Below are positions 1 through 64,000 of a DNA stretch of 64,000 nt, piece after piece. Position numbers and translations under genes: made by a program. Under the pieces are notes generated by a model that saw nothing but the letters and a program-made list of their open reading frames with translations, searched no databases and was not told the origin of the DNA. Origin of the DNA: Bdellovibrionales bacterium (GTDB lineage Bacteria > Bdellovibrionota > Bdellovibrionia > Bdellovibrionales > Bdellovibrionaceae); NCBI GenBank assembly GCA_018266295.1, contig JAFEAQ010000011.1:248001-312000 (forward strand). Direction: 5' to 3'. Position 1 is the first letter of the stretch, and each line of letters opens with the position of its first letter.

Positions 1-766
1 TCGTCACAAATTGCAGAAGCCCCATTCCTAAAAGCCCCGGCACCATATTGCGCAAGACCTTGCGGATATCAGCACTCATCCCGGTCCACTGAAACCGCGG
101 CAGAGCCCCCAGCCGTCGCAATGCCGGGATCAAGATCCCCATCTGCAAAGCCCCGCCGATTAAAACACCCCAAGCAAGGCCATCGCCTTCAAAGGCAAAC
201 GCCGAACCCGGAATCAGTGTCGATAGGATCATGGAAATATTAAAAAGCGTCGGCGCCATCGCCGGCAGAGCAAACTTTCCGAGGGCGTTCAAAATCCCCA
301 TAAAGTAGGCATAAGTAGTGATGAAGAAGACGAAGCTAAACATGATCCGCGCCATGCGGACCGTGATCACGAGCTTTTCGGGCCCATAATCTGCGTCTAA
401 AAGCAGCCGCATGATGGGATCCGCGAGCAAAATCCCCAAAGCCGTTAAAATCGCCAAGAAAACCAGCAAAAGCGTGTAAAAGCCATTGGCCAGGTTATGC
501 GCCCGCGCGGGGGACTCCATACGGGCCTCTACAAAGACCGGAATGAAGCTGACGGACAGCGAGCCCTCCCCGAAAAGGCGTCTAAAGAGATTTGGCAGGC
601 GAAAAGCCGCCGTCCACGCGTCTGTAATCCCCCTGGAAAACAGGGCCGCCAGCGCCATATCCCTAATAAGACCGAGGATTCGGCTCGAAAAAGTCCCCAA
701 AGACATGGATAAAGCCTGTCGAATGATACTTTTAGGAACTTCTTTGCTTGAAACGCCGGGGGCCAT
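1..766 (-). CDS. murJ: Lipid II flippase MurJ (MviN), N-terminal part
   Basis: This is the N-terminal 255 residues of an MVF-family integral membrane protein. The gene runs off the left edge of the window. MurJ flips lipid II across the inner membrane for peptidoglycan synthesis. The reverse-strand translation starts with ATG at 766 and shows the family's conserved N-terminal region: SxGTFxSRILGLIRD, then DAWTAAFRLPNLFRRLFGEG, followed by several hydrophobic segments. An AGGTGA stretch lies just upstream of the ATG. It is divergent from rpsT with a gap of 49 bases. The family assignment is recognised from these motifs and is firm; completeness cannot be judged. Confidence 0.93.
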   Translation of the reverse strand, partial: MAPGVSSKEVPKSIIRQALSMSLGTFSSRILGLIRDMALAALFSRGITDAWTAAFRLPNLFRRLFGEGSLSVSFIPVFVEARMESPARAHNLANGFYTLLLVFLAILTALGILLADPIMRLLLDADYGPEKLVITVRMARIMFSFVFFITTYAYFMGILNALGKFALPAMAPTLFNISMILSTLIPGSAFAFEGDGLAWGVLIGGALQMGILIPALRRLGALPRFQWTGMSADIRKVLRNMVPGLLGMGLLQFVT

Positions 767-776
767 GTGTTATCAC
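748..776 (+). promoter_or_regulatory. Probable rpsT promoter
   Basis: TTGAAA at 748-753 and TATCAC at 771-776 are separated by exactly 17 bases, about 40 bases ahead of the rpsT start. The motif overlaps the 5' end of the divergent murJ. This is a consensus-based reading only. Confidence 0.5.
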
Positions 777-815
777 CTGTGTTCGTTTAAAAAAGCTTAG
801 TGTGGAGGTTATCCC

Positions 816-1088
816 TTGGCAAATCATAAGTCTGCAGCAAAAAGAGCTCGTCAAGCTACTCGTAGAACAGCAGTTAACAGCAAACGTAAAGGTGCAGTTC
901 GCACTGAAGAAAAAAAGCTTGTTAAAGCTTTGGAAGCTAAAAATGTAAAAGAACTTCCAGCATTATTGAGCGCTTTGACTAGCAAATTGACTCGCGCAGC
1001 TCAAAAAGGCGTCTTCGGCAAGAACACAGCTTCTCGCAAAATCGGTCGTCTTTCTGCACGCGTTCACGCTTTGATCGGTACTAAGTAA
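816..1088 (+). CDS. rpsT: 30S ribosomal protein S20
   Basis: This 90-residue, strongly basic protein begins ANHKSAAKRARQ and has the usual length and composition of bacterial S20, a primary 16S rRNA-binding protein of the small subunit. The start is a TTG codon at 816, set by a GGAGG at 804-808 seven bases upstream; no better ATG exists in frame. In Escherichia coli rpsT also starts with UUG and S20 represses its own translation, so the TTG start may be functional here too (inference). The downstream spacer to 1168 shows GC-rich partial repeats but no clear T-tailed terminator. Confidence 0.97.
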   Translation: MANHKSAAKRARQATRRTAVNSKRKGAVRTEEKKLVKALEAKNVKELPALLSALTSKLTRAAQKGVFGKNTASRKIGRLSARVHALIGTK

Positions 1089-1168
1089 TTAGCCGACGGC
1101 CGCAGAGCATAGCCCGGTTCCGGTTAATACCCGCCGACGCTAAAGCAGCACCGTTCTAATTATTAAAT

Positions 1169-1522
1169 TTACGATTGAAATCTCGACGTCATCCGAGCTG
1201 ATACAAAGGCTCGGATTTGTCGTTTAAAGGCCAATGGAATTTGATCAAATGCAATTCCATGGGTGACCAACCCGTCTTTGGCTACAACAGATTTAATCTG
1301 CCCCCGCAAAGTCACAAATGTTCCATCAGGAATTTGAAAGCTGAGAACCAGGTCGCGGCCTTCCGTGAGTGCATACTCACTCAGGATCGACATTCCACCC
1401 TCGCCGATTTCTCCGGAATTACAAATAAAGTATTGGCCGTCGAATAATACGCCGACCTTCTTCGCCAATGCCCGGCGAGGAAACTTTCGTCTGTAAAAAC
1501 CTTTGTCTTCGTGAGCGTTCAT
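1169..1522 (-). CDS. PilZ-domain protein
   Basis: This 117-residue protein is close to a single PilZ domain. An arginine-rich motif (RRKFPRR) lies at residues 11-17. The second signature, normally [D/N]xSxxG, appears degenerate as EIGEGG around residues 39-44, with no serine at the usual place. PilZ domains bind cyclic di-GMP and act as output modules for motility or envelope functions. The weak second motif means binding is uncertain. A diguanylate cyclase and another PilZ-like protein are encoded elsewhere in the window. It stands alone on the minus strand, and no strong ribosome-binding site precedes the ATG. Confidence 0.75.
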   Translation of the reverse strand: MNAHEDKGFYRRKFPRRALAKKVGVLFDGQYFICNSGEIGEGGMSILSEYALTEGRDLVLSFQIPDGTFVTLRGQIKSVVAKDGLVTHGIAFDQIPLAFKRQIRAFVSARMTSRFQS

Positions 1523-1595
1523 ATTGAAGGTATCGGAATTTTGACGCTTTTCTTGATGGCCCGGCCCTTCGCCCGGCGCAAAACCCGCCCTAGGC

Positions 1596-2228
1596 CTAAG
1601 AAAGCTCGACCTTCAGCGATTCCAAGAAGCCTTCCATGACTTGGAGGCGTCTCTGCCCCTCCGCCTTTGCTGACTTCGTGTTCAGGGCCTCATGCAAGCG
1701 CAGGAGCTTTACATAGAAGTGATCCAGAGTGTTCGTACTGTCATCCGGAGTGCGTGTTTCACAGAAGGGATCTTCAGGCCAATAAAGCGCCCGGCGCGAA
1801 AGACCACTGAAAGCAAAAACACGGAAAATACCAACGGCCCCCATGGCATCGAGGCGATCCGCATCTTGTACAACTTTGGCTTCGATGGTTTCCACAGGAA
1901 TCTTCGCCGAAAAACTATGAGCGGCAATCGCATGGTGAATCGCCGGTAAAAACTCCGCCGGATAATTCCAGCCTTTTAGTAACTCCATCGCATGATCCGC
2001 AGAAAGGCGCGAAGCCTGCGTACGGCGTGCATCGGCTTTTGAAATGTACACACAGTCATGCAAATACGCCGCAGGAATGACGACCTCAAGCTTCGCACCC
2101 TCTTCGTGCGCGAGCTTTTTTGCGACCTTCACGACACGTTCAACGTGCAAAATATCGTGCGACGGATCCGGATTTTCGACACAGACTTGTTTCATGTAAT
2201 CATGAAATAATTTTTCGAAGGATTTCAT
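1596..2228 (-). CDS. HD-domain metal-dependent phosphohydrolase
   Basis: This 210-residue cytosolic protein has the HD superfamily layout: HDILHVERVVKVA near residue 24, LHDCVYI near residue 56 (the HD pair), a further histidine in AIHHAIAAHSF and VVQDADRLDAMGAVG around residue 120, which carries the final metal-binding aspartate. The order matches the YedJ/YpgQ type of small HD hydrolases, some of which act on nucleotides. The substrate is unknown. The gene is monocistronic in appearance. Confidence 0.85.
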   Translation of the reverse strand: MKSFEKLFHDYMKQVCVENPDPSHDILHVERVVKVAKKLAHEEGAKLEVVIPAAYLHDCVYISKADARRTQASRLSADHAMELLKGWNYPAEFLPAIHHAIAAHSFSAKIPVETIEAKVVQDADRLDAMGAVGIFRVFAFSGLSRRALYWPEDPFCETRTPDDSTNTLDHFYVKLLRLHEALNTKSAKAEGQRRLQVMEGFLESLKVELS

Positions 2229-2288
2229 AAGAAACTCCCTAGCACAAAGCGCTTTCGCAAGAAACGTCTTTCTAAACTCTCTCGGCTC

Positions 2289-2309
2289 GGGATAATCAGT
2301 CCTTATCCC
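2289..2309. other. Small inverted repeat
   Basis: GGGATAA and TTATCCC flank a seven-base loop in the spacer between the HD hydrolase gene and the short peptide gene. There is no T-tract on either side, so it is not a standard terminator. Function is unknown. Confidence 0.35.
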
Positions 2310-2365
2310 TGGACCTTAGTAACTAAGTCACTTAAGACACAAAAGCCATTTTACAGATCTCTAAA

Positions 2366-2467
2366 CTATTGCAGCTCTTTGAGTATTTTCAGAATAAGCA
2401 GGATTAAACTCAAAATGCCTTTAATAATTACTAAGAAACGCCGATATGATGCTTGTCGTAGCTTCAT
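2366..2467 (-). CDS. Very short basic hydrophobic peptide (33 aa)
   Basis: An ATG at 2467 opens 33 codons ending in TAG at 2366. It is preceded by an ideal Shine-Dalgarno (AAAGGAGGT) four bases upstream. The peptide starts MKLRQASYRRF and continues with a run rich in Leu and Ile interrupted by Lys, ending LKELQ. It therefore looks like a basic head plus an amphipathic or membrane-seeking helix. Such peptides include type I toxins, membrane-complex accessories and phenol-soluble-modulin-like lytic peptides; none of these is proven here. It lies 152 bases downstream of holA in the same direction, with hairpins at 2510-2533 and 2584-2607 between them. The SD and peptide composition argue against a chance ORF. 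Confidence 0.6.
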   Translation of the reverse strand: MKLRQASYRRFLVIIKGILSLILLILKILKELQ

Positions 2468-2509
2468 ACGGACCTCCTTTGAGTTTTGAGCTCAAGAGGT
2501 TCATCCAGG

Positions 2510-2533
2510 GCGATCTTGCGAAAGCAAAATCGC
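2510..2533 (-). other. Hairpin upstream of the short peptide gene
   Basis: A ten-base stem (one G-U pair) with a four-base loop precedes the 33-residue peptide gene. A second inverted repeat, TCCGAAA/TTTCGGA, lies at 2584-2607 just after the holA stop. Neither has a T-tract. They could protect or process the 3' end of holA mRNA, or regulate the peptide. Confidence 0.4.
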
Positions 2534-2619
2534 TCTTTGCATTTCTGGCACCAAATTATTCTCTTTGTATTTTAATTCTGACGTCCGAAATCATCGGATG
2601 TTTCGGAAGTCCGGCGGAT

Positions 2620-3639
2620 CTAGGCGTGAGCGTGTTGGGATTGACTGCAAGTTTTGAGAACCAAATTCTCAAGCCAGATGTGCGAAGACAATGGTGATGA
2701 CTTCAACGCCTTGTCGGTTTCAGCCAGAACAACCAAAGTTTGCTCCAACTTCTTCACCGTCCAAAGACGGCTTTGCATAACGTAGTTATCTAAGAAATAT
2801 GGTGGGACCTGCGCTGCGTGCGCGAGCTTGGCCCCGCTCAAGCCTTGTTCAAGACCGCGCTTCACCGTCAGCAACAAACGAATGTGACGAGCGAGCAAAG
2901 ACACGATCCCGATTTCGCTTTGGCCTTGATCAAGCAAATGAACCAGATGTTCCAGTGCACGCACACGGTCGCTTTCGCCAATCGCACGCGTGAAATCAAA
3001 AACGTTTTCTTCTTTCGAGCGAGAAACCACTTGAGCCACATCGCTGACTTCGATGCGTTTGCGATCTCCGACGAAATCCGCGAGCTTCTTCAGTTCAGCT
3101 TCGATCTCAGAAAGGTGACTGCCGACGAGTTTTGCCAAAAGCAAAATCGCATCGTCTGCGATATCCAAACCCAAAGTGCCGGCGATGTATTTCACCCAGC
3201 CTGGAATTTGGTTGTCGTAAGGTTTTTTGAACTCCACACAATCAGCTGTTTCCAGCATCAGGCGGATTTGCTTTTTACGTTTATCCACGCGAGACGCGAG
3301 GATCACGAACACGGTGCTATCCACAGGGGTCGTGATCAACGTCTCAAGCTCAGCCCATTCACGATCCGAAAGCTCTTGCGCTTCTTTCAAAATCACCAAG
3401 CGCTTTGGCGCCATCATTGGCAGAGTTTCAACCGCATCACGCACCGTGGAGATGTCAGCATCAGACGCATAGAAAAGAGAATAGTTAAAATCGACCGCAC
3501 CCTCAGTGAGAACGGCGTACTTAAAACGTTCAATGCTCTGATTTAAAAGATAAGGTTCTTCACCAAACAAGAAATACAACGGAGATAGATCGCCCTTTTC
3601 CAAGTCGCGATAAAACTTTTGAGCATCGATCAGTGCCAC
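2620..3639 (-). CDS. holA: DNA polymerase III subunit delta
   Basis: This 339-residue protein has the length and pattern of HolA. The N-terminal part contains PLYFLFGEEPYLLNQSIERFK, the central part KRLVILKEAQELSD, and the C-terminal helical domain FDFTRAIGESDRVRALEHL. Delta opens the sliding clamp within the clamp-loader complex at the replication fork. Translation appears to start with GTG at 3639, with GGAG about ten bases upstream. The gene lies 47 bases downstream of lptE; lptE and holA are neighbours in many proteobacteria, which supports both calls. Confidence 0.88.
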   Translation of the reverse strand: MALIDAQKFYRDLEKGDLSPLYFLFGEEPYLLNQSIERFKYAVLTEGAVDFNYSLFYASDADISTVRDAVETLPMMAPKRLVILKEAQELSDREWAELETLITTPVDSTVFVILASRVDKRKKQIRLMLETADCVEFKKPYDNQIPGWVKYIAGTLGLDIADDAILLLAKLVGSHLSEIEAELKKLADFVGDRKRIEVSDVAQVVSRSKEENVFDFTRAIGESDRVRALEHLVHLLDQGQSEIGIVSLLARHIRLLLTVKRGLEQGLSGAKLAHAAQVPPYFLDNYVMQSRLWTVKKLEQTLVVLAETDKALKSSPLSSHIWLENLVLKTCSQSQHAHA

Positions 3640-3686
3640 TCAATTTGCTCCGTGAATCTTAGTTCGTTAAACAACTCAGTCATCCG

Positions 3687-4268
3687 TTAGAAATTTTCCG
3701 TAATACGATCGTGGGCTTCGGCCATCATGTCGTTCGCAACGGAATCAATGTTTTGCCTGCGCGCAGAAAGATTGTAAAGTGGATTCACGGAATTGACACC
3801 AGCTAGCGTGACCTGAGGAGCATTGTACGTGCGCTCCCCTGAGAACGATCCGCTCCAAATTGAAGTGTTATCGGCTTGTCGAATAATACTCACTGTGACT
3901 GTGACAAGAATACGATAGTCCGACGCTAAAACAGCTCCTTGAGAAAGATATGGAGCAGCTTCAGAACCTGAAGTGAGTTTTGACCCTGGCAAATATTGAA
4001 CGGAAGTCACAACTCCCACAATTTTCACATCGGATAAATTCTCAGAGGTCACTTTTCCCACTTGAGAACGTTCGAACTCTTGAATCAAAGCGTTGGTGAA
4101 ACCAACCTCAATGCCTGTTTCCTGCGTGGAGTTTTTAAACACCGGAATCGAGAGATATTTGTATCCCCCCGGAAGGCTGCGGCTTGACATGCCAACGCGA
4201 TAAGCACAACTGCTTAACGTAGAGGCAATTAATAGTAAACTCAGAGCCAAAAATCTTGAAGTCTTCAC
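3687..4268 (-). CDS. lptE: LPS-assembly lipoprotein LptE
   Basis: This 193-residue lipoprotein starts at GTG 4268 with a type II signal peptide ending in the lipobox LSSC, followed by AYRVG. The body contains YKYLSIPVFKNSTQETGIEVGFTNALIQEF, a typical LptE pattern. LptE plugs the LptD barrel and helps deliver lipopolysaccharide to the outer leaflet. An ATG much farther upstream would extend the frame across the divergent aminotransferase start and add an unlikely leader, so I prefer the GTG. An extended -10 (TGCTATACT, core at 4280-4285) sits only 11 bases before it, implying a very short or absent 5' UTR. Confidence 0.85.
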   Translation of the reverse strand: MKTSRFLALSLLLIASTLSSCAYRVGMSSRSLPGGYKYLSIPVFKNSTQETGIEVGFTNALIQEFERSQVGKVTSENLSDVKIVGVVTSVQYLPGSKLTSGSEAAPYLSQGAVLASDYRILVTVTVSIIRQADNTSIWSGSFSGERTYNAPQVTLAGVNSVNPLYNLSARRQNIDSVANDMMAEAHDRITENF

Positions 4269-4329
4269 GGGATTAGTTGAGTATAGCAAGGTGGAACTTT
4301 CAAGGAAGAAATGACCGAAAAGAGCGAAA

Positions 4330-5508
4330 ATGCAGCCTAATGACCGAGCACAACAAAACAATGATTACAGTCTCCTTGCTCCAGGCCCGGTGAGCCTCCA
4401 TCCTGAGGTGCGAAAAGCCCTGGCGTTGCCAATGATTCATCACCGCACCCCGGAATTCGATAAAATTTTGGCGCGGGTTTTAACGGGACTGAAACAAATC
4501 TTCCAGACCACGCAAAGCGTTTACATGCACTCCTCCACAGGCAGCGGCGGAATGGAGTCTTTACTCGTGAACGTTCTCAGTCCCGGTGACACCGTCATCG
4601 CTGTTGTCTCCGGAAAATTCGGAGAGCGCTGGGCGCAAATGGCCGAAGTTTTCGGCACGAAAGTCATCACCCACAACGTCCCGTGGGGAGAGGCCGTGAA
4701 GGTTTCTGATGTGAAAGCCCTGCTTGAAAAACATCCTGAAACTCGCGCGGTTCTCTGCCAAGCTTGCGAAACAAGCACCGCGGTCGTTCACCCGATCCGC
4801 GAGTTGGGAGCGCTCACCGCGAATTTGCCAAACACCTTGTTGCTCGTTGATGCGATCACCGCACTGGGGGCATTTCCACTGCCAATGGATGAATGGAAAA
4901 TAGACGGCATTGTCGCAGGCTCGCAAAAAGCTCTGATGCTGCCCACAGGCCTTAGCTTCGTTGCATTTTCAAAGAAAGCTGAAGCGTTTTTTGAAAAGGC
5001 CAGTTGCCCACGATACTACTTTGATATCCGCCGCGAGAAAAAAGCCAACGCCAGCGGTGAAACCTTCTTTAGTTCGTCTGTGACCCTGGTTCGCGCGCTG
5101 GATGTGGTGCTGGAACTGATGGGCAAACAAGGCGTGGAAAAACTTTTTGCCGCCAATCACCGCCGCGCTGAAGCCACTCGCATTTTCGCTCAGAAACTGG
5201 GTTTTGGCTTGTATGCAAAAGCGCCGAGTGATTCCGTGACAGCACTGACCGTGCCCGCTGGAATGGACGGACAAAAAATTCGCAGCTATCTCGAAGAAAA
5301 ATACAATATCACTATCATGGGCGGACAGGATCAGGCCAAGGGCAAAATCATCCGCGTCGGCCACATGGGATACATTCAGGATCACGAGATGGTTCGCCTG
5401 ATCGAGTGCTTGGGCTTGACGCTTCAACACTTTGATGCGACATCCGTGTCCAGCGAGAAAATTCAGGCGACAGTCTCTGAACTCAAACGCTGGCTGGAGT
5501 CTCACTAA
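4330..5508 (+). CDS. Class V PLP aminotransferase, probable phosphoserine aminotransferase
   Basis: This 392-residue fold-type I enzyme resembles alanine/serine-glyoxylate aminotransferases. The PLP lysine is K200 in GSQKALMLPTG, with D174 in LVDAITALG as the pyridine-binding aspartate. SSTGSGGMES near residue 68 is the phosphate-binding loop. The next gene is a SerA-like dehydrogenase starting within its stop codon (TAATG), so the pair probably makes serine from 3-phosphoglycerate, with this enzyme acting as SerC. That role is inferred from context; serine-pyruvate or glyoxylate activity is the alternative. A nine-codon ORF with an AAGGAAG SD (4311-4340) overlaps the 5' end out of frame. Confidence 0.85.
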   Translation: MQPNDRAQQNNDYSLLAPGPVSLHPEVRKALALPMIHHRTPEFDKILARVLTGLKQIFQTTQSVYMHSSTGSGGMESLLVNVLSPGDTVIAVVSGKFGERWAQMAEVFGTKVITHNVPWGEAVKVSDVKALLEKHPETRAVLCQACETSTAVVHPIRELGALTANLPNTLLLVDAITALGAFPLPMDEWKIDGIVAGSQKALMLPTGLSFVAFSKKAEAFFEKASCPRYYFDIRREKKANASGETFFSSSVTLVRALDVVLELMGKQGVEKLFAANHRRAEATRIFAQKLGFGLYAKAPSDSVTALTVPAGMDGQKIRSYLEEKYNITIMGGQDQAKGKIIRVGHMGYIQDHEMVRLIECLGLTLQHFDATSVSSEKIQATVSELKRWLESH

Positions 5509-6497
5509 TGAAGAAAAAAATCCTCATCACCGATCGATTTGCTCAGGATGTTTACCTCTATTTGCAGCAACAGCCGCAATTCGAAGTCGTGCGTGCGGAT
5601 TCACCTAAACACTTGCCGCTGGAGCACATTATCGATGCGCACGCGCTCATCATTCGTAGCCGTACGCCTGTGAATGAGGAGTTGCTTAAAAAAGCGCGCA
5701 ACCTGCAAGTGATTATCACAGCGACCAGCGGCTTTGATCACATTGATCTTGCCGCCACCCAAAAGTGGGGCGTCACAGTAATGCACACTCCGTCTGCAAA
5801 TATCGAAAGTGCTGCCCAACTCACATTAGGTTTAGTGATTTCTTGTTCTAATAATTTGGTTCAGGCTCACAAGATGATGAAGGCCGGCGACTGGAACCGC
5901 GATCAACTCATTGGTATTGAGTTGAGTGGTCGCACTTATGGCATCATCGGCCTTGGTCGCATCGGCACTCGCGTGGCTCAGCTGGCGCAGGCCTTCGGTA
6001 TGAACGTGATTTCATTTGATCCCTACCAAGAAGATGAACACTTTGAGAAACACAAAGTCGCACGCCTCAGCTACGAAGAAGTTTTAAAGACCGCGGATAT
6101 TTTGAGCTTCCATGTCCCGAAAACTCTTGAAACCGACTACATGCTGAACCGCTCACATTTTGAATACATCCATCGTGGGATTACTTTGATCAATACTTCG
6201 CGTGGCTCCGTGATCCATGAACTGGATTTGTGTGAGGCGCTTGAGAACGGCTGGATCCGGGCTGTCGGCCTCGATGTCTTTGAAAAAGAACCTTTGCCAC
6301 GGACCTCCAAGTTGCTGAGTTATCCCAATGTTGTTTTAACGCCTCACATTGGAGCCACCACAGAGGATGCTTTTTATAAGGCCTCGAATATCGCTGCTCA
6401 AAAACTAGTCGGTTTTTTCCTCGACGGCTCTACATCAGACACTTTACCCCCGCAAGTTCCCTGGTATGGTGCAACACCTTTCAAATCTGACACTTAG
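5508..6497 (+). CDS. serA: D-3-phosphoglycerate dehydrogenase-like (short SerA)
   Basis: This 329-residue D-isomer-specific 2-hydroxyacid dehydrogenase has the NAD-binding motif GLGRIG at residues 148-153. The catalytic triad is R232 in NTSRGS, E261 in DVFEKEP and H280 in LTPHIG. It lacks the C-terminal ACT and intervening domains of E. coli SerA, so allosteric serine feedback through ACT is absent. Overlap with the upstream aminotransferase stop implies translational coupling. First-step serine synthesis is the likely role; other D-hydroxyacid substrates cannot be excluded. Confidence 0.82.
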   Translation: MKKKILITDRFAQDVYLYLQQQPQFEVVRADSPKHLPLEHIIDAHALIIRSRTPVNEELLKKARNLQVIITATSGFDHIDLAATQKWGVTVMHTPSANIESAAQLTLGLVISCSNNLVQAHKMMKAGDWNRDQLIGIELSGRTYGIIGLGRIGTRVAQLAQAFGMNVISFDPYQEDEHFEKHKVARLSYEEVLKTADILSFHVPKTLETDYMLNRSHFEYIHRGITLINTSRGSVIHELDLCEALENGWIRAVGLDVFEKEPLPRTSKLLSYPNVVLTPHIGATTEDAFYKASNIAAQKLVGFFLDGSTSDTLPPQVPWYGATPFKSDT

Positions 6498-6565
6498 ATT
6501 TCTTGCCAAGACTGCAGCGATAAGCGAACCTTTTTGCGAATCCCAAACAGTTAAAGAGGTATCAA

Positions 6566-7864
6566 GTGTCTGGAACAGTCGTAGTCGGTGCTCAATGGGG
6601 CGACGAAGGCAAAGGAAAGCTCGTCGACGTCTTTGCAGCTAACGCTGATTTTGTAGTTCGTTATCAAGGCGGCGCCAACGCCGGTCACACGCTGGTTGTT
6701 AACGGCGTAAAGACTGTCTTGCACCTTGTACCTTCCGGCATTCTTCACCCTGAAACAACGTGCATCGTTACATCCGGTGTTGTTGTCGATGTTTTCGGCA
6801 TCCTCGATGAAATCAAAAAATTAAAGGCAAATGGTCACCTGCAAAATCCAAAGCAGTTACTTATTTCTGATTCTGCAACGATCATTCTTCCGTATCACAA
6901 AGCCATCGACGCTGCTCGCGAAGATGCCCTTGAAGACGAAAAAATCGGAACCACAGGCCGTGGCATCGGTCCTGCTTACGAAGACCGTGCTTCTCGCCGC
7001 GCGATCTTGCTCGGGGATCTTTATGACCGCGCTTCATTGAAGAAAAAACTCGAGCTCGGTCTGCGCGAGAAGAACTTCCTCATCGAAAATTACTACAAAG
7101 GCACTCCGGTTAAGATTGATGACTTGATGGCGCAGCTTGAACAAGTGGCGCTGGATCTTGAACCTTACCGTTGCCGTGATACTTCTTCAGTGATCGCAAA
7201 AGCCCTCAAGGGTGGCAAACGCGTTTTGTTTGAAGGCGCACAAGGCACGATGCTCGATTTGATGCACGGAACTTATCCGTACGTCACAAGCTCTTCAACT
7301 CTTGCAGGTTCTGCTTGCGTGGGCGCAGGGATTGGTCCGACTCATATTCAAAAAGTTATCGGCGTGTTTAAGGCTTACACGACTCGCGTCGGTTCTGGTC
7401 CATTCCCGACAGAACTCAAAGACGAAGTGGGTAAGAAAATCCAAATGGATGGTAACGAGTTCGGCTCGACAACAGGCCGTTCACGTCGCTGTGGTTGGTT
7501 GGACTTAGTAGCACTGAAGTACGCAATCCGCGTCAATGGCGTGACAAACTTGGCATTGATGAAATTGGATGTGCTTTCAGGCCACGAGCGTGTGGGCGTC
7601 TGCACAGGATACAAAATCAACGGCGAAACGATCAGCGAGCTTCCACCGAATTCTTATGAACTTGAAAAAGTGGAGCCAGTAATCGAGTATCTTCCAGGCT
7701 GGAAAGAAGACATTTCTAAGCTGACTACTTTGAAAGATCTGCCTCGCGCGACGATGAACTTCATCGACTACATCAACACTCAGTTAGGAACTCCGGTCGA
7801 TGTGATCTCCATCGGTCCAGGCCGCGATCAAACACTTTGGGTGAAGCCTCTGTTCACAAAATAG
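6566..7864 (+). CDS. purA: Adenylosuccinate synthetase
   Basis: This 432-residue enzyme joins IMP and aspartate using GTP in the first committed step to AMP. The GTP loop QWGDEGKGK contains D13, and H41 lies in GGANAGHT; both positions match the E. coli enzyme. Further family motifs are GTTGRGIGPAYEDR, FEGAQGTMLD and GVCTGYK. The start is GTG at 6566 with AAAGAGGT six bases upstream. It follows the serA-like gene by 68 bases and may be cotranscribed. Confidence 0.97.
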   Translation: MSGTVVVGAQWGDEGKGKLVDVFAANADFVVRYQGGANAGHTLVVNGVKTVLHLVPSGILHPETTCIVTSGVVVDVFGILDEIKKLKANGHLQNPKQLLISDSATIILPYHKAIDAAREDALEDEKIGTTGRGIGPAYEDRASRRAILLGDLYDRASLKKKLELGLREKNFLIENYYKGTPVKIDDLMAQLEQVALDLEPYRCRDTSSVIAKALKGGKRVLFEGAQGTMLDLMHGTYPYVTSSSTLAGSACVGAGIGPTHIQKVIGVFKAYTTRVGSGPFPTELKDEVGKKIQMDGNEFGSTTGRSRRCGWLDLVALKYAIRVNGVTNLALMKLDVLSGHERVGVCTGYKINGETISELPPNSYELEKVEPVIEYLPGWKEDISKLTTLKDLPRATMNFIDYINTQLGTPVDVISIGPGRDQTLWVKPLFTK

Positions 7865-7889
7865 TTTTTAAGCAAAAAGGATTTTGCCT

Positions 7890-8189
7890 ATGAAACAGCT
7901 CTCTTTATTTTTTTGCGCAGCACTCCCGTTCCTGTTGAGTGCCTGCGCTGGAATGACAGTCATTAATCCCAACGAAAAAAGCAACAAAGGTACCCTTGCT
8001 CTGGATACAAGTGGCGGCCAAGTAAGACTGGTTGAGACTTACACCTGCAAACTCGATTCCATGGGTAAGCACTATCAAGCCGTTGGCAAATCAGAATCTG
8101 AAGCACGTGATGAAGTATTAGCAAAATGCCGCGACAATGCAGTTCTTTCCTTCTGTAAACCTGAGAAAACCACCTGCGCAAAAAACTAA
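7890..8189 (+). CDS. Small lipoprotein, unknown function
   Basis: This 99-residue protein has a lipoprotein signal peptide with lipobox LSAC (C19), followed by AGMTVINPN. The mature part has four cysteines, two pairs possibly bridged, and a short positively charged tail. The ATG at 7890 follows AAAAAGG; an in-frame TTG six bases earlier is less likely. It lies 25 bases after purA. I do not recognise a family. Confidence 0.8.
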   Translation: MKQLSLFFCAALPFLLSACAGMTVINPNEKSNKGTLALDTSGGQVRLVETYTCKLDSMGKHYQAVGKSESEARDEVLAKCRDNAVLSFCKPEKTTCAKN

Positions 8190-8263
8190 AACTCCGACCT
8201 AGGTTGGGGCCAAACTGACTTCGGAATTTCCTGAGAAAAATCGGGATGTTCCTACATGTCTTC

Positions 8264-8282
8264 GGACCAAGGTCTTTGGTCC
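8264..8282. other. Intergenic inverted repeat
   Basis: GGACCAA and TTGGTCC with a five-base loop lie in the 175-base spacer between two lipoprotein genes. No T-tract follows. It might be a weak terminator for the purA transcript or an operator. Confidence 0.35.
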
Positions 8283-8364
8283 AAATCACGAATGACAGGA
8301 CTCTTCCCTTCGATGGTTTTTATTTAGACTGAGAGACATAGAAAACAACTCAAAGGAGTTCCGC

Positions 8365-9468
8365 TTGAAACTAGTTTCGTTACTTGCTATCGCCCTTTTC
8401 CTCGCGTCGTGCGCGACGAATCCAAACTCGGCTACAACAACAGCCAGAAATACTGAAACCACTTCAGGTGTGCGCTCTCCTTCAGCAGCTACCGACCTGT
8501 CCGGTACATACTTGGGTGAAGGTCTTTATCAAAACCGCACTCAGGGCCTGCGTCGTCCCGCAATGCGCATCTATTTTGATCGCGTGCCTGGTGAGTCTGA
8601 TAGCTACTACAGCGTGCTTGTTGAGTACGATCAGTTGTTCAGCATGGCGGCGCCATACCTTGCAAGCCAAAAACTTCCAATCGCAAATCATGTGATTGGT
8701 TATTTGAATAATATCTCCACCCGCATCTCTGCTTACAAAGTAGTACCGAGTCAGAAAGCCGGCTCCTACGAATTCCACAACCTTGAAGTACAAAATGGCC
8801 AGATCGTTCCTGCTGCAGCGGCAACGATGGTGTTGAACCTTGATCCTAAAAACAACAGCGCCAATGTTCTTGCGGGCGCAAACATCACCGGCAATGTTGA
8901 TGGCCTTATCGTCTTCCCTTCTGCAGAGCCCGCAAAAAAAGGTTTGATAGGCAGCATTGGTGACGCTTTAAACTTAACTCAGCTAGAACTTGCGACGACG
9001 GTTTATAAGTTAGGCCACTTGGCTTCTACTTGGCGCGGAAACTGGAATGACCTCGAAGGTTCTTACTTATCTGAGTATGGTAAATTCAAAGACGGTGTTC
9101 TTGAGTTGTACTCAGCGAACGGTCAAAAGAAAATGCGCTTCTTGAAAAGCAACGTGACTCTCGCGAAGCACTTCACAAATCCAAAATCGGCACCTATCGA
9201 AGGCGACTTTGTTTCGACAGAGCCGGTTCCTAAAATGTACGTCTTGGTGCCAGCAGTTCGCAAGAACACCCCTAGCGAAAAAGAAATGGGCGGCCGTATC
9301 GGTCTCTTCTTGGACGTTTTCGACGGCTCAGCTCCTGAAGCTGGCAGCCACTTGGTGACGGAACTTGCGTTCACGAACCCAGCGGATCCAGAAGACTTCA
9401 TGATGTACTACGAACACCCACAGCATTTGAAAAATGTGGGCGTAGAACCTGCAAAAGCTAAAAAGTAA
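8365..9468 (+). CDS. Large lipoprotein, unknown function
   Basis: This 367-residue protein starts at a TTG (8365) preceded by AAAGGAG and has a lipobox LASC around residue 16. After a Thr/Ser-rich linker, the body is a soluble domain with SGTYLGEGLYQNRTQGLRR and a glycine-aromatic pattern (TWRGNWNDLEGSYLSEYGKF) resembling beta-rich envelope lipoproteins. No enzymatic motif is visible. A strong terminator follows at 9492-9529, so this gene ends its transcription unit. Confidence 0.8.
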   Translation: MKLVSLLAIALFLASCATNPNSATTTARNTETTSGVRSPSAATDLSGTYLGEGLYQNRTQGLRRPAMRIYFDRVPGESDSYYSVLVEYDQLFSMAAPYLASQKLPIANHVIGYLNNISTRISAYKVVPSQKAGSYEFHNLEVQNGQIVPAAAATMVLNLDPKNNSANVLAGANITGNVDGLIVFPSAEPAKKGLIGSIGDALNLTQLELATTVYKLGHLASTWRGNWNDLEGSYLSEYGKFKDGVLELYSANGQKKMRFLKSNVTLAKHFTNPKSAPIEGDFVSTEPVPKMYVLVPAVRKNTPSEKEMGGRIGLFLDVFDGSAPEAGSHLVTELAFTNPADPEDFMMYYEHPQHLKNVGVEPAKAKK

Positions 9469-9491
9469 TCCACACACTCTGCGGTAAATTC

Positions 9492-9529
9492 AAAGCCCTC
9501 AGGAGAAATCCTGGGGGCTTTTTCTTTTT
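9492..9529 (+). terminator. Rho-independent terminator
   Basis: AAAGCCCTCAGGA pairs with TCCTGGGGGCTTT around a GAAA loop, followed by TTTCTTTTT. It terminates the lipoprotein gene transcript. Confidence 0.9.
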
Positions 9530-9593
9530 GTCACAAAATCTTCACCATTCCCCTCACGGCCTTCATGATAGGCTTTTTCTTTGGAGGGGTGAC

Positions 9594-10250
9594 ATGTGTT
9601 TTTCAGCCGAAGTCAGTTACGGCTCAGCCGCATTGCTTGTGACAACGGGGGCTGTCGCTACCATCGGAAATAATAAATCTTCTCAGCGTATGATCGCTGC
9701 GATTCCTTTTCTTTTTGGGCTGCAACAGGCGGCCGAGGGCATCGTCTGGCAGACCATGGGACCTGATCCTTCTGAGTCTCTGCGCCGGGTCGGCGTTGTG
9801 ATATTTCTGACCTTTGCTTACCTCATATGGCCGAGCTGGATCCCCTGGTCTTTTTACTTCATTGAGACCGGAGAACGGCGACGAAAAATCCTGATGGCGA
9901 TTGGCGGTTTAGGGCTCGTGGTTTCAGCCCTCGTCGCTTCCATACTGTATGGCTTGAAAGTCGACGTCTATGTTTCGGGTCACAGCCTTGCTTATGTGTT
10001 TCCAGATTACAACAGGCACTGGCCCGCAAATTTAGAGGCCCTGCTGTACTTCACGCCAACAGTGATCCCCTTTTTCATCTCAAGCTCCCGCACAATAAAA
10101 CAAGCCGGTCTCCTGATCTTTGCCGCCATGTTGCTCGCAAAATACATCAACCGCGAAACAGAAGCCTCTGTCTGGTGTTTCTTTGCGGCCGTGATCAGTT
10201 TCTATATCGCTGTGAATGTCCTGTGGCTTAAAAAAGGCGAGCTTCGTTAA
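9594..10250 (+). CDS. DUF6629-type multi-pass membrane protein
   Basis: This 218-residue protein starts MCFSAEVSYGSAAL, the hallmark opening of the DUF6629 family as I remember it. About seven hydrophobic segments follow, with charged loops such as ETGERRRKIL. The ATG at 9594 is chosen because GGAGGGG at 9583-9589 lies in front of it and homologues start with MCFSA. An upstream in-frame ATG-less extension runs into the terminator and was rejected. Function is unknown. Confidence 0.8.
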   Translation: MCFSAEVSYGSAALLVTTGAVATIGNNKSSQRMIAAIPFLFGLQQAAEGIVWQTMGPDPSESLRRVGVVIFLTFAYLIWPSWIPWSFYFIETGERRRKILMAIGGLGLVVSALVASILYGLKVDVYVSGHSLAYVFPDYNRHWPANLEALLYFTPTVIPFFISSSRTIKQAGLLIFAAMLLAKYINRETEASVWCFFAAVISFYIAVNVLWLKKGELR

Positions 10251-10362
10251 ACTCAATAATATTTAAAAGCCGGTCCTCTTTGTTTTGTCATTCACGATTT
10301 TCCGCAGTATCCTCGAGGGATATTTTAATTTACGTTTAAATTTTGTAACACGGATGGAACAA

Positions 10363-11865
10363 ATGGTTTACGACGTTATTATTTCCGGCGCGGGCCCCGT
10401 GGGACTTTTCCTTGCTTGCGAACTTGCATTAGCAAAGTGCTCGGTCCTCATTCTTGAAAAAGCAGAAACTCCCCAGGCACCGACGAAACAAATTCCTTTT
10501 GGCATCCGCGGTCTTTCAGCTCCGACGATTGAAGCTTTTTACCGCCGTGGACTCCTCAGTGAATTAGAAATTCACAAGCGCATGAAAAATCCTCATCAAA
10601 ACAGCGGCGAAGGGGCTCGCCGTCAGGTGGGACATTTCGCCGGCATTCCATTTCACGAGGGCGATGTCGACGTGACTCAATGGAAATACCGCCTACCAAG
10701 CTCGCCTGAAGCAAGTTTGATTTCTGAAATGGCAGAACTGGAAACGGTCCTTGCCCGCCGTGCAGAATCCTTAGGAGTCCAAATCAAGCGCGGAGTCAGC
10801 GTCACGGGTCTTCAGCAAGATGCTGATGGAGTCACCGTCTACGCTGGTGATTTGTCTTTTAAAGCGCAATGGCTCGTCGGCTGTGATGGTGCTCGCAGCG
10901 CGGTTCGCAAAGCCGGCGGCTTTGAGTTCGCCGGCACCGAGCCCGAGTTCACCGGCTACTCTACGAAGATCGACATCGCCAATCCCGAAGTCCTCCGTCC
11001 TGGCAGAAATTTGACGGACAAAGGCATGTACATGCAATCGCAGCCAGGCTTTGTTGTCATTCAAGAATTCGATGGTGGAGCTTTTCATAATTCCGGCGCC
11101 CCTCTCACAGCAGAGCACGTGCAAGGGGCTCTCCGTCGCATTTCAAACACCGACGTGAAAGTCACAGCCCTGCATTTTGCCACAACGTGGACCGATCGTG
11201 CCCGTCAAGCGACTCAGTATCGTAATGGCCGCGTTCTTCTTGCCGGAGATGCTGCTCATATTCATTCTCCCCTTGGCGGCCAAGGCCTTAACCTGGGCTT
11301 GGGAGATGCGATGAACTTAGGGTGGAAGCTCGCGGCGACGATTCATAAGAAAGCGCCTGCAGGCCTATTAGACACTTACCAAACGGAGCGCCACCCGATC
11401 GGCGCGCAAGTGCTGGATTGGTCGCGGGCGCAGGTTTCTGTGATGAAACCAGATCCGGCAGCACGTGCGATGAACACCATTCTTCGCGACATCATGAACA
11501 CACGCGATGGCGCAACCTACTTCGCAAGCCGAGTTTGGGGCATCCATACGCACTACGATATGGGCAGCGAACATCCTCTCGTAGGCTACAGCGTTCCGAA
11601 TTTTGAATTCGAAGACGGCTCAACTCTCGGCGAACTCATGCGTGACGGCCGCGGCATTCTGTTGGATTTTAGCACGAATGGCGCCCTTGAAGGCATGACC
11701 AACGAGTACGGTGAACAGATGAAATACGTTTGGGGAAAAGCCGCCGAGCAATTGGGTCTGAGTGCTGTCTTGATTCGTCCTGATGGAATCGTGGCATGGG
11801 CCTCAGATGAGGAGCTTGATAAGTCTTCCATCCAGCAAGCAATGAATGAGTGGTTCACGAATTGA
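10363..11865 (+). CDS. FAD-dependent aromatic monooxygenase (PheA/TfdB type)
   Basis: This flavoprotein of about 500 residues hydroxylates aromatic or polyketide substrates with NAD(P)H and O2. It shows the dinucleotide motif GAGPVGLFLA at the N-terminus, the DG motif GCDGARSAVRK, and the GD motif LLAGDAAHIHSPLGGQGLN. The C-terminal 90 residues look like the thioredoxin-like domain of the phenol hydroxylase group (LIRPDGIVAWAS). The start could be ATG 10354 or 10363; the latter has GGA four bases upstream. The substrate is unknown and the gene is alone. Confidence 0.85.
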   Translation: MVYDVIISGAGPVGLFLACELALAKCSVLILEKAETPQAPTKQIPFGIRGLSAPTIEAFYRRGLLSELEIHKRMKNPHQNSGEGARRQVGHFAGIPFHEGDVDVTQWKYRLPSSPEASLISEMAELETVLARRAESLGVQIKRGVSVTGLQQDADGVTVYAGDLSFKAQWLVGCDGARSAVRKAGGFEFAGTEPEFTGYSTKIDIANPEVLRPGRNLTDKGMYMQSQPGFVVIQEFDGGAFHNSGAPLTAEHVQGALRRISNTDVKVTALHFATTWTDRARQATQYRNGRVLLAGDAAHIHSPLGGQGLNLGLGDAMNLGWKLAATIHKKAPAGLLDTYQTERHPIGAQVLDWSRAQVSVMKPDPAARAMNTILRDIMNTRDGATYFASRVWGIHTHYDMGSEHPLVGYSVPNFEFEDGSTLGELMRDGRGILLDFSTNGALEGMTNEYGEQMKYVWGKAAEQLGLSAVLIRPDGIVAWASDEELDKSSIQQAMNEWFTN

Positions 11866-11866
11866 G

Positions 11867-11897
11867 AAAATAAAAACCCGATCTTTTGGATCGGGTT
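11867..11897 (-). terminator. Terminator of the tRNA-Lys/tRNA-Glu unit
   Basis: AACCCGATC and GATCGGGTT form a nine-base stem. Read on the minus strand it is followed by TTTTTATTTTC, placing it as the terminator of the tRNA transcript. It ends just beside the convergent monooxygenase stop codon. Confidence 0.85.
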
Positions 11898-11915
11898 GAA
11901 ATATCAGAAAAAATT

Positions 11916-11991
11916 TGGCGTTCCCAAGGGGATTTGAACCCCTGTATCCTCCGTGAAAGGGAGGTGTCCTAGGCCCCTAGACGATGGGAAC
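11916..11991 (-). tRNA. tRNA-Glu (anticodon TTC)
   Basis: The 76-base reverse-strand sequence folds as a tRNA: acceptor GTTCCCA/TGGGAAC, anticodon stem CCTCC/GGAGG with loop CTTTCAC giving TTC, T-arm GGTTCAAATCC, and encoded GCCA end. It is second in a two-tRNA unit. Confidence 0.95.
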
Positions 11992-12023
11992 GTGCTTAGG
12001 AAAAATACAGTCTTGTCTTACCT

Positions 12024-12042
12024 ACTTCGGCGAAGCCGAAGT
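12024..12042. other. Hairpin between the two tRNA genes
   Basis: ACTTCGGC and GCCGAAGT form a perfect eight-base stem around GAA in the spacer of the tRNA-Lys/tRNA-Glu precursor. It may be a processing signal. Confidence 0.5.
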
Positions 12043-12050
12043 GTATAAAA

Positions 12051-12126
12051 TGGTGGCTCGCGATGGATTCGAACCATCGACCCCTTCATTAAAAGTGAAG
12101 TGCTCTACCAGCTGAGCTAGCGAACC
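12051..12126 (-). tRNA. tRNA-Lys (anticodon TTT)
   Basis: The 76-base reverse-strand sequence has acceptor GGTTCGC/GCGAGCC with a G-U pair, D-arm AGCTCAGCTGGTAGAGC, anticodon stem CTTCA/TGAAG with loop CTTTTAA giving TTT, the T-arm GGTTCGAATCC and an encoded CCA. Confidence 0.96.
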
Positions 12127-12147
12127 ACGTCCGTTACAAGGATTGCT

Positions 12148-12176
12148 AATCTCTTAGAAACTGCTCTTTATGTCAA
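12148..12176 (-). promoter_or_regulatory. Probable tRNA promoter
   Basis: A perfect -35 hexamer TTGACA (12171-12176 on the minus strand) lies about 45 bases ahead of tRNA-Lys. The best -10 at 17 bases is poor (GAGATT), so only the -35 element is convincing. Confidence 0.45.
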
Positions 12177-12406
12177 CCCGAATTATTGAAGAAAATTAAA
12201 AAACTTCCAGAAAAATTCATGAACTTTGCCGTTCACCCATAAAGTGCCTAGGAAAAGAGCTAAGTGTGCTTAATTAGCGAGCTTTCATAAACAGCCGACG
12301 CCACACTTTTGTGTAAAACCTCCCCGGCTGCCCACCTTTCTAGCAACCCTTCGAAGACAAGATCCCCCACTTGCCTACCGACAAGAGACTTCTTAAGCTA
12401 ACAACT

Positions 12407-12769
12407 ATGAAAACGGTTCTTCACGAGCAAGGTAGCAAACGCATTGTCGAAATCATCGCTGACGGAGTTGTTATCAACAACGCGCAGGATGCATTGGATT
12501 TGCTCTACAATCTGCCAAGTCCTGAAGACCGTCAGATTATTTTTCATAAAGCCAATATCACTCCGGCGTTTTTTGATCTTAAGACAGGGATCGCCGGAGA
12601 GATTTTGCAGAAGTTTGTAAATTATAAAATTCGATTCGCCGTCGTTGGCGATTTTCAAAACATCAAGAGCGAAGCCCTGCGAGCTTTCGTGATTGAAAGC
12701 AATCGCGGCCGCCAGGCCTTCTTCGTTGAAGACCTCGAGACGGCTAAGCAAAAGCTTTTTGCAATTTAG
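12407..12769 (+). CDS. DUF4180-domain protein
   Basis: This 120-residue protein carries the DUF4180 pattern FFDLKTGIAGEILQKFVNYKIRFAVVGDF followed by ESNRGRQAFFV, found in small cytosolic bacterial proteins of unknown function. The ATG at 12407 is preferred over an upstream TTG because homologues begin near it. No Shine-Dalgarno is present; a TTGCCT-N17-TAAGCT arrangement puts the -10-like hexamer seven bases before the ATG, suggesting a leaderless mRNA. Its last four bases overlap the end of the convergent sigma factor gene. Confidence 0.82.
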   Translation: MKTVLHEQGSKRIVEIIADGVVINNAQDALDLLYNLPSPEDRQIIFHKANITPAFFDLKTGIAGEILQKFVNYKIRFAVVGDFQNIKSEALRAFVIESNRGRQAFFVEDLETAKQKLFAI

Positions 12770-13668
12770 CTAACGATTTTCACATCCAGAGCGTCGAGTT
12801 TCTGACGGTCCATCACTATTTCGATATCGACGACTTTGCCGTCTTCCACTTTAAAGCAGAACGCAACCACCGGCTTTCCACCCGGAGCCCATGTCATGCC
12901 CGCCATGCCATTGATCAGTGCTAATTGCGCGGCCGCCGCTTTGCCTTTAAGCGTATTCGCCACGTCTTTCGCACCACGGATTTCACGTTGGAACTGCGGA
13001 GCCCCTTTGTCTTTGTTCGCTTGCGCCACTTTAATCGCCGTTTCATCCGCACGCAGAGTCGCATCCGGGTGAAGCAAGTGCATCAGCGCTTCGAAATTGC
13101 CCTCGCGCGAAGCCGATAGGAAAGCTGCAACGATTTCATTGCGGCGCTCGAGATTTTCTTCAGGGGTCTCTGCCCCACGCACACGGCGACGCGCGCGGCT
13201 TGCAAGCTGGCGCGTGGCCTCTTCGGTACGGTCGATGATCGGCGCAATTTCTTCAAACGACAAATCAAACAGATCATGCAGAACAAAAGCGATGCGTTCC
13301 GCGGGTGTGAGTAAATCTAAAACGACGAGCAATGCCGGGCCCACGGCATCTGCAATCATATAGTCCGCTTCGGGATTGCCTTCTTTAGCGGACTCAGAGC
13401 TTTGATCACTGAGAGGAGCTTCCCCTCGGGACTTACGCGTACGAAGCATATCAAGGCAGACGCGCGAAACCACCGTCGTCAGCCAGCCGTTGAGATTTTC
13501 AATTTTCTCAGATTCGGAGTGATTCAAGCGAATCCAAGCCTCTTGAACGGCGTCTTCGGCTTCGCCCACGGAGCCCAGCATTCGATAGGCCACTGATTTG
13601 AGGTGACCACGGGTCTCTTCGAAATTTTTGGCAAGCCAGTCTTTCTTTTCCATCTCTTTATGATCCAT
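12766..13668 (-). CDS. ECF sigma factor, ECF41/SigJ-like with SnoaL-type C-terminal domain
   Basis: This 300-residue protein has sigma region 2 (residues 15-85, AYRMLGSVGEAEDAVQEAWIRL), region 4 (about 125-185, LLTPAERIAFVLHDLFDLSFEEIA) and a C-terminal NTF2/SnoaL-like domain with DRQKLDAL near the end, comparable to the conserved end motif of ECF41 factors. In that group the fused domain replaces an anti-sigma factor and modulates activity. The gene is preceded by a perfect ECF41-type promoter and diverges from a YCII gene with a near-identical element, so it probably controls itself and that gene. Confidence 0.88.
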   Translation of the reverse strand: MDHKEMEKKDWLAKNFEETRGHLKSVAYRMLGSVGEAEDAVQEAWIRLNHSESEKIENLNGWLTTVVSRVCLDMLRTRKSRGEAPLSDQSSESAKEGNPEADYMIADAVGPALLVVLDLLTPAERIAFVLHDLFDLSFEEIAPIIDRTEEATRQLASRARRRVRGAETPEENLERRNEIVAAFLSASREGNFEALMHLLHPDATLRADETAIKVAQANKDKGAPQFQREIRGAKDVANTLKGKAAAAQLALINGMAGMTWAPGGKPVVAFCFKVEDGKVVDIEIVMDRQKLDALDVKIVS

Positions 13669-13696
13669 TCGTTGAGTTGAGGTCTATCCCCGGTAT

Positions 13697-13723
13697 GACG
13701 TTTGCGACCCCTCGCCTGTGACA
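13697..13723 (-). promoter_or_regulatory. ECF41-type promoter of the sigma factor gene
   Basis: On the minus strand TGTCACA (13717-13723), exactly 16 bases, then CGTC (13697-13700). This matches the promoter motif I recall for ECF41 sigma factors and lies 28 bases before the sigma ATG, implying autoregulation. Confidence 0.8.
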
Positions 13724-13807
13724 GGAAATCTCAATTATTTTAGTGACCATCCTAAGCTGTTGAAAAGACAAAATAATCAAGCCTGGCCGTTTTTTCATGA
13801 TTTTTTC

Positions 13808-13834
13808 GGTCACAAAAGCAAAGTCCGTTTCGTC
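13808..13834 (+). promoter_or_regulatory. ECF41-type promoter of the YCII gene
   Basis: GGTCACA (13808-13814), exactly 16 bases, then CGTC (13831-13834), 23 bases ahead of the YCII ATG. It differs by one base from the divergent copy, which gives a simple target for the neighbouring sigma factor. Confidence 0.78.
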
Positions 13835-13857
13835 ATATCCACAAAAAAGGAGCTCGT

Positions 13858-14211
13858 ATGAAATTCGTTCTACTTATATACCAAGGCACAACTCCCCTTC
13901 CAGAATCAGATCGTTGGAAAGCGATGCCTGAAGCTGAACAAAAAAGAATTTATATGGAGTATGCCGAGTTCAACAAAACTCCGGGACTGTCCGCCGGACT
14001 TCCCTTGGGCTTACCAAAAGCCGCTCACACCGTTCAAGTCAAAGATGGCAAAGCCGTTGTCAAAGAGGGAACATACTTGCCTGAAGGCGTTGGTGGGTAT
14101 TGCGTGCTCGAAGCTGACAATATCGAAGCCGCGATTGCAGTGGCGGCGAAAATTCCAGCTGCACGTCTCGGTGGCGCGATCGAAATTCGTCCGGCCGACA
14201 AATATTGGTAA
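13858..14211 (+). CDS. YCII/DGPF-family protein
   Basis: This 117-residue protein begins MKFVLLIYQG and has the ferredoxin-like alpha/beta pattern of YCII (DGPF) proteins: short strands, a helix with MEYAEFNKTPGLSAG, and GGYCVLEADNIEAAIAVAAKIP. Proteins of this family often sit next to ECF sigma factors. The start is supported by AAGGAG six bases upstream and by the ECF41-type promoter. A role in oxidative or solvent stress is inference; no enzymatic activity can be assigned. Confidence 0.85.
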   Translation: MKFVLLIYQGTTPLPESDRWKAMPEAEQKRIYMEYAEFNKTPGLSAGLPLGLPKAAHTVQVKDGKAVVKEGTYLPEGVGGYCVLEADNIEAAIAVAAKIPAARLGGAIEIRPADKYW

Positions 14212-14255
14212 ATTGGCGCTTTTAAAAATTAAGACTTACTTATTAGGAGGCCTTT

Positions 14256-14630
14256 ATGAATATCTTCTTATGGATCGTACAAGTTTTGCTCGCCTTGCAC
14301 ACAGCGATGGGGGCCATCTGGAAGTTTTCTCGCTCTGCAGAGCAGACGATGCCGTCTCTGAAAGCCATTCCGCACGGTGCTTGGCTTACGCTGTCCGTGA
14401 TTGAATTGATTTGCGCGATCGCACTGGTGATTCCAGCACTCAGCAATCATCTTGCGATGCTGACTCCGGTTGCGGCGATCCTCATTGCCGGCGAGATGCT
14501 GCTCTTTTGTGGTTTGCACATGGCCGCCGGTGAAGGCAGCAACATCGGTCCGATGATTTACTGGCTCGTCGTCGCCGTGGTTTGTGCTTTTGTCGCTTAC
14601 GGCAGATACGCCCTGAGCCCACTCACCTAG
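14256..14630 (+). CDS. DoxX-like four-helix membrane protein
   Basis: This 124-residue protein has four hydrophobic segments: residues 1-20, 45-65, 70-90 and 98-117. GAIWKFSRSAEQTMPSLK and the ELICAIALVIPAL segment fit the DoxX-like family. A GGAGG lies seven bases before the ATG. It is 44 bases downstream of the YCII gene and probably shares its ECF-dependent transcript. DoxX relatives have been linked to redox homeostasis; the exact role is unknown. Confidence 0.75.
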   Translation: MNIFLWIVQVLLALHTAMGAIWKFSRSAEQTMPSLKAIPHGAWLTLSVIELICAIALVIPALSNHLAMLTPVAAILIAGEMLLFCGLHMAAGEGSNIGPMIYWLVVAVVCAFVAYGRYALSPLT

Positions 14631-14640
14631 CACGCGGGAC

Positions 14641-15036
14641 TTAAGGCAGCTCGTAGTTGAAAGTGTAAAAGTGTTTTCCGTCGATGATATCAATCACCAT
14701 ATCACCCGAAAGTCCCTGCAGCTGTTCTGTGCCGCTGTCTGGGACAACGGTGATGATCTGCGACGGAGTCCCGCGCTTCATGGTGGAGCTATGCTGCATG
14801 CAGAAGCTGCCACTATGGCCCTCAAGAACGCCGGTGATTTTTTCCATTGCGACATAACCGCCGGACCCCAAAGACTGATTCATCATCCCCATCATCGAAA
14901 CGAGACTCTCGGCCGCGAGAGGACCAACGAACCGTTTTTCAAATTTCATTCGCATGGCCCCGACGGCCTGGCTGGTTTCATCCACTGGCAGGGGTTTGCT
15001 TTTAACTTCAAAAAATCCTTTGATGGTTTTCTTCAT
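14641..15036 (-). CDS. DUF3224 protein
   Basis: This 131-residue protein matches the DUF3224 (AOC-barrel-like) pattern: KGFFEVKSKPLPVDET near the start, KRFVGPLAAES, GYVAMEKITGVLEGHSGSFCMQHSSTM, and a closing VVPDSGTEQLQGLSGDMVIDI. The ATG at 15036 follows TTGGAG and matches the family start; a longer frame has no signal. It converges with the DoxX-like gene and diverges from the VOC gene. Function is unknown. Confidence 0.85.
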   Translation of the reverse strand: MKKTIKGFFEVKSKPLPVDETSQAVGAMRMKFEKRFVGPLAAESLVSMMGMMNQSLGSGGYVAMEKITGVLEGHSGSFCMQHSSTMKRGTPSQIITVVPDSGTEQLQGLSGDMVIDIIDGKHFYTFNYELP

Positions 15037-15103
15037 AGAAACTCCAATTTTTATGTCCGAACTATCGCTTGGTTTTTCCCGCGAAAGATGCTGCAATGAG
15101 CTC

Positions 15104-15496
15104 ATGCAAAAACTAACGACTTTCTTGATGTTTGAAGGAAAAGCCGAAGAAGCCATGAACTTCTATATTTCCCTTTTTAAAAACTCGAAAATCAACTCAA
15201 TTTCGCGTTATGGGGCGCAGGGCCCAGGCCCCGAAGGCAGTGTGATCCACGCCGTTTTTAGCCTCAACGGCCAGGATTTCATGGCGATTGATAGTCACGT
15301 AAAGCACGCATTCACATTCACTCCGGCAATGTCGATCTATGTTCAATGCGAAAACCATGATGAGCTGGAATCCCTTTATGGCAAGCTCAGCGAAGGCGGC
15401 AAGGCCCTAATGCCTCTCGGTGACTATGGCTTTAGCAAAAAATTCGGCTGGGTGAATGACCGCTTCGGTGTCTCTTGGCAATTGAATTTGGCATAG
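15104..15496 (+). CDS. VOC/PhnB-type glyoxalase-fold protein
   Basis: This 130-residue protein is a PhnB-like vicinal-oxygen-chelate protein: TFLMFEGKAEEAMNFYISLF at the start, GSVIHAVFSLNGQDFMAIDS in the middle, and GWVNDRFGVSWQLN at the end. Such proteins are often annotated as demethylubiquinone methyltransferase-like without proof. It belongs to the cluster of small stress-type genes around the ECF41 sigma factor. The start at 15104 matches homologues, though the ribosome-binding site is weak. Confidence 0.85.
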   Translation: MQKLTTFLMFEGKAEEAMNFYISLFKNSKINSISRYGAQGPGPEGSVIHAVFSLNGQDFMAIDSHVKHAFTFTPAMSIYVQCENHDELESLYGKLSEGGKALMPLGDYGFSKKFGWVNDRFGVSWQLNLA

Positions 15497-15630
15497 GATC
15501 AGCGCCTCTGGGAGCACCCAAGAACGCTCACTTCTTTGACATAAAACTAGCATTCCATATTTGAACTTCTGAAATTTCGTCAGAATCATTACATCTGCTG
15601 AAGGACCTCTGCCTTTGATAAAATAGAGGC

Positions 15631-16098
15631 ATGAAGTGGCTTCTCTTTTGGATGATTCTTCTAGTTTTTGTAAGCCCCCTAAGAGCGCAGCAAAACCTTG
15701 CTGGCGTTAAGATTCGTGCTTTCACAACCGACGGCTGCAGCATGTCCCCTGATGGGAATTTTCGCAGCGATTGGACTGAGTGCTGCGTGGATCACGACTT
15801 TGCTTATTGGCTCGGCGGCACCAAGGCGGAGCGCGCAGACGCGGACCAACACTTGATGGCTTGTATTACAGAAAAATCAGATGCCGTGACTGCTGAAATT
15901 TATTTTGCCGGCGTGCGCGTCGGCGGGACCGCCTACTCTATCACGTCGTATCGCTGGGGTTATGGCTGGAATTATCTGCGCAGCTATCGCCCCATTACCG
16001 ACCAGGAGCTTGAGCTGATTAAAACTCAGTTAGGACAAAGTCTCGAAGAGCTTCGCAAGACTTATCGTAATACACCTATTACGCGATCGCTGTTTTGA
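15631..16098 (+). CDS. Secreted phospholipase A2-like protein
   Basis: This 155-residue protein has a signal peptide ending near A19. The mature part carries DGCSxxPDG at residues 34-42 and CCVDHDFAYW at 51-60. These resemble the calcium loop and the CCxxHD catalytic helix of the phospholipase A2 superfamily, with H55 and D56 as candidate catalytic residues. Eukaryotic and bacterial PLA2 release fatty acids from glycerophospholipids. The AGAGG before ATG supports the start. An envelope or host-membrane target is inference; a non-enzymatic PLA2 fold is possible. Confidence 0.7.
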   Translation: MKWLLFWMILLVFVSPLRAQQNLAGVKIRAFTTDGCSMSPDGNFRSDWTECCVDHDFAYWLGGTKAERADADQHLMACITEKSDAVTAEIYFAGVRVGGTAYSITSYRWGYGWNYLRSYRPITDQELELIKTQLGQSLEELRKTYRNTPITRSLF

Positions 16099-16130
16099 TT
16101 TCTTACGAAGTCCCGTCGAGCCGCTAGATC

Positions 16131-16787
16131 TTACTTAGAGAATATTGGAATGCCGTCGAACATGAAACCAATCAGCAAATAAGACCCTGAAAGATCGATT
16201 GCTGTCACATTGCCGTTGATGTTGCCGGAGCTTTTAAAATCATTGATTTTATTGCTCTCATACCCGCCTTCCATAAAGAAGAAGTACTTGCTATAACCGA
16301 AAGCCACCGAAGCACCCGCTGCCATATTTGGCGTCGCGCTCTTTTCAAGCGTTCCGTCCTGACCAGCTGTTTTTATTTTGTAAGTCGTCGTCGCAACACC
16401 GACGCCGGCAAAAACGTCTGCTTTCACATAATCTGACTTGAAGAAAGGAACGCGCGCAATCCCCATCATGCTCTGTTGAGTCAGTCCCGCGGTGTAGTCC
16501 GTCGCTGAGTTCGATGGATCTTCATCTTGGCTGATGAGATTGTACGTGTAACGAAGACCTAATTGAAGATACTGAAACGTCGGGAAAGTAATCTCGATCC
16601 CGAAGTGGTTGTTCAGTTTTACGTTTTTAATACCTTGAGTGGTCAGCTCGGTGTTGAGCTCTTTAGGATCTGCTGTTGTCGAACCCAAAAACAAGCGGCC
16701 TTGCCCCAAGCCCATGTCGCCTGCATAAGTCACAGAAGCCGAAATAATCAATACGAATCCCAATAGAAGCTGACTGCCTAAGCCCAT
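16131..16787 (-). CDS. Outer-membrane beta-barrel-like protein
   Basis: This 218-residue protein has a signal peptide (cleavage likely after SVTYA). Its body alternates aromatic and polar residues (FGIEITFPTFQYLQLGLRYTYN; VKADVFAGVGVATTTYKI; YFFFMEGGYESN) and ends with hydrophobic strands, as in eight-stranded barrels. No close family is recognised. It converges with the PLA2-like gene. Confidence 0.7.
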   Translation of the reverse strand: MGLGSQLLLGFVLIISASVTYAGDMGLGQGRLFLGSTTADPKELNTELTTQGIKNVKLNNHFGIEITFPTFQYLQLGLRYTYNLISQDEDPSNSATDYTAGLTQQSMMGIARVPFFKSDYVKADVFAGVGVATTTYKIKTAGQDGTLEKSATPNMAAGASVAFGYSKYFFFMEGGYESNKINDFKSSGNINGNVTAIDLSGSYLLIGFMFDGIPIFSK

Positions 16788-16868
16788 CGCGCCCTTCCTT
16801 TTGTGTGGTGTACAAACAGCTTAAGGGATCGCGTTGGACCTCACAAGATGGGCGCTTTAATTTCCGAC

Positions 16869-17891
16869 TTAAAACCTGATCGCGTGCGCTTTGTTCTTAC
16901 GACGGTCGATCACAACCGAGATTAAAACAGAGCTTCCAATCAAGAAAGCGATGATTCCCAATGACCAACTGATCGGGAATTTTCCGCCGAACAGGTGGTT
17001 TAGGTAAACCATCTTTAGGCCTACAAACAAGAGGACCGATGCTAAACCGTATTTTATGTAGGCAAAGCGATCCATCACCCCGGCCAGCATAAAGTACATT
17101 GAACGTAAGCCCAGGATTGCAAAGATATTCGAAGTGAACACGATCAAAGGTTCTTTCGTAATCGCAAAGATCGCGGGCACTGAGTCCACGGCAAAGATGA
17201 TGTCACTGAGTTCTAAGAAAACCAGAGCTAAAAACAGCGGCGTTACAAAGAGCATGTTGCTTTTCTTGATGAAGAACTGCTGCCCTTCGATCTTCGGATG
17301 AATCCGGAAGATCTTTTGTAAGCCGCGAATAATAATATTCTTACTCAGGTCTTTTTCTTCAGTCCCGGCAAAGAACATCTTAATCCCCGTTAAGATTAAT
17401 AAACCGCCGAAGAACATGACGACCCATTCGTATTCCATCAGCACCGAGCCCAGGGCGATGAAAATTGCACGGAATAGGAGGGCGCCAAGAATGCCCCAGA
17501 AAAGGACTCGGTGCTGATAGATTTTAGGAATACCAAAATAAGCAAAAACGACGGCAAAAACGAAGATGTTGTCGATCGCAAGTGACTTCTCGACCACAAA
17601 GCCCGTCAAAAATTCTAAAGCAGAGTTTTTCGCCTGTAAGCCAGGATCAAATCCTGGAATCTCGAGATACCGTGGATCGGTTGAAAACTTATAGAGCGCA
17701 AATTGATAAAACAGATAACTAAAAACAAAGGCCATGCTGATCCAGATCGTCGTCCAGATCGAAGACTCTTTAAAACTCACCTCGTGAGCCTTCTTGTGAA
17801 AGACTCCCAAATCCAATGCCAGCACGGCTAAAACGAATACGATAAAGCCGACGTAAAAATACCAGTAATCAGCAAATGGGAAGAGTAACAT
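16869..17891 (-). CDS. TerC/Alx-family membrane protein
   Basis: This 340-residue protein has about nine membrane segments and TerC signatures: LDLGVF near residue 27, EFLTGFVVEKSLAIDNIFVFA, and LELSDIIFAVDSVPAIFAIT with conserved acidic residues. TerC/Alx proteins act in manganese export or tellurium and pH stress. AAGGAG lies six bases before the ATG. A good promoter (TTGAGC 17940-17945, GATAAA 17917-17922, 17-base spacer) overlaps an inverted repeat that the divergent LysR regulator probably binds. No yybP-ykoY-like riboswitch is visible in the short leader. Confidence 0.9.
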   Translation of the reverse strand: MLLFPFADYWYFYVGFIVFVLAVLALDLGVFHKKAHEVSFKESSIWTTIWISMAFVFSYLFYQFALYKFSTDPRYLEIPGFDPGLQAKNSALEFLTGFVVEKSLAIDNIFVFAVVFAYFGIPKIYQHRVLFWGILGALLFRAIFIALGSVLMEYEWVVMFFGGLLILTGIKMFFAGTEEKDLSKNIIIRGLQKIFRIHPKIEGQQFFIKKSNMLFVTPLFLALVFLELSDIIFAVDSVPAIFAITKEPLIVFTSNIFAILGLRSMYFMLAGVMDRFAYIKYGLASVLLFVGLKMVYLNHLFGGKFPISWSLGIIAFLIGSSVLISVVIDRRKNKAHAIRF

Positions 17892-17916
17892 TGTAAAGCT
17901 CCTTGCTTCTCCTCCT

Positions 17917-17987
17917 TTATCGCCGTATTTTCAATATTGCTCAAATCGATAAAAATATTGAGTAGTATCGTTTTATTAGATACAAAC
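17917..17987. promoter_or_regulatory. Divergent promoters and LysR-type site between terC-like and nhaR-like genes
   Basis: CTCAA-N13-TTGAG (17941-17963) forms an interrupted inverted repeat. AATATTG is repeated at 17934 and 17955, 21 bases apart. The repeat covers the -35 of the TerC gene (minus) and the candidate -35 TTGAGT (17959-17964) of the regulator, whose -10 TACAAA follows after 17 bases. The layout is typical for LysR-family autoregulation with control of a divergent target. Confidence 0.6.
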
Positions 17988-18014
17988 GCATCGACTGATT
18001 TCTGTGAGGTTTTT

Positions 18015-18899
18015 ATGACTCCGTGGATTAACTATCACCATTTATTCTATTTTATGACGATCGCTGAAGAAGGATCTGTCTCAAAAGCCGCTGAAAAACT
18101 GCGTGTGGGCCAACCGACTCTGTCCGCGCAACTTAAACAATTTGAAGACACTTTAGGTGTGCAACTCTTTGAGCGGCAGCACAAAAAACTCATTTTAAGC
18201 GAACAAGGCAAGGTGGCTCTCGATTATTCTAAAAATATCTTTCGCATGGGTTCTGAGATGTACGAGGTTTTGCACGATCAGTTAAAACCCCTCAAACCAT
18301 CTTTACACCTCGGCGCCATCGACAGCGTGCCAAAGCAAATCGTTTTGCAGCTGGTGCAAGAGGCCTTTAAGATTTCACCGTGCCAGATCACTTTGTCCGA
18401 AGGAAAGTCCGATGAACTTTTACGCGAGCTCACGTCTCATCGTATGGACCTCATGGTCACGAACTTTATGCCAACGGGAGTGGATGCCAAGGGACTCTAT
18501 CCCCGCTCCATCCTCAAAAAGAATGTTTCTTTTTATGGCGCGCCGAAATTTAAATCTTTAAAGAAAAACTTTCCGAAATCTCTTTCGGGCGAGCCGTTAA
18601 TTTTACCAACATACGATAGCAAACTTCGTCAAGATCTGGATCATTGGGCGAAACTGCATAGTGTTGACTTAAATATCATCATCGAAAGCCAGGATGTCTC
18701 CGTGAAAGAATTAATGGCGATGAACGAAATGGGATTGATGCCGGCGGCCCCTCACACGGTGGCAGATCAGGTATCGCGCGGCGAACTGGTCGAGATCGGA
18801 AAGCTTCCTGGAGTCTACGAGGAGTTCTTCTTGGTTTCTGCTCAGCGCCGCATTGAAAACCCGATAGCCTCAAAGCTGAAAAACTCTTTCGTGGTTTAA
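18015..18899 (+). CDS. LysR-family regulator, NhaR-like
   Basis: This 294-residue protein starts MTPWINYHHLFYFMTIAEEGSV, the NhaR subgroup opening, with a winged helix-turn-helix in residues 5-64 and a two-lobed effector domain thereafter. NhaR-type regulators respond to sodium or envelope stress. The ATG at 18015 has GTGAGGT four bases upstream; an upstream TTG frame extension is unlikely. It diverges from the TerC-like gene and probably controls it through the intervening repeat. Confidence 0.88.
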   Translation: MTPWINYHHLFYFMTIAEEGSVSKAAEKLRVGQPTLSAQLKQFEDTLGVQLFERQHKKLILSEQGKVALDYSKNIFRMGSEMYEVLHDQLKPLKPSLHLGAIDSVPKQIVLQLVQEAFKISPCQITLSEGKSDELLRELTSHRMDLMVTNFMPTGVDAKGLYPRSILKKNVSFYGAPKFKSLKKNFPKSLSGEPLILPTYDSKLRQDLDHWAKLHSVDLNIIIESQDVSVKELMAMNEMGLMPAAPHTVADQVSRGELVEIGKLPGVYEEFFLVSAQRRIENPIASKLKNSFVV

Positions 18900-18922
18900 C
18901 CTAGACCTGACATTTTTTGATT

Positions 18923-18983
18923 TATATTCCTGGCGGGACCAAGTAAATTCGAAGAAGCCAAACATCCTTCTTGAAATGGTCCC
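18923..18983 (+). promoter_or_regulatory. Promoter and structured leader of the exporter gene
   Basis: A -10 hexamer TATATT lies at 18923-18928. The expected transcription start coincides with GGGACCA (18935-18941), which pairs with TGGTCCC (18977-18983). An inner stem, TTCGAAGAAG with CTTCTTGAA (one bulge), extends it. The whole 5' UTR would thus be one stem-loop, ending three bases before the ATG; there is no SD. Confidence 0.55.
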
Positions 18984-18986
18984 CCT

Positions 18987-20189
18987 ATGAAACAAAATAA
19001 TGCTCTTCTGATTCTGACTCTCGGCATTTTCAATGCGCTGACTCCCTTTTCCATTGATATGTACCTGTCGTCATTTCCAAGCATCGCCAAAGATCTCGGC
19101 GTGCCGGTAGCGCAAATGGCGCTCTCAGTGTCTTTCTATTTTATCGGGTTTGCCTTAGGCCAAGTTCTGTACGGTCCGTTCTTAGATCGCTTCGGCAGAA
19201 AAAAGCCACTCTACATTGGCCTGGCGCTTTATATAGTAGCCACGTTTGGCTGTATGACAGCTCAATCCTTTGATGCTCTTTTACTTTTCCGCTTCTTGTC
19301 TGCCTTGGGCGGCTGTGCCGCGGGAGTTGCTGCAACGACCATGGTGCGTGATTTTTTCCCGCCAGAGCAAACAGCGAAAGTGTTCTCGCTATTAATGCTG
19401 GTTTTGAGTGTTTCACCACTGCTCGCCCCTACGATCGGAAGTCTGCTTGTCGCCGTTGCGAGCTGGCGAACGATCTTTGCTGTTCTCGCCGGCCTTGGAA
19501 TTTTAAACGTCTTTCTTCTTGCGACGGTGATTCCGAACACTTACGCTCCAGATGAAACAGTGGAGATCAAACTCAAACCGATTTTGCAAAACTTTAAGAA
19601 AGTCTTTTTGCAACCTCAATTTTTTACTTACACACTTGCAGGCTCATTGGGCTTTGCCGGGCTGTTCGTTTATGTTGCGGCTTCACCGGCAATATTTATG
19701 GAAGGCTTTGGCCTGTCCGCGCAAGGATTCGGCGTCGTCTTCGGAGTGCTGGTTTTTGGCATGATCGGCGGCGGCCAAGTGAATTTGCTGATGGTAAAAC
19801 GACACGGCGAGCGGCAAGTATTTAAAACATTCCTGACAGCCGAAGTGATTATTAGTGCCCTCTTCCTCGCAGGAACAGCAACGAATACTTTAGGTCTTTA
19901 TGGCACCGTTGCGATGATGTTCGTGATTCTCTTCTGTGTCGGCGCAACTTACCCCAATGCGGCAGCGCTTGCTTTGGAACCTTTTACGAGCAACGTCGGC
20001 AGCGCCTCGGCCCTGCTCGGCTTTATTCAGCTTGGAATCGGCTCGATTGTTTCGGCGGGTGTCGGCATGCTCGATATGAAAGGCAGTCTGCCAACGGCCT
20101 TAGCAACTTTCGTTGCGTCGACTCTTGGTTTAATGCTTTTACTCAGCCGTCATAAGTTGCATCTCTCAGAAAAACAGCTATCCTCTTAA
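18987..20189 (+). CDS. Bcr/CflA-type multidrug MFS exporter
   Basis: This 400-residue protein has 12 predicted membrane segments and Bcr/CflA features: NALTPFSIDMYLSSFPSIAKDLG at the N-terminus, motif A GPFLDRFGRKKPLYIG at about 57-72, and LSVSPLLAPTIGSLL in helix 5 (motif C region). Such proton-driven exporters expel drugs or sulfonamide- and bicyclomycin-like compounds and amino acids. No Shine-Dalgarno precedes the ATG; a stem-loop leader does. The following gene starts 17 bases later. Confidence 0.9.
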   Translation: MKQNNALLILTLGIFNALTPFSIDMYLSSFPSIAKDLGVPVAQMALSVSFYFIGFALGQVLYGPFLDRFGRKKPLYIGLALYIVATFGCMTAQSFDALLLFRFLSALGGCAAGVAATTMVRDFFPPEQTAKVFSLLMLVLSVSPLLAPTIGSLLVAVASWRTIFAVLAGLGILNVFLLATVIPNTYAPDETVEIKLKPILQNFKKVFLQPQFFTYTLAGSLGFAGLFVYVAASPAIFMEGFGLSAQGFGVVFGVLVFGMIGGGQVNLLMVKRHGERQVFKTFLTAEVIISALFLAGTATNTLGLYGTVAMMFVILFCVGATYPNAAALALEPFTSNVGSASALLGFIQLGIGSIVSAGVGMLDMKGSLPTALATFVASTLGLMLLLSRHKLHLSEKQLSS

Positions 20190-20204
20190 ACAAGAGGAGG
20201 CTCT
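20181..20204 (+). other. Overlapping alternative hairpins at the gene junction
   Basis: CCTCTT-AAAC-AAGAGG can form across the exporter stop codon, while AAGAG-GAGG-CTCTT would instead present the SD of the next gene in a loop. Both use the same AAGAG. A ribosome finishing the exporter would melt the first, a plausible translational coupling device. Confidence 0.4.
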
Positions 20205-20206
20205 TC

Positions 20207-20902
20207 ATGAGCGGTAGAAATACTCTTATAGCCATCGCTGTGATTCTTTTAGGTATCTTTTTGGGCGGAGTGATTTATTTAAAATCAAAAATCCACGCTG
20301 TGACAGAGGCCACAGCCCCTCTGTTTATTGGGCCAACACCGACGGCCGGAGCAAAAAATCCCGGATCACCGGTTACAGCTCCCCACGAGATCACCTTTTC
20401 AAAAACTCTTGTATTGCGTGAAAAAACCATGTCTGTCGACGGCGGCGATTTTATGCCGATTGCCTGCTCGTCGGGATCTAACGAACCGGTGATCTTTGGT
20501 TACATTCAGCTGACAGAACAACACCGCGCGGACCTCACCTGTGCTGAGGAGTACATGGGCGGCGTTGGCATGACCTTTATCGATCCTGATGGAAAACAAA
20601 AAACTCTGAAATTAGTTTCCAGTGACGGAGATGCGGGCGATGCTTGGGAGTCCCGCTCATGGATCATCAAAGACGGCGGCAGTGTGAAAATCAGAACCGT
20701 CAGTCTTTCAAGCTCTAATGACACTGAAAGTGGCGAGCTGCTTAAGTGCGACACTTCAAAAGTTTTTCTTGCGTGGGACGCAAAAACTCAGGACTTCGCT
20801 CAGTCCGTGGATGCTCCCGATTGGAGTCTTTCGGCCTTCACTCCGCCGATTGGAATTTCAAAGGACTGTCTAAATCCTGACGGCACTTGGAAAGGCAAAT
20901 AG
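20207..20902 (+). CDS. Membrane-anchored protein, unknown function
   Basis: This 231-residue protein has one N-terminal membrane anchor (residues 6-25) and a proline-rich linker. The extracytoplasmic domain is beta-rich, with cysteines in PIACSSGS, DLTCAEEY, LLKCDTSK and SKDCLNPDG. AGAGGAGG precedes the ATG. It lies between an exporter and a methyltransferase with short gaps on both sides, so the three are likely cotranscribed. No family is recognised. Confidence 0.78.
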   Translation: MSGRNTLIAIAVILLGIFLGGVIYLKSKIHAVTEATAPLFIGPTPTAGAKNPGSPVTAPHEITFSKTLVLREKTMSVDGGDFMPIACSSGSNEPVIFGYIQLTEQHRADLTCAEEYMGGVGMTFIDPDGKQKTLKLVSSDGDAGDAWESRSWIIKDGGSVKIRTVSLSSSNDTESGELLKCDTSKVFLAWDAKTQDFAQSVDAPDWSLSAFTPPIGISKDCLNPDGTWKGK

Positions 20903-20904
20903 AG

Positions 20905-21792
20905 ATGACAAACACGGATCCCAATTTACTGATCAACGATGTGACAGATACGGCTCTGTGGGTCGCGACCTATCGTGCGATTGAGAGCGAAAGACCGGAT
21001 GCCATTTTCCACGATCCTTACGCTGCAAAACTGAGTGGCGACAAAGGCCGTCAAATTGCCGAAGCCATGCATAAGCGCCTCCCGAGCATGAAATACACTT
21101 CGTGGTCGGTGGTGCTTCGCACTTACATCATTGATAACTTTATCAAAGAATTAATTGCTCAAGGAGTTGATACGATTGTCAACCTCGGTGCGGGCCTCGA
21201 TGCCCGACCTTATCGCATGGACTTGCCTGCAACTTTGCGTTGGATTGAAGTCGACTACCCGTCGATGATTGAGCGTAAGCAGAATATTCTGTCAGGTGAC
21301 CAGCCGAGATGTCAGTTGGAACGCGTATCGATGGATCTCGCCGACCGCCCCCTTCGCAAAAAACTTTTTAGCGATATCAATTCAAAGTCACAGAAAGTGG
21401 CGATCCTTACCGAGGGCGTTGTGCCTTATCTGACAGAAGAACAAACCGCCACACTGGCTGAAGATCTTCGCGAGCAAAGTCATTTTGATTTCTGGATCGT
21501 CGATTATTTTTCGCCAAAAGTTTACAAGTACATGCAATCGGCGCAACGCCAGCGCCAAATGAAAAATGCGCCGGTGGTTTTCTATCCGCAGGATTGGTTT
21601 GGTTTCTTTAAAGGTAACGGCTGGGTGCCGAAAGAGATCCGCTATCAAACGGTGGAGTCAATCAAGCTCGGCCGCGCAACCCCGAATCCTTGGTGGGCAA
21701 AGCTATTAAGTTTTTTGATGCCGGCCGCTCAGCGCGAAGAGATGAAGAAGTTCACAGGCTATGTTCTACTCACGCCGGCGCCTAAAACCTAG
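20905..21792 (+). CDS. Class I SAM-dependent methyltransferase (leucine carboxyl methyltransferase-like)
   Basis: This 295-residue protein belongs to the LCMT/PPM-like group often called putative polyketide O-methyltransferases. Motifs are TALWVATYRAIESERPDAIFHDPYA near the start, VNLGAGLDARPYRM (SAM motif I), WIEVDYPSMIERKQ and ILTEGVVPYLTEEQ. The ATG at 20905 is two bases after the stop of the preceding gene. Its final CTAG also ends the convergent outer-membrane gene. Substrate unknown. Confidence 0.85.
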   Translation: MTNTDPNLLINDVTDTALWVATYRAIESERPDAIFHDPYAAKLSGDKGRQIAEAMHKRLPSMKYTSWSVVLRTYIIDNFIKELIAQGVDTIVNLGAGLDARPYRMDLPATLRWIEVDYPSMIERKQNILSGDQPRCQLERVSMDLADRPLRKKLFSDINSKSQKVAILTEGVVPYLTEEQTATLAEDLREQSHFDFWIVDYFSPKVYKYMQSAQRQRQMKNAPVVFYPQDWFGFFKGNGWVPKEIRYQTVESIKLGRATPNPWWAKLLSFLMPAAQREEMKKFTGYVLLTPAPKT

Positions 21793-22307
21793 AAGGTCAC
21801 GATCATGACGAAGGCCGGATCCAGTTTGTCTTCGACGTATTTCACGCCCATGGCGGCGCCATTGGCTTTATCGTAAGTGATGTTTCTTTTACTCAACTGA
21901 AACCCGAAGGCAATTCTGCGAACGGCGAACTTGTAGCCGACATCCAAACCAAAACCGGATCCTTCCATCGGATCCATCTTCGCTGTATAGAAGTAAGTCG
22001 CCATAATGTAAGGGCCGTTATCTTTGTTGCTGATCCAACCGATGGAGGGACCCATCGCCGTGCGATTCAGTGAGCCCCCACCGGATGAAGTTGAATCCGT
22101 CGAATACAGCACTCCGTACATCCAGCCTTTGGGATCCAAATATCCGGCCGCAAAATCTATCACTTGCCGAACAGTGCTCCCTTGCGACCCTTCAGATCCG
22201 CTCTTGTTATTCTGGTATAAAAGGGCCCCTTTAAAGTAGCCGTCGGCAAAAGCAGAGGTCGTAGAAAAAAATGCGACAAGGAACGCGAAGGTTAATTTCT
22301 TTGGCAT
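21789..22307 (-). CDS. Outer-membrane-type beta-barrel protein
   Basis: This 172-residue protein has a signal peptide cleaved near AFA-DGYFKG. The remainder is amphipathic strands with small residues, ending VMIVTF, a terminal phenylalanine typical of barrel proteins recognised by BAM. Function unknown. It overlaps the convergent methyltransferase gene by four bases. Confidence 0.72.
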   Translation of the reverse strand: MPKKLTFAFLVAFFSTTSAFADGYFKGALLYQNNKSGSEGSQGSTVRQVIDFAAGYLDPKGWMYGVLYSTDSTSSGGGSLNRTAMGPSIGWISNKDNGPYIMATYFYTAKMDPMEGSGFGLDVGYKFAVRRIAFGFQLSKRNITYDKANGAAMGVKYVEDKLDPAFVMIVTF

Positions 22308-22363
22308 AAGACTATTTTAGGGCCCTGAAAGTCGTTTTCAAGTTCTAAAAGGTCGGGTTCTAC

Positions 22364-23641
22364 CTACGCCGATTCTAAAATCGCTGCGATTCCCATGCCG
22401 CCCGCCGTACAAATAGAAATAAGCCCGCGTTTTTTGCCGTTTTGAGAAATCAGTTTCGCAAGAGTTCCCACAATGCGAGCTCCCGTTGCTGCAAACGGAT
22501 GACCTAAAGACAAACTGCTACCGACAGTATTCATTTTATTCCGGTCGAGCACTCCGATGGCCGATGATAAACCCAACACCTCTTTGCAGTATTTCTCATC
22601 TTCAAGGGCTTTCAGATTGCAAAGCACTTGCCCCGCAAAAGCCTCGTGCAACTCGAAATAATCAAAATCCGCGGGAGTTAGTTTATTCCTTATCAATAAC
22701 TGAGCAATTGCTTTGGTGGGGGCCATTAAAAGGCCCGCACCATAAACAAAGTCCACGGCTGCAACTTGAACATCCACAAGTTTTGCTAAAGGTTTCGCAC
22801 CGATTTGTGCGGCACCGTCTGCATTTCCTAATAAAACACTGGCGGCGCCGTCAGTCAGTGGTGAACTGTTTCCGGCAGTCAATGAACCCGCGACCGGATC
22901 AAATGATGGCTTTAGCTTCGCCAGTTTTTCCAATGAGGTGTCCCCGCGAAGCGGGCCATCGCGTTTTAGGCCGTGGAACGGAACTACCAAGTCTTCATAA
23001 AATCCCGTTTCATAGGCTTTGGCGCCGTTTTTGTGGCTCGCAAATGCAAACTCATCTTGTTCTGCGCGAGAAATTTTCCACTCTTTCACCATGATTTCAC
23101 AGTGCTCGCCCATGGACATGAGCGTGCGCGGCTCATTCACGTTCGGAACCACCGGTTTTAAGTCACCCAGTGAAACACGGCTAAAGACTTTCATCTTGTC
23201 GCCAAAAGACTTTGCTTTATTCGCATCGAGCAAAGCTCGTTGTAATTTCGGAGACACTTCAATTGGAATGTCGCTATTAGTATCCACTCCGCCTGCAATC
23301 CCAAGATCAATCGCTCCCGTATGTGCTTTCAAAGCAATTTGCCAGGCCGCCTCAAGGCCCGTACCGCATGCACGTTGCGTATTATAGGCCGGAGTTTCAG
23401 GATGAAGGGCCGTTGATAAAATCGCCTCACGGGCGAGATTAAAATCTTTTGAGCTGTTCATCACAGCGCCAAGTGAAACATCGCCGATTAGCTTTCCTTG
23501 AAGCTGGTGACGATCGACCAATCCGTTCAACGCGGCCACCATTAAGTCTTTACGGGTGACGTCATTGTAAGCCGTCTGGCTTTTGACAAAAGGAATTCTG
23601 CTGCTACCTAGAATGTAGACATCTTGAGCTTTTGATCTCAT
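22364..23641 (-). CDS. Acetyl-CoA acyltransferase (FadI-like thiolase)
   Basis: This 425-residue thiolase has the nucleophile C92 in QRACGTGLEAAW, H381 in GHPFAATGAR and C411 in ICTAGGMGIA, plus ELHEAFAG near residue 330. Length and motifs resemble FadI, which releases acetyl-CoA in beta-oxidation. AAAGAGGTT precedes the ATG. It is the last gene of an SDR-TetR-thiolase operon, which suggests a fatty-acid or related acyl-CoA route under TetR control. A biosynthetic thiolase is possible. Confidence 0.88.
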   Translation of the reverse strand: MRSKAQDVYILGSSRIPFVKSQTAYNDVTRKDLMVAALNGLVDRHQLQGKLIGDVSLGAVMNSSKDFNLAREAILSTALHPETPAYNTQRACGTGLEAAWQIALKAHTGAIDLGIAGGVDTNSDIPIEVSPKLQRALLDANKAKSFGDKMKVFSRVSLGDLKPVVPNVNEPRTLMSMGEHCEIMVKEWKISRAEQDEFAFASHKNGAKAYETGFYEDLVVPFHGLKRDGPLRGDTSLEKLAKLKPSFDPVAGSLTAGNSSPLTDGAASVLLGNADGAAQIGAKPLAKLVDVQVAAVDFVYGAGLLMAPTKAIAQLLIRNKLTPADFDYFELHEAFAGQVLCNLKALEDEKYCKEVLGLSSAIGVLDRNKMNTVGSSLSLGHPFAATGARIVGTLAKLISQNGKKRGLISICTAGGMGIAAILESA

Positions 23642-23654
23642 AACAACCTCTTTG

Positions 23655-24227
23655 TTAGATCATTTTGAGTAACTGATTTTTGGTTGTACTTAATATTGCA
23701 TGGACAGCTTCGGGAGTTTTCAGTGTACGGGCAAAAGTCATGGCTCCGACCATTGCTGAAAAAGCAAAGCGGGCTTTCGCCAACTTCTCTTCTCGGCTGC
23801 CGGAAGAGAAGCCTTCAGCGATGGTTGCAAACAACGCTTCAATCTTCTCTTCGTACATGGAGCGAATGCCCGCTTTTTGACGATGCATATCCGCCCCCAA
23901 GGCTGCAAAGACACAACCCTGTCCGACGGCATTCACGTGTTTATCAGAAAGATATCTTTCGATAAATTTCGGGAATGCCTGCGCCCCATATTTTTCAATT
24001 TCCTGACGATGCACTTCGCGCTGAAAATCTAATTCGCGCAAAAGCACTTGAACAAAGAAATCTTCCTTCGATTTAAAGTGACTGTAGAGCGCACCGGAGG
24101 TGAGCCCCACATTCTTCATAATCTCATCCACTGGCGCCCCGCTGCTGCCTGTTTTTTTCAGAAACGGAATCGCTTCGGTCAGAATTTTTTCACGGAGTTT
24201 TTCTTTTTCCTCAGCACTAATGCGCAT
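23655..24227 (-). CDS. TetR-family repressor
   Basis: This 190-residue protein has an N-terminal TetR helix-turn-helix (VDEIMKNVGLTSGALYSHFKSKEDFF, residues 29-54) and a C-terminal ligand domain of the AcrR/TetR_C type. It is second in a three-gene operon (SDR, TetR, thiolase), 9 and 13 bases from its neighbours. The 30-bp palindrome at the operon promoter is its probable operator, giving negative autoregulation. Confidence 0.88.
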   Translation of the reverse strand: MRISAEEKEKLREKILTEAIPFLKKTGSSGAPVDEIMKNVGLTSGALYSHFKSKEDFFVQVLLRELDFQREVHRQEIEKYGAQAFPKFIERYLSDKHVNAVGQGCVFAALGADMHRQKAGIRSMYEEKIEALFATIAEGFSSGSREEKLAKARFAFSAMVGAMTFARTLKTPEAVHAILSTTKNQLLKMI

Positions 24228-24236
24228 AAATTATTC

Positions 24237-24992
24237 CTATAGCTGGTTAAAACCGCCATCGACAAAGAGCTCAGAACCTAAAACATAGCTGGACTCTGAC
24301 GATAACAGGAAAGTCACCGCAGCTGAAACTTCTTCTGGCCTGCCGTAGCGTTTCATTGGATTGGCTTCAGCGATCGCCGATTTCATGCTCTCTGCACTGC
24401 CCGTAGGAGTGCCGTCTTTGCGGCTCCAGATCGGAGTTTCAATCGGACCAGGACTGACAGCATTAAAGCGCAGACCTTGAGCGACATACGAAGTCGAGAA
24501 TGTTCTTGCCATGGATCTAACCGCGGCTTTGCTGGCTGCGTACACGCTGTTATAAGCGCCACCTCGGCTTGCAACCACTGAAGCGTTCAGAACCACGGAG
24601 CTACCGGGCTTCAACAAAGGCACTGCTTTTTGCAAAGTGAAAAACACGCCTTTGACGTTCACATCAAAGACCGAGTCGAACTCTTCTTCTGTGACCATTT
24701 CAACCGGCGCGAACTTCGCAATCCCGGCGTTGGCAAAAAGCCCGTCGATCTGACCGTGTTTCTGTTTTACCTGTTCAAACAAAGACGTGATGTCTTTGAG
24801 ATTTGCAGAGTCCGAGCGAATCGCTTCGGAATTGGGACCCAATTCCATCTGCGCACGGCGGAGACTTTCTTGATCGCGGCCTGTGATAATCACTTTGCCG
24901 CCTTCGTTGATGATTTGTTTTGCGACGGCGTAGCCGATACCGCTGTTACCGCCTGTCACTAAGATGATTTTATTTGAGAAACGTGCTGCCAT
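24237..24992 (-). CDS. Short-chain dehydrogenase/reductase
   Basis: This 251-residue classical SDR has TGGNSGIGYA (cofactor motif), NAG in LFANAGIAK, catalytic S and YxxxK in NSVYAASKAAV, and a closing GSELFVDGGFNQL. Arg in GRDQES after the second strand suggests NADP(H). The ATG at 24992 follows GGAGG; an upstream in-frame extension crosses the operator and was rejected. It is first in the TetR-controlled operon. Substrate unknown. Confidence 0.9.
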   Translation of the reverse strand: MAARFSNKIILVTGGNSGIGYAVAKQIINEGGKVIITGRDQESLRRAQMELGPNSEAIRSDSANLKDITSLFEQVKQKHGQIDGLFANAGIAKFAPVEMVTEEEFDSVFDVNVKGVFFTLQKAVPLLKPGSSVVLNASVVASRGGAYNSVYAASKAAVRSMARTFSTSYVAQGLRFNAVSPGPIETPIWSRKDGTPTGSAESMKSAIAEANPMKRYGRPEEVSAAVTFLLSSESSYVLGSELFVDGGFNQL

Positions 24993-25003
24993 GGTGGCCT
25001 CCA

Positions 25004-25033
25004 TATTATTAATAACGATCGTTATTAATAATA
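25004..25033. promoter_or_regulatory. 30-bp perfect palindromic operator
   Basis: A perfect palindrome centred on CGATCG with arms TATTATTAATAA and TTATTAATAATA. Its right end is the -10 (TATTAT, 25028-25033) of the SDR operon promoter, so a bound TetR dimer would block RNA polymerase. Confidence 0.85.
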
Positions 25034-25055
25034 ACAGGCTCCGCGGGATTGTCAA
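25028..25055 (-). promoter_or_regulatory. Promoter of the SDR-TetR-thiolase operon
   Basis: TTGACA (25050-25055) and TATTAT (25028-25033) with a 16-base spacer on the minus strand, followed by the SDR SD and ATG. The -10 lies inside the palindromic operator. Confidence 0.78.
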
Positions 25056-25228
25056 TGGGGCCCCCTCTGGCCTAAATATTAAGCCCCTATTTAATTGATT
25101 TTATTAAAGTTTTAAACCTACCGCCCAGCTTCACGGTGCCTAAAAATGACATCTTTGTCAGCAGGGCTTGCTTAAAAGCAAACAGAAGCCTCCCCACTTT
25201 GGAATACTCTTCGCAAGGAAGAACCACT

Positions 25229-25783
25229 ATGAGATTCACCCTTTGCCTGCTCTTTTTAGTCTTATTAGGCCATCAAACGATGGCGGCAGAGGCGCTTTGC
25301 AGTCAGGTTTTTAAAATCAACCTCACTCCAGCGGAGCGCCTGTCGAACCTCGAGAAAAAATTCAGCACGGAAATCAAAGTCGTGCTTGATGAAAAAGGCC
25401 ACAAAGAAGACGCCAAGGAATATAAAATCCGTCTCAAACATGCTGATGGCTATACGATGGGATATGTGCTGTTTCTCTACAACCCGAAAAAGCATCTGCT
25501 TGATATTGAATCCATGGATGTGCTGACCGACTTTAAAAAATCTGGCGTGGGCGAAGTCTTAATGGATCAGGCGCTTCTGCGGTTTGAAACAGAACAAATC
25601 GCCGTGGAAAGCCTTGCCTCAGACAACGACGCAATTTTGCAGCATGGACTGATGCACGGCCTTTCTCCGATGGAGGCGATCCAGCAAACTCCCGCCTATA
25701 AGATCCGTCAAAAATTGGGCTTCACAGAGATCATTCCAGAATCCATCAACGCTCACTTTGGATTTATCGTCCGCCGCCGATAA
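25229..25783 (+). CDS. Exported GNAT-like protein
   Basis: This 184-residue protein has a signal peptide (LLFLVLLGHQTMAAEA). Its mature part resembles a GNAT acetyltransferase: MGYVLFLYNPKKHLLDIESMDVLTDFKKSGVGEVLMDQAL carries the beta4-alpha3 acetyl-CoA loop (K-S-G-V-G). An A/Y-rich C-terminal segment ends KLGFTEI. AAGGAAG precedes the ATG. Exported GNATs are uncommon because acetyl-CoA is cytosolic; it might act after delivery into another cell, or be a catalytically dead fold. Confidence 0.65.
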   Translation: MRFTLCLLFLVLLGHQTMAAEALCSQVFKINLTPAERLSNLEKKFSTEIKVVLDEKGHKEDAKEYKIRLKHADGYTMGYVLFLYNPKKHLLDIESMDVLTDFKKSGVGEVLMDQALLRFETEQIAVESLASDNDAILQHGLMHGLSPMEAIQQTPAYKIRQKLGFTEIIPESINAHFGFIVRRR

Positions 25784-25838
25784 GACCCAAACCTTTATGC
25801 TGCCAAAGCGAACTATTTCGTCCAAGGGGTTTGCGCAA

Positions 25839-25871
25839 GGCCCCGCACCGCTATTGTTTGCTGACGGGGCC
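25839..25871. other. GC-rich inverted repeat
   Basis: GGCCCCG and CGGGGCC flank a 19-base loop in the spacer before the DUF2007 gene. No T-tract follows. It may be a weak terminator for the GNAT gene. Confidence 0.35.
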
Positions 25872-25910
25872 CGTCGTTGCTAAGATGGGTCTCACTTAAA
25901 GGAGACTCTT

Positions 25911-26129
25911 ATGGTTTTGCTAAAGGTCTTCAACTCCCGTCAGGAAGCTGAACTCGTTAAATCCCTTCTCGAATCTGAAAACATCTGGGCGTTCGTCGCT
26001 GCCGATGATCAAGCAGGACTTGTCCCTGCGACGGCTCTCACATTGGGCGTGAAGCTCATGGTGCAGCCTGAAGACTTCGAAAAAGCTCAGAAACTCATCA
26101 TTCCAGTAGAAAACGAAAAATCCTCTTGA
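25911..26129 (+). CDS. DUF2007 protein
   Basis: This 72-residue protein fits DUF2007 (putative signal-transducing protein): LLKVFNSRQEAELVKSLLESENI followed by LGVKLMVQPEDFEKAQKLI. AAAGGAG lies upstream at good spacing. Members are small cytosolic domains of unknown function. It is followed after 43 bases by the MerR gene. Confidence 0.85.
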   Translation: MVLLKVFNSRQEAELVKSLLESENIWAFVAADDQAGLVPATALTLGVKLMVQPEDFEKAQKLIIPVENEKSS

Positions 26130-26131
26130 GT

Positions 26132-26146
26132 CTCACACTGTGTGAG
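26132..26146. promoter_or_regulatory. 15-bp palindrome upstream of the MerR gene
   Basis: CTCACAC-T-GTGTGAG is a perfect inverted repeat 26 bases before the merR-type ATG. It may be an autoregulatory operator; there is no T-tract to make it a terminator. Confidence 0.5.
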
Positions 26147-26172
26147 GTCCGATCCTAAGGACAGGAGGACTT

Positions 26173-26952
26173 ATGTACATTGGACAGATTTCAGAACTGA
26201 GCGGCTATAGCCAGCGCATGATTCGTTACCTTGAGGATCAGGGACTTGTGGTTCCTGATCGCTCCGATTCCAACTTGCGGCGTTTTTCTGACCAAGATCT
26301 CACACGCATTCTTAAAATTAAAAAACTCAAAGAACTCGGCTTCACTTATCCCGAGATCAAAGACCTCATCGACAAGGACGAGCATGTTCTTGCAGGAAAA
26401 GGCGGCGAACTTTTAAAACGCCACCATGCCGAAGCTCAGGAGCTGCTTGAAAAAATCCAGCAGCTCGAGATGATCTGCTATGGAGAAACAAAAACGGCGG
26501 TTCCGCCGGAAATAGTCCATACCCTCGTTCCTCCGACAAGGACCGCTTACAGAATTAAAAAACTCGAAGCCGTCGCCGGGCAACTAGAAGCCCTCGCTCC
26601 TGAACTGAAGTGTGAAGTCGTTCTTTGGAAGTTCGGGTCCTTTCTGAGTATGCAGGAGTTTCAATCAGGACAAAATGTAAAGATCGTAGAAATTTTTAGA
26701 GGCTCGAGCCAAATCGCCATTTTGGTGGGCGAATGCCGGTTTCACCTGTACGAAAAAGCTTGGACAGAAAACTCACTCCCTTTTAATTCGAATCCTTTGG
26801 GAACTTTTGCGGCTCAAGAGCTTGAGTTGTTCTTCGGTAAATATGAAATCGTTATAGAACACAAGCTGCTAGCGCCGACAGGAGAACTCCTCTTCCATGC
26901 CCTGCTCCCATATCAGGCGATCTACATCGCATCTGGAGAAAGTCTCGCATAA
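26173..26952 (+). CDS. MerR-family transcriptional regulator
   Basis: This 259-residue protein opens MYIGQISELSGYSQRMIRYLEDQGLV, the MerR winged helix, followed by the usual dimerisation coiled coil (residues 72-100). The 150-residue C-terminal domain has no cysteine metal site and looks like an effector-binding domain of unclear type. ACAGGAGG precedes the ATG. The target could be its own promoter or the downstream protease gene. Confidence 0.88.
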   Translation: MYIGQISELSGYSQRMIRYLEDQGLVVPDRSDSNLRRFSDQDLTRILKIKKLKELGFTYPEIKDLIDKDEHVLAGKGGELLKRHHAEAQELLEKIQQLEMICYGETKTAVPPEIVHTLVPPTRTAYRIKKLEAVAGQLEALAPELKCEVVLWKFGSFLSMQEFQSGQNVKIVEIFRGSSQIAILVGECRFHLYEKAWTENSLPFNSNPLGTFAAQELELFFGKYEIVIEHKLLAPTGELLFHALLPYQAIYIASGESLA

Positions 26953-27084
26953 TTAGCGGCGTCATCCCGGCCGCACTGACACCGGTTTTTGCGGCACGAA
27001 TCTTGTAATAGCTTCGATATCCGACAACCGGGCTTGCAATCCGGTGTCGATATGATACTTGCTTCAGCAGTTCTGAGGGGGACC

Positions 27085-30000
27085 ATGAAAAATCAGCTTT
27101 CTTCGATCGTACTTTCTTCTTTGCTTTTCGCAGCCTGCACAGGTTCCAAAGCTCCACAAAATCAGTTCGAAAATCATGGGTTCATGGACGGCATTTACAG
27201 CACGCGTCCTCAGACGTCCCACCCGGTTATTGCCATCATTAAACTTAAAAACCCGGCTTTGCTTGAAACAGCGACTCGCGATAACGGCGTCCTTAAGATC
27301 GATCAGGATCTTTTGACGGCGATCCAAGACGAGCAAACTTCAACGATTGCTGAACTCCAAAAAATCAGCCCTGATATCCGCATCCTTTTGCGCTACCGCT
27401 TGGTGCTGAACGCCCTGACAATCTATGCCCCCCAAGAGGTGCTTGAAAAAATCCAGGCTTTGCCAAACGTGATCACAGCAGAACGCTCTGCAAACTTTGC
27501 CCGTCCTCGTCCTTTAGATACTGATAAAAAAGCCGGCCTCGTGGGCACTCACACTTCTGTGAACTTTATCGGAGCCGATGCGGCTTACGCTGAAGGCTTC
27601 CATGGCGAAGGCATGCGCGTGGGTATCATTGATACGGGCGTTGACTACACTCACAAGATGTTTAACGGCGAAGGCACGGAAGAGGCTTACAAAGCCAATG
27701 ATCCGGCTCAAGCCAATGCCGCTTTCCCGAACAAAAAAGTTGTGGGTGGTTTGGATCTCGTGGGAACTGCGTTTGACTCGGCTTCTCCGAACTTCGACAA
27801 ACACATCCCGGTTCCTGATGTGAATCCACTCGATGAAGCTGGTCACGGGACACACGTTGCCGGTACGGTTGCGGGTCTGGGCGATGGCGTAAATACATAC
27901 AGCGGTGTCGCTCCTGAAGCTTCTCTTTACGCAATTAAAGTTTTCGGCGCGAACGGTTCAACAAGTGATGAAGTTGTGATCGCAGCCCTTGAATACGCGG
28001 CAGATCCATCAGGTGACTTGAGCTTTAAAGAACAGCTCGATGTCGTGAACCTTTCTTTGGGAAGCGGTTACGGCTCTGCTCACAATATGTATAACCACGC
28101 CATCAAAAATCTTTCTCGTGGTGGCACTGTTGTTGTGGCTTCTGCCGGCAACTCAGGTGATAAACCCTACATCACGGGTTCACCAGCAGTGAGCGACGAT
28201 GCCATCTCGGTTGCTTCAAGCGTTGATAACCAAGATCAAAACATTCTTTTCCCGACTGTTCAGTTTGCGGCGGGCGGTGAAACTATCACAACAGAGATGA
28301 TGGAAGCGGCGGTTTCTAAACCTCTCGCGGACGTTGCTGATGCTAAAGGTGAAATCGTTTTCGCAGGCCTTGGCGATGCGGACTTCGAACAACCACTCAA
28401 AGATCAAATCACCGGCAAAGTGGCTTTGATTGATCGTGGCAAGGTCAACTTCTCTGAAAAAATCCGCCGTGCACAAGAAGCTGGCGCGATCGCAGTCATT
28501 GTTGCAAACAACGCTGACGGCGACCCGTTCACAATGGGTGGCGACGGGCACTACGACATTCCTGCCGTGATGATCTCTAAAGATGCCGGCGCTAAAATTA
28601 AAGCGAAGCTTGCTTTGGGTGCCGTGGTTGCAGACCTTAAAACAACTGCGAAGTTGGATAAGCCTTGGTTGATCGATACAATTTCTGACTTCTCTTCTCG
28701 GGGTCCTCGTTCTGAAGACGGCTTGATCAAACCAGAAATCTCAGCTCCAGGCTCTAACATCATCTCTGCTGGAGTGGGTGGCGGCGCGAAGGGCGTTTTG
28801 ATGTCTGGTACTTCTATGGCGGGCCCTCACATCACGGGTGTCATGACACTTTTGAAACAGAAATTCAAAACTTTGAACTCTCAAGAGCTCAAGTCCATTG
28901 CCATGAGTCACGCGAAAGTGATCACTGATGGCAAAAAGAACATCTATCCAGTGGCTCGCCAGGGTTCTGGTCGCGTGCAAATCGCGGACTCTTTGGATGC
29001 CAAAATCGTGACAGTCCCTGCCGCATTGTCTTTCGGAATCACTGACAGTGAAAAACAAAAGACTCTGAGCCAAAAAATCACAGTTAAAAACTTAAGCACT
29101 GACACGGTAAATTTAAAAGCAGAGTGGAGCGGCTCGAGTGCCCTTCAGTTCTCCGTTCCAAGCATCAGCCTTGCTGCGGGTGAAACGAAGACGGTGACAA
29201 TCACTGTCAAAGTTTCGGCGGCACAAATGACAGCGGCGAACCAAGAGCTCGATGGCTTCTTGAAGCTTTCGACTGATAAAGAAACTCTGGCTCACTTGCC
29301 GGCTCTGGTGGTGGCTCGTCAGATTTCAAACATCAGTGCTCAGTCTTTGAAAGTACACGCAACGTCTGCAGCAGATGCTGCCGGGAGCGATGCGGATGTT
29401 GTTTTGCAGAACGCTTCTGCCAACAAAGGCTCTGCATACCTTTTCAACTCTTTGGGGATCGATGGCCGTAAGAAAGATGCAAAACCTGATTTGGCTCACA
29501 ACCGTAACTGCGACCTGCAGTCTGCCGGTTACCGCATCGTTGAAAAAGACGGCGCGCGCATCTTGCAAGTGGCTGTGAAGCTCTATGAGCGCATGACGAC
29601 TTGGAACAGCTGTGAATTGAACGTCCAAATCGACTCTAACGGTGACAACCTCCCGGACCAAGAGATCGCTGGCGTTCCCAAAGAAAGCCTTCCAGGTTTG
29701 ACAGGGGATGCTTTCGTAAGTCTTTTGCTTGATGGCAATAAGGCCCGCGATTTGCGCCATCAGTACGAAGCAGATCTTGCGGCAAACAAGAAAGACGCCA
29801 AAGAAGATTACACTTCGGCTCTTGTTGATATGCGTGGCATGCAGGTGTTTGACGGTTCGACTCTGGCGATTGTGGAGGCCGATGTTTCTGCTCTAGCGAT
29901 TGCCGACTCTGGCGAATTGAATATCAAGATCTCGACAACTCACCAGTCCGACAATGCAGTTGAGTACGACGATTACCTCGGCAAACAAGAAACTGAGTGG

Positions 30001-30210
30001 AAGAAGATCTCTTTGGGTGCTCAGGCCGCGGGCTACGTGAACCTTCCTGAGGTGGTAGACCTCGGCGCTCAAGAAACTCAGACCGTCAGCATTCAAAAAG
30101 GCTACGGCGCTGAAGACCTGATCATCTATGCTCCGCAGAACCGTTCCGTGGTAGACGTTTTGCTTGAAGATTCACAATCTCAAGTGATTGCTCCTGCCTT
30201 CGGCGACTAA
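27085..30210 (+). CDS. Subtilisin-like (S8) serine protease lipoprotein with PA domain
   Basis: This 1,041-residue protein has a lipobox FAAC (C18), an inhibitor-like propeptide region (about 45-140), and an S8 domain with D183 (IIDTGVD), H254 (GHGTHVAG), oxyanion N356 (ASAGNSG) and S577 (SGTSMAG). A PA domain is inserted at about 400-520 (GKVALIDRGKVNFSEKIRRAQEAGA). A beta-rich C-terminal half follows. Family members are surface or secreted proteases. The ATG at 27085 follows GAGGGGG; an upstream in-frame ATG would hide the lipobox. A terminator follows. Confidence 0.93.
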   Translation: MKNQLSSIVLSSLLFAACTGSKAPQNQFENHGFMDGIYSTRPQTSHPVIAIIKLKNPALLETATRDNGVLKIDQDLLTAIQDEQTSTIAELQKISPDIRILLRYRLVLNALTIYAPQEVLEKIQALPNVITAERSANFARPRPLDTDKKAGLVGTHTSVNFIGADAAYAEGFHGEGMRVGIIDTGVDYTHKMFNGEGTEEAYKANDPAQANAAFPNKKVVGGLDLVGTAFDSASPNFDKHIPVPDVNPLDEAGHGTHVAGTVAGLGDGVNTYSGVAPEASLYAIKVFGANGSTSDEVVIAALEYAADPSGDLSFKEQLDVVNLSLGSGYGSAHNMYNHAIKNLSRGGTVVVASAGNSGDKPYITGSPAVSDDAISVASSVDNQDQNILFPTVQFAAGGETITTEMMEAAVSKPLADVADAKGEIVFAGLGDADFEQPLKDQITGKVALIDRGKVNFSEKIRRAQEAGAIAVIVANNADGDPFTMGGDGHYDIPAVMISKDAGAKIKAKLALGAVVADLKTTAKLDKPWLIDTISDFSSRGPRSEDGLIKPEISAPGSNIISAGVGGGAKGVLMSGTSMAGPHITGVMTLLKQKFKTLNSQELKSIAMSHAKVITDGKKNIYPVARQGSGRVQIADSLDAKIVTVPAALSFGITDSEKQKTLSQKITVKNLSTDTVNLKAEWSGSSALQFSVPSISLAAGETKTVTITVKVSAAQMTAANQELDGFLKLSTDKETLAHLPALVVARQISNISAQSLKVHATSAADAAGSDADVVLQNASANKGSAYLFNSLGIDGRKKDAKPDLAHNRNCDLQSAGYRIVEKDGARILQVAVKLYERMTTWNSCELNVQIDSNGDNLPDQEIAGVPKESLPGLTGDAFVSLLLDGNKARDLRHQYEADLAANKKDAKEDYTSALVDMRGMQVFDGSTLAIVEADVSALAIADSGELNIKISTTHQSDNAVEYDDYLGKQETEWKKISLGAQAAGYVNLPEVVDLGAQETQTVSIQKGYGAEDLIIYAPQNRSVVDVLLEDSQSQVIAPAFGD

Positions 30211-30215
30211 AAGAC

Positions 30216-30260
30216 AACGCCCAAAGTAAAATGATTTTCGATTTATCTTTGGGCGTTTTC
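30216..30260 (+). terminator. Long-loop terminator
   Basis: AACGCCCAAAG pairs with CTTTGGGCGTT over a 20-base loop, followed by TTTCCC after the protease stop. The tail is short. Confidence 0.6.
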
Positions 30261-30401
30261 CCTCTGACCTCAGCAGCATAATTGATATTGCAAATGTATT
30301 TAGTCTAAAAAAAGAGCGATTTCCTGCTCTATATTCGTTCTCGGGGCTCGAGCGTCGATGAGTATTTGACGATCCGTGTTTGATTCGATACTCCGTTATG
30401 T

Positions 30402-31463
30402 ATGAACATTCAAAAAACTTTGACCACGTCTCCGAAGACCCTTCCTCCTTCTGATAAATTAGGTTTTGGTAACTTCTTTACCGACCACATGTTTGTTGCG
30501 AAGTATCGTGAAGGCAAGGGCTGGTATGATGCGCACATTACTCCGTATGGTCCGATCAGCATCGACCCGGGAGCTTCTGTGTTCCATTACGGTCAGGCGC
30601 TTTTTGAAGGGATGAAGGCCTTCCGTCAAAGCGACGGCCGTGTTGTCTTCTTCCGCCCTGAGTTCAATCACACGCGCCTTGCAGAAGGTGCGGCTCGTAT
30701 GTGCCTTGAAGCTCCCCCAAAAGAGCTTTTCATGGAAGGCATGAAGGAGCTTGTGAAAGTGGATCAGCGCTGGATCCCGAATGAGCCAAATACATCTCTG
30801 TATATCCGCCCGACTCTGATCGGCACGGAAGCCTTCCTCGGTGTTCGTCCGTCGCAAGAAACGACCTTCTTTATTTTGCTTTCACCTGTGGGCTCGTACT
30901 ACAGCGAAGGGACAAAGCCGATCAAAATTTGGACTGAAGAAAAATACCTGCGTGCAGCTCCTGGTGGCCTTGGTCACGTGAAAGCCGGCGCGAACTATGC
31001 TTCCAGTTTGAAAGCGGCTTACGAGAGCAAACAAAAAGGCTATGCCCAAGTTTTGTGGCTCGATGTGGAGCGCCAAGGAATTGAAGAAGTCGGCACCATG
31101 AACGTGTTCTTCGTCTTTGATAACGAGATCGTGACTCCGGCTTTGAACGGCAGCATTTTGTCTGGCGGAACTCGCGATGCGATCATTCAAGTTTTGAAAT
31201 CTAAAAACTTACCCATCGTAGAACGTAAGCTCACGATCACAGAAGTGATTGAGAAACTTCAAGCTGGTAAACTGCGCGAAGCTTTCGGCACGGGAACTGC
31301 CGCAGTGATTTCACCGATCGGCGTTCTTGCTTACAAAGGCAAAGAATTTGTTATCAATGGTAACGAAAATGGTCCTCTTAGCAATGAGCTTTATAAAGAA
31401 ATCACCGAAATCCAGCGCGGTGCTCAGCCAGATAAATTTAATTGGATCACGCCATTGGCGTAA
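30402..31463 (+). CDS. ilvE: Branched-chain amino acid aminotransferase
   Basis: This 353-residue class IV PLP enzyme converts branched-chain keto acids to Val, Leu and Ile. Signatures are VFHYGQALFEGMKAF, the lysine in GLGHVKAGANYASSL, EVGTMNVFFVF and GTAAVISPIG, which correspond to the eukaryote-like longer BCAT type. The ATG at 30402 lacks a Shine-Dalgarno; GATACT ends nine bases earlier. The 3' end overlaps the convergent P-loop gene by 17 bases. Confidence 0.94.
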   Translation: MNIQKTLTTSPKTLPPSDKLGFGNFFTDHMFVAKYREGKGWYDAHITPYGPISIDPGASVFHYGQALFEGMKAFRQSDGRVVFFRPEFNHTRLAEGAARMCLEAPPKELFMEGMKELVKVDQRWIPNEPNTSLYIRPTLIGTEAFLGVRPSQETTFFILLSPVGSYYSEGTKPIKIWTEEKYLRAAPGGLGHVKAGANYASSLKAAYESKQKGYAQVLWLDVERQGIEEVGTMNVFFVFDNEIVTPALNGSILSGGTRDAIIQVLKSKNLPIVERKLTITEVIEKLQAGKLREAFGTGTAAVISPIGVLAYKGKEFVINGNENGPLSNELYKEITEIQRGAQPDKFNWITPLA

Positions 31464-31983
31464 TGCCGTTCTCGGCGAGAGTTTTCCACTCTTGCAAAGT
31501 TCTAACGTAAATCATTTTGTTTTTGAGATTGTCCCGGGCGAAAATTCTTAAGAGCTCCGGGCGCATCTTCGTGTGCATTTGCCACAAAGTTTTATAAAGC
31601 TTTACGGTGTGCTCATACGTCAGCTCGTTACAACCTTCGGGTAATTCTTGGCGGCGGCTCCAGAGATTCTTGATTTGGCGTTTGGTGCACCACCAGTAGT
31701 GACGCCAAATCGGAAAATCAACAAACACCACATAGTCTGAAGCCTGAAAACGTTTTTCAATCAGATCGAGCGGACCATAGCCGTCAATCAGCCAGTGCTC
31801 CTGACTAGTGACACTAGCAAGAGCAGCACGAGTCTCAGGCATCGGACGGATTTTCATTCCCGGAAGAAACTGCAGAGAATCCACGTGAGTTGCGGGAACA
31901 CCGTGAACACGACTCAAGTGTCGGCAGAGCTCTGTCTTTCCTCCAGCAATGTTCCCTACTACGGCAATCTTCATAAGATTCAT
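31447..31983 (-). CDS. P-loop NTPase, adenylate kinase/FlaR-like
   Basis: This 178-residue protein opens MKIAVVGNIAGGKTELCRHLS, a Walker A loop near the N-terminus, with HVDSLQF and LIDGYGPLDLIEKR following. This resembles small nucleoside-kinase-like proteins sometimes labelled DNA topology modulation (FlaR-like). No exact substrate can be named. It is divergent from the hutD-like gene by 39 bases. Confidence 0.8.
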   Translation of the reverse strand: MNLMKIAVVGNIAGGKTELCRHLSRVHGVPATHVDSLQFLPGMKIRPMPETRAALASVTSQEHWLIDGYGPLDLIEKRFQASDYVVFVDFPIWRHYWWCTKRQIKNLWSRRQELPEGCNELTYEHTVKLYKTLWQMHTKMRPELLRIFARDNLKNKMIYVRTLQEWKTLAENGITPMA

Positions 31984-32022
31984 CTTTCCAAGTTTCTGTG
32001 AAGCTATTATCCTGCAAATCAG

Positions 32023-32583
32023 ATGATGAAACTACTTAAAAGTACGTCCTATCAAGTGATGCCATGGAAAAACGGCTTGGGCTCAACGGCTCAAATCGCC
32101 ATACATCCTGCAGACGCTGATTTTTCATCAGGAGATTATCTTTGGCGCGTAAGCTCCGCAACCGTTCGCACGGAGAGTCCTTTCTCGCAATTTCCAGGAT
32201 GTGACCGCTGGCTCACTGTTTTGAGTGGCGAAGGATTGCTGATCAATGGTTTTCCGCTTTTGCCGCTGAGTCCATTTCACTTTTCCGGAGATGAACTCAT
32301 TCACTCGGAGCTGATTGATGATGCGGTCACGGATCTCGGCATTATTTATCGCCGCGACAAGGTTCAGGCGAGCATGATGCTCAATGATTTGAAGGGCACA
32401 CAGACTTTAGCACTCACCAAAGGCCGTCATTTTTTGTTCTGCGTTCAAGGTGGTTTTGAAGCAGGAAGCCTCACCGTTTCTGAAGGTGATACACTCCAAG
32501 CCGATGGGCCGGTGATGTTGGAATTAAAAACCGCAAAAGATGCCTCTGCAAAGTACCTTCATCTGAAACTCAGTGAGTTTTAA
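32023..32583 (+). CDS. HutD/Ves-family protein
   Basis: This 186-residue protein has the HutD pattern: PWKNGLGSTAQIAIHPADADF, then DYLWRVSSATVRTESPFSQFPGCDRWLTVLSGEG, then FSGDELIHSELID. HutD is a cupin-like protein linked to histidine utilisation or cold-stress regulation; the other hut genes are not in the window. The start has two adjacent ATG codons and no Shine-Dalgarno. Confidence 0.88.
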   Translation: MMKLLKSTSYQVMPWKNGLGSTAQIAIHPADADFSSGDYLWRVSSATVRTESPFSQFPGCDRWLTVLSGEGLLINGFPLLPLSPFHFSGDELIHSELIDDAVTDLGIIYRRDKVQASMMLNDLKGTQTLALTKGRHFLFCVQGGFEAGSLTVSEGDTLQADGPVMLELKTAKDASAKYLHLKLSEF

Positions 32584-32691
32584 ATCCAAAAGCTCGACCT
32601 AAGATTTGTCGAAAGTTTTCACAGGACTTACGTCAGACAAACCCATAAAGATTCTGTTAAGTACTGGTAAACACGGGCCGATAAGTGGCTC

Positions 32692-33501
32692 ATGGTATCT
32701 CTCTGGATTGTCATCGGACTCATACTTGCGACCGTCAGTGTTTCTACACTTGGCGCCGGCTTCTCCGTGGTGGGGCTTGCAGCTCTGTTCTCGGGAGCTG
32801 CTGTTGCGGTTATGGCGATGGCGGGATCTCTGGAGCTTGCAAAGTTTGTCCTAGCGGCTTACTTGCACCAGCGCTGGCAACAGCTCAACGCCATTTACAA
32901 ATACTACCTGGTTGCAGCGATTGTGATTTTGAGCTGTATCACGAGCTTGGGGATCTTTGGTTTCTTGTCCGATGCCTACCAAGGTGCGACGGCCGCGCTT
33001 GCGACGGAGGGCGTGAAACAAGATTCTTTGAAGAAGCAGCAAAATAGCGCACGGGCGGAGATCGATCGCTTAAATAAATCCGTTGAAGAGATTCCTGCAA
33101 CCCGTATCACCAAGCGTATCGAAGCCCGCAAACAAGTCGAGCCTGAGATCGCCCGTCTGACAAAACAAATTGAAACTCTCGAATTGCAGGTGACGGATTC
33201 CAACTTGCATGTGCTCGAGCTTCAGAAAAAAGTCGGACCGCTCGTATATATTTCAAAAGCTTTCAATGTCGACATCGATACTGTGGTGAAATACCTGATC
33301 CTTCTTTTGGTGACGGTGTTTGACCCTCTCGCGATCTGTCTTGTGATTGCGACAACCGGTGCTCTTGAGACTCGCCGCCAAGCCAAAGAACAAACTGCCG
33401 CCGCCGGCCCTGCTCCGGATCTCGCGAACCACCCGCATGGTGGCACAGATGAGGTTCTGCAAATGCGCTTCGTGGATGATAATAACGATTCTGCGGGGTA
33501 G
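32692..33501 (+). CDS. Membrane protein with central coiled coil, similar to T4-like phage proteins
   Basis: This 269-residue protein has three hydrophobic segments at the N-terminus (5-25, 30-50, 68-95), a long coiled coil with Lys/Glu-rich heptads (105-180), and a final segment in VVKYLILLLVTVFDPLAICLVIATTGALE near residue 200-225. That layout and the VFDPLAI motif resemble membrane proteins of T4-like myophages of unknown function (recalled, not searched). The next gene starts two bases after its stop. Confidence 0.65.
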   Translation: MVSLWIVIGLILATVSVSTLGAGFSVVGLAALFSGAAVAVMAMAGSLELAKFVLAAYLHQRWQQLNAIYKYYLVAAIVILSCITSLGIFGFLSDAYQGATAALATEGVKQDSLKKQQNSARAEIDRLNKSVEEIPATRITKRIEARKQVEPEIARLTKQIETLELQVTDSNLHVLELQKKVGPLVYISKAFNVDIDTVVKYLILLLVTVFDPLAICLVIATTGALETRRQAKEQTAAAGPAPDLANHPHGGTDEVLQMRFVDDNNDSAG

Positions 33502-33503
33502 CC

Positions 33504-34280
33504 ATGTTTTTGGTGAAAGTCCTCGAGAAAAAAGGCGTCATCCAAACATTCGGGCTCGCTCTTGTTTTAGCTCCTATCGTGAACACTCTGGTGAAAATGG
33601 CGATGCTGACAGGCATTCCCAATCGCTGGTCGTTTGCGATGTTCTGGCGAATCATTGCTGTGGGCTCAGTACCAAATCAAATTCTGTACGTAGCCACGAT
33701 CATCATCGGAATTCTTATGTTGCGTGGAACCACGACGGTATGGAAATACGCACTCATGCTTCTCGGGGGTTATATCCTCTTGCAGCTCTCGGATTTTAAA
33801 CATGTGAAATCAAGCGCTGTAACGTGGATGTTCTTTATCACAAATATCTTGGCTTTTATGTTCGTCGCCGACCAGTTGGTTTGGAAGGTCAAGGCGTCGG
33901 CTCCGAAGAAGAAGGCCAATCCGAACAAGGATTTTGTCGCTCCGAAAGCTCCGGCTCCAGCTATGAAAGCGGCTCCGAAGCCAGCCTATCGTGTGATTCC
34001 AAAAGTTCGTAAGAAGATTCTTTTTCAATTTGCCGGCCGTGGTCCCTGGGGACAGCTCATGGGAATTTCAAGCCAGGGCATTCACGTGCGTGGTTTAGCA
34101 GAGCCGCCGCCTGATATTGCCACTCGCGAGATTGAAATTTCACTCAATAATGGACTGACCTTACGCACACGTCTTGCACGCCGCAAAGAACATGATTACT
34201 ATTTCGACTATACAAGTTTGTCGTCGGAAGAAATCAAGTCTCTGAACAAGTGGCTGCACTCACTTTCTGACGTCGCTTAG
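33504..34280 (+). CDS. Multi-pass membrane protein with PilZ-like C-terminus
   Basis: This 258-residue protein has four hydrophobic segments (about 15-35, 45-75, 80-98, 108-128), a Pro/Ala/Lys linker, and a C-terminal domain starting near residue 165. The domain has RVIPKVRKKILFQF, then ISSQGIHVRG, which resembles the PilZ [D/N]xSxxG region, and WLHSLSDVA at the end. It could bind cyclic di-GMP, but the match is loose. It is probably cotranscribed with the coiled-coil protein before it. Confidence 0.6.
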   Translation: MFLVKVLEKKGVIQTFGLALVLAPIVNTLVKMAMLTGIPNRWSFAMFWRIIAVGSVPNQILYVATIIIGILMLRGTTTVWKYALMLLGGYILLQLSDFKHVKSSAVTWMFFITNILAFMFVADQLVWKVKASAPKKKANPNKDFVAPKAPAPAMKAAPKPAYRVIPKVRKKILFQFAGRGPWGQLMGISSQGIHVRGLAEPPPDIATREIEISLNNGLTLRTRLARRKEHDYYFDYTSLSSEEIKSLNKWLHSLSDVA

Positions 34281-34294
34281 AAAGTGATTTCATC

Positions 34295-34873
34295 ATGGGA
34301 AAAGGAAGACTCGAGGCATTCAGTGACGGCGTGATCGCCATCATCATCACGATCATGGTTTTGGAGCTGAAAGTTCCCCATGGCCACGATCTCGAAGCTA
34401 TTAAACCACTCCTTCCCGTTTTCTGTAGCTATGTTTTGAGCTTCATCTACGTTGGCATCTATTGGAACAATCACCACCACATGCTGCATGTGATTCAAAA
34501 AGTGAACGGCAAAATCCTGTGGGCAAATTTGTTTTTGCTCTTCTGGCTGTCACTGATTCCGGTCACGACTGCCTGGATGGGTGAAAATCCGACTGAACCG
34601 TGGCCGTTGGCATTGTATGGTTTCGTATTAATGTGTGCGGGTATCGCCTACTTTATTCTGACAAAGGCGCTGATTCACCTTCACGGCAAAGAATCGACGC
34701 TAGCAAAAGCCCTCGGCGCGGATTTCAAAGGAAAGATCTCTGTGATTATTTATGCGGTGGCCATCGCCTGCGCTTTTGTCCACGTCGGAATCTCCTACGC
34801 ATGTTACATCGGCGTTGCAATTATGTGGCTCGTCCCCGACACCCGCATCGAACACGTCGCCGAGAAAAAGTAA
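34295..34873 (+). CDS. TMEM175-like potassium channel (DUF1211)
   Basis: This 192-residue protein opens GRLEAFSDGVIAIIITIMVLEL, the signature FSDGVxAI of TMEM175-family proteins, followed by NHHHMLHVI and about five further membrane helices. Bacterial members form homotetrameric potassium-conducting channels with one repeat. It lies 14 bases after the PilZ-like gene. Start is the first ATG, with a weak ribosome-binding site. Confidence 0.88.
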   Translation: MGKGRLEAFSDGVIAIIITIMVLELKVPHGHDLEAIKPLLPVFCSYVLSFIYVGIYWNNHHHMLHVIQKVNGKILWANLFLLFWLSLIPVTTAWMGENPTEPWPLALYGFVLMCAGIAYFILTKALIHLHGKESTLAKALGADFKGKISVIIYAVAIACAFVHVGISYACYIGVAIMWLVPDTRIEHVAEKK

Positions 34874-34894
34874 TTGAAACTGGCCAAACTCGAG

Positions 34895-34938
34895 CCCTCT
34901 GATTATGGTCAACCTATAAGTTGACCATAATCAGAGGG
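34895..34938. repeat. 44-nt hairpin repeat, copy 1
   Basis: A 19-base perfect stem (outer CCCTCTGATTATGGTCAAC) with the loop CTATAA, located between convergent genes. A related copy at 57724-57767 has the same outer stem and the core GGTCAACCTATAAGTTGACC but different middle-stem bases that still pair. No T-tract follows. Confidence 0.85.
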
Positions 34939-35016
34939 AAAAAGATAACGTGAGTGATTCCGTTATTTTGATTTATTTTGGGAGTTTTGCTCTTTGCGAC
35001 TCCAGCGCCCGCGCGC

Positions 35017-35361
35017 TCAAGGCGCGAACGCTTCATCCGGCAAATCGCGCGAAGTATCGCGGCCCGGAAGCTTCTCGGCGAGCACGTCGATTTTCACGAT
35101 CTCAGGCTCCCGCGCCAGCAGATCCAGATCCTTTGCAAACAGCGCTTCGGCGACTTTCCCAGTGAGATGCGCTTTTCTACCCGACTCATCCGGAAACGCA
35201 TCGAAAATCCCAAACTCATGCGGGCCGATTTTCAGAGCGAACCACGCGGTTGTTTCAGGCTCATCCTCGACCATTGCTAAAGCACTTTGCAGAAACGCTT
35301 CGACTTCTTGTTCTTTTCCTGGTTTGGCTTCGAGCCGCACCATCAATGCACAGCGAACCAT
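35017..35361 (-). CDS. Antibiotic-biosynthesis-monooxygenase (ABM)-domain protein
   Basis: This 114-residue protein begins MVRCALMVRLEAKPGKEQEVEAFLQSALAMVEDEPETTAWFALKI, the ABM dimeric ferredoxin-like fold used by quinol and heme mono-oxygenases and stress proteins. The ATG at 35361 follows AAGGAGAA. It converges with the TMEM175-like gene across the hairpin repeat. Substrate unknown. Confidence 0.8.
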   Translation of the reverse strand: MVRCALMVRLEAKPGKEQEVEAFLQSALAMVEDEPETTAWFALKIGPHEFGIFDAFPDESGRKAHLTGKVAEALFAKDLDLLAREPEIVKIDVLAEKLPGRDTSRDLPDEAFAP

Positions 35362-35540
35362 AAACTTCTCCTTAGTATTCTTGGATTCTAAATTTAAATC
35401 CCAGAAAAGTGGTAATTTCTGATCCACGACATTGTTAAGACTCAATCGCGAAATCCACGTCGTCATTTCCCGATTTTTTCTTCATGGACACTCGATAGCA
35501 GACCGCAAACCAATACCTCATACTGGCGACGGAGGTTTTT

Positions 35541-36167
35541 ATGAATGCAATATACTATTCCGACAGTCCTCGAAGCGGGTCTTCGCGAATTATTTTTTTA
35601 GGCAGTGTCTATGTTCTGCTCGGCATCTTGGCCCTTGCGTTTGCCTCGGCAACAACTCTTGCCGCGATCGTCACACTAGGCGTTGTTCTTCTCTGCGCCG
35701 GTGTCGCTGAGATCATCTACGGCATTCAAGGGAGAAACAGAGGGCAGCTTTGGCCTCACTTGGCGTTTGGCTGTCTGGCTCTTATTTGCGGCGGGCTCGT
35801 CCTTGCCAATCCGATTGAAAACACACTCGGGTTCACGCTCATTGCAGGCTTTTTGCTCATCGCAAGTGGCCTTGCTAAAACCATCGGCGCCATTGCTGAG
35901 CGCTCTGCCGGCTGGGGTTGGTTCTGTGCCAATGGTATCATCTCCATTATTTTGGGCGGCATGATCCTCAGAGCCTTCCCAGTTTCGGCATTTTGGACGA
36001 TCGGTGTCTTTGTCGGAGTGGACTTGATGGTGGCAGGCGCCACTCTGATCGGCTTGGGAGTGTCTGCGAAACGCGCAAGACGCGAACTCGTGGGTCAAAT
36101 GTATTCCACATTAAATCCAGAGCCCGAAAATCGCGAAATTCATCGCGAAGACAGACCGCTTCATTAA
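35541..36167 (+). CDS. HdeD-like (DUF308) membrane protein
   Basis: This 208-residue protein has six membrane segments (about 21-42, 47-67, 77-97, 102-123, 130-150 and 158-180) and the DUF308 pattern LLCAGVAEIIYGIQGRNRGQLWPHLAFGCLALICGGLVLANP. HdeD relatives are linked to acid and envelope stress. GGAGG precedes the ATG. The C-terminal 25 residues are polar and cytosolic. Confidence 0.88.
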   Translation: MNAIYYSDSPRSGSSRIIFLGSVYVLLGILALAFASATTLAAIVTLGVVLLCAGVAEIIYGIQGRNRGQLWPHLAFGCLALICGGLVLANPIENTLGFTLIAGFLLIASGLAKTIGAIAERSAGWGWFCANGIISIILGGMILRAFPVSAFWTIGVFVGVDLMVAGATLIGLGVSAKRARRELVGQMYSTLNPEPENREIHREDRPLH

Positions 36168-36210
36168 GACGCGAGCTTCCTTTGGGAGCATTCCTTTGTT
36201 ATAAAAGGGT

Positions 36211-36777
36211 ATGGCTCCAAAGATATTATTACTTTCTCTGATGCTGACTTCCGGAGCGGCCTTGGCCGCTCTGCCGGCGGAACTTTCTGGTTCTAACTTG
36301 ATGCCCACTCCAGTGGACGTCAAAATCGCAACGGCGAATAAAGAAAACAAAGGCACCGTGGTTGTTTTTCTTTCGGCGAAGTGCCCTTGCTCTGACAGCC
36401 ACATCACCGAGCTCAAAAGTCTTTTCGAGAAATACAAAGACTTCAAATTTGTCGGGATTCACTCGAACGTCGATGAGGACCTCGAATTCAGCAAGAAGTA
36501 TTTCGTAGCTCAAGCGCTTCCGTTCCCAGTTTTACAGGACGAAAAAGCCACACTGGCAGACACTTTCAAGGCGTTTAAAACGCCACATGCCTATGTTCTT
36601 TCACCTGAGGGCGAGATCGTCTTTCAAGGCGGCATCACCAATAGCGCCAATGGAAAGGACGCTAAAGTTCACTACTTAGCGGATGCCTTGGAAGACATTC
36701 AGCAAGGCCACAAAATCAAAACAGCCTCCGTTCGTACCTTGGGATGCGTGATTTTGCGCGAGAAAAATACTTGGTAG
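36211..36777 (+). CDS. Exported thioredoxin-fold redoxin
   Basis: This 188-residue protein has a signal peptide (ALAALP) and a thioredoxin-like domain with SAKCPCSDSH, where C58 and C60 form a CPC motif in place of the usual CxxC. Further features are FKFVGIHSNVDED and the cis-proline loop KTPHAYVLSPEG. It most likely acts in periplasmic disulfide or peroxide metabolism. TATAAA ends five bases before the ATG (possible leaderless transcript), though AAAAGGG overlaps it. Confidence 0.8.
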   Translation: MAPKILLLSLMLTSGAALAALPAELSGSNLMPTPVDVKIATANKENKGTVVVFLSAKCPCSDSHITELKSLFEKYKDFKFVGIHSNVDEDLEFSKKYFVAQALPFPVLQDEKATLADTFKAFKTPHAYVLSPEGEIVFQGGITNSANGKDAKVHYLADALEDIQQGHKIKTASVRTLGCVILREKNTW

Positions 36778-36862
36778 CAAACCATTCTCTGACAAAACCC
36801 TGACTTCTCTTTGGGTGGGATTCCGTTATATTGCCTCCAAAACACCCCCTAAGGAGTCTTTC

Positions 36863-37174
36863 ATGAAAACAGTTTTCACTATTGCCGCTTTGACTTTGGT
36901 TTCTGCAACGTCGTTTGCAGTGGATTGCCTGACTCAAGATGGCCTTGTTATCGCTCACGGCACAAGCGCCGTTATGTACCACACACAATCTCCACGCACT
37001 GAGTTCGGCCCAATGTATGATTGCGCGCGCTCTTCACGGGTCAGAACCTGCAACAATGGTCAGTTGTCTGTGATTCCTCGCGAGTGTTCGCAATACGATT
37101 CTGGCGGTTGCGTTGACAGCTGGGAGGAGAGTCTTGAAGACACTCAGTTTATTTTCGCCACTTGCAAGGACTAA
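36863..37174 (+). CDS. Small exported cysteine-rich protein
   Basis: This 103-residue protein has a signal peptide (ATSFA) and six cysteines in the mature part, in the pattern DCL, YDC, TCN, ECS, GGC, TCK. Three disulfides are plausible. AAGGAG precedes the ATG at 36863. It has no recognised family; small secreted disulfide proteins can be inhibitors or adhesins. Confidence 0.78.
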   Translation: MKTVFTIAALTLVSATSFAVDCLTQDGLVIAHGTSAVMYHTQSPRTEFGPMYDCARSSRVRTCNNGQLSVIPRECSQYDSGGCVDSWEESLEDTQFIFATCKD

Positions 37175-37210
37175 GATCCAGAAAGTAAAGACTTAGGTCC
37201 GGGGCTTGCC

Positions 37211-37239
37211 TTGGTTTTTGTGCCGATCCTTCCTACAAT
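37211..37239 (+). promoter_or_regulatory. Promoter placing the -10 six bases before an ATG
   Basis: TTGGTT (37211-37216), 17 bases, TACAAT (37234-37239), then six bases to the ATG at 37246. If used, transcription begins at or beside the start codon. Confidence 0.55.
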
Positions 37240-37245
37240 GGACGC

Positions 37246-37848
37246 ATGAGAAACATAGCAAGCCTTTTTATTTTAGTAGCAGCGGTTCTTTCTTTTAACT
37301 CTGCCCAGGCGTTCGTCTCTCCAGTTTCAGTTTCCGTGATTCCGCCTGTCCAGTTCCCACCGAACGACTTTACTGTCACCGGAGTTCGCGCCAGCGTCGG
37401 CTGGGGCCAGCACCGCAATATGTACGGGATCGACCTCGGTCTCTTGGGAAATATCACAGAGCAAGACTTTACCGGTATCGCGGTTTCAGGGATTTTCAAT
37501 AACACCCGTGGCACAACCAATATCATTGGTCTTCAGTTCGCCGGTATCACGAACATCAACACCAACAAAACAAGAGTCATCGGTCTCCAAGCGGCTCTCG
37601 GAGCGAACTACCAAGCCGCAGCGAGCACTGTTGCCGGTGTTCAGTTGGCTTTGCTTGCCAACGTGGCGCCATTTACAGATATCTACGGTCTTCAGCTCGG
37701 TCTTTATAACCGTGCAAAAGAAGTTTACGGTTTCCAGATTGGCCTCGTGAACATTGCTGACAATCTTCACGGTATCCAGATCGGTCTTGCGAACTTCAAC
37801 CACAAAGGTCCGTTCGCAATTTCTCCGATCATCAACGTTGGTTTCTAG
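37246..37848 (+). CDS. LA_2272-type surface repeat protein
   Basis: This 200-residue protein has a signal peptide (LSFNSAQA) and about eight tandem units of roughly 22 residues with the core G(I/L/V)(Q/D)(L/F)(G/A)(L/G)xxN, for example GLQFAGITN, GVQLALLAN, GLQLGLYNR and GIQIGLANF. This is the LA_2272 surface-repeat pattern known in Leptospira and delta-proteobacteria. The fold is a repetitive beta structure. No SD precedes the ATG. Confidence 0.8.
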   Translation: MRNIASLFILVAAVLSFNSAQAFVSPVSVSVIPPVQFPPNDFTVTGVRASVGWGQHRNMYGIDLGLLGNITEQDFTGIAVSGIFNNTRGTTNIIGLQFAGITNINTNKTRVIGLQAALGANYQAAASTVAGVQLALLANVAPFTDIYGLQLGLYNRAKEVYGFQIGLVNIADNLHGIQIGLANFNHKGPFAISPIINVGF

Positions 37849-37870
37849 TTTTTAAATTTTAAGACAAATT

Positions 37871-37901
37871 AAAAAGGACGCCTCGACAGCGTCCTTTTTT
37901 T
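37871..37901. terminator. Bidirectional terminator
   Basis: AAAAAGGACGC pairs with GCGTCCTTTTT around a seven-base loop, between convergent genes; T-runs lie on both strands. Confidence 0.92.
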
Positions 37902-37919
37902 ATTTCTGGGAGCTTCAGA

Positions 37920-38261
37920 TTACTGGCACTCGATACTGAAAGAATCGTACTCACCTTTGCCGATGTAAACCGTGCCGCCAACGATGTTACCGTCGCCGAT
38001 TTTTCCGTAGAACGAAGACGATTTGCCGGTGTCTTTGCTGATAATATTCACCACACCGTAGCCGCGGCTCACAGCCACAAAGCCCGTCGCATAGGCGCTG
38101 CTGAACTGAGTAAAGCTATGCGATGATGTATCGTCGTAATTGTGCTGAACTTTGGTTTCTTGTTTGGTCGTGCCGCCTTCCTGGATCGTGCAGTTCATTG
38201 TTCCTGCTGTTGCCTGTGAAAGACCTGCTGCAAAAGTCAAAAGTGCCAATGTCGTTTTCAT
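37920..38261 (-). CDS. Small exported protein, unknown function
   Basis: This 113-residue protein has a signal peptide (LSQATAG) and a beta-rich mature domain with two cysteines (MNCTIQ, SIECQ at the terminus) likely bridged. AGGAGG precedes the ATG. No family is recognised. Confidence 0.78.
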   Translation of the reverse strand: MKTTLALLTFAAGLSQATAGTMNCTIQEGGTTKQETKVQHNYDDTSSHSFTQFSSAYATGFVAVSRGYGVVNIISKDTGKSSSFYGKIGDGNIVGGTVYIGKGEYDSFSIECQ

Positions 38262-38616
38262 TTAAACCTCCTGGTTTGAATGCCGAAAATCCTATTCCAT
38301 CAGGGTCCCAAGTCCACCCACTTTTCCTTCACATAAGGCACCGAGTCCCATGAAAAAGGACCCACGGAAGCCCCCGGGAGCAAAGTCGGAGTTAATCAAG
38401 CGCTTGAACCCCCCTCGAGTTCCATGGTTTTTCCGCGTTTTGGTCTCCTTTTGACGCTGAAAACGGCCGCTTTTGCCCTCGAAAGAGGCGTTGAAGCTTG
38501 CAACTGCAAGTGAGTCGATTTGAAGCTTGAAAAGTTTACCCTTTTTGAGGAATGATGTCCCCGCAGCAGCCGGCCTGATTTATAGTGCCGACACAGAATC
38601 ACATATGGGAAATGCT
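38262..38616. other. 355-base intergenic region
   Basis: This spacer contains the direct repeat TTGAAGCTTG at 38491 and 38520, a small hairpin CTTGCA/TGCAAG at 38497-38510, and a -10-like TATAGT at 38581-38586 for the TolC-family gene. A 34-codon ORF (38350-38454) has only a weak SD, so I do not call it a gene. Confidence 0.45.
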
Positions 38617-39984
38617 ATGAAACACTTCATCAAGTCTTTGAAAGTCGCAGTACTCAGTTTCGCACTCATCACTTCACCAACATTCGCACAAGGTCCGACA
38701 AACGCTTTCGTTTTAAACCAAAGCACTTTGCAATCTCAATTGCTGAGCGGAAACCTTGAGGTGCTTAAAGCCCTCTACGCTGTTCACGATGCAAAAGATC
38801 AAGTGAACATCGCCCGCGCGAATCTTCTTCCGTCTTTGAACTTGGGCGCGATGCTCAGCTTCTCTGGTGGTGGCTTCATCATTTCTTCTGTCGACATCTT
38901 GATGCCGTTCTTATTGCCATCAAACTGGTACAACTACTTCTCTGAGAAAAATCTCTTTGAAGCTGAAAAGATCTCTTACAACACGGTTCAGTTGAATCTT
39001 GTGAGCTCTGCGGTTTCTGTTTACTTCACGATGATCGCGGACCGTCAGATCTACGGAATTTTCCAGCAGCAATATCAAGACTTGCAAGACATCTATGAAA
39101 TGCAAAAAAAGCGTGCGGCTGTTGGTTTGATCCCGGTTTCAGATGTGATGCAAACTCAAGCGCAAGCCCAAATGGCCGGCGTGAAGGCTTCTCAATTGGC
39201 TGAGCTTAGCAAGCAAGAGATCGCGACAATCCGTAAGGCTTTGAACTTGCCTTTGGAAACTCTGATCCAGCTTGAGAACTCGACAATGGTGAACTCACCA
39301 TTCGAGTTCCAACCAATGCAAACAACGATCTCTAAAGCCAATGCGGTGTCTTTGGAAAGACAACAGATCAAGTACATGGTGAAAGCTGCGACAGATGTTA
39401 AGTGGTCGAAAGTTTTTGCTTTCATCAACAGCGCGTCTGTGGGTAGCCGTGGTACGACTGGCAACGCCAGCTTCGATAATATGCAAGCTTCTGGCAGCAT
39501 GAACTTAGGCTTTGCCCAAGTTCCAACTTACGAGTTGAACGAACGCCGTATTAAAGAAATCCAGTTGCAAGACACTATGCTGCAACAAGAAAACGTCCGC
39601 ATCATCGAAGCGACAATCGGTAGTATTCAAGAAGCAAAAAGCCAGTTAGATTTGGCAACTCAAGCCGAAATCCAAATGGCTCAAGTTTACCAAATGCGTT
39701 TGCAAAATTACGAACAAGGCGCAGCGACTTTGATCGAAGTTCTTCAATCACGCAGCCAAATGGCGGATGCTTCTGTAGCGAAAATCAAAGCTCAGTTGGA
39801 CTTAAACCTTCAACGCGTTGTTTTGCACCGTACATTGTTGTCAGCTCAGTTCGGCACAATCAAAGGTTGCAACCCTTCTCGTTTGCCACCTGAAGAAAAG
39901 AAAGTCGGCGTGATCGGCCGTCTCATCGGTAAAAAACCGTCTGAGAGCCACACGACTCTGGATCTCATCTGCCGCGGTCAGTAG
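38617..39984 (+). CDS. TolC-family outer-membrane channel protein
   Basis: This 455-residue protein has a signal peptide (SPTFAQG) and the two long coiled helical hairpins of TolC-like proteins, with GLIPVSDVMQTQAQAQMAGV and NYEQGAATLIEVLQSRSQMADA as the repeated helix signatures. It would form the outer-membrane part of an efflux or type I secretion system. No membrane-fusion protein or inner-membrane pump lies adjacent. The ATG at 38617 has GGGAAA upstream. A strong terminator follows. Confidence 0.85.
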   Translation: MKHFIKSLKVAVLSFALITSPTFAQGPTNAFVLNQSTLQSQLLSGNLEVLKALYAVHDAKDQVNIARANLLPSLNLGAMLSFSGGGFIISSVDILMPFLLPSNWYNYFSEKNLFEAEKISYNTVQLNLVSSAVSVYFTMIADRQIYGIFQQQYQDLQDIYEMQKKRAAVGLIPVSDVMQTQAQAQMAGVKASQLAELSKQEIATIRKALNLPLETLIQLENSTMVNSPFEFQPMQTTISKANAVSLERQQIKYMVKAATDVKWSKVFAFINSASVGSRGTTGNASFDNMQASGSMNLGFAQVPTYELNERRIKEIQLQDTMLQQENVRIIEATIGSIQEAKSQLDLATQAEIQMAQVYQMRLQNYEQGAATLIEVLQSRSQMADASVAKIKAQLDLNLQRVVLHRTLLSAQFGTIKGCNPSRLPPEEKKVGVIGRLIGKKPSESHTTLDLICRGQ

Positions 39985-39998
39985 TTATATCCCATCGC

Positions 39999-40036
39999 AA
40001 AAGCCCTGCTCTAAAATCAGGGCTTTTCTTTTTTAT
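39999..40036 (+). terminator. Rho-independent terminator
   Basis: AAAAGCCCTG pairs with CAGGGCTTTT around a nine-base loop, followed by CTTTTTT, just after the TolC-family gene. Confidence 0.9.
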
Positions 40037-40243
40037 CGTCTCAGAGCAGGACTTCTCACTAAAAAAAATCGATACACTCAGCTAGCGCCGAGGGCCTTAA
40101 AAACCATCCGTGTTGAGTATTGGTTCATCTTCAAAGAAAAGATGGCTCATTTTCATTCACCAACCGAAACAAGTAAATATAATTTGTTTAAATTCACATG
40201 AACACTCCCTGTATTCTAAAGATGCGAAGGGGGTTCAGAGTCT

Positions 40244-40534
40244 ATGAGCGATACAGAAAAGAACAATAAAGTACGTCCACTCAGTGTCTTTCTACGCGAG
40301 AGCCGAATGCGAGCCGGGTTGTCTCAAGCCCAGGTCGCTCGAAGGCTTAAATATGGTACCGCCCAATTTATATCGAACTGGGAACGCGGAGTCTCAGAGC
40401 CACCGCTGAAGGCTATAAAAATTCTTGCGAAAATTTATAATATTCCCGCTGAGGAAATATTTGAGGTGGTTTTACGGACTACTCTTGAAAAAGTAAAAGA
40501 GGATCTGACCGCAAAATTCAGAGACGCGAAGTAA
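40244..40534 (+). CDS. XRE-family HTH regulator
   Basis: This 96-residue protein has a Cro/CI-type helix-turn-helix at residues 15-70 (LSVFLRESRMRAGLSQAQVARRLKYGTAQFISNWERG) and a short charged tail. The region upstream (40037-40243) holds a small repeat CATCTT/AAGATG. Orphan XRE regulators of this size may control a neighbour; none is obvious, as the gene converges with the lipoprotein gene. Confidence 0.88.
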   Translation: MSDTEKNNKVRPLSVFLRESRMRAGLSQAQVARRLKYGTAQFISNWERGVSEPPLKAIKILAKIYNIPAEEIFEVVLRTTLEKVKEDLTAKFRDAK

Positions 40535-40546
40535 GCAGGTTTTATC

Positions 40547-40999
40547 TTAAGGGGACGTCACTTTCCAAGTGCCGTCCTGCTTTTGCAATTTCATCTTATA
40601 GACGATCAACTCAAATCCCTCGGCTTGTACTTGCTGGTGAATGAGGTTCAGCGCATTTGAAACGTTGAATGTCGCCTCTTTTTTTTCATCAAGCTTTGCC
40701 ATGATATCGATCAAAGCTTCGCGTTCTTTTGTAGGAACCGTTTTTAAAGCGGCTACGACATGGGCCTCTTCGCCGGTGATCTCCTGGCGCTGAATTTCGA
40801 CATCCGATTTATCAACCAGAGTTTTCACGGCGATCTTTTGCAAGTTCGCTTTTCCCGTCACTGCCTTACCAATCTCTTCACGCAACTGCGTTTGATAGCG
40901 CTCTTTGGCGCCCTCGATCGAAGCATCTTTGACTTTGGATTCATCCGAGCAGCCGACAAGTGCCAGCAGCAAACCTAGAACTAATAAATATGTTTTCAT
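40547..40999 (-). CDS. Lipoprotein of the polyphosphate-linked operon
   Basis: This 150-residue lipoprotein has the lipobox LVGC (C17) followed by a Lys/Glu-rich helical region and a small C-terminal domain (YKMKLQKQDGTWKV). It has no recognised family. It lies nine bases after the CHAD gene with no SD of its own, so translation is probably coupled. It is the last gene in the operon. Confidence 0.78.
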   Translation of the reverse strand: MKTYLLVLGLLLALVGCSDESKVKDASIEGAKERYQTQLREEIGKAVTGKANLQKIAVKTLVDKSDVEIQRQEITGEEAHVVAALKTVPTKEREALIDIMAKLDEKKEATFNVSNALNLIHQQVQAEGFELIVYKMKLQKQDGTWKVTSP

Positions 41000-41008
41000 G
41001 GTTTAAGC

Positions 41009-41734
41009 TTAACGAAGGACCTCGAGGACTTCAAGGCTCGAGCGTAAAGCTGGACGGATGCGCTTCTTGGCGTGACGGCGTTCTTTGTGGTCGGCCTTAC
41101 GGACAGACTTAGGCTGATCAAAATACTCACTCAAGACTGTGAGATCGTGACTTTTACCCAATTGATCCTGCAGGCCCTTAAGCTGTTCTACCGGTATATC
41201 CATGCACTCAAATGCATAACGGATCTTCTTCGTCGAGATTCTGAGCCGATGCAGCTCTTTTGCCGAGAACTTTTTCTGCTTCAACCACGATTTAATCTGG
41301 CTTCGCATTTTCTTGAGTTGATCGGGGTGGATTTGAATCTTTTCGTTCTTGAGAGTTCGCTCAAATGCGGCAAGCTCCCTCGGCAGAGCTTTGACCTCGG
41401 CACTATGTAAAAGTCTACGGAGTTTGGCTCCCGCCTGTTTTTGATCTTCGCGAAGCCTTCCATCTTTGAGATGATACTTGTGAGCACCTTTCAAGGTAAC
41501 ATCCCACTGACGACGCTCGCCAAGTGCACGGGCTAACTTTTTAAGACTATTTTTAAAATTCACAAACAGATGGTGAGCCGTGTTCTGTTCAATCATCTTG
41601 ATCTGCACACGCAGACGACGCGTACTCACACGAAGATCGTGTATTCCTTCGTAAGTTAAAGATTTCGATTGAGCACGCAAAAGACGACTGAAAGTTTCAA
41701 TTTCGCCTTTAAATCGCGCCTCAATAAATTCCAT
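41009..41734 (-). CDS. CHAD-domain protein
   Basis: This 241-residue protein is all-helical and rich in Arg, Lys and His (IHDLRVSTRRLRVQIK near residue 32; LHRLRISTKKIRYAFE near 170). Conserved histidines and basic helices of this kind bind polyphosphate. It follows the PPK2 gene by one base, which suggests the product of PPK2 is its ligand. A stress or polyphosphate-granule role is inferred from other bacteria. Confidence 0.9.
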   Translation of the reverse strand: MEFIEARFKGEIETFSRLLRAQSKSLTYEGIHDLRVSTRRLRVQIKMIEQNTAHHLFVNFKNSLKKLARALGERRQWDVTLKGAHKYHLKDGRLREDQKQAGAKLRRLLHSAEVKALPRELAAFERTLKNEKIQIHPDQLKKMRSQIKSWLKQKKFSAKELHRLRISTKKIRYAFECMDIPVEQLKGLQDQLGKSHDLTVLSEYFDQPKSVRKADHKERRHAKKRIRPALRSSLEVLEVLR

Positions 41735-41735
41735 A

Positions 41736-42557
41736 CTACCCCAGGGAGTCTTTTTTATACCCTAAATTTTTCAGAGCTTCCTCGAGACTTGAAACTCCCT
41801 CTTTCTGACACTGACTGTCCATCCATTCTTGGTGAAGTTTCAAATGCTTGGTCACGATCTTTAAGACCTCAATACGGGCATAGTCTTTGTCATTTGCCGG
41901 AACCAAATACCACGGCGAGTACTTTTTTGAGGTCCGCTCTAGCATCTCATCGCCAGCATTGACGTAGTCTTTCCACTGAGAGCGCGCCTTCACATCGTCT
42001 TCTGTGATTTTCCATTGTTTGTAGGGATCTGTCAGACGCTCTTCGAAGCGCTTCAGTTGTTCCTTCTTGTCTATTGCCAGAAAAATCTTAACGATCTCAA
42101 CCCCATCATCAACGAGCATTCTTTCAAACTCGCAAATTTCACCATAGGCGGCTTCAATACGCTTCTTCGGTGTGAGTTCATTGACTTTTTCAACAAGCAC
42201 ACGCCCATACCAAGAACGATCAAAAATCGCAATCGTTCCAGGGGATGGCAGGCGCTGCCAAAAGCGATAAAGATAATGTTTTTGCTGTTCATCCCCCTCT
42301 GGCGGCCCGATGGGATGAACACGGAAGCCCCGTGGATCCAGGGTTTCTACCAAGCGCCGGATCGAGCCCCCTTTGCCGGCGGCATCAAAGCCCTCAAAGA
42401 CAATGATTGCGCGTTTTCTCTGATGCCAGATCCCCTGCTGAATGCGCAGCATTTGAAACTGCAGATCACGCAAGCGACCCTCTGTTTTTTTACTGTCTTT
42501 AAGTTCTGGGAAGTCTTTGTCGTGCAAAAGCTTCGAAAGTTTTCCATGCTGAGACAA
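41736..42557 (-). CDS. ppk2: Polyphosphate kinase 2
   Basis: This 273-residue PPK2 enzyme transfers phosphate between polyphosphate and nucleotides. It has Walker A EGFDAAGKGGS at residues 55-65, Walker B with DRSWYGR at 113-119, and the lid residues ERLTDPYKQWK. The length corresponds to a single-domain PPK2. The start is TTG at 42557 with AAGGAG seven bases upstream. It is in an operon with CHAD and stress proteins. Class (NDP- or NMP-preferring) cannot be told by eye. Confidence 0.93.
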   Translation of the reverse strand: MSQHGKLSKLLHDKDFPELKDSKKTEGRLRDLQFQMLRIQQGIWHQRKRAIIVFEGFDAAGKGGSIRRLVETLDPRGFRVHPIGPPEGDEQQKHYLYRFWQRLPSPGTIAIFDRSWYGRVLVEKVNELTPKKRIEAAYGEICEFERMLVDDGVEIVKIFLAIDKKEQLKRFEERLTDPYKQWKITEDDVKARSQWKDYVNAGDEMLERTSKKYSPWYLVPANDKDYARIEVLKIVTKHLKLHQEWMDSQCQKEGVSSLEEALKNLGYKKDSLG

Positions 42558-42578
42558 GAAGTTACTCCTTTGATGAAC

Positions 42579-43511
42579 CTAGTGGCTGTGAACGACGACG
42601 ACGGGAATTTCCGCCTGTAATATGGTATCTCGAGCCGTGCTGCCAAGGAAGGCCCGAAGAAGCGCGTTACGTTTGCTGTGGGTTCCCAGCACGATCAGGC
42701 AATAGTTCTTCGCCGCCTGGATCATCAATGCTTCATTAAGCGGTTTCTTCGGATCAGCGACAATAAACTCGCAGTCCACCATGGATTTACGCATACGATC
42801 CCGCTTTGCGGCGAGGTTCTCAATAGCATCGCGCTGCATTTTTTGAAAAATGCGATCTAAGTCAAAGTTCGCAAACCCAGACATAATACTCGCCTCGTGA
42901 ACTCTTTTAATTTTGTCATAGGCTGAATGAAACAACGTGACTTCAGCTCTGGTACGAGCCGCCAGTGACATGGCATATTCTTCCGCCGGCTTGCTATCCC
43001 GGCTTAGATCCGTCGCCACCAGAATTTTAAGATTCTTGGTGTCTCTAAGACGAACGAATTTTTCTTGTACGTGGGGGCCTGCCACCATGACCGGCCGTTC
43101 GGAATTGAGTAAAACTGTCTCTGCCACACTACCTTCGAGTATTCTTTCAAATCCGACATGACCTTGGGTTCCCATAATGACCATTTCCGGCCGTGGCCAT
43201 TGATGAACGGCCTTAAGAATTTCATCGGCGGGACTGCCTGCACGAATTTCGAACTTCGTCTTCGGCGACACTGCTTTTGCCAGGTCCTTCAACATCCGTT
43301 CGTGCTGAATCTGCCAGGTTTTGAAGTAGGGATCGTTATGAATATTTTTATTGGGGTAGGTTTTAGGATCTTCAACGTAAACCAGCTTGAGATCTTCGTG
43401 CAATAGACGAGAGAAGTCTTGAGCCAAGCCGCGGACTGTTTTTCCGCGGCGCTGGCCTTGTTCAGAGAAGTTATCTAAATCCTCAGCTACAAGAATAGAA
43501 CGAGGGATCAT
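42579..43511 (-). CDS. Tandem universal stress protein (UspA) domains
   Basis: This 310-residue protein contains two USP domains, about 1-145 and 160-310. Each ends in a nucleotide-binding G-(x2)-G-(x9)-G-(S/T) pattern: MGTQGHVGFERILEGSVAE and LGTHSKRNALLRAFLGSTA. Usp proteins bind ATP or act in stress endurance. AAGGAG precedes the ATG. It lies between the host-attachment-family gene and PPK2. Confidence 0.9.
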   Translation of the reverse strand: MIPRSILVAEDLDNFSEQGQRRGKTVRGLAQDFSRLLHEDLKLVYVEDPKTYPNKNIHNDPYFKTWQIQHERMLKDLAKAVSPKTKFEIRAGSPADEILKAVHQWPRPEMVIMGTQGHVGFERILEGSVAETVLLNSERPVMVAGPHVQEKFVRLRDTKNLKILVATDLSRDSKPAEEYAMSLAARTRAEVTLFHSAYDKIKRVHEASIMSGFANFDLDRIFQKMQRDAIENLAAKRDRMRKSMVDCEFIVADPKKPLNEALMIQAAKNYCLIVLGTHSKRNALLRAFLGSTARDTILQAEIPVVVVHSH

Positions 43512-43553
43512 ACAAATCTCCTTTTCAGAGACCCGGGATTTATAGAACTCGAT

Positions 43554-44027
43554 TTATGGTCTGAGCTCAACCTCCCGCACTGACGACTTAGGCCAAAGCA
43601 AATGTGGTAATTCATGATCCGAAACATGAATCAGATCTTTGCGTAAAGTGCCGCACACAGCGTTGGCCGTTTTTTTAGACAAAGCAGCTCGCACCTTTCC
43701 TAGAAAGTTGGGTTCGCTGACCAAAATCAATTGTTCAAATAGATGTTCGTTGGATGCACGATCCAACTCTTCTGAAATGGATTTCGCAAAAATCTGCGCA
43801 ACCCGGTCCGTCGGTGACTGAGGATTAATACGACTGCCTCTCCCATAACTGAAGCCTCCCGAGTACATGCCCGGGCGGTCTGCGTTAATCTCTTGATCCT
43901 TAAGTCGGCCTTTAGGGTTTTCAAGTCGCTTCACAAGTTTCAGTTTCTTGTCAAAGACTCCATTCTTATCGTTGGTTTCATAAAGTCTTGCTTCAGTTCG
44001 ATTGACAACCGCTACCCAGGTTTTCAT
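43554..44027 (-). CDS. Host-attachment-family protein (AtsE/baeRF type)
   Basis: This 157-residue protein starts TWVAVVNRTEARLYE, continues with NPKGRLKDQEINADRPGMYSG and LILVSEPNFLGKVRAALSKKT, and ends near LPHLLWP. It matches the family named after an attachment gene in Agrobacterium, which is related to eRF1-like baeRF domains. The name does not prove a role in attachment; a cytosolic ribosome-associated role is also proposed. AAAGGAGG precedes the ATG. It is first in the polyphosphate-linked operon. Confidence 0.85.
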   Translation of the reverse strand: MKTWVAVVNRTEARLYETNDKNGVFDKKLKLVKRLENPKGRLKDQEINADRPGMYSGGFSYGRGSRINPQSPTDRVAQIFAKSISEELDRASNEHLFEQLILVSEPNFLGKVRAALSKKTANAVCGTLRKDLIHVSDHELPHLLWPKSSVREVELRP

Positions 44028-44048
44028 CGTGCCTCCTTTGCTTAGACT

Positions 44049-45089
44049 TTATTTTACCTTCGTTCTGCACTCCGAACACTTTACGTTTTGGGAATCTTGC
44101 CCTGAAACTGCATTTCCAAGCCAGTCACTAAGCAGATTGCCGTCTGATCTCGTTGTATAAAATTCGGATTTGGTGATGGAGCAGTGCTGTTTTCCTGGAG
44201 CCACGAAATAGCGGAAATTCGCAGTCCCAACTGAAATATTATCCATGCTTTGGAACATTCTCTGAGACCAATCAACTCCTGGTCCGCCAGTGGCCGCGTA
44301 AAACATCGTCTGGATACGATCTTGATCATGATTAAACTGAGAAAAGTTGGCATTCGGGTAGAAGCTTGCGATGTGCTTATAAACATCAACAAGACTGATG
44401 GTTTGCCAGTTGATCACAGCAGGATCCAGTCCTGGCACCCATGCCGGTAAATTGGCATTAATGCCCCACTGAGGGAAGAAGAGTGATTTTGCAACGCCAG
44501 CACCCGAGTCACCAAATTGAAGAATTTTTGCGGTCTTATAGGTTTCAGCGATTTTTGGCGTCCAAACAATTGAACCATAAGAGCCCGCACTACACCCATC
44601 AACATTGATATCTGTCGCTGTTGGATAATTCTGCGCCATCCACATCAGAACCGCGCGGGCATTATTACCGCCACGATGATGGATGACGAACGTGTTGCCG
44701 TTACCATCTTTATAGTTTGTGTCGGCACTGCCAAGGTGAACGTCGCCGGTGCAGTAAGGAACAAAGATATGAGTCCAATCCTTGTAAGGATTGTTCGCAT
44801 TGGTCATGTCATAGATGCCCTCTTGGCTGTTGATAGGCCCGTAAGTTCTTTCAACCGTGTCAGTATAGATCTGATTGCGAGCGCAAGTGAAATCATCCCA
44901 GCACGCACCGCCACCGGCAAAGCTCACCAGGATTTTTTGCGGATCACCGGTGTGAACGAGAAATTTATAAGGTGCTCCTCGCGCACAGAGAGTGTCTCCT
45001 CCTGGGGCAATTTCTTGCCAGCCACTCGGCAGAGCGTGAGCGAATTGAAATGCAAATAAAACCGCGACCAAAGCGAAAATGCTTCTCAT
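44049..45089 (-). CDS. Pectin acetylesterase/Notum-type esterase, exported
   Basis: This 346-residue protein has a signal peptide (FAHALP) and the PAE family motifs: FAGGGACWDDFTC (oxyanion region, 57-69), DGCSAGSYGS with nucleophile S167, and acidic and histidine residues in HDQDRIQ and APGKQHCS completing the catalytic triad. Cysteines are numerous. The substrate is probably an O-acyl group on polysaccharide, peptidoglycan or protein. The ATG at 45089 is preceded by AAGGAGGGGG; longer frames lose the signal peptide. Confidence 0.87.
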   Translation of the reverse strand: MRSIFALVAVLFAFQFAHALPSGWQEIAPGGDTLCARGAPYKFLVHTGDPQKILVSFAGGGACWDDFTCARNQIYTDTVERTYGPINSQEGIYDMTNANNPYKDWTHIFVPYCTGDVHLGSADTNYKDGNGNTFVIHHRGGNNARAVLMWMAQNYPTATDINVDGCSAGSYGSIVWTPKIAETYKTAKILQFGDSGAGVAKSLFFPQWGINANLPAWVPGLDPAVINWQTISLVDVYKHIASFYPNANFSQFNHDQDRIQTMFYAATGGPGVDWSQRMFQSMDNISVGTANFRYFVAPGKQHCSITKSEFYTTRSDGNLLSDWLGNAVSGQDSQNVKCSECRTKVK

Positions 45090-45284
45090 AATCCCCCTCC
45101 TTGGATGTGATCGAATGTGCATCAACCATATAAAGGTCCAGGCCCCGAAGCAATGACTTCGCGAAAAAGACAAAACAGAAGAAGCTAGACACCACGGTCC
45201 AGACCTTCGCCCGTTCACTGATGACTTACAAATGCCGAAATGAAAGAGGATCGTTTTGCATTTTTGTATTTAAGGAGGCTTAGC

Positions 45285-46385
45285 TTGAAACAATGGGTAA
45301 AAAAACTCGTTGATCAATTGGATTGGAATGAGCACGAAAAAGGCTCCGCTCCACCACATGAAGACATGACGGAAGACAGAGCTACGCTCCTCTATATTCT
45401 TGATACTTATAGCAAACATCTCTTTGAAGTGGACAAACAGCCCGTGCGCCGTGTCCGCGAAACCTTCGACAATATTGTCAAAGGACTGGTGAATCCGGAA
45501 AACTCTTCGGAAAAAATTCTTTTCCAACTTCGTCAATTTTTTTCCAGTTATCGTATTGATGAGTACACCTTCATTCAAAATACTTTCGATGATTTTAAAC
45601 GCATCATCTGGGACTTTGCAGAGCAGTTGAGCGATGACATTCAGTACGAACAAGCCAAAGATGCTGAAGCTGCAAAGAGTCTTGAGCAACTCCGCGAAGC
45701 CGTCGACGCCAACTCGATTGATGCTCTTCGCTCGAAATCACGTGAGTTCATCGATTTCTATATCAAGTATCAAACGCAAAAAGACGAGCGCCGTACAAAG
45801 CGCATGTCGACTATGAAGAAGTCCCTGAGCTCAGTGAAAAAGCAGCTGATGGAAGCCAACCACAACATGCGTGTGGATCACCTCACCCAAGCCTACAACC
45901 GTAAGAGCTTCGATGAGCAGATGAAAAAGCACATGCAAATGTCGGTGATTTCTCAGTACCCTGTCACACTGATTACGCTGGACATCGATTTTTTCAAAAA
46001 GATCAACGACTCTTACGGCCATGATATCGGTGATTTCGTCCTGAAAGAGTGCGTGGCCCTGCTGAAGGAAGTCTTTCACCGCGAGGACGATTTCGTCGCC
46101 CGTATTGGCGGCGAAGAGTTCGCGGTGATTCTGCCGAGCTTCAATGTTGAAAGCGCCCTGGTGAAGGCCGAAGAGGCCATGAAGAAGATCCGCAGCGAAG
46201 TTTTCGTCCATGGCGAGCTGAAGATCAATTTTACAGTCTCAATGGGGATCGCCCAATGGACTCAAAATGAGACACTGGATCAGTGGATCAAACGTGCCGA
46301 CACGGCCCTCTATACTTCGAAACAAACCGGTCGTAACAAATATACTGTGTCTACGCCCCTCGAGGCTGTGAAGAAGACGGCCTAA
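45285..46385 (+). CDS. Diguanylate cyclase (GGEEF), cytosolic
   Basis: This 366-residue protein has an N-terminal helical sensor-like region, a short coiled coil, and a C-terminal GGDEF domain with RIGGEEF at 275-279 and an RxxD inhibitory site five residues upstream (266-269, REDD). LDIDFFKKINDSYGHD gives the metal and substrate site. It should synthesise cyclic di-GMP with product inhibition. The start is TTG at 45285, six bases after AAGGAGG; longer frames have no signal. A terminator follows. Confidence 0.92.
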   Translation: MKQWVKKLVDQLDWNEHEKGSAPPHEDMTEDRATLLYILDTYSKHLFEVDKQPVRRVRETFDNIVKGLVNPENSSEKILFQLRQFFSSYRIDEYTFIQNTFDDFKRIIWDFAEQLSDDIQYEQAKDAEAAKSLEQLREAVDANSIDALRSKSREFIDFYIKYQTQKDERRTKRMSTMKKSLSSVKKQLMEANHNMRVDHLTQAYNRKSFDEQMKKHMQMSVISQYPVTLITLDIDFFKKINDSYGHDIGDFVLKECVALLKEVFHREDDFVARIGGEEFAVILPSFNVESALVKAEEAMKKIRSEVFVHGELKINFTVSMGIAQWTQNETLDQWIKRADTALYTSKQTGRNKYTVSTPLEAVKKTA

Positions 46386-46448
46386 GCCTGTTAGAAGTCT
46401 CACACCCTGTTCTACGATTGGTGATTGCTAACCAGTGAATTGACACCA

Positions 46449-46477
46449 CGGCGAGAGTAACATCTCGCCGCGATTTT
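46449..46477 (+). terminator. Rho-independent terminator
   Basis: CGGCGAGA pairs with TCTCGCCG around a six-base loop, followed by CGATTTTAT. It lies 64 bases after the cyclase stop. Confidence 0.75.
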
Positions 46478-46520
46478 ATCGGCCCCTCATGCTGGCCCCG
46501 TGCTTGCAATGAGGTCAGGC

Positions 46521-47495
46521 ATGAAGACTGCTCTCCTCCTCACACTCCCTCTCCTCACTACAACTCTCCAAGCAAATGCTGATGTGAATATGAAAGACGC
46601 GAGCTACTACAAGACCTGGATCGATCTTGAGATCCAGCGAGGCTCGAGGGTCTTCCAGCTACGGCGGACCTACTCGAGCCGGTCCTTGCATCAAGGACTG
46701 TTTGGCTTCGGGTGGTGCTCCGACCTCGAGAAGAGCTTGGATACCAGGAGGAAGAACGAAGAAATTGTCCTCCAAGATTGTAGACTGAATGCCCCGATAA
46801 AGTTCCGAAAAATTACACCTACCTTGTACAAATCCGCCTCCCACGAAACTCTCGAATACCGCGACCAAGAATACCTCAGAACGACTTCGAAAAAATCTCT
46901 TCAAAAATTTAATAAAAATGGAAAATTAGTGAGCCTCGTCGATGCTAGCGGAGACCGCCTGGATCTCAGCTACGATCTCACCGGCTTCTTGAGTAAGCTC
47001 CGCTACAACAACTCATCAGAGATCCTGGTGAGAGCCGACGCCACCAAGAAGCGCATTCTGCAAATCACCACTCCCCACAATCCAGGCGTCCTATATACCT
47101 ACCTCGGACAGGATTTAGTCCGCGTACGTAATGCATGGAAGAATGTTTTCGACTATCAATACGATGGGCTCCACAACTTAACACGGGTGCAGTATCCAAA
47201 CGAAACCCAGGAGCTCATCGTTTACAATACCGAGAAAGACTGGGTCGTGAAAGTTACCAACCGCGACCTCTGCGAAGATCGCTTTAAGTTTGAACGCCAA
47301 GGCGCAAGCGACAACTACACTGCCACTGCTGAAAAGCACTGCAAAAACAAATTAGTTACAAAGACAGTTTATGAATTCCGGCACAAGGCCCGTGCCGATG
47401 GATCAAAGTATCTGGATCAAGTGAAGTTTTCACAAGGAAACAAAGTCCAGAGAGTTTCATACAAACTTCCGGGGCCCCTCGATGTCACTCAGTAA
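46521..47495 (+). CDS. Exported RHS/YD-like protein (DUF6531 start)
   Basis: This 324-residue protein has a signal peptide (LQANA) followed by a DUF6531-like opening (DLEIQRGSRVFQLRRTYSSRSLHQGLFGFGWCSDLEKSL), then YD-type units (GDRLDLSYDLTGFLSKLRY; VFDYQYDGLHNLTRVQYPN). It resembles the front of an RHS polymorphic protein but is very short and has no toxin tip. The ATG at 46521 has GAGGTCAGG upstream. Its end overlaps the start of an S8 protease gene by 14 bases. Confidence 0.78.
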   Translation: MKTALLLTLPLLTTTLQANADVNMKDASYYKTWIDLEIQRGSRVFQLRRTYSSRSLHQGLFGFGWCSDLEKSLDTRRKNEEIVLQDCRLNAPIKFRKITPTLYKSASHETLEYRDQEYLRTTSKKSLQKFNKNGKLVSLVDASGDRLDLSYDLTGFLSKLRYNNSSEILVRADATKKRILQITTPHNPGVLYTYLGQDLVRVRNAWKNVFDYQYDGLHNLTRVQYPNETQELIVYNTEKDWVVKVTNRDLCEDRFKFERQGASDNYTATAEKHCKNKLVTKTVYEFRHKARADGSKYLDQVKFSQGNKVQRVSYKLPGPLDVTQ

Positions 47496-48621
47496 ATTTA
47501 AGTTAGCCGCTTTAGTCCTCTCTTCACTCTCTACAACCAGTTATGCAAATTCCTCACCTAAGGAGGTGCTCAACTACAGTCTGCAAATGACGGAGGCATT
47601 CCTCGCTTGGCCTCTCAGTCAAGGCAGCAAAGAGATCCTTGTCGCTGTGATCGACACCGGACTGGACACTCATCACCAGGTTCTCCGCGAAAACTTATGG
47701 ACGAACCCCGGTGAAACCGGTGTCGATGCCAGCGGCCGCGACAAAGCCAGCAACGGCGTTGATGATGATGGAAACGGTTTTATTGACGACGTTCACGGCT
47801 GGAACTTTGCCGGCAATAACAACGATCTCTCGGACAATCACGGCCACGGTACTCACGTGGCTGGGATCATCGAAAGTGTGGCACCCAAAACTGGTATCAT
47901 GGTTCTGAAATACTACGACCCCAACGCTAGTGGTGAAGACAATCTGACCAATACTGTAAAGGCGATCCGCTACGCCATTAAAATGAAGGCAAAGATTATT
48001 AACTACTCAGGAGGTGGCACCACCAAGTATCCCGACGAGGAGCTCGCCATTCGCGAAGCCCAACAAAAAGGAATCCTCATCGTCGCAGCAGCAGGTAATG
48101 AACGCACTAATTCCGACATCAATGGTTTCTATCCTGCCGACTACGGGCTCCCAAACATCATCTCTGTCACGGCCGTCGATGAAAACCGCAAGATACTTCC
48201 TTCCAGCAACTTCGGCGTAAGCACAGTAGACATCGCAGCACCCGGCAAAAACATCGTCTCTACACTTCCAGGGGGGAAATTCGGGACGATGACCGGGACC
48301 TCGCAGGCCACGGCCTTTGTCACCGGCACTGCGGTGCTTTTGATGGCCCAAGGTTACAAAACCCCTGAGAGCATCATCCAGCAGATCACATCCACAGGTT
48401 CTGATAACAGCTTCCTCGTCGGGAAGACTAAATATGAAACGACTTTGAATGCATACCGCTCCCTTGTCATGAAGGGGGCCGGCCTCGGAGCCTTCGGTGC
48501 TGGGGTCCTCAATAGCTCAACCGATCAAGACTTCTCCTCCAAGCTTGATCCGGACTCCGAGGACCCTGGCGCCGAAGAGCTGCCTTTTAAGCGCATCGTG
48601 CAAAATCCAAAAATGCACTAA
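47482..48621 (+). CDS. Subtilisin-like (S8) protease, exported
   Basis: This 379-residue protein has a signal peptide (STTSYANS) and a minimal S8 domain: D58 (VIDTGLD), H122 (GHGTHVAG), N206 (AAGNER) and S274 (TGTSQATA). There is an insert with DDDGNGFIDDVHGWNF, common in bacterial S8. No large propeptide is visible. Its start lies within the 3' end of the RHS-like gene and lacks an SD, suggesting coupled translation and related function. Confidence 0.9.
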   Translation: MSLSKFKLAALVLSSLSTTSYANSSPKEVLNYSLQMTEAFLAWPLSQGSKEILVAVIDTGLDTHHQVLRENLWTNPGETGVDASGRDKASNGVDDDGNGFIDDVHGWNFAGNNNDLSDNHGHGTHVAGIIESVAPKTGIMVLKYYDPNASGEDNLTNTVKAIRYAIKMKAKIINYSGGGTTKYPDEELAIREAQQKGILIVAAAGNERTNSDINGFYPADYGLPNIISVTAVDENRKILPSSNFGVSTVDIAAPGKNIVSTLPGGKFGTMTGTSQATAFVTGTAVLLMAQGYKTPESIIQQITSTGSDNSFLVGKTKYETTLNAYRSLVMKGAGLGAFGAGVLNSSTDQDFSSKLDPDSEDPGAEELPFKRIVQNPKMH

Positions 48622-48637
48622 GGCCCCGGCGGCTCTT

Positions 48638-49888
48638 CTAGCCTGCGGCTAACAATTTAATCTGTAAGAAAAAATAATTAATTCTCTCGGCCATCAAAAA
48701 GAAACCGTCAATCAGGCGGTCTCTGATGGTCACTTCTTCTTTGTAACGGCTCACATCCCACAAAGCATCAAAATTACGCCTGCTGAGATTTGCAAGATCG
48801 TGATCCTTTGCGATAAAACCCAGATCAACACTCCCCTGAAAGCTTCTCTGGACAAAATCGGCACTACTGCCATAGACGACGTCATCAAATAAGCCAAAGC
48901 GAGAGTGATTGTACTGGGTTTCGTTACCGTAAACACGAACGTCGATCCCGGCTTTCATCAGAGCATCGAGAAAGCGTGCATTTTTTGGAATTTCAAAATT
49001 TTTCCCCCACAGCCGTACCGGCAGTTTACCAACACATAAAACGACACGAATATCGATCTCGGGAAACTGTCGCTTTTTATCGATGAGGGTTTTTAAAATT
49101 CCGGTATCCGTCGCCTCATACGCTGAAATCAAAATCTGGCGCTGAGCCGCCCCAATCTGCTGCAGCAATAGAGATCGCAAATCCGGATACTGAGTGCCTG
49201 GGCCCACAAGTTTTACAGAATCATCTTTAAATTGGATCTCAGGGTTTTTCCGAGCTTTGTAAGCTTCGTTCTGCCAGGAGTCTAAAGCCGCATGGAAATC
49301 ACTTTCAAAAACTTTTTTAAAATCAGCAGAATTCTTGGTCGGGCCGAAGTAACCCATTTCCTGATTCATGTCATAAACAGTGAAATTGGAACTCCCGATA
49401 TAAAAATATTTATTATCCACCAAAATCAATTTGCGATGAAATACCGCGCCCGGAAATCCTCGCGCCTTGATCAAGGCCTCTTTGTCAGAAATCGCGTATT
49501 CAACACCTAGAGATCTTAGCTCAGCGAGAACTGCGTCCCAGGTCGCACGATGCTTTTCAGACTTATTGGCGCTGCGATTATCAAGAACGACTCGGATCTT
49601 CACTCCTTGCTCACGTTTACGGCGGAAGAGGTCAAAAAGTTCCTTATTCGGAGCCAAGGACATTTCCATATCGATGGATTCTTGGGAGCGCTCTAGGATA
49701 GCCACTAAGTGAGGACGAATGCTGTCGCCCATATACATATAACCGGCCTCAAGACTCTGCGGATTTTCATGGAATACCGAGGAGCATACGGGAGCATCTG
49801 CACGGCTCGAAATCGCCGCCAGCAATAGACCTGCTATCAAAAGAAAAGGGCGCGCAAAATTGTCACGTAGCTGTTTAAGCCATGACAT
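48638..49888 (-). CDS. Exported phospholipase D-like protein
   Basis: This 416-residue protein has a signal peptide (ISSRADA) and two PLD half-domains. The first motif is complete (H151-R-K153-LILV-D158 followed by IGSSNF). The second reads HSRFGLFDDVVYGSSADF, where lysine is replaced by arginine. PLD-type enzymes cleave phosphodiesters of lipids or nucleic acids. TTGAGGA precedes the ATG at 49888. Confidence 0.85.
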   Translation of the reverse strand: MSWLKQLRDNFARPFLLIAGLLLAAISSRADAPVCSSVFHENPQSLEAGYMYMGDSIRPHLVAILERSQESIDMEMSLAPNKELFDLFRRKREQGVKIRVVLDNRSANKSEKHRATWDAVLAELRSLGVEYAISDKEALIKARGFPGAVFHRKLILVDNKYFYIGSSNFTVYDMNQEMGYFGPTKNSADFKKVFESDFHAALDSWQNEAYKARKNPEIQFKDDSVKLVGPGTQYPDLRSLLLQQIGAAQRQILISAYEATDTGILKTLIDKKRQFPEIDIRVVLCVGKLPVRLWGKNFEIPKNARFLDALMKAGIDVRVYGNETQYNHSRFGLFDDVVYGSSADFVQRSFQGSVDLGFIAKDHDLANLSRRNFDALWDVSRYKEEVTIRDRLIDGFFLMAERINYFFLQIKLLAAG

Positions 49889-49955
49889 TCTATTCCTCAA
49901 TAACCTCGAAAGAGAGATTCTCAAACTAAAGCTGCAAGGCCGGAGCCATCCAAGA

Positions 49956-51161
49956 CTATTCCTCGAGCTCCGGAATGCGCGAGAAGGCAATTGCTGACGG
50001 AGCTGCATCGATCTTATCCTGAAGCACGGCAAGGTACACAGTGTCCTTGCCGAATTTTTCGTTGATCTTATCAACCACACCAAAGAGCTGCTCACGCTTG
50101 GTGTTCTCAAAGAACGAAAACTGATGATTTTCAGCTTTTCTAAAATCAGACAAAACCACCGAAACCATGAACGGCTTATAGGTCTTCGGCATTTCTTTAA
50201 ACATCTTCGTCAGGTGAGACATAAGTAATGCCGTATCCTGAGTCTCATCGAGCTTCACTGAGCGCTCAAAGCGCTCGTGATGATTCATGAACTTCACCGA
50301 CACACTCATTCGCTTTGTTAGAAAGTTCTCTTTACGCAGGCGCACGGCGGTTTTTGAAAGCAGCTTCTGGCAAATACCGAAAGCCCCCTGCCAGTTGCGA
50401 GTGTCTGGCGGTAGCACGTGCTGATGACTGATACTTTGGCTTTTATTACGCGGAACCAGCAGGTTCTCGCCGCGCAGAAGATAGTAATAGCGGCTCCCGA
50501 CAAGACTCCCCCACAGGCCGTGCATCTGGCGTTCGTTCATCGCCAAAAGCTGCGGCATCGACGTCACACCCTTGGCATTTAGGCGGGATTCCATCTTTGC
50601 GCCCACTCCTGGAATGTCCCGGAGTTTCAAAGCTCCCAGGCGTTCCGCGAGCTCTTCTTTTTTAAGGACGACAAAACCGTCGGGCTTTTGCATGTCGCTT
50701 GCCATTTTTCCAAGCAGCATATTTGGCGCAAGGCCGATCGACGAGGTCAAGCACTCGCCCACACGCTCGCGGATTTCCTGCTTAATCTTCATCGCAAGAG
50801 CTGTCGCCACATCAACATTCTGCTGAGAGCCTGTCAGTTCGCAGGCAAACTCGTCCACAGAGCACACCGAATGGATCGGCACGCAGCTTTCAAGCACCTC
50901 GCGAACTTTGTGGTGGTATTCAATATAAGTACGGTGGCGCGATTTCACGAGTTGCAAGCCCGGGCACATCTTTTTGGCGTCACCCACGAGTGTCCCCGTC
51001 TTTATTCCTTTGGCCTTCGCCTCATAACTTGCGGCCAAAACCGCCGTTGTGTTTGCCATCATCGGAACGACGGCCACGGGCTTTCCTCGCAGTTCAGGAT
51101 TTTCCTGCTGCTCGCACGAAGCGAAGAAAGAATTTAAATCGAGGTAAAGCCATCTCACCAT
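49956..51161 (-). CDS. Y-family DNA polymerase (DinB/UmuC-like)
   Basis: This 401-residue enzyme performs translesion synthesis. The catalytic acidic residues are D8 in LDLNSFFASCE and D103-E104 in CSVDEF. The helix-hairpin-helix thumb is LRDIPGVGAKMESRLNAKGV. The C-terminal little-finger domain is present; no clear clamp-binding peptide was identified. No SD precedes the ATG; TTGAGA-N17-TAGTTT ends seven bases before it. No LexA-type palindrome was seen. Confidence 0.9.
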   Translation of the reverse strand: MVRWLYLDLNSFFASCEQQENPELRGKPVAVVPMMANTTAVLAASYEAKAKGIKTGTLVGDAKKMCPGLQLVKSRHRTYIEYHHKVREVLESCVPIHSVCSVDEFACELTGSQQNVDVATALAMKIKQEIRERVGECLTSSIGLAPNMLLGKMASDMQKPDGFVVLKKEELAERLGALKLRDIPGVGAKMESRLNAKGVTSMPQLLAMNERQMHGLWGSLVGSRYYYLLRGENLLVPRNKSQSISHQHVLPPDTRNWQGAFGICQKLLSKTAVRLRKENFLTKRMSVSVKFMNHHERFERSVKLDETQDTALLMSHLTKMFKEMPKTYKPFMVSVVLSDFRKAENHQFSFFENTKREQLFGVVDKINEKFGKDTVYLAVLQDKIDAAPSAIAFSRIPELEE

Positions 51162-51179
51162 GTAAATTAAACTAGTCCA

Positions 51180-51226
51180 TTCTCAGTTAGTTCTCAATCA
51201 GCTTGTAGGCTATTTTCACTTAGAAT
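51180..51226 (+). promoter_or_regulatory. Direct repeat and -10 upstream of the porin operon
   Basis: TTCTCA occurs at 51180-51185 and 51191-51196, one helical turn apart, upstream of a -10-like TAGAAT (51221-51226). It could bind a regulator of the porin-imelysin operon, or of the divergent polymerase gene. Confidence 0.35.
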
Positions 51227-51295
51227 GCCTCACGTTGCCCGCTTTGACATTGCGTTCCCAGAGGCCTAGAAACGCCGGGATATCACGGAGATCCC

Positions 51296-52528
51296 ATGAA
51301 ATTTCTAGTCCTATTCGCCACACTCTTCGGCATCCAGCTCAGCACCCTGGCTTTTGCGTCCTTGGCTCAAGCGCAAGAGTATCCTTACTTCGAATACACC
51401 GCTTACGGTTACTTCACAGCTCGTCAGTACGACACTTTCAAAACGGTGCAAAACCTGAATCCCTATACCAAACGTGAAATCGATCCTACCGAGTTCTCTT
51501 TGGAAGGGAAACTTTATTTAACAAATTCCTCGGCCATCGAATTTGAAGTGGAATTTGAACACGGCGGTGCGGGCTCCGCGATGGAGTTTGATAACTTCGA
51601 AGAATTTGGCGAATTTGAAACCGAAATCGAAAGAGGCGGCGAAGTTGTTCTTCATGAGATCTATTACGAAAAGTACTTCGACAACAAAGTAGAATTGAAG
51701 GCCGGTAAAGCTCCCCTTTTCATTTCTTTGGGTTCCATCCTGACGAGTCCAAAATCCCGTCTAGCGGTGAATGCCTCTGACGCTGAACTTCGCATGCTTC
51801 CTGAAGGCTGGACCGAGCTTGGTGTCCAAGTTGAAAAGCGCTTTGGTCCGATTAAAATTGGTGCCGGTATCGTGAATGGTTTGGATTCTGAGTTCTATAA
51901 CTCACCGACTTGGATCGGCAACGGTTATCAGCGTCGTTTTGAATCCACCAACACCGATGACGTTGCCGGCTTACTTAATATCGAGTACGGCTCTGTGAAA
52001 GAAGCTTACGGGATGGCGATCGCCGGTTACTACGGCGATAGCCAAAACAATCGTTACAAAAAAGACAAGCTCACAGTTCCGGCCCATGTCGGTTTGGTAT
52101 CTGCCATTGTGAACTACCGTTTTGGCCGCGTGGGTATCATGGGTCAAGGCATCTGGGGTCAACTCGAGAACGCGGACAAGATTTCTGCTGCTAATAACAA
52201 CATGGCCAACGTCGTGAAACCAAAGCAGCCGAACTTGGGCTCGAGAGCCGCTTTGCAAACAATTCAGTTATCTTACATGCTGACGGACGACTTGGGTGTC
52301 TACATTCAGCGTGAACACGTCAATACTTTTGAAGATGTTGTCGGTAACAATTTCGTCGATCCCCGCTATGACTCGGAGACAAACTCTATCGGTCTTTCTC
52401 AGTGGTGGGATCAGTACTGCTTCGTCAAAGTTCAGTACGGCAAAGAGAAAACTCAGCTTGTGGGCTTGCCAGAGACTTCGAATCTGCGCATCGCTTTCGG
52501 TTTCGATTTAGATCAGCTTACAGATTAA
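51296..52528 (+). CDS. Outer-membrane porin-like protein
   Basis: This 410-residue protein has a signal peptide (LAQAQEY) and a beta-barrel-like body with alternating aromatic residues, an acidic stretch (EFEVEFEHGG, FEEFGEFETEIERG) and a C-terminal strand ending FGFDLDQLTD. It probably forms an outer-membrane channel for the imelysin operon downstream. ACGGAGA precedes the ATG. The specific family is not certain. Confidence 0.78.
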   Translation: MKFLVLFATLFGIQLSTLAFASLAQAQEYPYFEYTAYGYFTARQYDTFKTVQNLNPYTKREIDPTEFSLEGKLYLTNSSAIEFEVEFEHGGAGSAMEFDNFEEFGEFETEIERGGEVVLHEIYYEKYFDNKVELKAGKAPLFISLGSILTSPKSRLAVNASDAELRMLPEGWTELGVQVEKRFGPIKIGAGIVNGLDSEFYNSPTWIGNGYQRRFESTNTDDVAGLLNIEYGSVKEAYGMAIAGYYGDSQNNRYKKDKLTVPAHVGLVSAIVNYRFGRVGIMGQGIWGQLENADKISAANNNMANVVKPKQPNLGSRAALQTIQLSYMLTDDLGVYIQREHVNTFEDVVGNNFVDPRYDSETNSIGLSQWWDQYCFVKVQYGKEKTQLVGLPETSNLRIAFGFDLDQLTD

Positions 52529-52576
52529 TTTTTAAAACGTTTATAAAAAAACCTGACTCTGTCAGAGGAGAATAAA

Positions 52577-53656
52577 ATGAAAAACTGGATCGTAGCATTG
52601 GTATTATCCGCGGGCGTGACTGCTCATGCGGCATCTAACCAGGAAATCATCAATAACGTCGCTGTGAACGTCATCACTCAAACTTACAAAGACTTGGCTT
52701 CACACGCAGCTGATTTGAAAGCAAAAGTAGATGCCTTTGCTCAAGCTCCAACGGAAGAAAACTTGGCAGTGGCTCGTCAAGCTTGGCGCGACACGCGCGT
52801 TCCTTGGGAAGCTTCTGAAGCTTTCTTGTTCGGTCCCGTAGAAGGTTTGGGTTTGGACCCAATGATGGATACTTGGCCTTTGAACAAATTGGATTTGGAC
52901 GCCGTTTTAGCTTCTAACCGCAATTTGACGCCTGATTTCGTTCGCGGCTTGGGCACAAACGTCCAAGGCTTCCACACGATTGAGTATCTTCTCTTTGGCG
53001 ATGGCGTGAACGGTCCAAATAAAGCACTTGCGGCTTTCAACGTGAAACAACTTCAGTACTTGCAAGCGACTTCAACGCTTTTGGCTGAATACACGGGCCG
53101 CTTGGCTTTTGCTTGGACAAACAACTACGATCCTGAAAATCCATCAGCCCCTGGCTACATGGAAATCATCCGCAATCCAAATATGAGAAACCCGGTTTAC
53201 ACTTCTGAGCGCGCCGTTCTTGAAGAGCTGATCCGCGGTATGATGGGCATCGCTGATGAAGTGGGCACAGGTAAATTATCTGATCCTATGGGTGGCGACA
53301 TCCATGCCGCAAACCCTGCGTTGGTTGAGAGTCCGTTTGCTTGGAACTCTTTGACAGACTTCGCTTACAACATCCGCTCTATTAAGAGTGTCTACACTGG
53401 CGCTTATGGCACCACTCAAGGTGCGGGCATCCGCGACTTCGTTGCCGACCGCGACCCCGCTTTGGCGGCAAAAGTAGATGCGAAAATCGATTCTTGCATC
53501 GCTTTGATCTTGGATATTGCAGGCCCCAACAAAATGGATTTCCGCCAAGCGATCTCTGATCCAGCAGGCCGCGCTCGTACAAATACAGCCATCGCCGCTT
53601 TGGGTGAATTGCACTTGATGTTGCAAGACCAAGTCTTACCTCTTCTTGATCAATAG
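52577..53656 (+). CDS. Imelysin-family (M75) periplasmic protein
   Basis: This 359-residue protein has a signal peptide (VTAHAAS) and the imelysin signature GFHTIEYLLFG (GxHxxE, residues 131-136), with a helical body and WRDTRVPWEASEAFLFGPVEGLG. Imelysins are typically iron-regulated, and relatives bind iron. GAGGAG precedes the ATG. The adjacent porin and diheme oxidoreductase fit an iron-uptake unit. Confidence 0.9.
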   Translation: MKNWIVALVLSAGVTAHAASNQEIINNVAVNVITQTYKDLASHAADLKAKVDAFAQAPTEENLAVARQAWRDTRVPWEASEAFLFGPVEGLGLDPMMDTWPLNKLDLDAVLASNRNLTPDFVRGLGTNVQGFHTIEYLLFGDGVNGPNKALAAFNVKQLQYLQATSTLLAEYTGRLAFAWTNNYDPENPSAPGYMEIIRNPNMRNPVYTSERAVLEELIRGMMGIADEVGTGKLSDPMGGDIHAANPALVESPFAWNSLTDFAYNIRSIKSVYTGAYGTTQGAGIRDFVADRDPALAAKVDAKIDSCIALILDIAGPNKMDFRQAISDPAGRARTNTAIAALGELHLMLQDQVLPLLDQ

Positions 53657-53669
53657 TAACGGAGAAAAT

Positions 53670-55169
53670 ATGAGAAGACTCGTCTTCCTCAGCTTGTTCA
53701 TTTCTATTCCGGCGTTGTCACAGACAATGCCGGACTTCGTTTCCGTCAAAGCCCTTGGCGGCGACACCACGGTTTATTTTAAGGGACAATCGATTCAGTC
53801 CTTCAACCAGCCCGCTGCTAATCTGACTGCTGATGAAGTCGCTCGCCACGTCGATGGCGATGCTCAATTCGAGAGAAACTTTTCTGACGACCCTTCTAAT
53901 TTTAATTATGGCTTAGGCCCGGTGTTTAACAACACGAGCTGTGCTTCATGCCACGCAAAAGACGGCCGCGGCGCTTTGCCGGTGGTACCAGGTGGCAACA
54001 CTTGGGTGCAACTGATGCAAAATGAATCTGTCTTCTTGCGTATCAGTATTGAAGACGGCTCCGAAGCGACTCAGCAAAAAACAGCGACGAATCACTGGGG
54101 CGCTCCAAAAGCGGTTCCTGGTTTTTCGACGCAGCTGTTTCATTTAGGCTCATACGGTCTGCGTGAGGATCTTCCGGGCGTTGGCCAGGCTCAAGTGTTT
54201 ATGAACTATGAAAAGTTCACGTTCACTTATCCAGATGGCCGCGCGGTTGAGCTTCGCCGCCCGATCTTCCGTATTGAAAATCCTTACGACATGGTGGTGG
54301 ACCAGTACACCGGCGCAAAACGCAGCCGTATCTATGAGGCCGATGTTCGCACCGGCGCTCGGATGGGCACACCGATGATCGGTTTGGGTTTACTTGAAGC
54401 GATCAATGAATCTGACATCCTGGCTTTGGCTGCCCGTGATCTTTCAAACGAAGGCGTGCATGGAAAGCCAAACTACGTTTTAGACATTGAAAAACAAATG
54501 GCTGGCAATCCTTATCCGGTGAGCCTCGGCCGATTTGGTTTAAAAAACAATACACCTAGCGTGTTCCATCAATCTTTGGGGGCACTTCAAGGCGACATCG
54601 GTGTCACGAACTATGCTTTCCCGATCGAAAGCATTTTCAATACTCCGCTCTTTGATGCTTTCAAACAAAAGCTTGGAACTCTAAAAATTGAAGCCACTAA
54701 CGAAGTTGCCGATGCGTTGGTTTTCTACTCACGCACGCTGGCTGTTCCTGGACGCCGTGACACTGAAAGCGAAATCGTTCAGCGTGGTGGTCAACTCTTT
54801 GCCGATGTCAGTTGCACAAGCTGCCATCAGCCAAGCTTCACAACCGGCAATCACAAGATCGTGGCTCTTGCGAATCAGAAGATCTATCCGTTCACGGATA
54901 TGCTTTTGCATGATATGGGCGACGGACTTGCCGATGGTCGCCGTGATTTCGATGCCACTGGCCGCCAATGGAAAACTCGCCCGCTTTGGGGGATTGGGCA
55001 AACTCAGACCATCAACCCACGCGCTGGTTTCTTGCATGACGGCCGCGCTCGCACGCTGGAGGAAGCAATCCTCTGGCACGGTGGCGAAGGTGAATACTCG
55101 AAGAATAAATTCGTGAACCTGTCGCAAGACAATCGCGATGCTCTAGTGGCTTTCTTAAAGTCGCTCTAA
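53670..55169 (+). CDS. Diheme oxidoreductase-like (DUF1111) c-type protein
   Basis: This 499-residue exported protein has a signal peptide (PALSQ) and two heme c motifs, CASCH at 91-95 and CTSCH at 382-386. The spacing and surrounding text (GLGPVFNNTSCASCHAKDGRG; RGGQLFADVSCTSCHQPSF) match the DUF1111 diheme family related to cytochrome c peroxidases. It presumably oxidises or reduces a periplasmic partner, perhaps iron. It follows imelysin by 13 bases and ends in a terminator. Confidence 0.88.
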   Translation: MRRLVFLSLFISIPALSQTMPDFVSVKALGGDTTVYFKGQSIQSFNQPAANLTADEVARHVDGDAQFERNFSDDPSNFNYGLGPVFNNTSCASCHAKDGRGALPVVPGGNTWVQLMQNESVFLRISIEDGSEATQQKTATNHWGAPKAVPGFSTQLFHLGSYGLREDLPGVGQAQVFMNYEKFTFTYPDGRAVELRRPIFRIENPYDMVVDQYTGAKRSRIYEADVRTGARMGTPMIGLGLLEAINESDILALAARDLSNEGVHGKPNYVLDIEKQMAGNPYPVSLGRFGLKNNTPSVFHQSLGALQGDIGVTNYAFPIESIFNTPLFDAFKQKLGTLKIEATNEVADALVFYSRTLAVPGRRDTESEIVQRGGQLFADVSCTSCHQPSFTTGNHKIVALANQKIYPFTDMLLHDMGDGLADGRRDFDATGRQWKTRPLWGIGQTQTINPRAGFLHDGRARTLEEAILWHGGEGEYSKNKFVNLSQDNRDALVAFLKSL

Positions 55170-55172
55170 AAG

Positions 55173-55198
55173 AAAAAGCGGCTTAGGCCGCTTTTTTT
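55173..55198. terminator. Bidirectional terminator
   Basis: AAAAAGCGGC, TTAG loop and GCCGCTTTTTTT immediately follow the DUF1111 stop. The stop codon of the convergent MCP gene lies within the loop. Confidence 0.9.
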
Positions 55199-57027
55199 AT
55201 TTCCCCTTGGCCGTAGACCACTTGATTCAGGTCTTTGACCACGTTTTCCATCAACACTGACTGATTATGGATCTCATCGGACGTGCTTGCAATCTGCTCG
55301 GAAGAGGCCGCGTTTGATTGCACCGACGAATCCAGCTGATTCATCGCACTGCTGATCTGACCGATGCCGTGCGATTGCTCTTCGCTCGCTGTGGCGATCT
55401 CGTCGTTGAGGTCTGCCACCTTCTTGACGGAAGACACGATGCTCTTAAGCACGGTGCCGCTGTCATTGGCTTTCTGTGAGCCATGCTCAACCTTTACAAC
55501 GCTGTCCTTGATGAGGTCGCTGATATCTTTCGCAGCCACAGCACTCTTTTGTGCGAGGGCACGAACGGCGTCGGCGACAACGGCAAAGCCTTTCCCTTGC
55601 TCGCCGGCACGTGCGGCTTCAACCGCCGCGTTGAGTGCCAGCAAGTTCGTCTGGAAGGCAATATCGTCGATGACGTTAATAATTTCCTCGATCTTATGTG
55701 AAGACTCGGTGATTTCAGCCATTGAAGTCATGAGCTGCTGAATCTCGTTTTCACCTTTTTGAGCGGCATCAGAAGACTGCTTTGAAAGTGACGCGGCTTC
55801 TTTCGCATTGGCCGCGTTCATTTTCACCATGGAACTGAGCTCCTCAAGAGACGCCACGGTTTCTTCAAGCGAAGCGGCAGAGGCTGTTGACGACTCTGAC
55901 AAAGACTGCCCGGCCGTCGAGAGCTGCTGGATGGCCTCGGTCACTGTGTTTGAAGACTGACTGAGCTTCTTTGAAAGAGCGCTGACTTGATTTGCAATAC
56001 GGCGAGATACCAGCATCACAGTTCCCAAAAGAAGAACCAGACAAACCACAGACACTGTGACTTGGAACACCGTTGCCTTGTTCGCTTCTGCAAGAATCGC
56101 CGAGGTTGGAGTGCGGATCACAAGACCCCAGTTCTGTTCTGACTCTGCTAACTTCACGGGCACAACCACGTAGTGATAATCCGTGGAGCTCTCTGGATCT
56201 TTACCACTAACAGAGAACTCTTTACCCTCTTGAATGGATTTCATGATCTCATCCTGGCTGAAGCTGAACTTCGCAGGCTTGGTGATCAAATCTTCATTGG
56301 GATGAACGACATAATTCCCGTTGGTTGAGATCAGATAAGCTTCGCTCTCAGAGTACGGTTTGATTTTGGCTATTTGATCTTTCACTTTCAGCAGTGGAAA
56401 ATCCACACCGGCAACGCCGACAAACTGGCCTTGGTAGAAAATCGGCACAACCGCCGAAGACATCAACACCATTTGGCCGTTCACAGGATACTTATATGGC
56501 TCGACCATGGTTTCTTTTTTTCGCTGGCGAGGAACAACGTAGAAGTCGCCGTCACCCGGCTTTTCGTAATCAACAAGGGCCGCGAGTGAAGGTTTCCCTT
56601 CTTTATCATAACTCCAGTACGGCACAAAACGGCCGGTGGCATCGTGACCCGGAGTGTTTGCATAACTCGCATCTTTTCCGTCGTAGGCGTTTGGCTCCCA
56701 ACCTGTCCATGTGCCAATCAGAGTTTTATTACGAATTAACGTTTCGCGGAGGTCCAAGTTCATCTCTTCACGATGAGCAATGCCATTGGCTTTTTCTGCC
56801 TCTTCAATGATCGCAAATGAGCGAGCCACCGTGAACGCATGTTCAAGATCAATGCGAATTTCGTTGGCGCTGGCGACGGCTGCTTTTTCCGTAATGGTTT
56901 CAGCATCGCTCAATGATTTTTCGCGGCTGTTTTTAGTGTTGATGTACGCGTTGAATCCCATGGCGGCAGAGGCGATCAAAACGATCGGCAGGGCCATCTG
57001 CATCTGAATCGACATTTTGCTAGACAT
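55183..57027 (-). CDS. Methyl-accepting chemotaxis protein with dCache sensor
   Basis: This 614-residue protein has a membrane segment at about residues 10-27, an extracellular dCache-type sensor ([54 protein letters not shown]), a second membrane segment near 320-342, and the conserved signalling tip [30 protein letters not shown]. No separate HAMP domain is evident. There is no C-terminal CheR pentapeptide. The ligand is unknown; dCache sensors often bind small organic molecules or amino acids. Confidence 0.93.
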
Positions 57028-57167
57028 GAACTCCCCTTGTTAAAAGGACCTCTGTTTATTCGGATTTTGCGCTGCAAAGCTTCAGTGAAGGGCCGGATAA
57101 ATTTCTGTCAATGTCTGAGAATGAGACGATGACTCGTGAGGACCGAACGTGGTAAACAATCCCTCGT

Positions 57168-57647
57168 ATGTCATTAAAAATTAGAAAAGCCGAAACTACA
57201 GATTGCAGTTTGATTCTTGAATTTATCAAAGGTTTGGCCGAGTACGAAAAGCTCTCTCACGAAGTGGTGGCGACACCGGAGCTTTTGCGCGAAAACCTTT
57301 TTGGCCCGCAACCAAAGGCGGAAGTTGTAATCGCCGAATGGAATGACAAACCTGCGGGCTTTGCCCTTTTCTTTCATAACTTTTCGACCTTCCTGGGGCG
57401 CCCCGGAATTTACCTCGAAGATCTTTTTGTGCTGCCAGACCTTCGCGGCCACGGCATCGGCAAAGGCCTACTAAAGCACCTCGCCCAAATCGCCGTCGAG
57501 CGCGGCTGCGGCCGCCTTGAGTGGTCCGTCCTCGACTGGAACAAACCCGCCATTGATTTTTACGTCAGCATCGGCGCGGGCCCGATGGATGAGTGGACCA
57601 TGTATCGTCTGACCGGCGACAAGCTTCGCGGCTTTGCTCAGAGTTAG
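57168..57647 (+). CDS. GNAT acetyltransferase, spermidine/diamine type
   Basis: This 159-residue protein begins LKIRKAETTDCSLILEFIKGLAEYEKL and contains YLEDLFVLPDLRGHGIGKGLLKHLAQIA with the RGxGIGK acetyl-CoA loop and WSVLDWNKPAIDFY. The pattern matches the SSAT-like diamine acetyltransferase subgroup. Substrate is a guess. No SD precedes the ATG. Confidence 0.88.
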   Translation: MSLKIRKAETTDCSLILEFIKGLAEYEKLSHEVVATPELLRENLFGPQPKAEVVIAEWNDKPAGFALFFHNFSTFLGRPGIYLEDLFVLPDLRGHGIGKGLLKHLAQIAVERGCGRLEWSVLDWNKPAIDFYVSIGAGPMDEWTMYRLTGDKLRGFAQS

Positions 57648-57723
57648 GGCTGGCGGGCCGCGGCTGGGCTTCCGCAGAAAAGCGGCCCGTGCGAGCGGTA
57701 AGTCTTAGCGTGAGATAGCGGCC

Positions 57724-57767
57724 CCCTCTGAATAAGGTCAACCTATAAGTTGACCCTATTCAGAGGG
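57724..57767. repeat. 44-nt hairpin repeat, copy 2
   Basis: The stem (outer CCCTCTGAATAAGGTCAAC) pairs with its partner with one A-C mismatch around loop CTATAA. It lies between convergent genes, as copy 1 at 34895-34938 does, with base changes that preserve pairing. Confidence 0.85.
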
Positions 57768-57866
57768 AGGCACTGAGAACATATAAACTTACTTATTCGG
57801 TCACTTCCGCAGGGGCTTTGGTTTATTATTCGTGTGTTTTGATTTCTTCTCGGAGCTTTATGCCAG

Positions 57867-58583
57867 CTATAGCGGGCCGACTTCGATCGTTGCAGGGAGT
57901 CCTAGTTTTTTGGCGTCAGGGCTTTTTGTGAAATCGATCTTCACTGCTCGCAGGGCGATGCCTGGTTTTGGGAACTTCAATTTTGAGCCATAGAGATCGT
58001 CGCCAACAATCGGGAACCCATGCGAGCTCAGTTCATAACGAAGCTGATGCGGGCGTCCCGTCAGAGGATGCAACTCCCAGCGAAGCCACTCGCTGCTCGC
58101 AGGCTTGCCGCCTTCGCCCGCCGCCGCTGCGACAGGACCTAAGTAAATCGCCTCTGTCTCGCTCGGTTTTCCAGTGGCGTGATCGTAAGCACGGCGCTTG
58201 CCGCGCAAAAGACGGCTTTTCCACAGAAACCGATCCCCTGAATTCAACGACAAAGCTTTGCGGTCGTTTTTTACGTTGGCTGGAATATGATCAAAGTTTT
58301 GATCGCTCGTGAAAGCCTGATAAACTTTGAAGACGCTCTTGTGTTCAAACCAGGCGTTGGCGATCGCGTGAGCCTTTGCATTCCGCGCAAACATCACCAA
58401 GCCCGACACTTCAAAATCCAAACGATGCACCGGAAAGATCTGCTCGCCCATCTGGTTTTGCAATGCTAAGCCCAAACACTCCCGCTCATCGCGCGCGCCT
58501 TCGCGGCTCGGAGTCGTCAGCACCATCGCAGGCTTATCCAGCACCACGAAGTTTTCGTTTTGAAAAACGATTTCTAATTTCAT
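57867..58583 (-). CDS. RluA-family pseudouridine synthase
   Basis: This 238-residue enzyme converts uridine to pseudouridine in rRNA or tRNA. The catalytic D56 lies in HRLDFEVSG, and NENFVVLDKPAMVLT is the N-terminal family motif. It lacks the S4 RNA-binding domain. It overlaps the rlmE-type gene by four bases (ATGA), so the two RNA-modification enzymes are translationally coupled. The target uridine is unknown. Confidence 0.9.
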   Translation of the reverse strand: MKLEIVFQNENFVVLDKPAMVLTTPSREGARDERECLGLALQNQMGEQIFPVHRLDFEVSGLVMFARNAKAHAIANAWFEHKSVFKVYQAFTSDQNFDHIPANVKNDRKALSLNSGDRFLWKSRLLRGKRRAYDHATGKPSETEAIYLGPVAAAAGEGGKPASSEWLRWELHPLTGRPHQLRYELSSHGFPIVGDDLYGSKLKFPKPGIALRAVKIDFTKSPDAKKLGLPATIEVGPL

Positions 58584-59173
58584 GATTTTTTATTCAGCCC
58601 GACGAGGAAGATCTCTTTTGAAATCTTGCGCGTGCTGTCTGGCTTCACGGCTTCGAATTTTTGGAAATCTTTTTTAATTTCATCACGAAGTTTGCCGAAC
58701 TCATCACTATGGAAAAGCTTGCATACAAAGTGTCCGCCCGGCTTCAAGAATCTGCGAGCCACGTCCAACGCAAGCTCACAAAGAGCCATGGAGCGCGCCT
58801 GATCCGTGAAACGATGGCCGGTGGTGTTGGGGGCCATATCTGACATCACGATTTCAAACGGCGGCTGAAAACCGTGCTCTTTGAAAATATCCTCAAGCTT
58901 CAGATCATAAAGATCGGCTTGGATAAAGACCGCGTTTTTGAGCTTCACTGTCACAGGTTTTAAATCCACACCGAGGACTTTGCCGCCGGCACCGACTTTT
59001 TGCGAAGCATACTGAGACCAGGACCCTGGAGAGGCCCCGAGATCCAAAACCACCTGATTTGGTTTAAAGATTTTGTACTTCTTGTCGATTTCTTCGAGCT
59101 TGAAGACTGAGCGGGCCGCGTAATTCTCTTCTTTGGCCTTCTTAAAGTAATGATCTCGGGGGTTGTAAGTCAT
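58580..59173 (-). CDS. rlmE: 23S rRNA 2'-O-methyltransferase RlmE (FtsJ)
   Basis: This 197-residue enzyme methylates the 2'-O of the conserved uridine of 23S rRNA helix 92. The K-D-K-E tetrad is visible: KEENYAARSVFKLEEID, VMSDMAPNTTG, GHFVCKLFHSDEF and KISKEIFLVG. SAM motif I is LDLGASPGSWSQYA. A TATAGT hexamer ends seven bases before ATG 59173, with no SD. An earlier GTG is possible. Confidence 0.94.
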   Translation of the reverse strand: MTYNPRDHYFKKAKEENYAARSVFKLEEIDKKYKIFKPNQVVLDLGASPGSWSQYASQKVGAGGKVLGVDLKPVTVKLKNAVFIQADLYDLKLEDIFKEHGFQPPFEIVMSDMAPNTTGHRFTDQARSMALCELALDVARRFLKPGGHFVCKLFHSDEFGKLRDEIKKDFQKFEAVKPDSTRKISKEIFLVGLNKKS

Positions 59174-59259
59174 GGCGCGCACTATATCAGACTCCCCGGG
59201 TTGAAAAAAGCACCCTTTAGGGCTATTCTCCCAAATGTAAGAATTATCAAGGGGTTCTC

Positions 59260-59460
59260 ATGGAAATCGCACTGGTGATGGGTCTGTTTTTTCTGGTTTG
59301 TACGATGATCTTCGTGTTCATCGCGATTTTCTTACCAGAATGGGTCGGCATCACCGGCAAGAAAGCCCACGAGGTTATGCGCGAGCACGTTGAGTCCCCG
59401 CCCCAGGATAGCAAAGCCTCCGAAGAAGAGTCTTCCAAAGAAGAAACTCCTAAAAACTAG
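59260..59460 (+). CDS. Small membrane-anchored protein
   Basis: This 66-residue protein has one membrane segment (residues 3-28) and a charged Glu/Ser/Lys-rich tail. AAGGGG precedes the ATG. It is not a recognised family. Its stop overlaps the convergent MFS gene on a palindromic CTAG. Confidence 0.72.
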   Translation: MEIALVMGLFFLVCTMIFVFIAIFLPEWVGITGKKAHEVMREHVESPPQDSKASEEESSKEETPKN

Positions 59461-60701
59461 GCATCGAGCTCGCGGACCTTCCACAGAAGGGCCCCGCCAG
59501 CTAGGAACAGCACCAAAAGGCCCATCATGCCGTAGCGGTGCTCACCTGTCAGGTACACCGTCCAACCAACAATGAGTGGACCCAAGATCGAAGCAAACTT
59601 ACCCACCAAATTGAAAAGTCCAAAGTACTCGCCGCTGGATTCGCGCGGGATCATTTGCGCAAAGAAGCTGCGGCTTAAAGACTGCATGCCCCCTTGGAAC
59701 ATGCCGATGAAAATCGCCAGCACATAGAAGTGCCAGTCTTTGCTCATCTGAGTCGCAAGAACCACCGTGATTGCATAGGCTCCCACGCACATCAAGATCG
59801 GCTTACGGAGGCCAAAGCGATGTGTAACCGTACCGAAAGCCCATGCGCAGGGGAATCCCACGAACTGAGTGATCAGCAACGCAATCATCAGATTCTGCGC
59901 GCCAAGGCCAATCGCCACACCATAATCCACCGCCATCGTCATCACCGTGTAAACGCCGTCGATAAAGAGCCAGTATGATAGTACGAAATAGAAAAGATTT
60001 TTGTGGCGAACGAGATCCTTCATCGTGCGCAACAAGCTTGCGAAACTCAGGCTCATCATTTGACCGAAAGAGCCTTTAAATTCTGAGCGCGGCTCTGGCA
60101 CATTTTTCATGAGTGGGAAAGTAAAGATGAACCACCACACACTCACCGTTAGGAAAGAAAACTTCACAGCCCCCTCTTTGCCTTCAAACCCGAACTTCTC
60201 TGGGAAAAGGAGCATGATCACGTTGATTAAAAACAAAATCCCGCCGCCCAGGTAACCAAGGGCATAACCCACCGAAGAGGCGTAATCGAGTTTACGGCCC
60301 TCTGCCACGTAAGGCAGGAGCGAATCATAGAAAACGCAGCTCGCGTTAAAGGCCATCATCGAGATGCCATACGCAAGAATCGCCGGCCACCAGTCGCCTT
60401 GGCCGATAAAGTAAAGCCAGCCGCAACTTACCACGCCGAGGAGCATAAACAGAAAAAGATAAAGTTTTTTGTGAGATCGCAAATCTGCGACAGCCCCAAG
60501 GATGGGACTCAGCATCGCAATCACGAGACTAGAAACCGAGATCGCCGTTCCTAAACGATTGGTGGTGAGTGTAGAGTCAGCCCCTGCGCTCCAGTATTTT
60601 TGGAAGAAGAGCGGGAAGAATCCCGCCATCACTGTGGTCGCATAAGCACTATTGGCCCAGTCATACAGGGCCCAGCTAAAGACTTTTTTATCTTTGATCA
60701 T
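59457..60701 (-). CDS. UMF1/Atg22-like MFS transporter
   Basis: This 414-residue protein has 12 hydrophobic segments and the UMF1 opening SWALYDWANSAYATTVMAGFFPLFF. Further features are AVADLRSHKKLYLF (motif A) and MQSLSRSFFAQMIPRESSGEYFGLFN in the C-terminal half. Members of the vacuole effluxer-like group include amino-acid exporters, but the substrate here is not known. The start codon lies in a hairpin loop, and no SD is seen. Confidence 0.9.
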   Translation of the reverse strand: MIKDKKVFSWALYDWANSAYATTVMAGFFPLFFQKYWSAGADSTLTTNRLGTAISVSSLVIAMLSPILGAVADLRSHKKLYLFLFMLLGVVSCGWLYFIGQGDWWPAILAYGISMMAFNASCVFYDSLLPYVAEGRKLDYASSVGYALGYLGGGILFLINVIMLLFPEKFGFEGKEGAVKFSFLTVSVWWFIFTFPLMKNVPEPRSEFKGSFGQMMSLSFASLLRTMKDLVRHKNLFYFVLSYWLFIDGVYTVMTMAVDYGVAIGLGAQNLMIALLITQFVGFPCAWAFGTVTHRFGLRKPILMCVGAYAITVVLATQMSKDWHFYVLAIFIGMFQGGMQSLSRSFFAQMIPRESSGEYFGLFNLVGKFASILGPLIVGWTVYLTGEHRYGMMGLLVLFLAGGALLWKVRELDA

Positions 60702-60710
60702 GTCAAAGAT
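60690..60710 (-). promoter_or_regulatory. Hairpin enclosing the start codon of the MFS gene
   Basis: ATCTTTGA and TCAAAGAT form an eight-base stem whose five-base loop contains the ATG. An alternative stem with GATCAAA is also possible. It could regulate translation initiation. Confidence 0.45.
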
Positions 60711-60738
60711 CAAAACATGGAAAAGTCAGCGAATCAAC

Positions 60739-60990
60739 CTATCGAGGCAAGTTCACGCAGCTTCCGCCGCCCTGCTTTGCAAAATAGCAGACGATGCCCT
60801 TCTCGTCGTCGATCACACGGGTGTAATCACCGCTGATCTTTACTTTGAAGCCTTTGCTTGCCGCCGCTGGCTTACGGCCATCGGCTTTCGCGTGCTTTGC
60901 TGTCTTCTTTTTATTAGCCGCATAAGTTGCCGGGGTCGCAAAGCAAAGCCCTAACGCAACGATCGCAGCCATCAACTGAGCTGTTTTCAT
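60739..60990 (-). CDS. Small exported basic protein
   Basis: This 83-residue protein has a signal peptide (PATYAAN) and a Lys/Ala-rich segment followed by a small beta domain with two cysteines (IVCYFAKQGGGSCVN). GAGGAG precedes the ATG. No family is recognised. Confidence 0.75.
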   Translation of the reverse strand: MKTAQLMAAIVALGLCFATPATYAANKKKTAKHAKADGRKPAAASKGFKVKISGDYTRVIDDEKGIVCYFAKQGGGSCVNLPR

Positions 60991-61196
60991 AAAATCTCCT
61001 CACACAGCAAGCTCTTCGTCCTAAAGGCCAGATAACATTACAGCTCCATATCGTAATAATACGAATCTGATTTATTTTCTGGATAGAGCAGTCATTCCAT
61101 CTCAGAAGGACACATTTTCTGTCTCAGTTTATGACGAGAACATCATTCGACTCTGCCATCTGTTTTTCTGAAAATGCTGCTATCAGGAGGATTCTT

Positions 61197-61676
61197 ATGG
61201 AAACAACTCAAACCCCACAGACACGCAAAGCCCGCAGCGTCCCTAAAATTCCGCTGCCAAAAACATCACGACATCTCAACAATCTTCTGGAGTGGCTCGC
61301 CCATCCGACAACCCGCAATTTAAAAAACGTCCCGCACCATTATTCGCGCGATGCTTTCTTTAAAGATCCGTTCACCGAGATTTATACAGCGGCCGAAATT
61401 CAAAAATATTATGAGCACACACTGTCGCGCTTGAGCGACGTGCGCTTTGTTTTTGAAAACATCATGGAGGAAGACAAGCAAGCCTTTGTCACCTGGGTGA
61501 TGACCGCACGATTTATGGGCCGTGAGTTCTCGGTTCAAGGAACTTCGCATTTGAAATTCGATGCCAGCGGCCTCTGCGAATACCATCGCGATTACTTCGA
61601 TCTCTCTGAAGAGATTTATGAGCAGCTGCCGCTTTTAGGTTATTTGTTCCGCGGTCTGAAACGCGTTTTAAACTAA
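61197..61676 (+). CDS. SnoaL/NTF2-like protein
   Basis: This 159-residue protein matches the small NTF2-like fold: HHYSRDAFFKDPFTEIYTAAEIQKYYEHTL, then FVTWVMTARFMGREFSVQGTSHLKFD and EYHRDYFDLSE. AGGAGG precedes ATG 61197; a longer frame has no support. Such proteins include ketosteroid-isomerase-like enzymes and unknown proteins. A terminator follows. Confidence 0.8.
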   Translation: METTQTPQTRKARSVPKIPLPKTSRHLNNLLEWLAHPTTRNLKNVPHHYSRDAFFKDPFTEIYTAAEIQKYYEHTLSRLSDVRFVFENIMEEDKQAFVTWVMTARFMGREFSVQGTSHLKFDASGLCEYHRDYFDLSEEIYEQLPLLGYLFRGLKRVLN

Positions 61677-61679
61677 ACG

Positions 61680-61707
61680 TCGTCAAAATTCTGACATCGT
61701 CAAAATT
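61680..61707. repeat. Short direct repeat
   Basis: TCGTCAAAATT occurs at 61680-61690 and 61697-61707, immediately before a terminator. The function is unknown; it may be a regulator site or slippage product. Confidence 0.5.
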
Positions 61708-61711
61708 ACGT

Positions 61712-61752
61712 CGGCAAAGACGCCAACAAACGGGTCTTTGCCGAATTTTTTT
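61712..61752 (+). terminator. Rho-independent terminator
   Basis: CGGCAAAGAC pairs with GTCTTTGCCG over a 12-base loop, followed by AATTTTTTT, after the NTF2-like gene. Confidence 0.92.
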
Positions 61753-61818
61753 CTGAGTCATTCCCATCACTTGCGGACTGCCTCGACGCAAGTCTGCTGA
61801 GCACCGTGTTTGCTGCAA

Positions 61819-61838
61819 ATCCCCCCTGTAAGGGGGAT
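61819..61838 (+). promoter_or_regulatory. SD-sequestering hairpin before the SLT gene
   Basis: ATCCCCC and GGGGGAT form a perfect seven-base stem around a six-base loop. The 3' arm is the GGGGG ribosome-binding site, two bases before the ATG at 61841. Confidence 0.55.
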
Positions 61839-61840
61839 GA

Positions 61841-62548
61841 ATGAATCTGAAAACCACACTGGCGACTCTCGGAGTTTTTTTACTGCTCACGGCGAATATC
61901 AGCTGCGCCAATAAACAGGAAAGCCCAAACCCAAATCAAGAACCCGCAAAATATAATGTCCTTCCCGGTTATGATGCGTATCCCCTGGCCTGGGAAAGCC
62001 AAAAGAGCGACGGCAAAGATTGGACGAATTATCTTTTCGAGCTGATCCAACAACAAGCGCCGGAGCTGATCCAAGGCGCTGACGATGTCACTCTCTTTTG
62101 CCCGCGCTACTTTAGCCTCACCACCAATGAAAGAGTCAACTTCTGGGGCCTTTTAGTTTCTGGCATCGTGAAGTACGAAAGCAGCTTTGATCCCACAAGC
62201 CGTATGCGCGAAACCACGATGGGCACGGATCCAGTCACGGGCAAACCGGTGTATAGCGAAGGTTTGATGCAGCTTTCTTATCAAGATGGCCGCAACTACG
62301 AATTCTGTGATCAGTTCGACTGGAACGCCGACAAACACCTTGATCCTGCGGATCCTCGCAAAACCATCTTAGACCCCTATAAAAACCTCCAGTGCGGAGT
62401 GAAAATTCTAGCCCTCCAAGTCCGCAACAGAAACCGCATTACCCTCTCTAAAGGGGTTTATTGGGCCGTGATCCGCACCGACGGTAAAACCAACAAGATT
62501 GCGCAAATCTCTGCGTTGACCAAAAAGATGCCTGGCTGTACAAACTAG
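61841..62548 (+). CDS. SLT-like lytic transglycosylase, exported
   Basis: This 235-residue protein has a signal peptide with ISC (C22), which might be a weak lipobox. The enzyme-like part carries a glutamate in VKYESSFDPTSRM (ESxxxP), then SEGLMQLSYQD (GLMQ/ML motif) and a late cysteine pair. This resembles SLT/goose-type lytic transglycosylases that cut the peptidoglycan glycan backbone. It follows a hairpin-sequestered SD, which implies translational control. A predatory or cell-division role is inference. Confidence 0.78.
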   Translation: MNLKTTLATLGVFLLLTANISCANKQESPNPNQEPAKYNVLPGYDAYPLAWESQKSDGKDWTNYLFELIQQQAPELIQGADDVTLFCPRYFSLTTNERVNFWGLLVSGIVKYESSFDPTSRMRETTMGTDPVTGKPVYSEGLMQLSYQDGRNYEFCDQFDWNADKHLDPADPRKTILDPYKNLQCGVKILALQVRNRNRITLSKGVYWAVIRTDGKTNKIAQISALTKKMPGCTN

Positions 62549-62570
62549 ATACTTAAAACCAGGATTTGCT

Positions 62571-63074
62571 ATGACTAAAACGCGCCAAAAAGAACTGAAA
62601 AACTTCTCCCTCGGATCAGACAAAACGGAGTACCCACAAACGTATTCTCCAGAGCTTTTGGAAGCCTTTGATAATAAGAATCCTGGTAAAGTTGCTTGGA
62701 CGAGCTTCGTCTGCACGGAGTTCACAAGCCTCTGCCCTAAAACCGGCCAGCCTGATTTTGCGAAGATCTTCATCAACTACATCGCTGATGAAAAGATGGT
62801 CGAATCTAAATCTTTGAAGCTGTATCTCTTTAGCTACCGTAATCATGGCGACTTCCACGAAGACTGCGTTCAGAAAATCTGCGACGACCTCGTGAAACTG
62901 ATGAAGCCAAAGTACATCGAAGTCATCGGTGAGTTCACTCCACGTGGCGGTATTGCGATCTATCCTTTTGCGAGCTACGCGAATAAAGAGAAAACGTTCC
63001 GTTCCCTTTACGAGAACCGCCTTGCTGGGTACGCTCCTGGCAAATACAGCATGGAACTTTCAAAACTGTACTAA
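62571..63074 (+). CDS. queF: NADPH-dependent 7-cyano-7-deazaguanine reductase
   Basis: This 167-residue enzyme makes preQ1 from preQ0 in queuosine biosynthesis. Catalytic C55 in TSLCPKTGQPDF, D62, and H96 with E97 in HGDFHEDC match the short (unimodular) type. ESKSLKLYLFSYRN carries the NADPH/QueF motif. It starts 22 bases after the SLT gene and has a plausible GGATTTG region before the ATG. Confidence 0.95.
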   Translation: MTKTRQKELKNFSLGSDKTEYPQTYSPELLEAFDNKNPGKVAWTSFVCTEFTSLCPKTGQPDFAKIFINYIADEKMVESKSLKLYLFSYRNHGDFHEDCVQKICDDLVKLMKPKYIEVIGEFTPRGGIAIYPFASYANKEKTFRSLYENRLAGYAPGKYSMELSKLY

Positions 63075-63123
63075 GTTCAAGCCTTAGGCCCAGTAAACAG
63101 CCAATTCTAGCCTTAAGACTCCC

Positions 63124-63156
63124 TGCAGGACACCGATGTGTACAACATGTCCTGCA
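63124..63156 (+). promoter_or_regulatory. Hairpin overlapping the CHAP-like gene start
   Basis: TGCAGGAC pairs with GTCCTGCA, with an inner ATGT/ACAT stem and a four-base bulge. The candidate ATG at 63147 lies within the hairpin. It may regulate translation. Confidence 0.45.
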
Positions 63157-64000
63157 CCAAGATGTTATTCATTACGGCTAGCGCTCTGCTTTTCCTCTTC
63201 ATTGGAAAACCGGTCGCCTTTGCACAAGATATAGAACCCGATTTCTCTAACTTCGATGATCCGAACGCAAAACCCGTGAAGAAAGCTAAATCAGTCACTG
63301 AAGCAGAACCGCCATGTCTGACTTGTAATACCAGCCATCCAAAGCCGAAGAATCTCACCGACAACGAAGCCGTCGCTAAAGCAGGAATGAATCAAAATAA
63401 AAAAACAGCGGCAAAAAAATCTCAATCACAAAGAAAGCAAGTGGAATGTATCACTTGCAATGCTGAGAAAGAGCCTGAATACCCGAAGGGGAAAGTCGAT
63501 AGCTCTTGGAGCCAATTCCCTAAGATCGCCGCTTACAGCAACTCTCCGCAAGTCGCAAAGATGCTGGAGGTTGCTAAACGCAACAAATACTCGACTTCGC
63601 ATAAACGCTGTTATCGTTTCGTAAAAGGGGCCCTTTGTGGTCTCGATAAGAAAACCGTCCAAGGCACCTCTACTTCAAAATGTGCTCCGGGCTCTATGGT
63701 GTCTTCTTATCCTTCAGGCAGCCGCGTTTCTACAAGCAACTCAAGCGCCATTACGACTCTTGAAAGATACGGATTTACAAACTTGCTGACGCATCCTGAA
63801 ACCAAAGGCTTGATCAAAAATCCTGCGTCGGCTCCGAAGGGTGCGATCCTGATTTATAAAGGTGGTAGAAACGGCGGTCACATCGAGATCAAAACCGGTG
63901 TTGGCAGTGACCCGGATTACATTAGCGACTTTAGTGCACCGAATTCAATTCTCCGCAACGACTTGGCAGGCAGAGCCAGCAAAAATTATCAGCTCGTTGG
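63147..64000 (+). CDS. Exported CHAP-like amidase/peptidase, 3' end cut
   Basis: This frame runs off the right edge (284 codons visible). It has a signal peptide (KPVAFAQD), two CxTCN motifs (C57-C60 and C101-C104), and then a CHAP/NlpC-like domain: KRCYRFVKGALCG with C155 as candidate nucleophile and NGGHIEIKTG with H245 as base. It could cut peptide cross-links of peptidoglycan. The start is ATG 63147 (MSCTK) or 63162; the first gives a charged N-terminal region. Confidence 0.7.
   Translation, partial: MSCTKMLFITASALLFLFIGKPVAFAQDIEPDFSNFDDPNAKPVKKAKSVTEAEPPCLTCNTSHPKPKNLTDNEAVAKAGMNQNKKTAAKKSQSQRKQVECITCNAEKEPEYPKGKVDSSWSQFPKIAAYSNSPQVAKMLEVAKRNKYSTSHKRCYRFVKGALCGLDKKTVQGTSTSKCAPGSMVSSYPSGSRVSTSNSSAITTLERYGFTNLLTHPETKGLIKNPASAPKGAILIYKGGRNGGHIEIKTGVGSDPDYISDFSAPNSILRNDLAGRASKNYQLV

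Follow-up and report, generated by a model that had tools for sequence, protein, structure and literature searches.

A family of 44-bp palindromes, each folding into a long hairpin, is dispersed through nine or more Bdellovibrionales genomes, where it keeps its base pairing while the mid-stem changes from genome to genome. It is linked to the gene of a small Xre-type helix-turn-helix (HTH) protein, the dispersed copies of a genome matching the hairpin beside that genome's own gene, and in the genome studied here it has in addition a lineage-specific link to an IS200-like Y1 transposon. The reading that we favour, with confidence evenly divided for and against, is that the Xre-like protein recognises the hairpins as palindromic sites, that the hairpin at its own gene serves autoregulation, and that the copies are dispersed in the manner of REP sequences.

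Two hairpins with exchanged mid-stems

The window (the whole 64,000-nucleotide stretch analysed) contains two copies of the palindrome (Table 1), exactly where an earlier note made from the sequence alone had placed them, against 0.01 occurrences of the core expected by chance. The copies are 91% identical, and each folds into 19 stem pairs and a 6-nt loop, very stably on both strands (z −11.6 for copy 1 and −8.2 for copy 2 relative to shuffled sequences, plus strand); the mid-stem is swapped between them with pairing kept, as the note had described, apart from one A–C mismatch at stem pair 12/33 of copy 2. Both also lie, as it had said, between convergent open reading frames (ORFs), 34873(+)/35017(−) for copy 1, flanked by genes for a TMEM175-type channel protein and an unassigned ORF, and 57647(+)/57867(−) for copy 2, flanked by those for a GNAT acetyltransferase and a pseudouridine synthase. 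Neither strand shows a terminator-like T-tract after either copy, so that the GC-rich stem followed by a T-tract that marks an intrinsic terminator is absent from both, again in agreement with the note. At the Rfam gathering score the window yields two tRNAs only, with nothing at the hairpins.

Table 1. Positions of the hairpins and associated remnants in the window
Feature	Position	Strand	Remarks
Hairpin palindrome, copy 1, 44 bp	34895..34938	.	Stem type TTATGG/CCATAA; R2 67.6 bits
Short remnant resembling the Y1 transposase element 3' end, ATAACGGAAT...	34939..34968	-	DNA alignment to GTAACGGAATAA of intact copies
Hairpin palindrome, copy 2, 44 bp	57724..57767	.	Stem type ATAAGG/CCCTAT, one A-C mismatch; R2 66.7 bits
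Repeat unit of ~198 bp around copy 2: Y1 element 3' end, hairpin and right end	57662..57859	-	
Y1 transposase C-terminus remnant, SEKKSKHTNNKPK	57816..57857	-	DNA alignment, homologous units L003 and L006

A dispersed family with pairing conserved across genera

A genome-wide search for the core, proposed in the same note, revealed a REP-like family: when up to three mismatches are allowed, the core is found 19 times (four for a reversed-pattern control), and a covariance model (R1) identified 20 loci in this genome. About 16 of these, both window copies included, sit in larger mosaic repeats, with the 3' end of a 174–197 aa ORF on one side and a short conserved right end on the other; L010, L018 and both copies of L017 have no recognisable Y1 flanks. 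Of the 18 copies that could be classified, 15 are flanked by convergent ORFs, on a rough annotation built from ORFs that treats those of Y1 as neighbours. Covariation among 19 same-genome copies is weak (0.079 vs 0.054 shuffled, with 16 of 500 shuffles as high), so the argument from two copies does not stand alone; we rejected as unconvincing a case for covariation drawn from this genome only, the score being barely above shuffles.

Two copies from one genome cannot show covariation, but the compensatory changes that the earlier note had read from them are many across genera. R1 also matched two genomes that belong to other genera of the same family, in which foot and apex are identical, the mid-stem differs and pairing is kept. 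Fifteen hairpins, taken from five genomes and aligned without gaps over 44 columns, have 90% of their cells paired and double changes at 17 of 20 pairs; their cross-genome covariation is 0.464, against 0.140 ± 0.021 in shuffles (0 of 500 as high), and slid versions of the alignment score at most 0.11. A further model (R2), run on 243 relatives, gave strong matches in nine genomes only, at 1 to about 22 copies per genome; carriers include a Bdellovibrio (G040), a member of the Bdellovibrionaceae (G010) and one of the Bdellovibrionales (G103). The foot CTC...GAG and the apex TNNA are near-invariant, and the mid-stem varies by genome with pairing kept. Across 69 copies, T and A flank the central dinucleotide in 99%, and stem positions 3–14 are paired in 84–100%. 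These proportions, like the covariation of the 15 aligned hairpins, apply to copies found by structure-aware models or palindrome scans, which would miss non-palindromic (unpaired) relatives. Because the family is genome-wide and its pairing holds across genera, the possibility raised in the note, of only two copies and no pairing conserved in relatives, falls away. Its contrast with a simple duplication is not borne out in the form given there: most copies here duplicate one larger repeat unit.

Several features of individual copies were also recorded. In otherwise well-paired stems, pairing dips to 62–70% at columns 15–16/29–30 (69 copies), which recalls the bulge of E. coli REPs. In G010 (L201:1531-1628) a BIME-like pair is formed by two family hairpins of different type, separated by 10 nt. 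The hairpins of G019 (L214-L217, L153) share longer flanks (tattcatatttttgc … / cgcccttgtcggatttattcat) and so belong to a larger repeat in that genome, which has no PF01797 matches. In G025 (L181-L200) a T-rich stretch lies 4–7 nt outside one foot and often falls on the neighbouring gene's stop codon; the information of this flank motif is 9.35 bits, against a null mean of 4.4 and maximum of 5.9. Copy-specific complementary flanks of 5–9 bp are found among L181, L188, L092, L213, L094 and L006, those of L181 being terminator-like (aaaagccg … cggctttt), as though the palindrome had been inserted into a hairpin loop already in place. An empty-site comparison of a G026 copy behind lon with a same-genus genome gave no alignable intergenic region.

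An Xre-type HTH protein gene accompanies the hairpins

Two hairpins in this genome, G000, precede the gene of a 166-aa HTH protein (C22, ORF at L017:3321-3821) that matches TIGR02612, the 'mobile mystery protein A' (mob_myst_A) family, weakly (64.6 bits, cut-off 122.6), and hairpin-adjoining genes of the same divergent kind occur in G040 and G026. When the 243 relatives are searched with TIGR02612, bona fide members are separable from the divergent group, which at about 50–65 bits falls below the curated cut-off and matches mainly profile positions 17–115. The family hairpin adjoins the divergent gene in G000, G010, G019, G025, G026, G040 (at several paralogues), G098 and G103, and G075 has a weak hairpin only. 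Those of G000, G026 and G040-C112 were found blind to the gene by R1, and those of G010 and G025 by R2, in whose training they were absent; those of G103, G098 and G040-C40 came from scanning upstream of the gene. Eight of the nine genomes with strong R2 hairpins possess the divergent gene. Counting two additional weak, partial matches as hairpin-positive gives a Fisher p of 3e-10 for all genomes and of 3e-4 once the five training genomes are removed. Four genomes, G075 with its weak one among them, carry the gene without a strong hairpin, which counts against the reading favoured here.

The gene-linked hairpin often ends 3–20 nt upstream of the start codon, with the GAGG of its foot at the Shine–Dalgarno position (for example CCAGAGGAgtaaaATG in G103). 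The linkage is also one of sequence: for 40 of 43 dispersed copies the best match is the gene-linked hairpin of their own genome (mean identity 0.81 vs 0.58), and in G040 hairpin types differ between paralogues.

All 11 aligned divergent proteins match HTH_3, and no catalytic domain is recognisable in the Xre-like protein. Its AlphaFold model (mean pLDDT 83.6) resembles solved Xre/HigA-type structures over the HTH only, with no E-value below 0.5, and the protein was not found in phage and plasmid records. A Fic-type neighbour (an ORF with a Fic motif; mobile mystery protein B) stands beside four bona fide mob_myst_A genes, and a motif search found none beside the divergent genes examined. TATA-centred palindromes are present upstream of bona fide mob_myst_A genes as well, with weak, apex-only R2 matches at 3 of 30 loci. 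In L113, L131, L132, L139, L289 and L305 there are often at least two such palindromes in the 100 nt or so upstream, dependent on lineage; they look like the operators of the family.

A Y1 transposon carries the hairpin in this genome

The ORF of the mosaic repeats appears to encode a Y1 protein of the IS200-like kind; it has an HUH-type motif, SHIH (present in NWSHIHMVM), and a match to PF01797 (E 7e-4, 20 bits) below the curated cut-off of 23 bits. Its gene is represented in this genome by five intact copies (75–100% identity), several fragments and about a dozen distant homologues, and a search of a collection of genome contigs returned no named relatives of the transposase. Most copies have a 3' hairpin, about 20 nt beyond the stop codon in the intact ones, and many have lost their 5' part yet retain it. 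Window copy 2 belongs to such a 5'-truncated unit (87–91% identity to the full-length units L002, L003 and L006); its C-terminal remnant is weak alone against intact Y1 proteins (tblastn, E 0.1–0.2), and the homologous units L003 and L006 reach E 1e-9 and 8e-12. Copy 1 retains just a short remnant, recognised from the 77% identity of L004 1489-1562 to L014. A second set of dispersed repeats (…CCATCCATGAGAACGGGGCTGTCCGACCATCGTGGTCGGCCAGGC… and GGCCGGCCCGGATGGCCGGA; L020, L022, L023 and L012) occurs up- or downstream of Y1 copies and elsewhere in this genome, which suggests further palindromic mosaic repeats at the Y1 flanks.

These observations might be taken to mean that an IS200/RAYT-like Y1 element uses the hairpin as the recognition structure of its end, that the dispersed copies are nonautonomous, REP- or MITE-like derivatives of the element, and that the Xre-like gene either plays no part or arrived later as a host regulator. 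The union of about 16 of 20 copies with 3'-end remnants of the multicopy Y1 gene, together with a position and shape like those of IS200/IS605 end hairpins, speak for this account, and that the Y1 element explains most copies here was weighed against a primary role of the Xre-like protein. Yet R2 found no family hairpin at 60 further Y1 loci, drawn from this genome and from others and in a few cases overlapping, and a palindrome scan agreed; G019 bears hairpins with no PF01797 match, and elsewhere it is the Xre-like gene that is the closest partner in a fixed position; nor was a comparable 5' hairpin found at the Y1 gene, the hairpin being on the 3' side only, or a GTAG tag at the element. We therefore regard this account as unlikely. 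A Y1/RAYT transposon end, true of most copies here, was rejected as a general explanation on the evidence of the hairpin-free Y1 loci and G019, which likewise make the Y1 link lineage-specific; the palindrome was probably captured by the Y1 element, or used as its 3' end, and then multiplied with it.

What maintains the pairing

Pairing might also be kept by selection on RNA, were the hairpin an element of gene 3' ends such as a bidirectional terminator or a barrier at the mRNA end. Many copies outside this genome start 1–20 nt after a stop codon, and the mostly convergent neighbours in this genome and the stable folds of both strands fit such a role; however, convergent spacers are also where insertions simply do least harm, and the window copies have no T-tract. 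In G025, the copy-richest genome, with 22 copies in unrelated flanks, doubly changed Watson–Crick cells number 27 against 13.3 in shuffles (largest 22); the mismatches are 7 G·U and 6 A·C, where selection on one RNA strand should favour G·U. The near-invariant foot and apex and the genome-specific match to the Xre-linked copy are also left unexplained, and we consider such a role improbable; of the 'RNA or cruciform structure' put forward in the earlier note, the RNA half is thus disfavoured. Still less probable is purely mutational upkeep, in which template switching during replication corrects imperfect palindromes and the arms of inert repeats change together: in 8 of 54 copies the flanks are complementary for 3–9 bp beyond the foot, more than in shuffled flanks (mean 1.17 vs 0.45 ± 0.12), as if the arms had been copied onto each other, but correction alone explains neither a foot and apex near-invariant across genera beside a changing mid-stem nor the Xre-like gene link.

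A site for a dimeric protein needs no 19-bp stem with a free middle, a point against the favoured reading; the folded strand, or palindromy itself, must then be acted on, and single-strand or cruciform folding, or mutational palindrome correction, probably contributes as well.

Discussion

Under the favoured reading, the palindrome would be recognised by the small Xre-type HTH protein, a divergent relative of mob_myst_A. The founding palindrome would lie just upstream of the protein's own gene, overlapping the ribosome-binding region, and would probably be an autoregulatory site; from there 44-bp copies would have dispersed through nine genomes or more, often to the 3' ends of genes. Protein and palindrome would drift together, which would give each genome, or paralogue, a mid-stem of its own. 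In the present genome one palindrome would have turned into the 3' terminal hairpin of the Y1 transposon, whose mostly decayed 3'-end copies would account for about 16 of the 20 hairpins, the two window copies among them. Binding of the palindrome by the protein, control of the gene through this binding and a need for the protein in dispersal are steps we infer from linkage and sequence matching. More doubtful is a stronger form of partnership, in which an Xre HTH protein with no nuclease or transposase domain co-evolves with the hairpins and is needed for their spread or upkeep, the foot of the founding hairpin doubling as the ribosome-binding site of its gene. The pattern as a whole suggests a partnership of protein and hairpin that resembles REP repeats but would have no dedicated transposase.

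REP/REPIN sequences and their RAYT (TnpA-REP) partners are dispersed, mostly extragenic palindromes of 20–50 nt, genome-dependent in sequence with palindromy kept, whose copies adjoin one co-varying gene (PMC2817692, PMC8266576; definitions also from PMC3733652). The present family is likewise dispersed, mostly between ORFs, 44 bp long and co-variant with a flanking gene; unlike REPs, its conserved partner is an Xre HTH protein and not a Y1 transposase between two REPs, and it numbers 1–22 copies against tens to thousands. An unpaired GTAG/CGTC tag beside the foot was found in none of the aligned copies, G025 having just the loose T-rich flank motif. Because there is neither such a tag nor a Y1 gene flanked by two repeats, the family is not a member of REP/RAYT. 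Untagged REP-like palindromes have been described in Mycobacterium, Deinococcus, Bordetella, Brucella and Cyanobacteria, where the question of partner proteins was raised (PMC3733652), and the present family fits this class. Compared by description only, those families share with the present one dispersed palindromes with no tag and no known transposase, and differ in that a partner gene is indicated here by linkage and co-variation.

As at the operators of mob_myst_A and other Xre-type proteins (HigA, HipB, C proteins), TATA-centred palindromes are found just upstream of the regulator's own gene. Operators of this type are usually short and confined to promoters, whereas the present hairpins are 44 bp long, have a long paired stem and are scattered genome-wide. 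With IS200/IS605 end hairpins they share, in this genome, a palindrome placed 3' of a Y1 gene that is present in several copies; they differ in that a single terminal hairpin is seen, other Y1 homologues have none, and the PF01797 match is below the cut-off.

Keyword searches of the open-licence literature yielded no title that describes the family, and these palindromes of Bdellovibrio-like bacteria are apparently undescribed so far. We know of no partner identified for untagged palindromic repeats; linkage, genome-specific matching and paralogue-specific hairpin types here direct attention to a single small protein whose family is uncharacterised. If this is correct, it would provide the first function for a branch of the 'mobile mystery' proteins.
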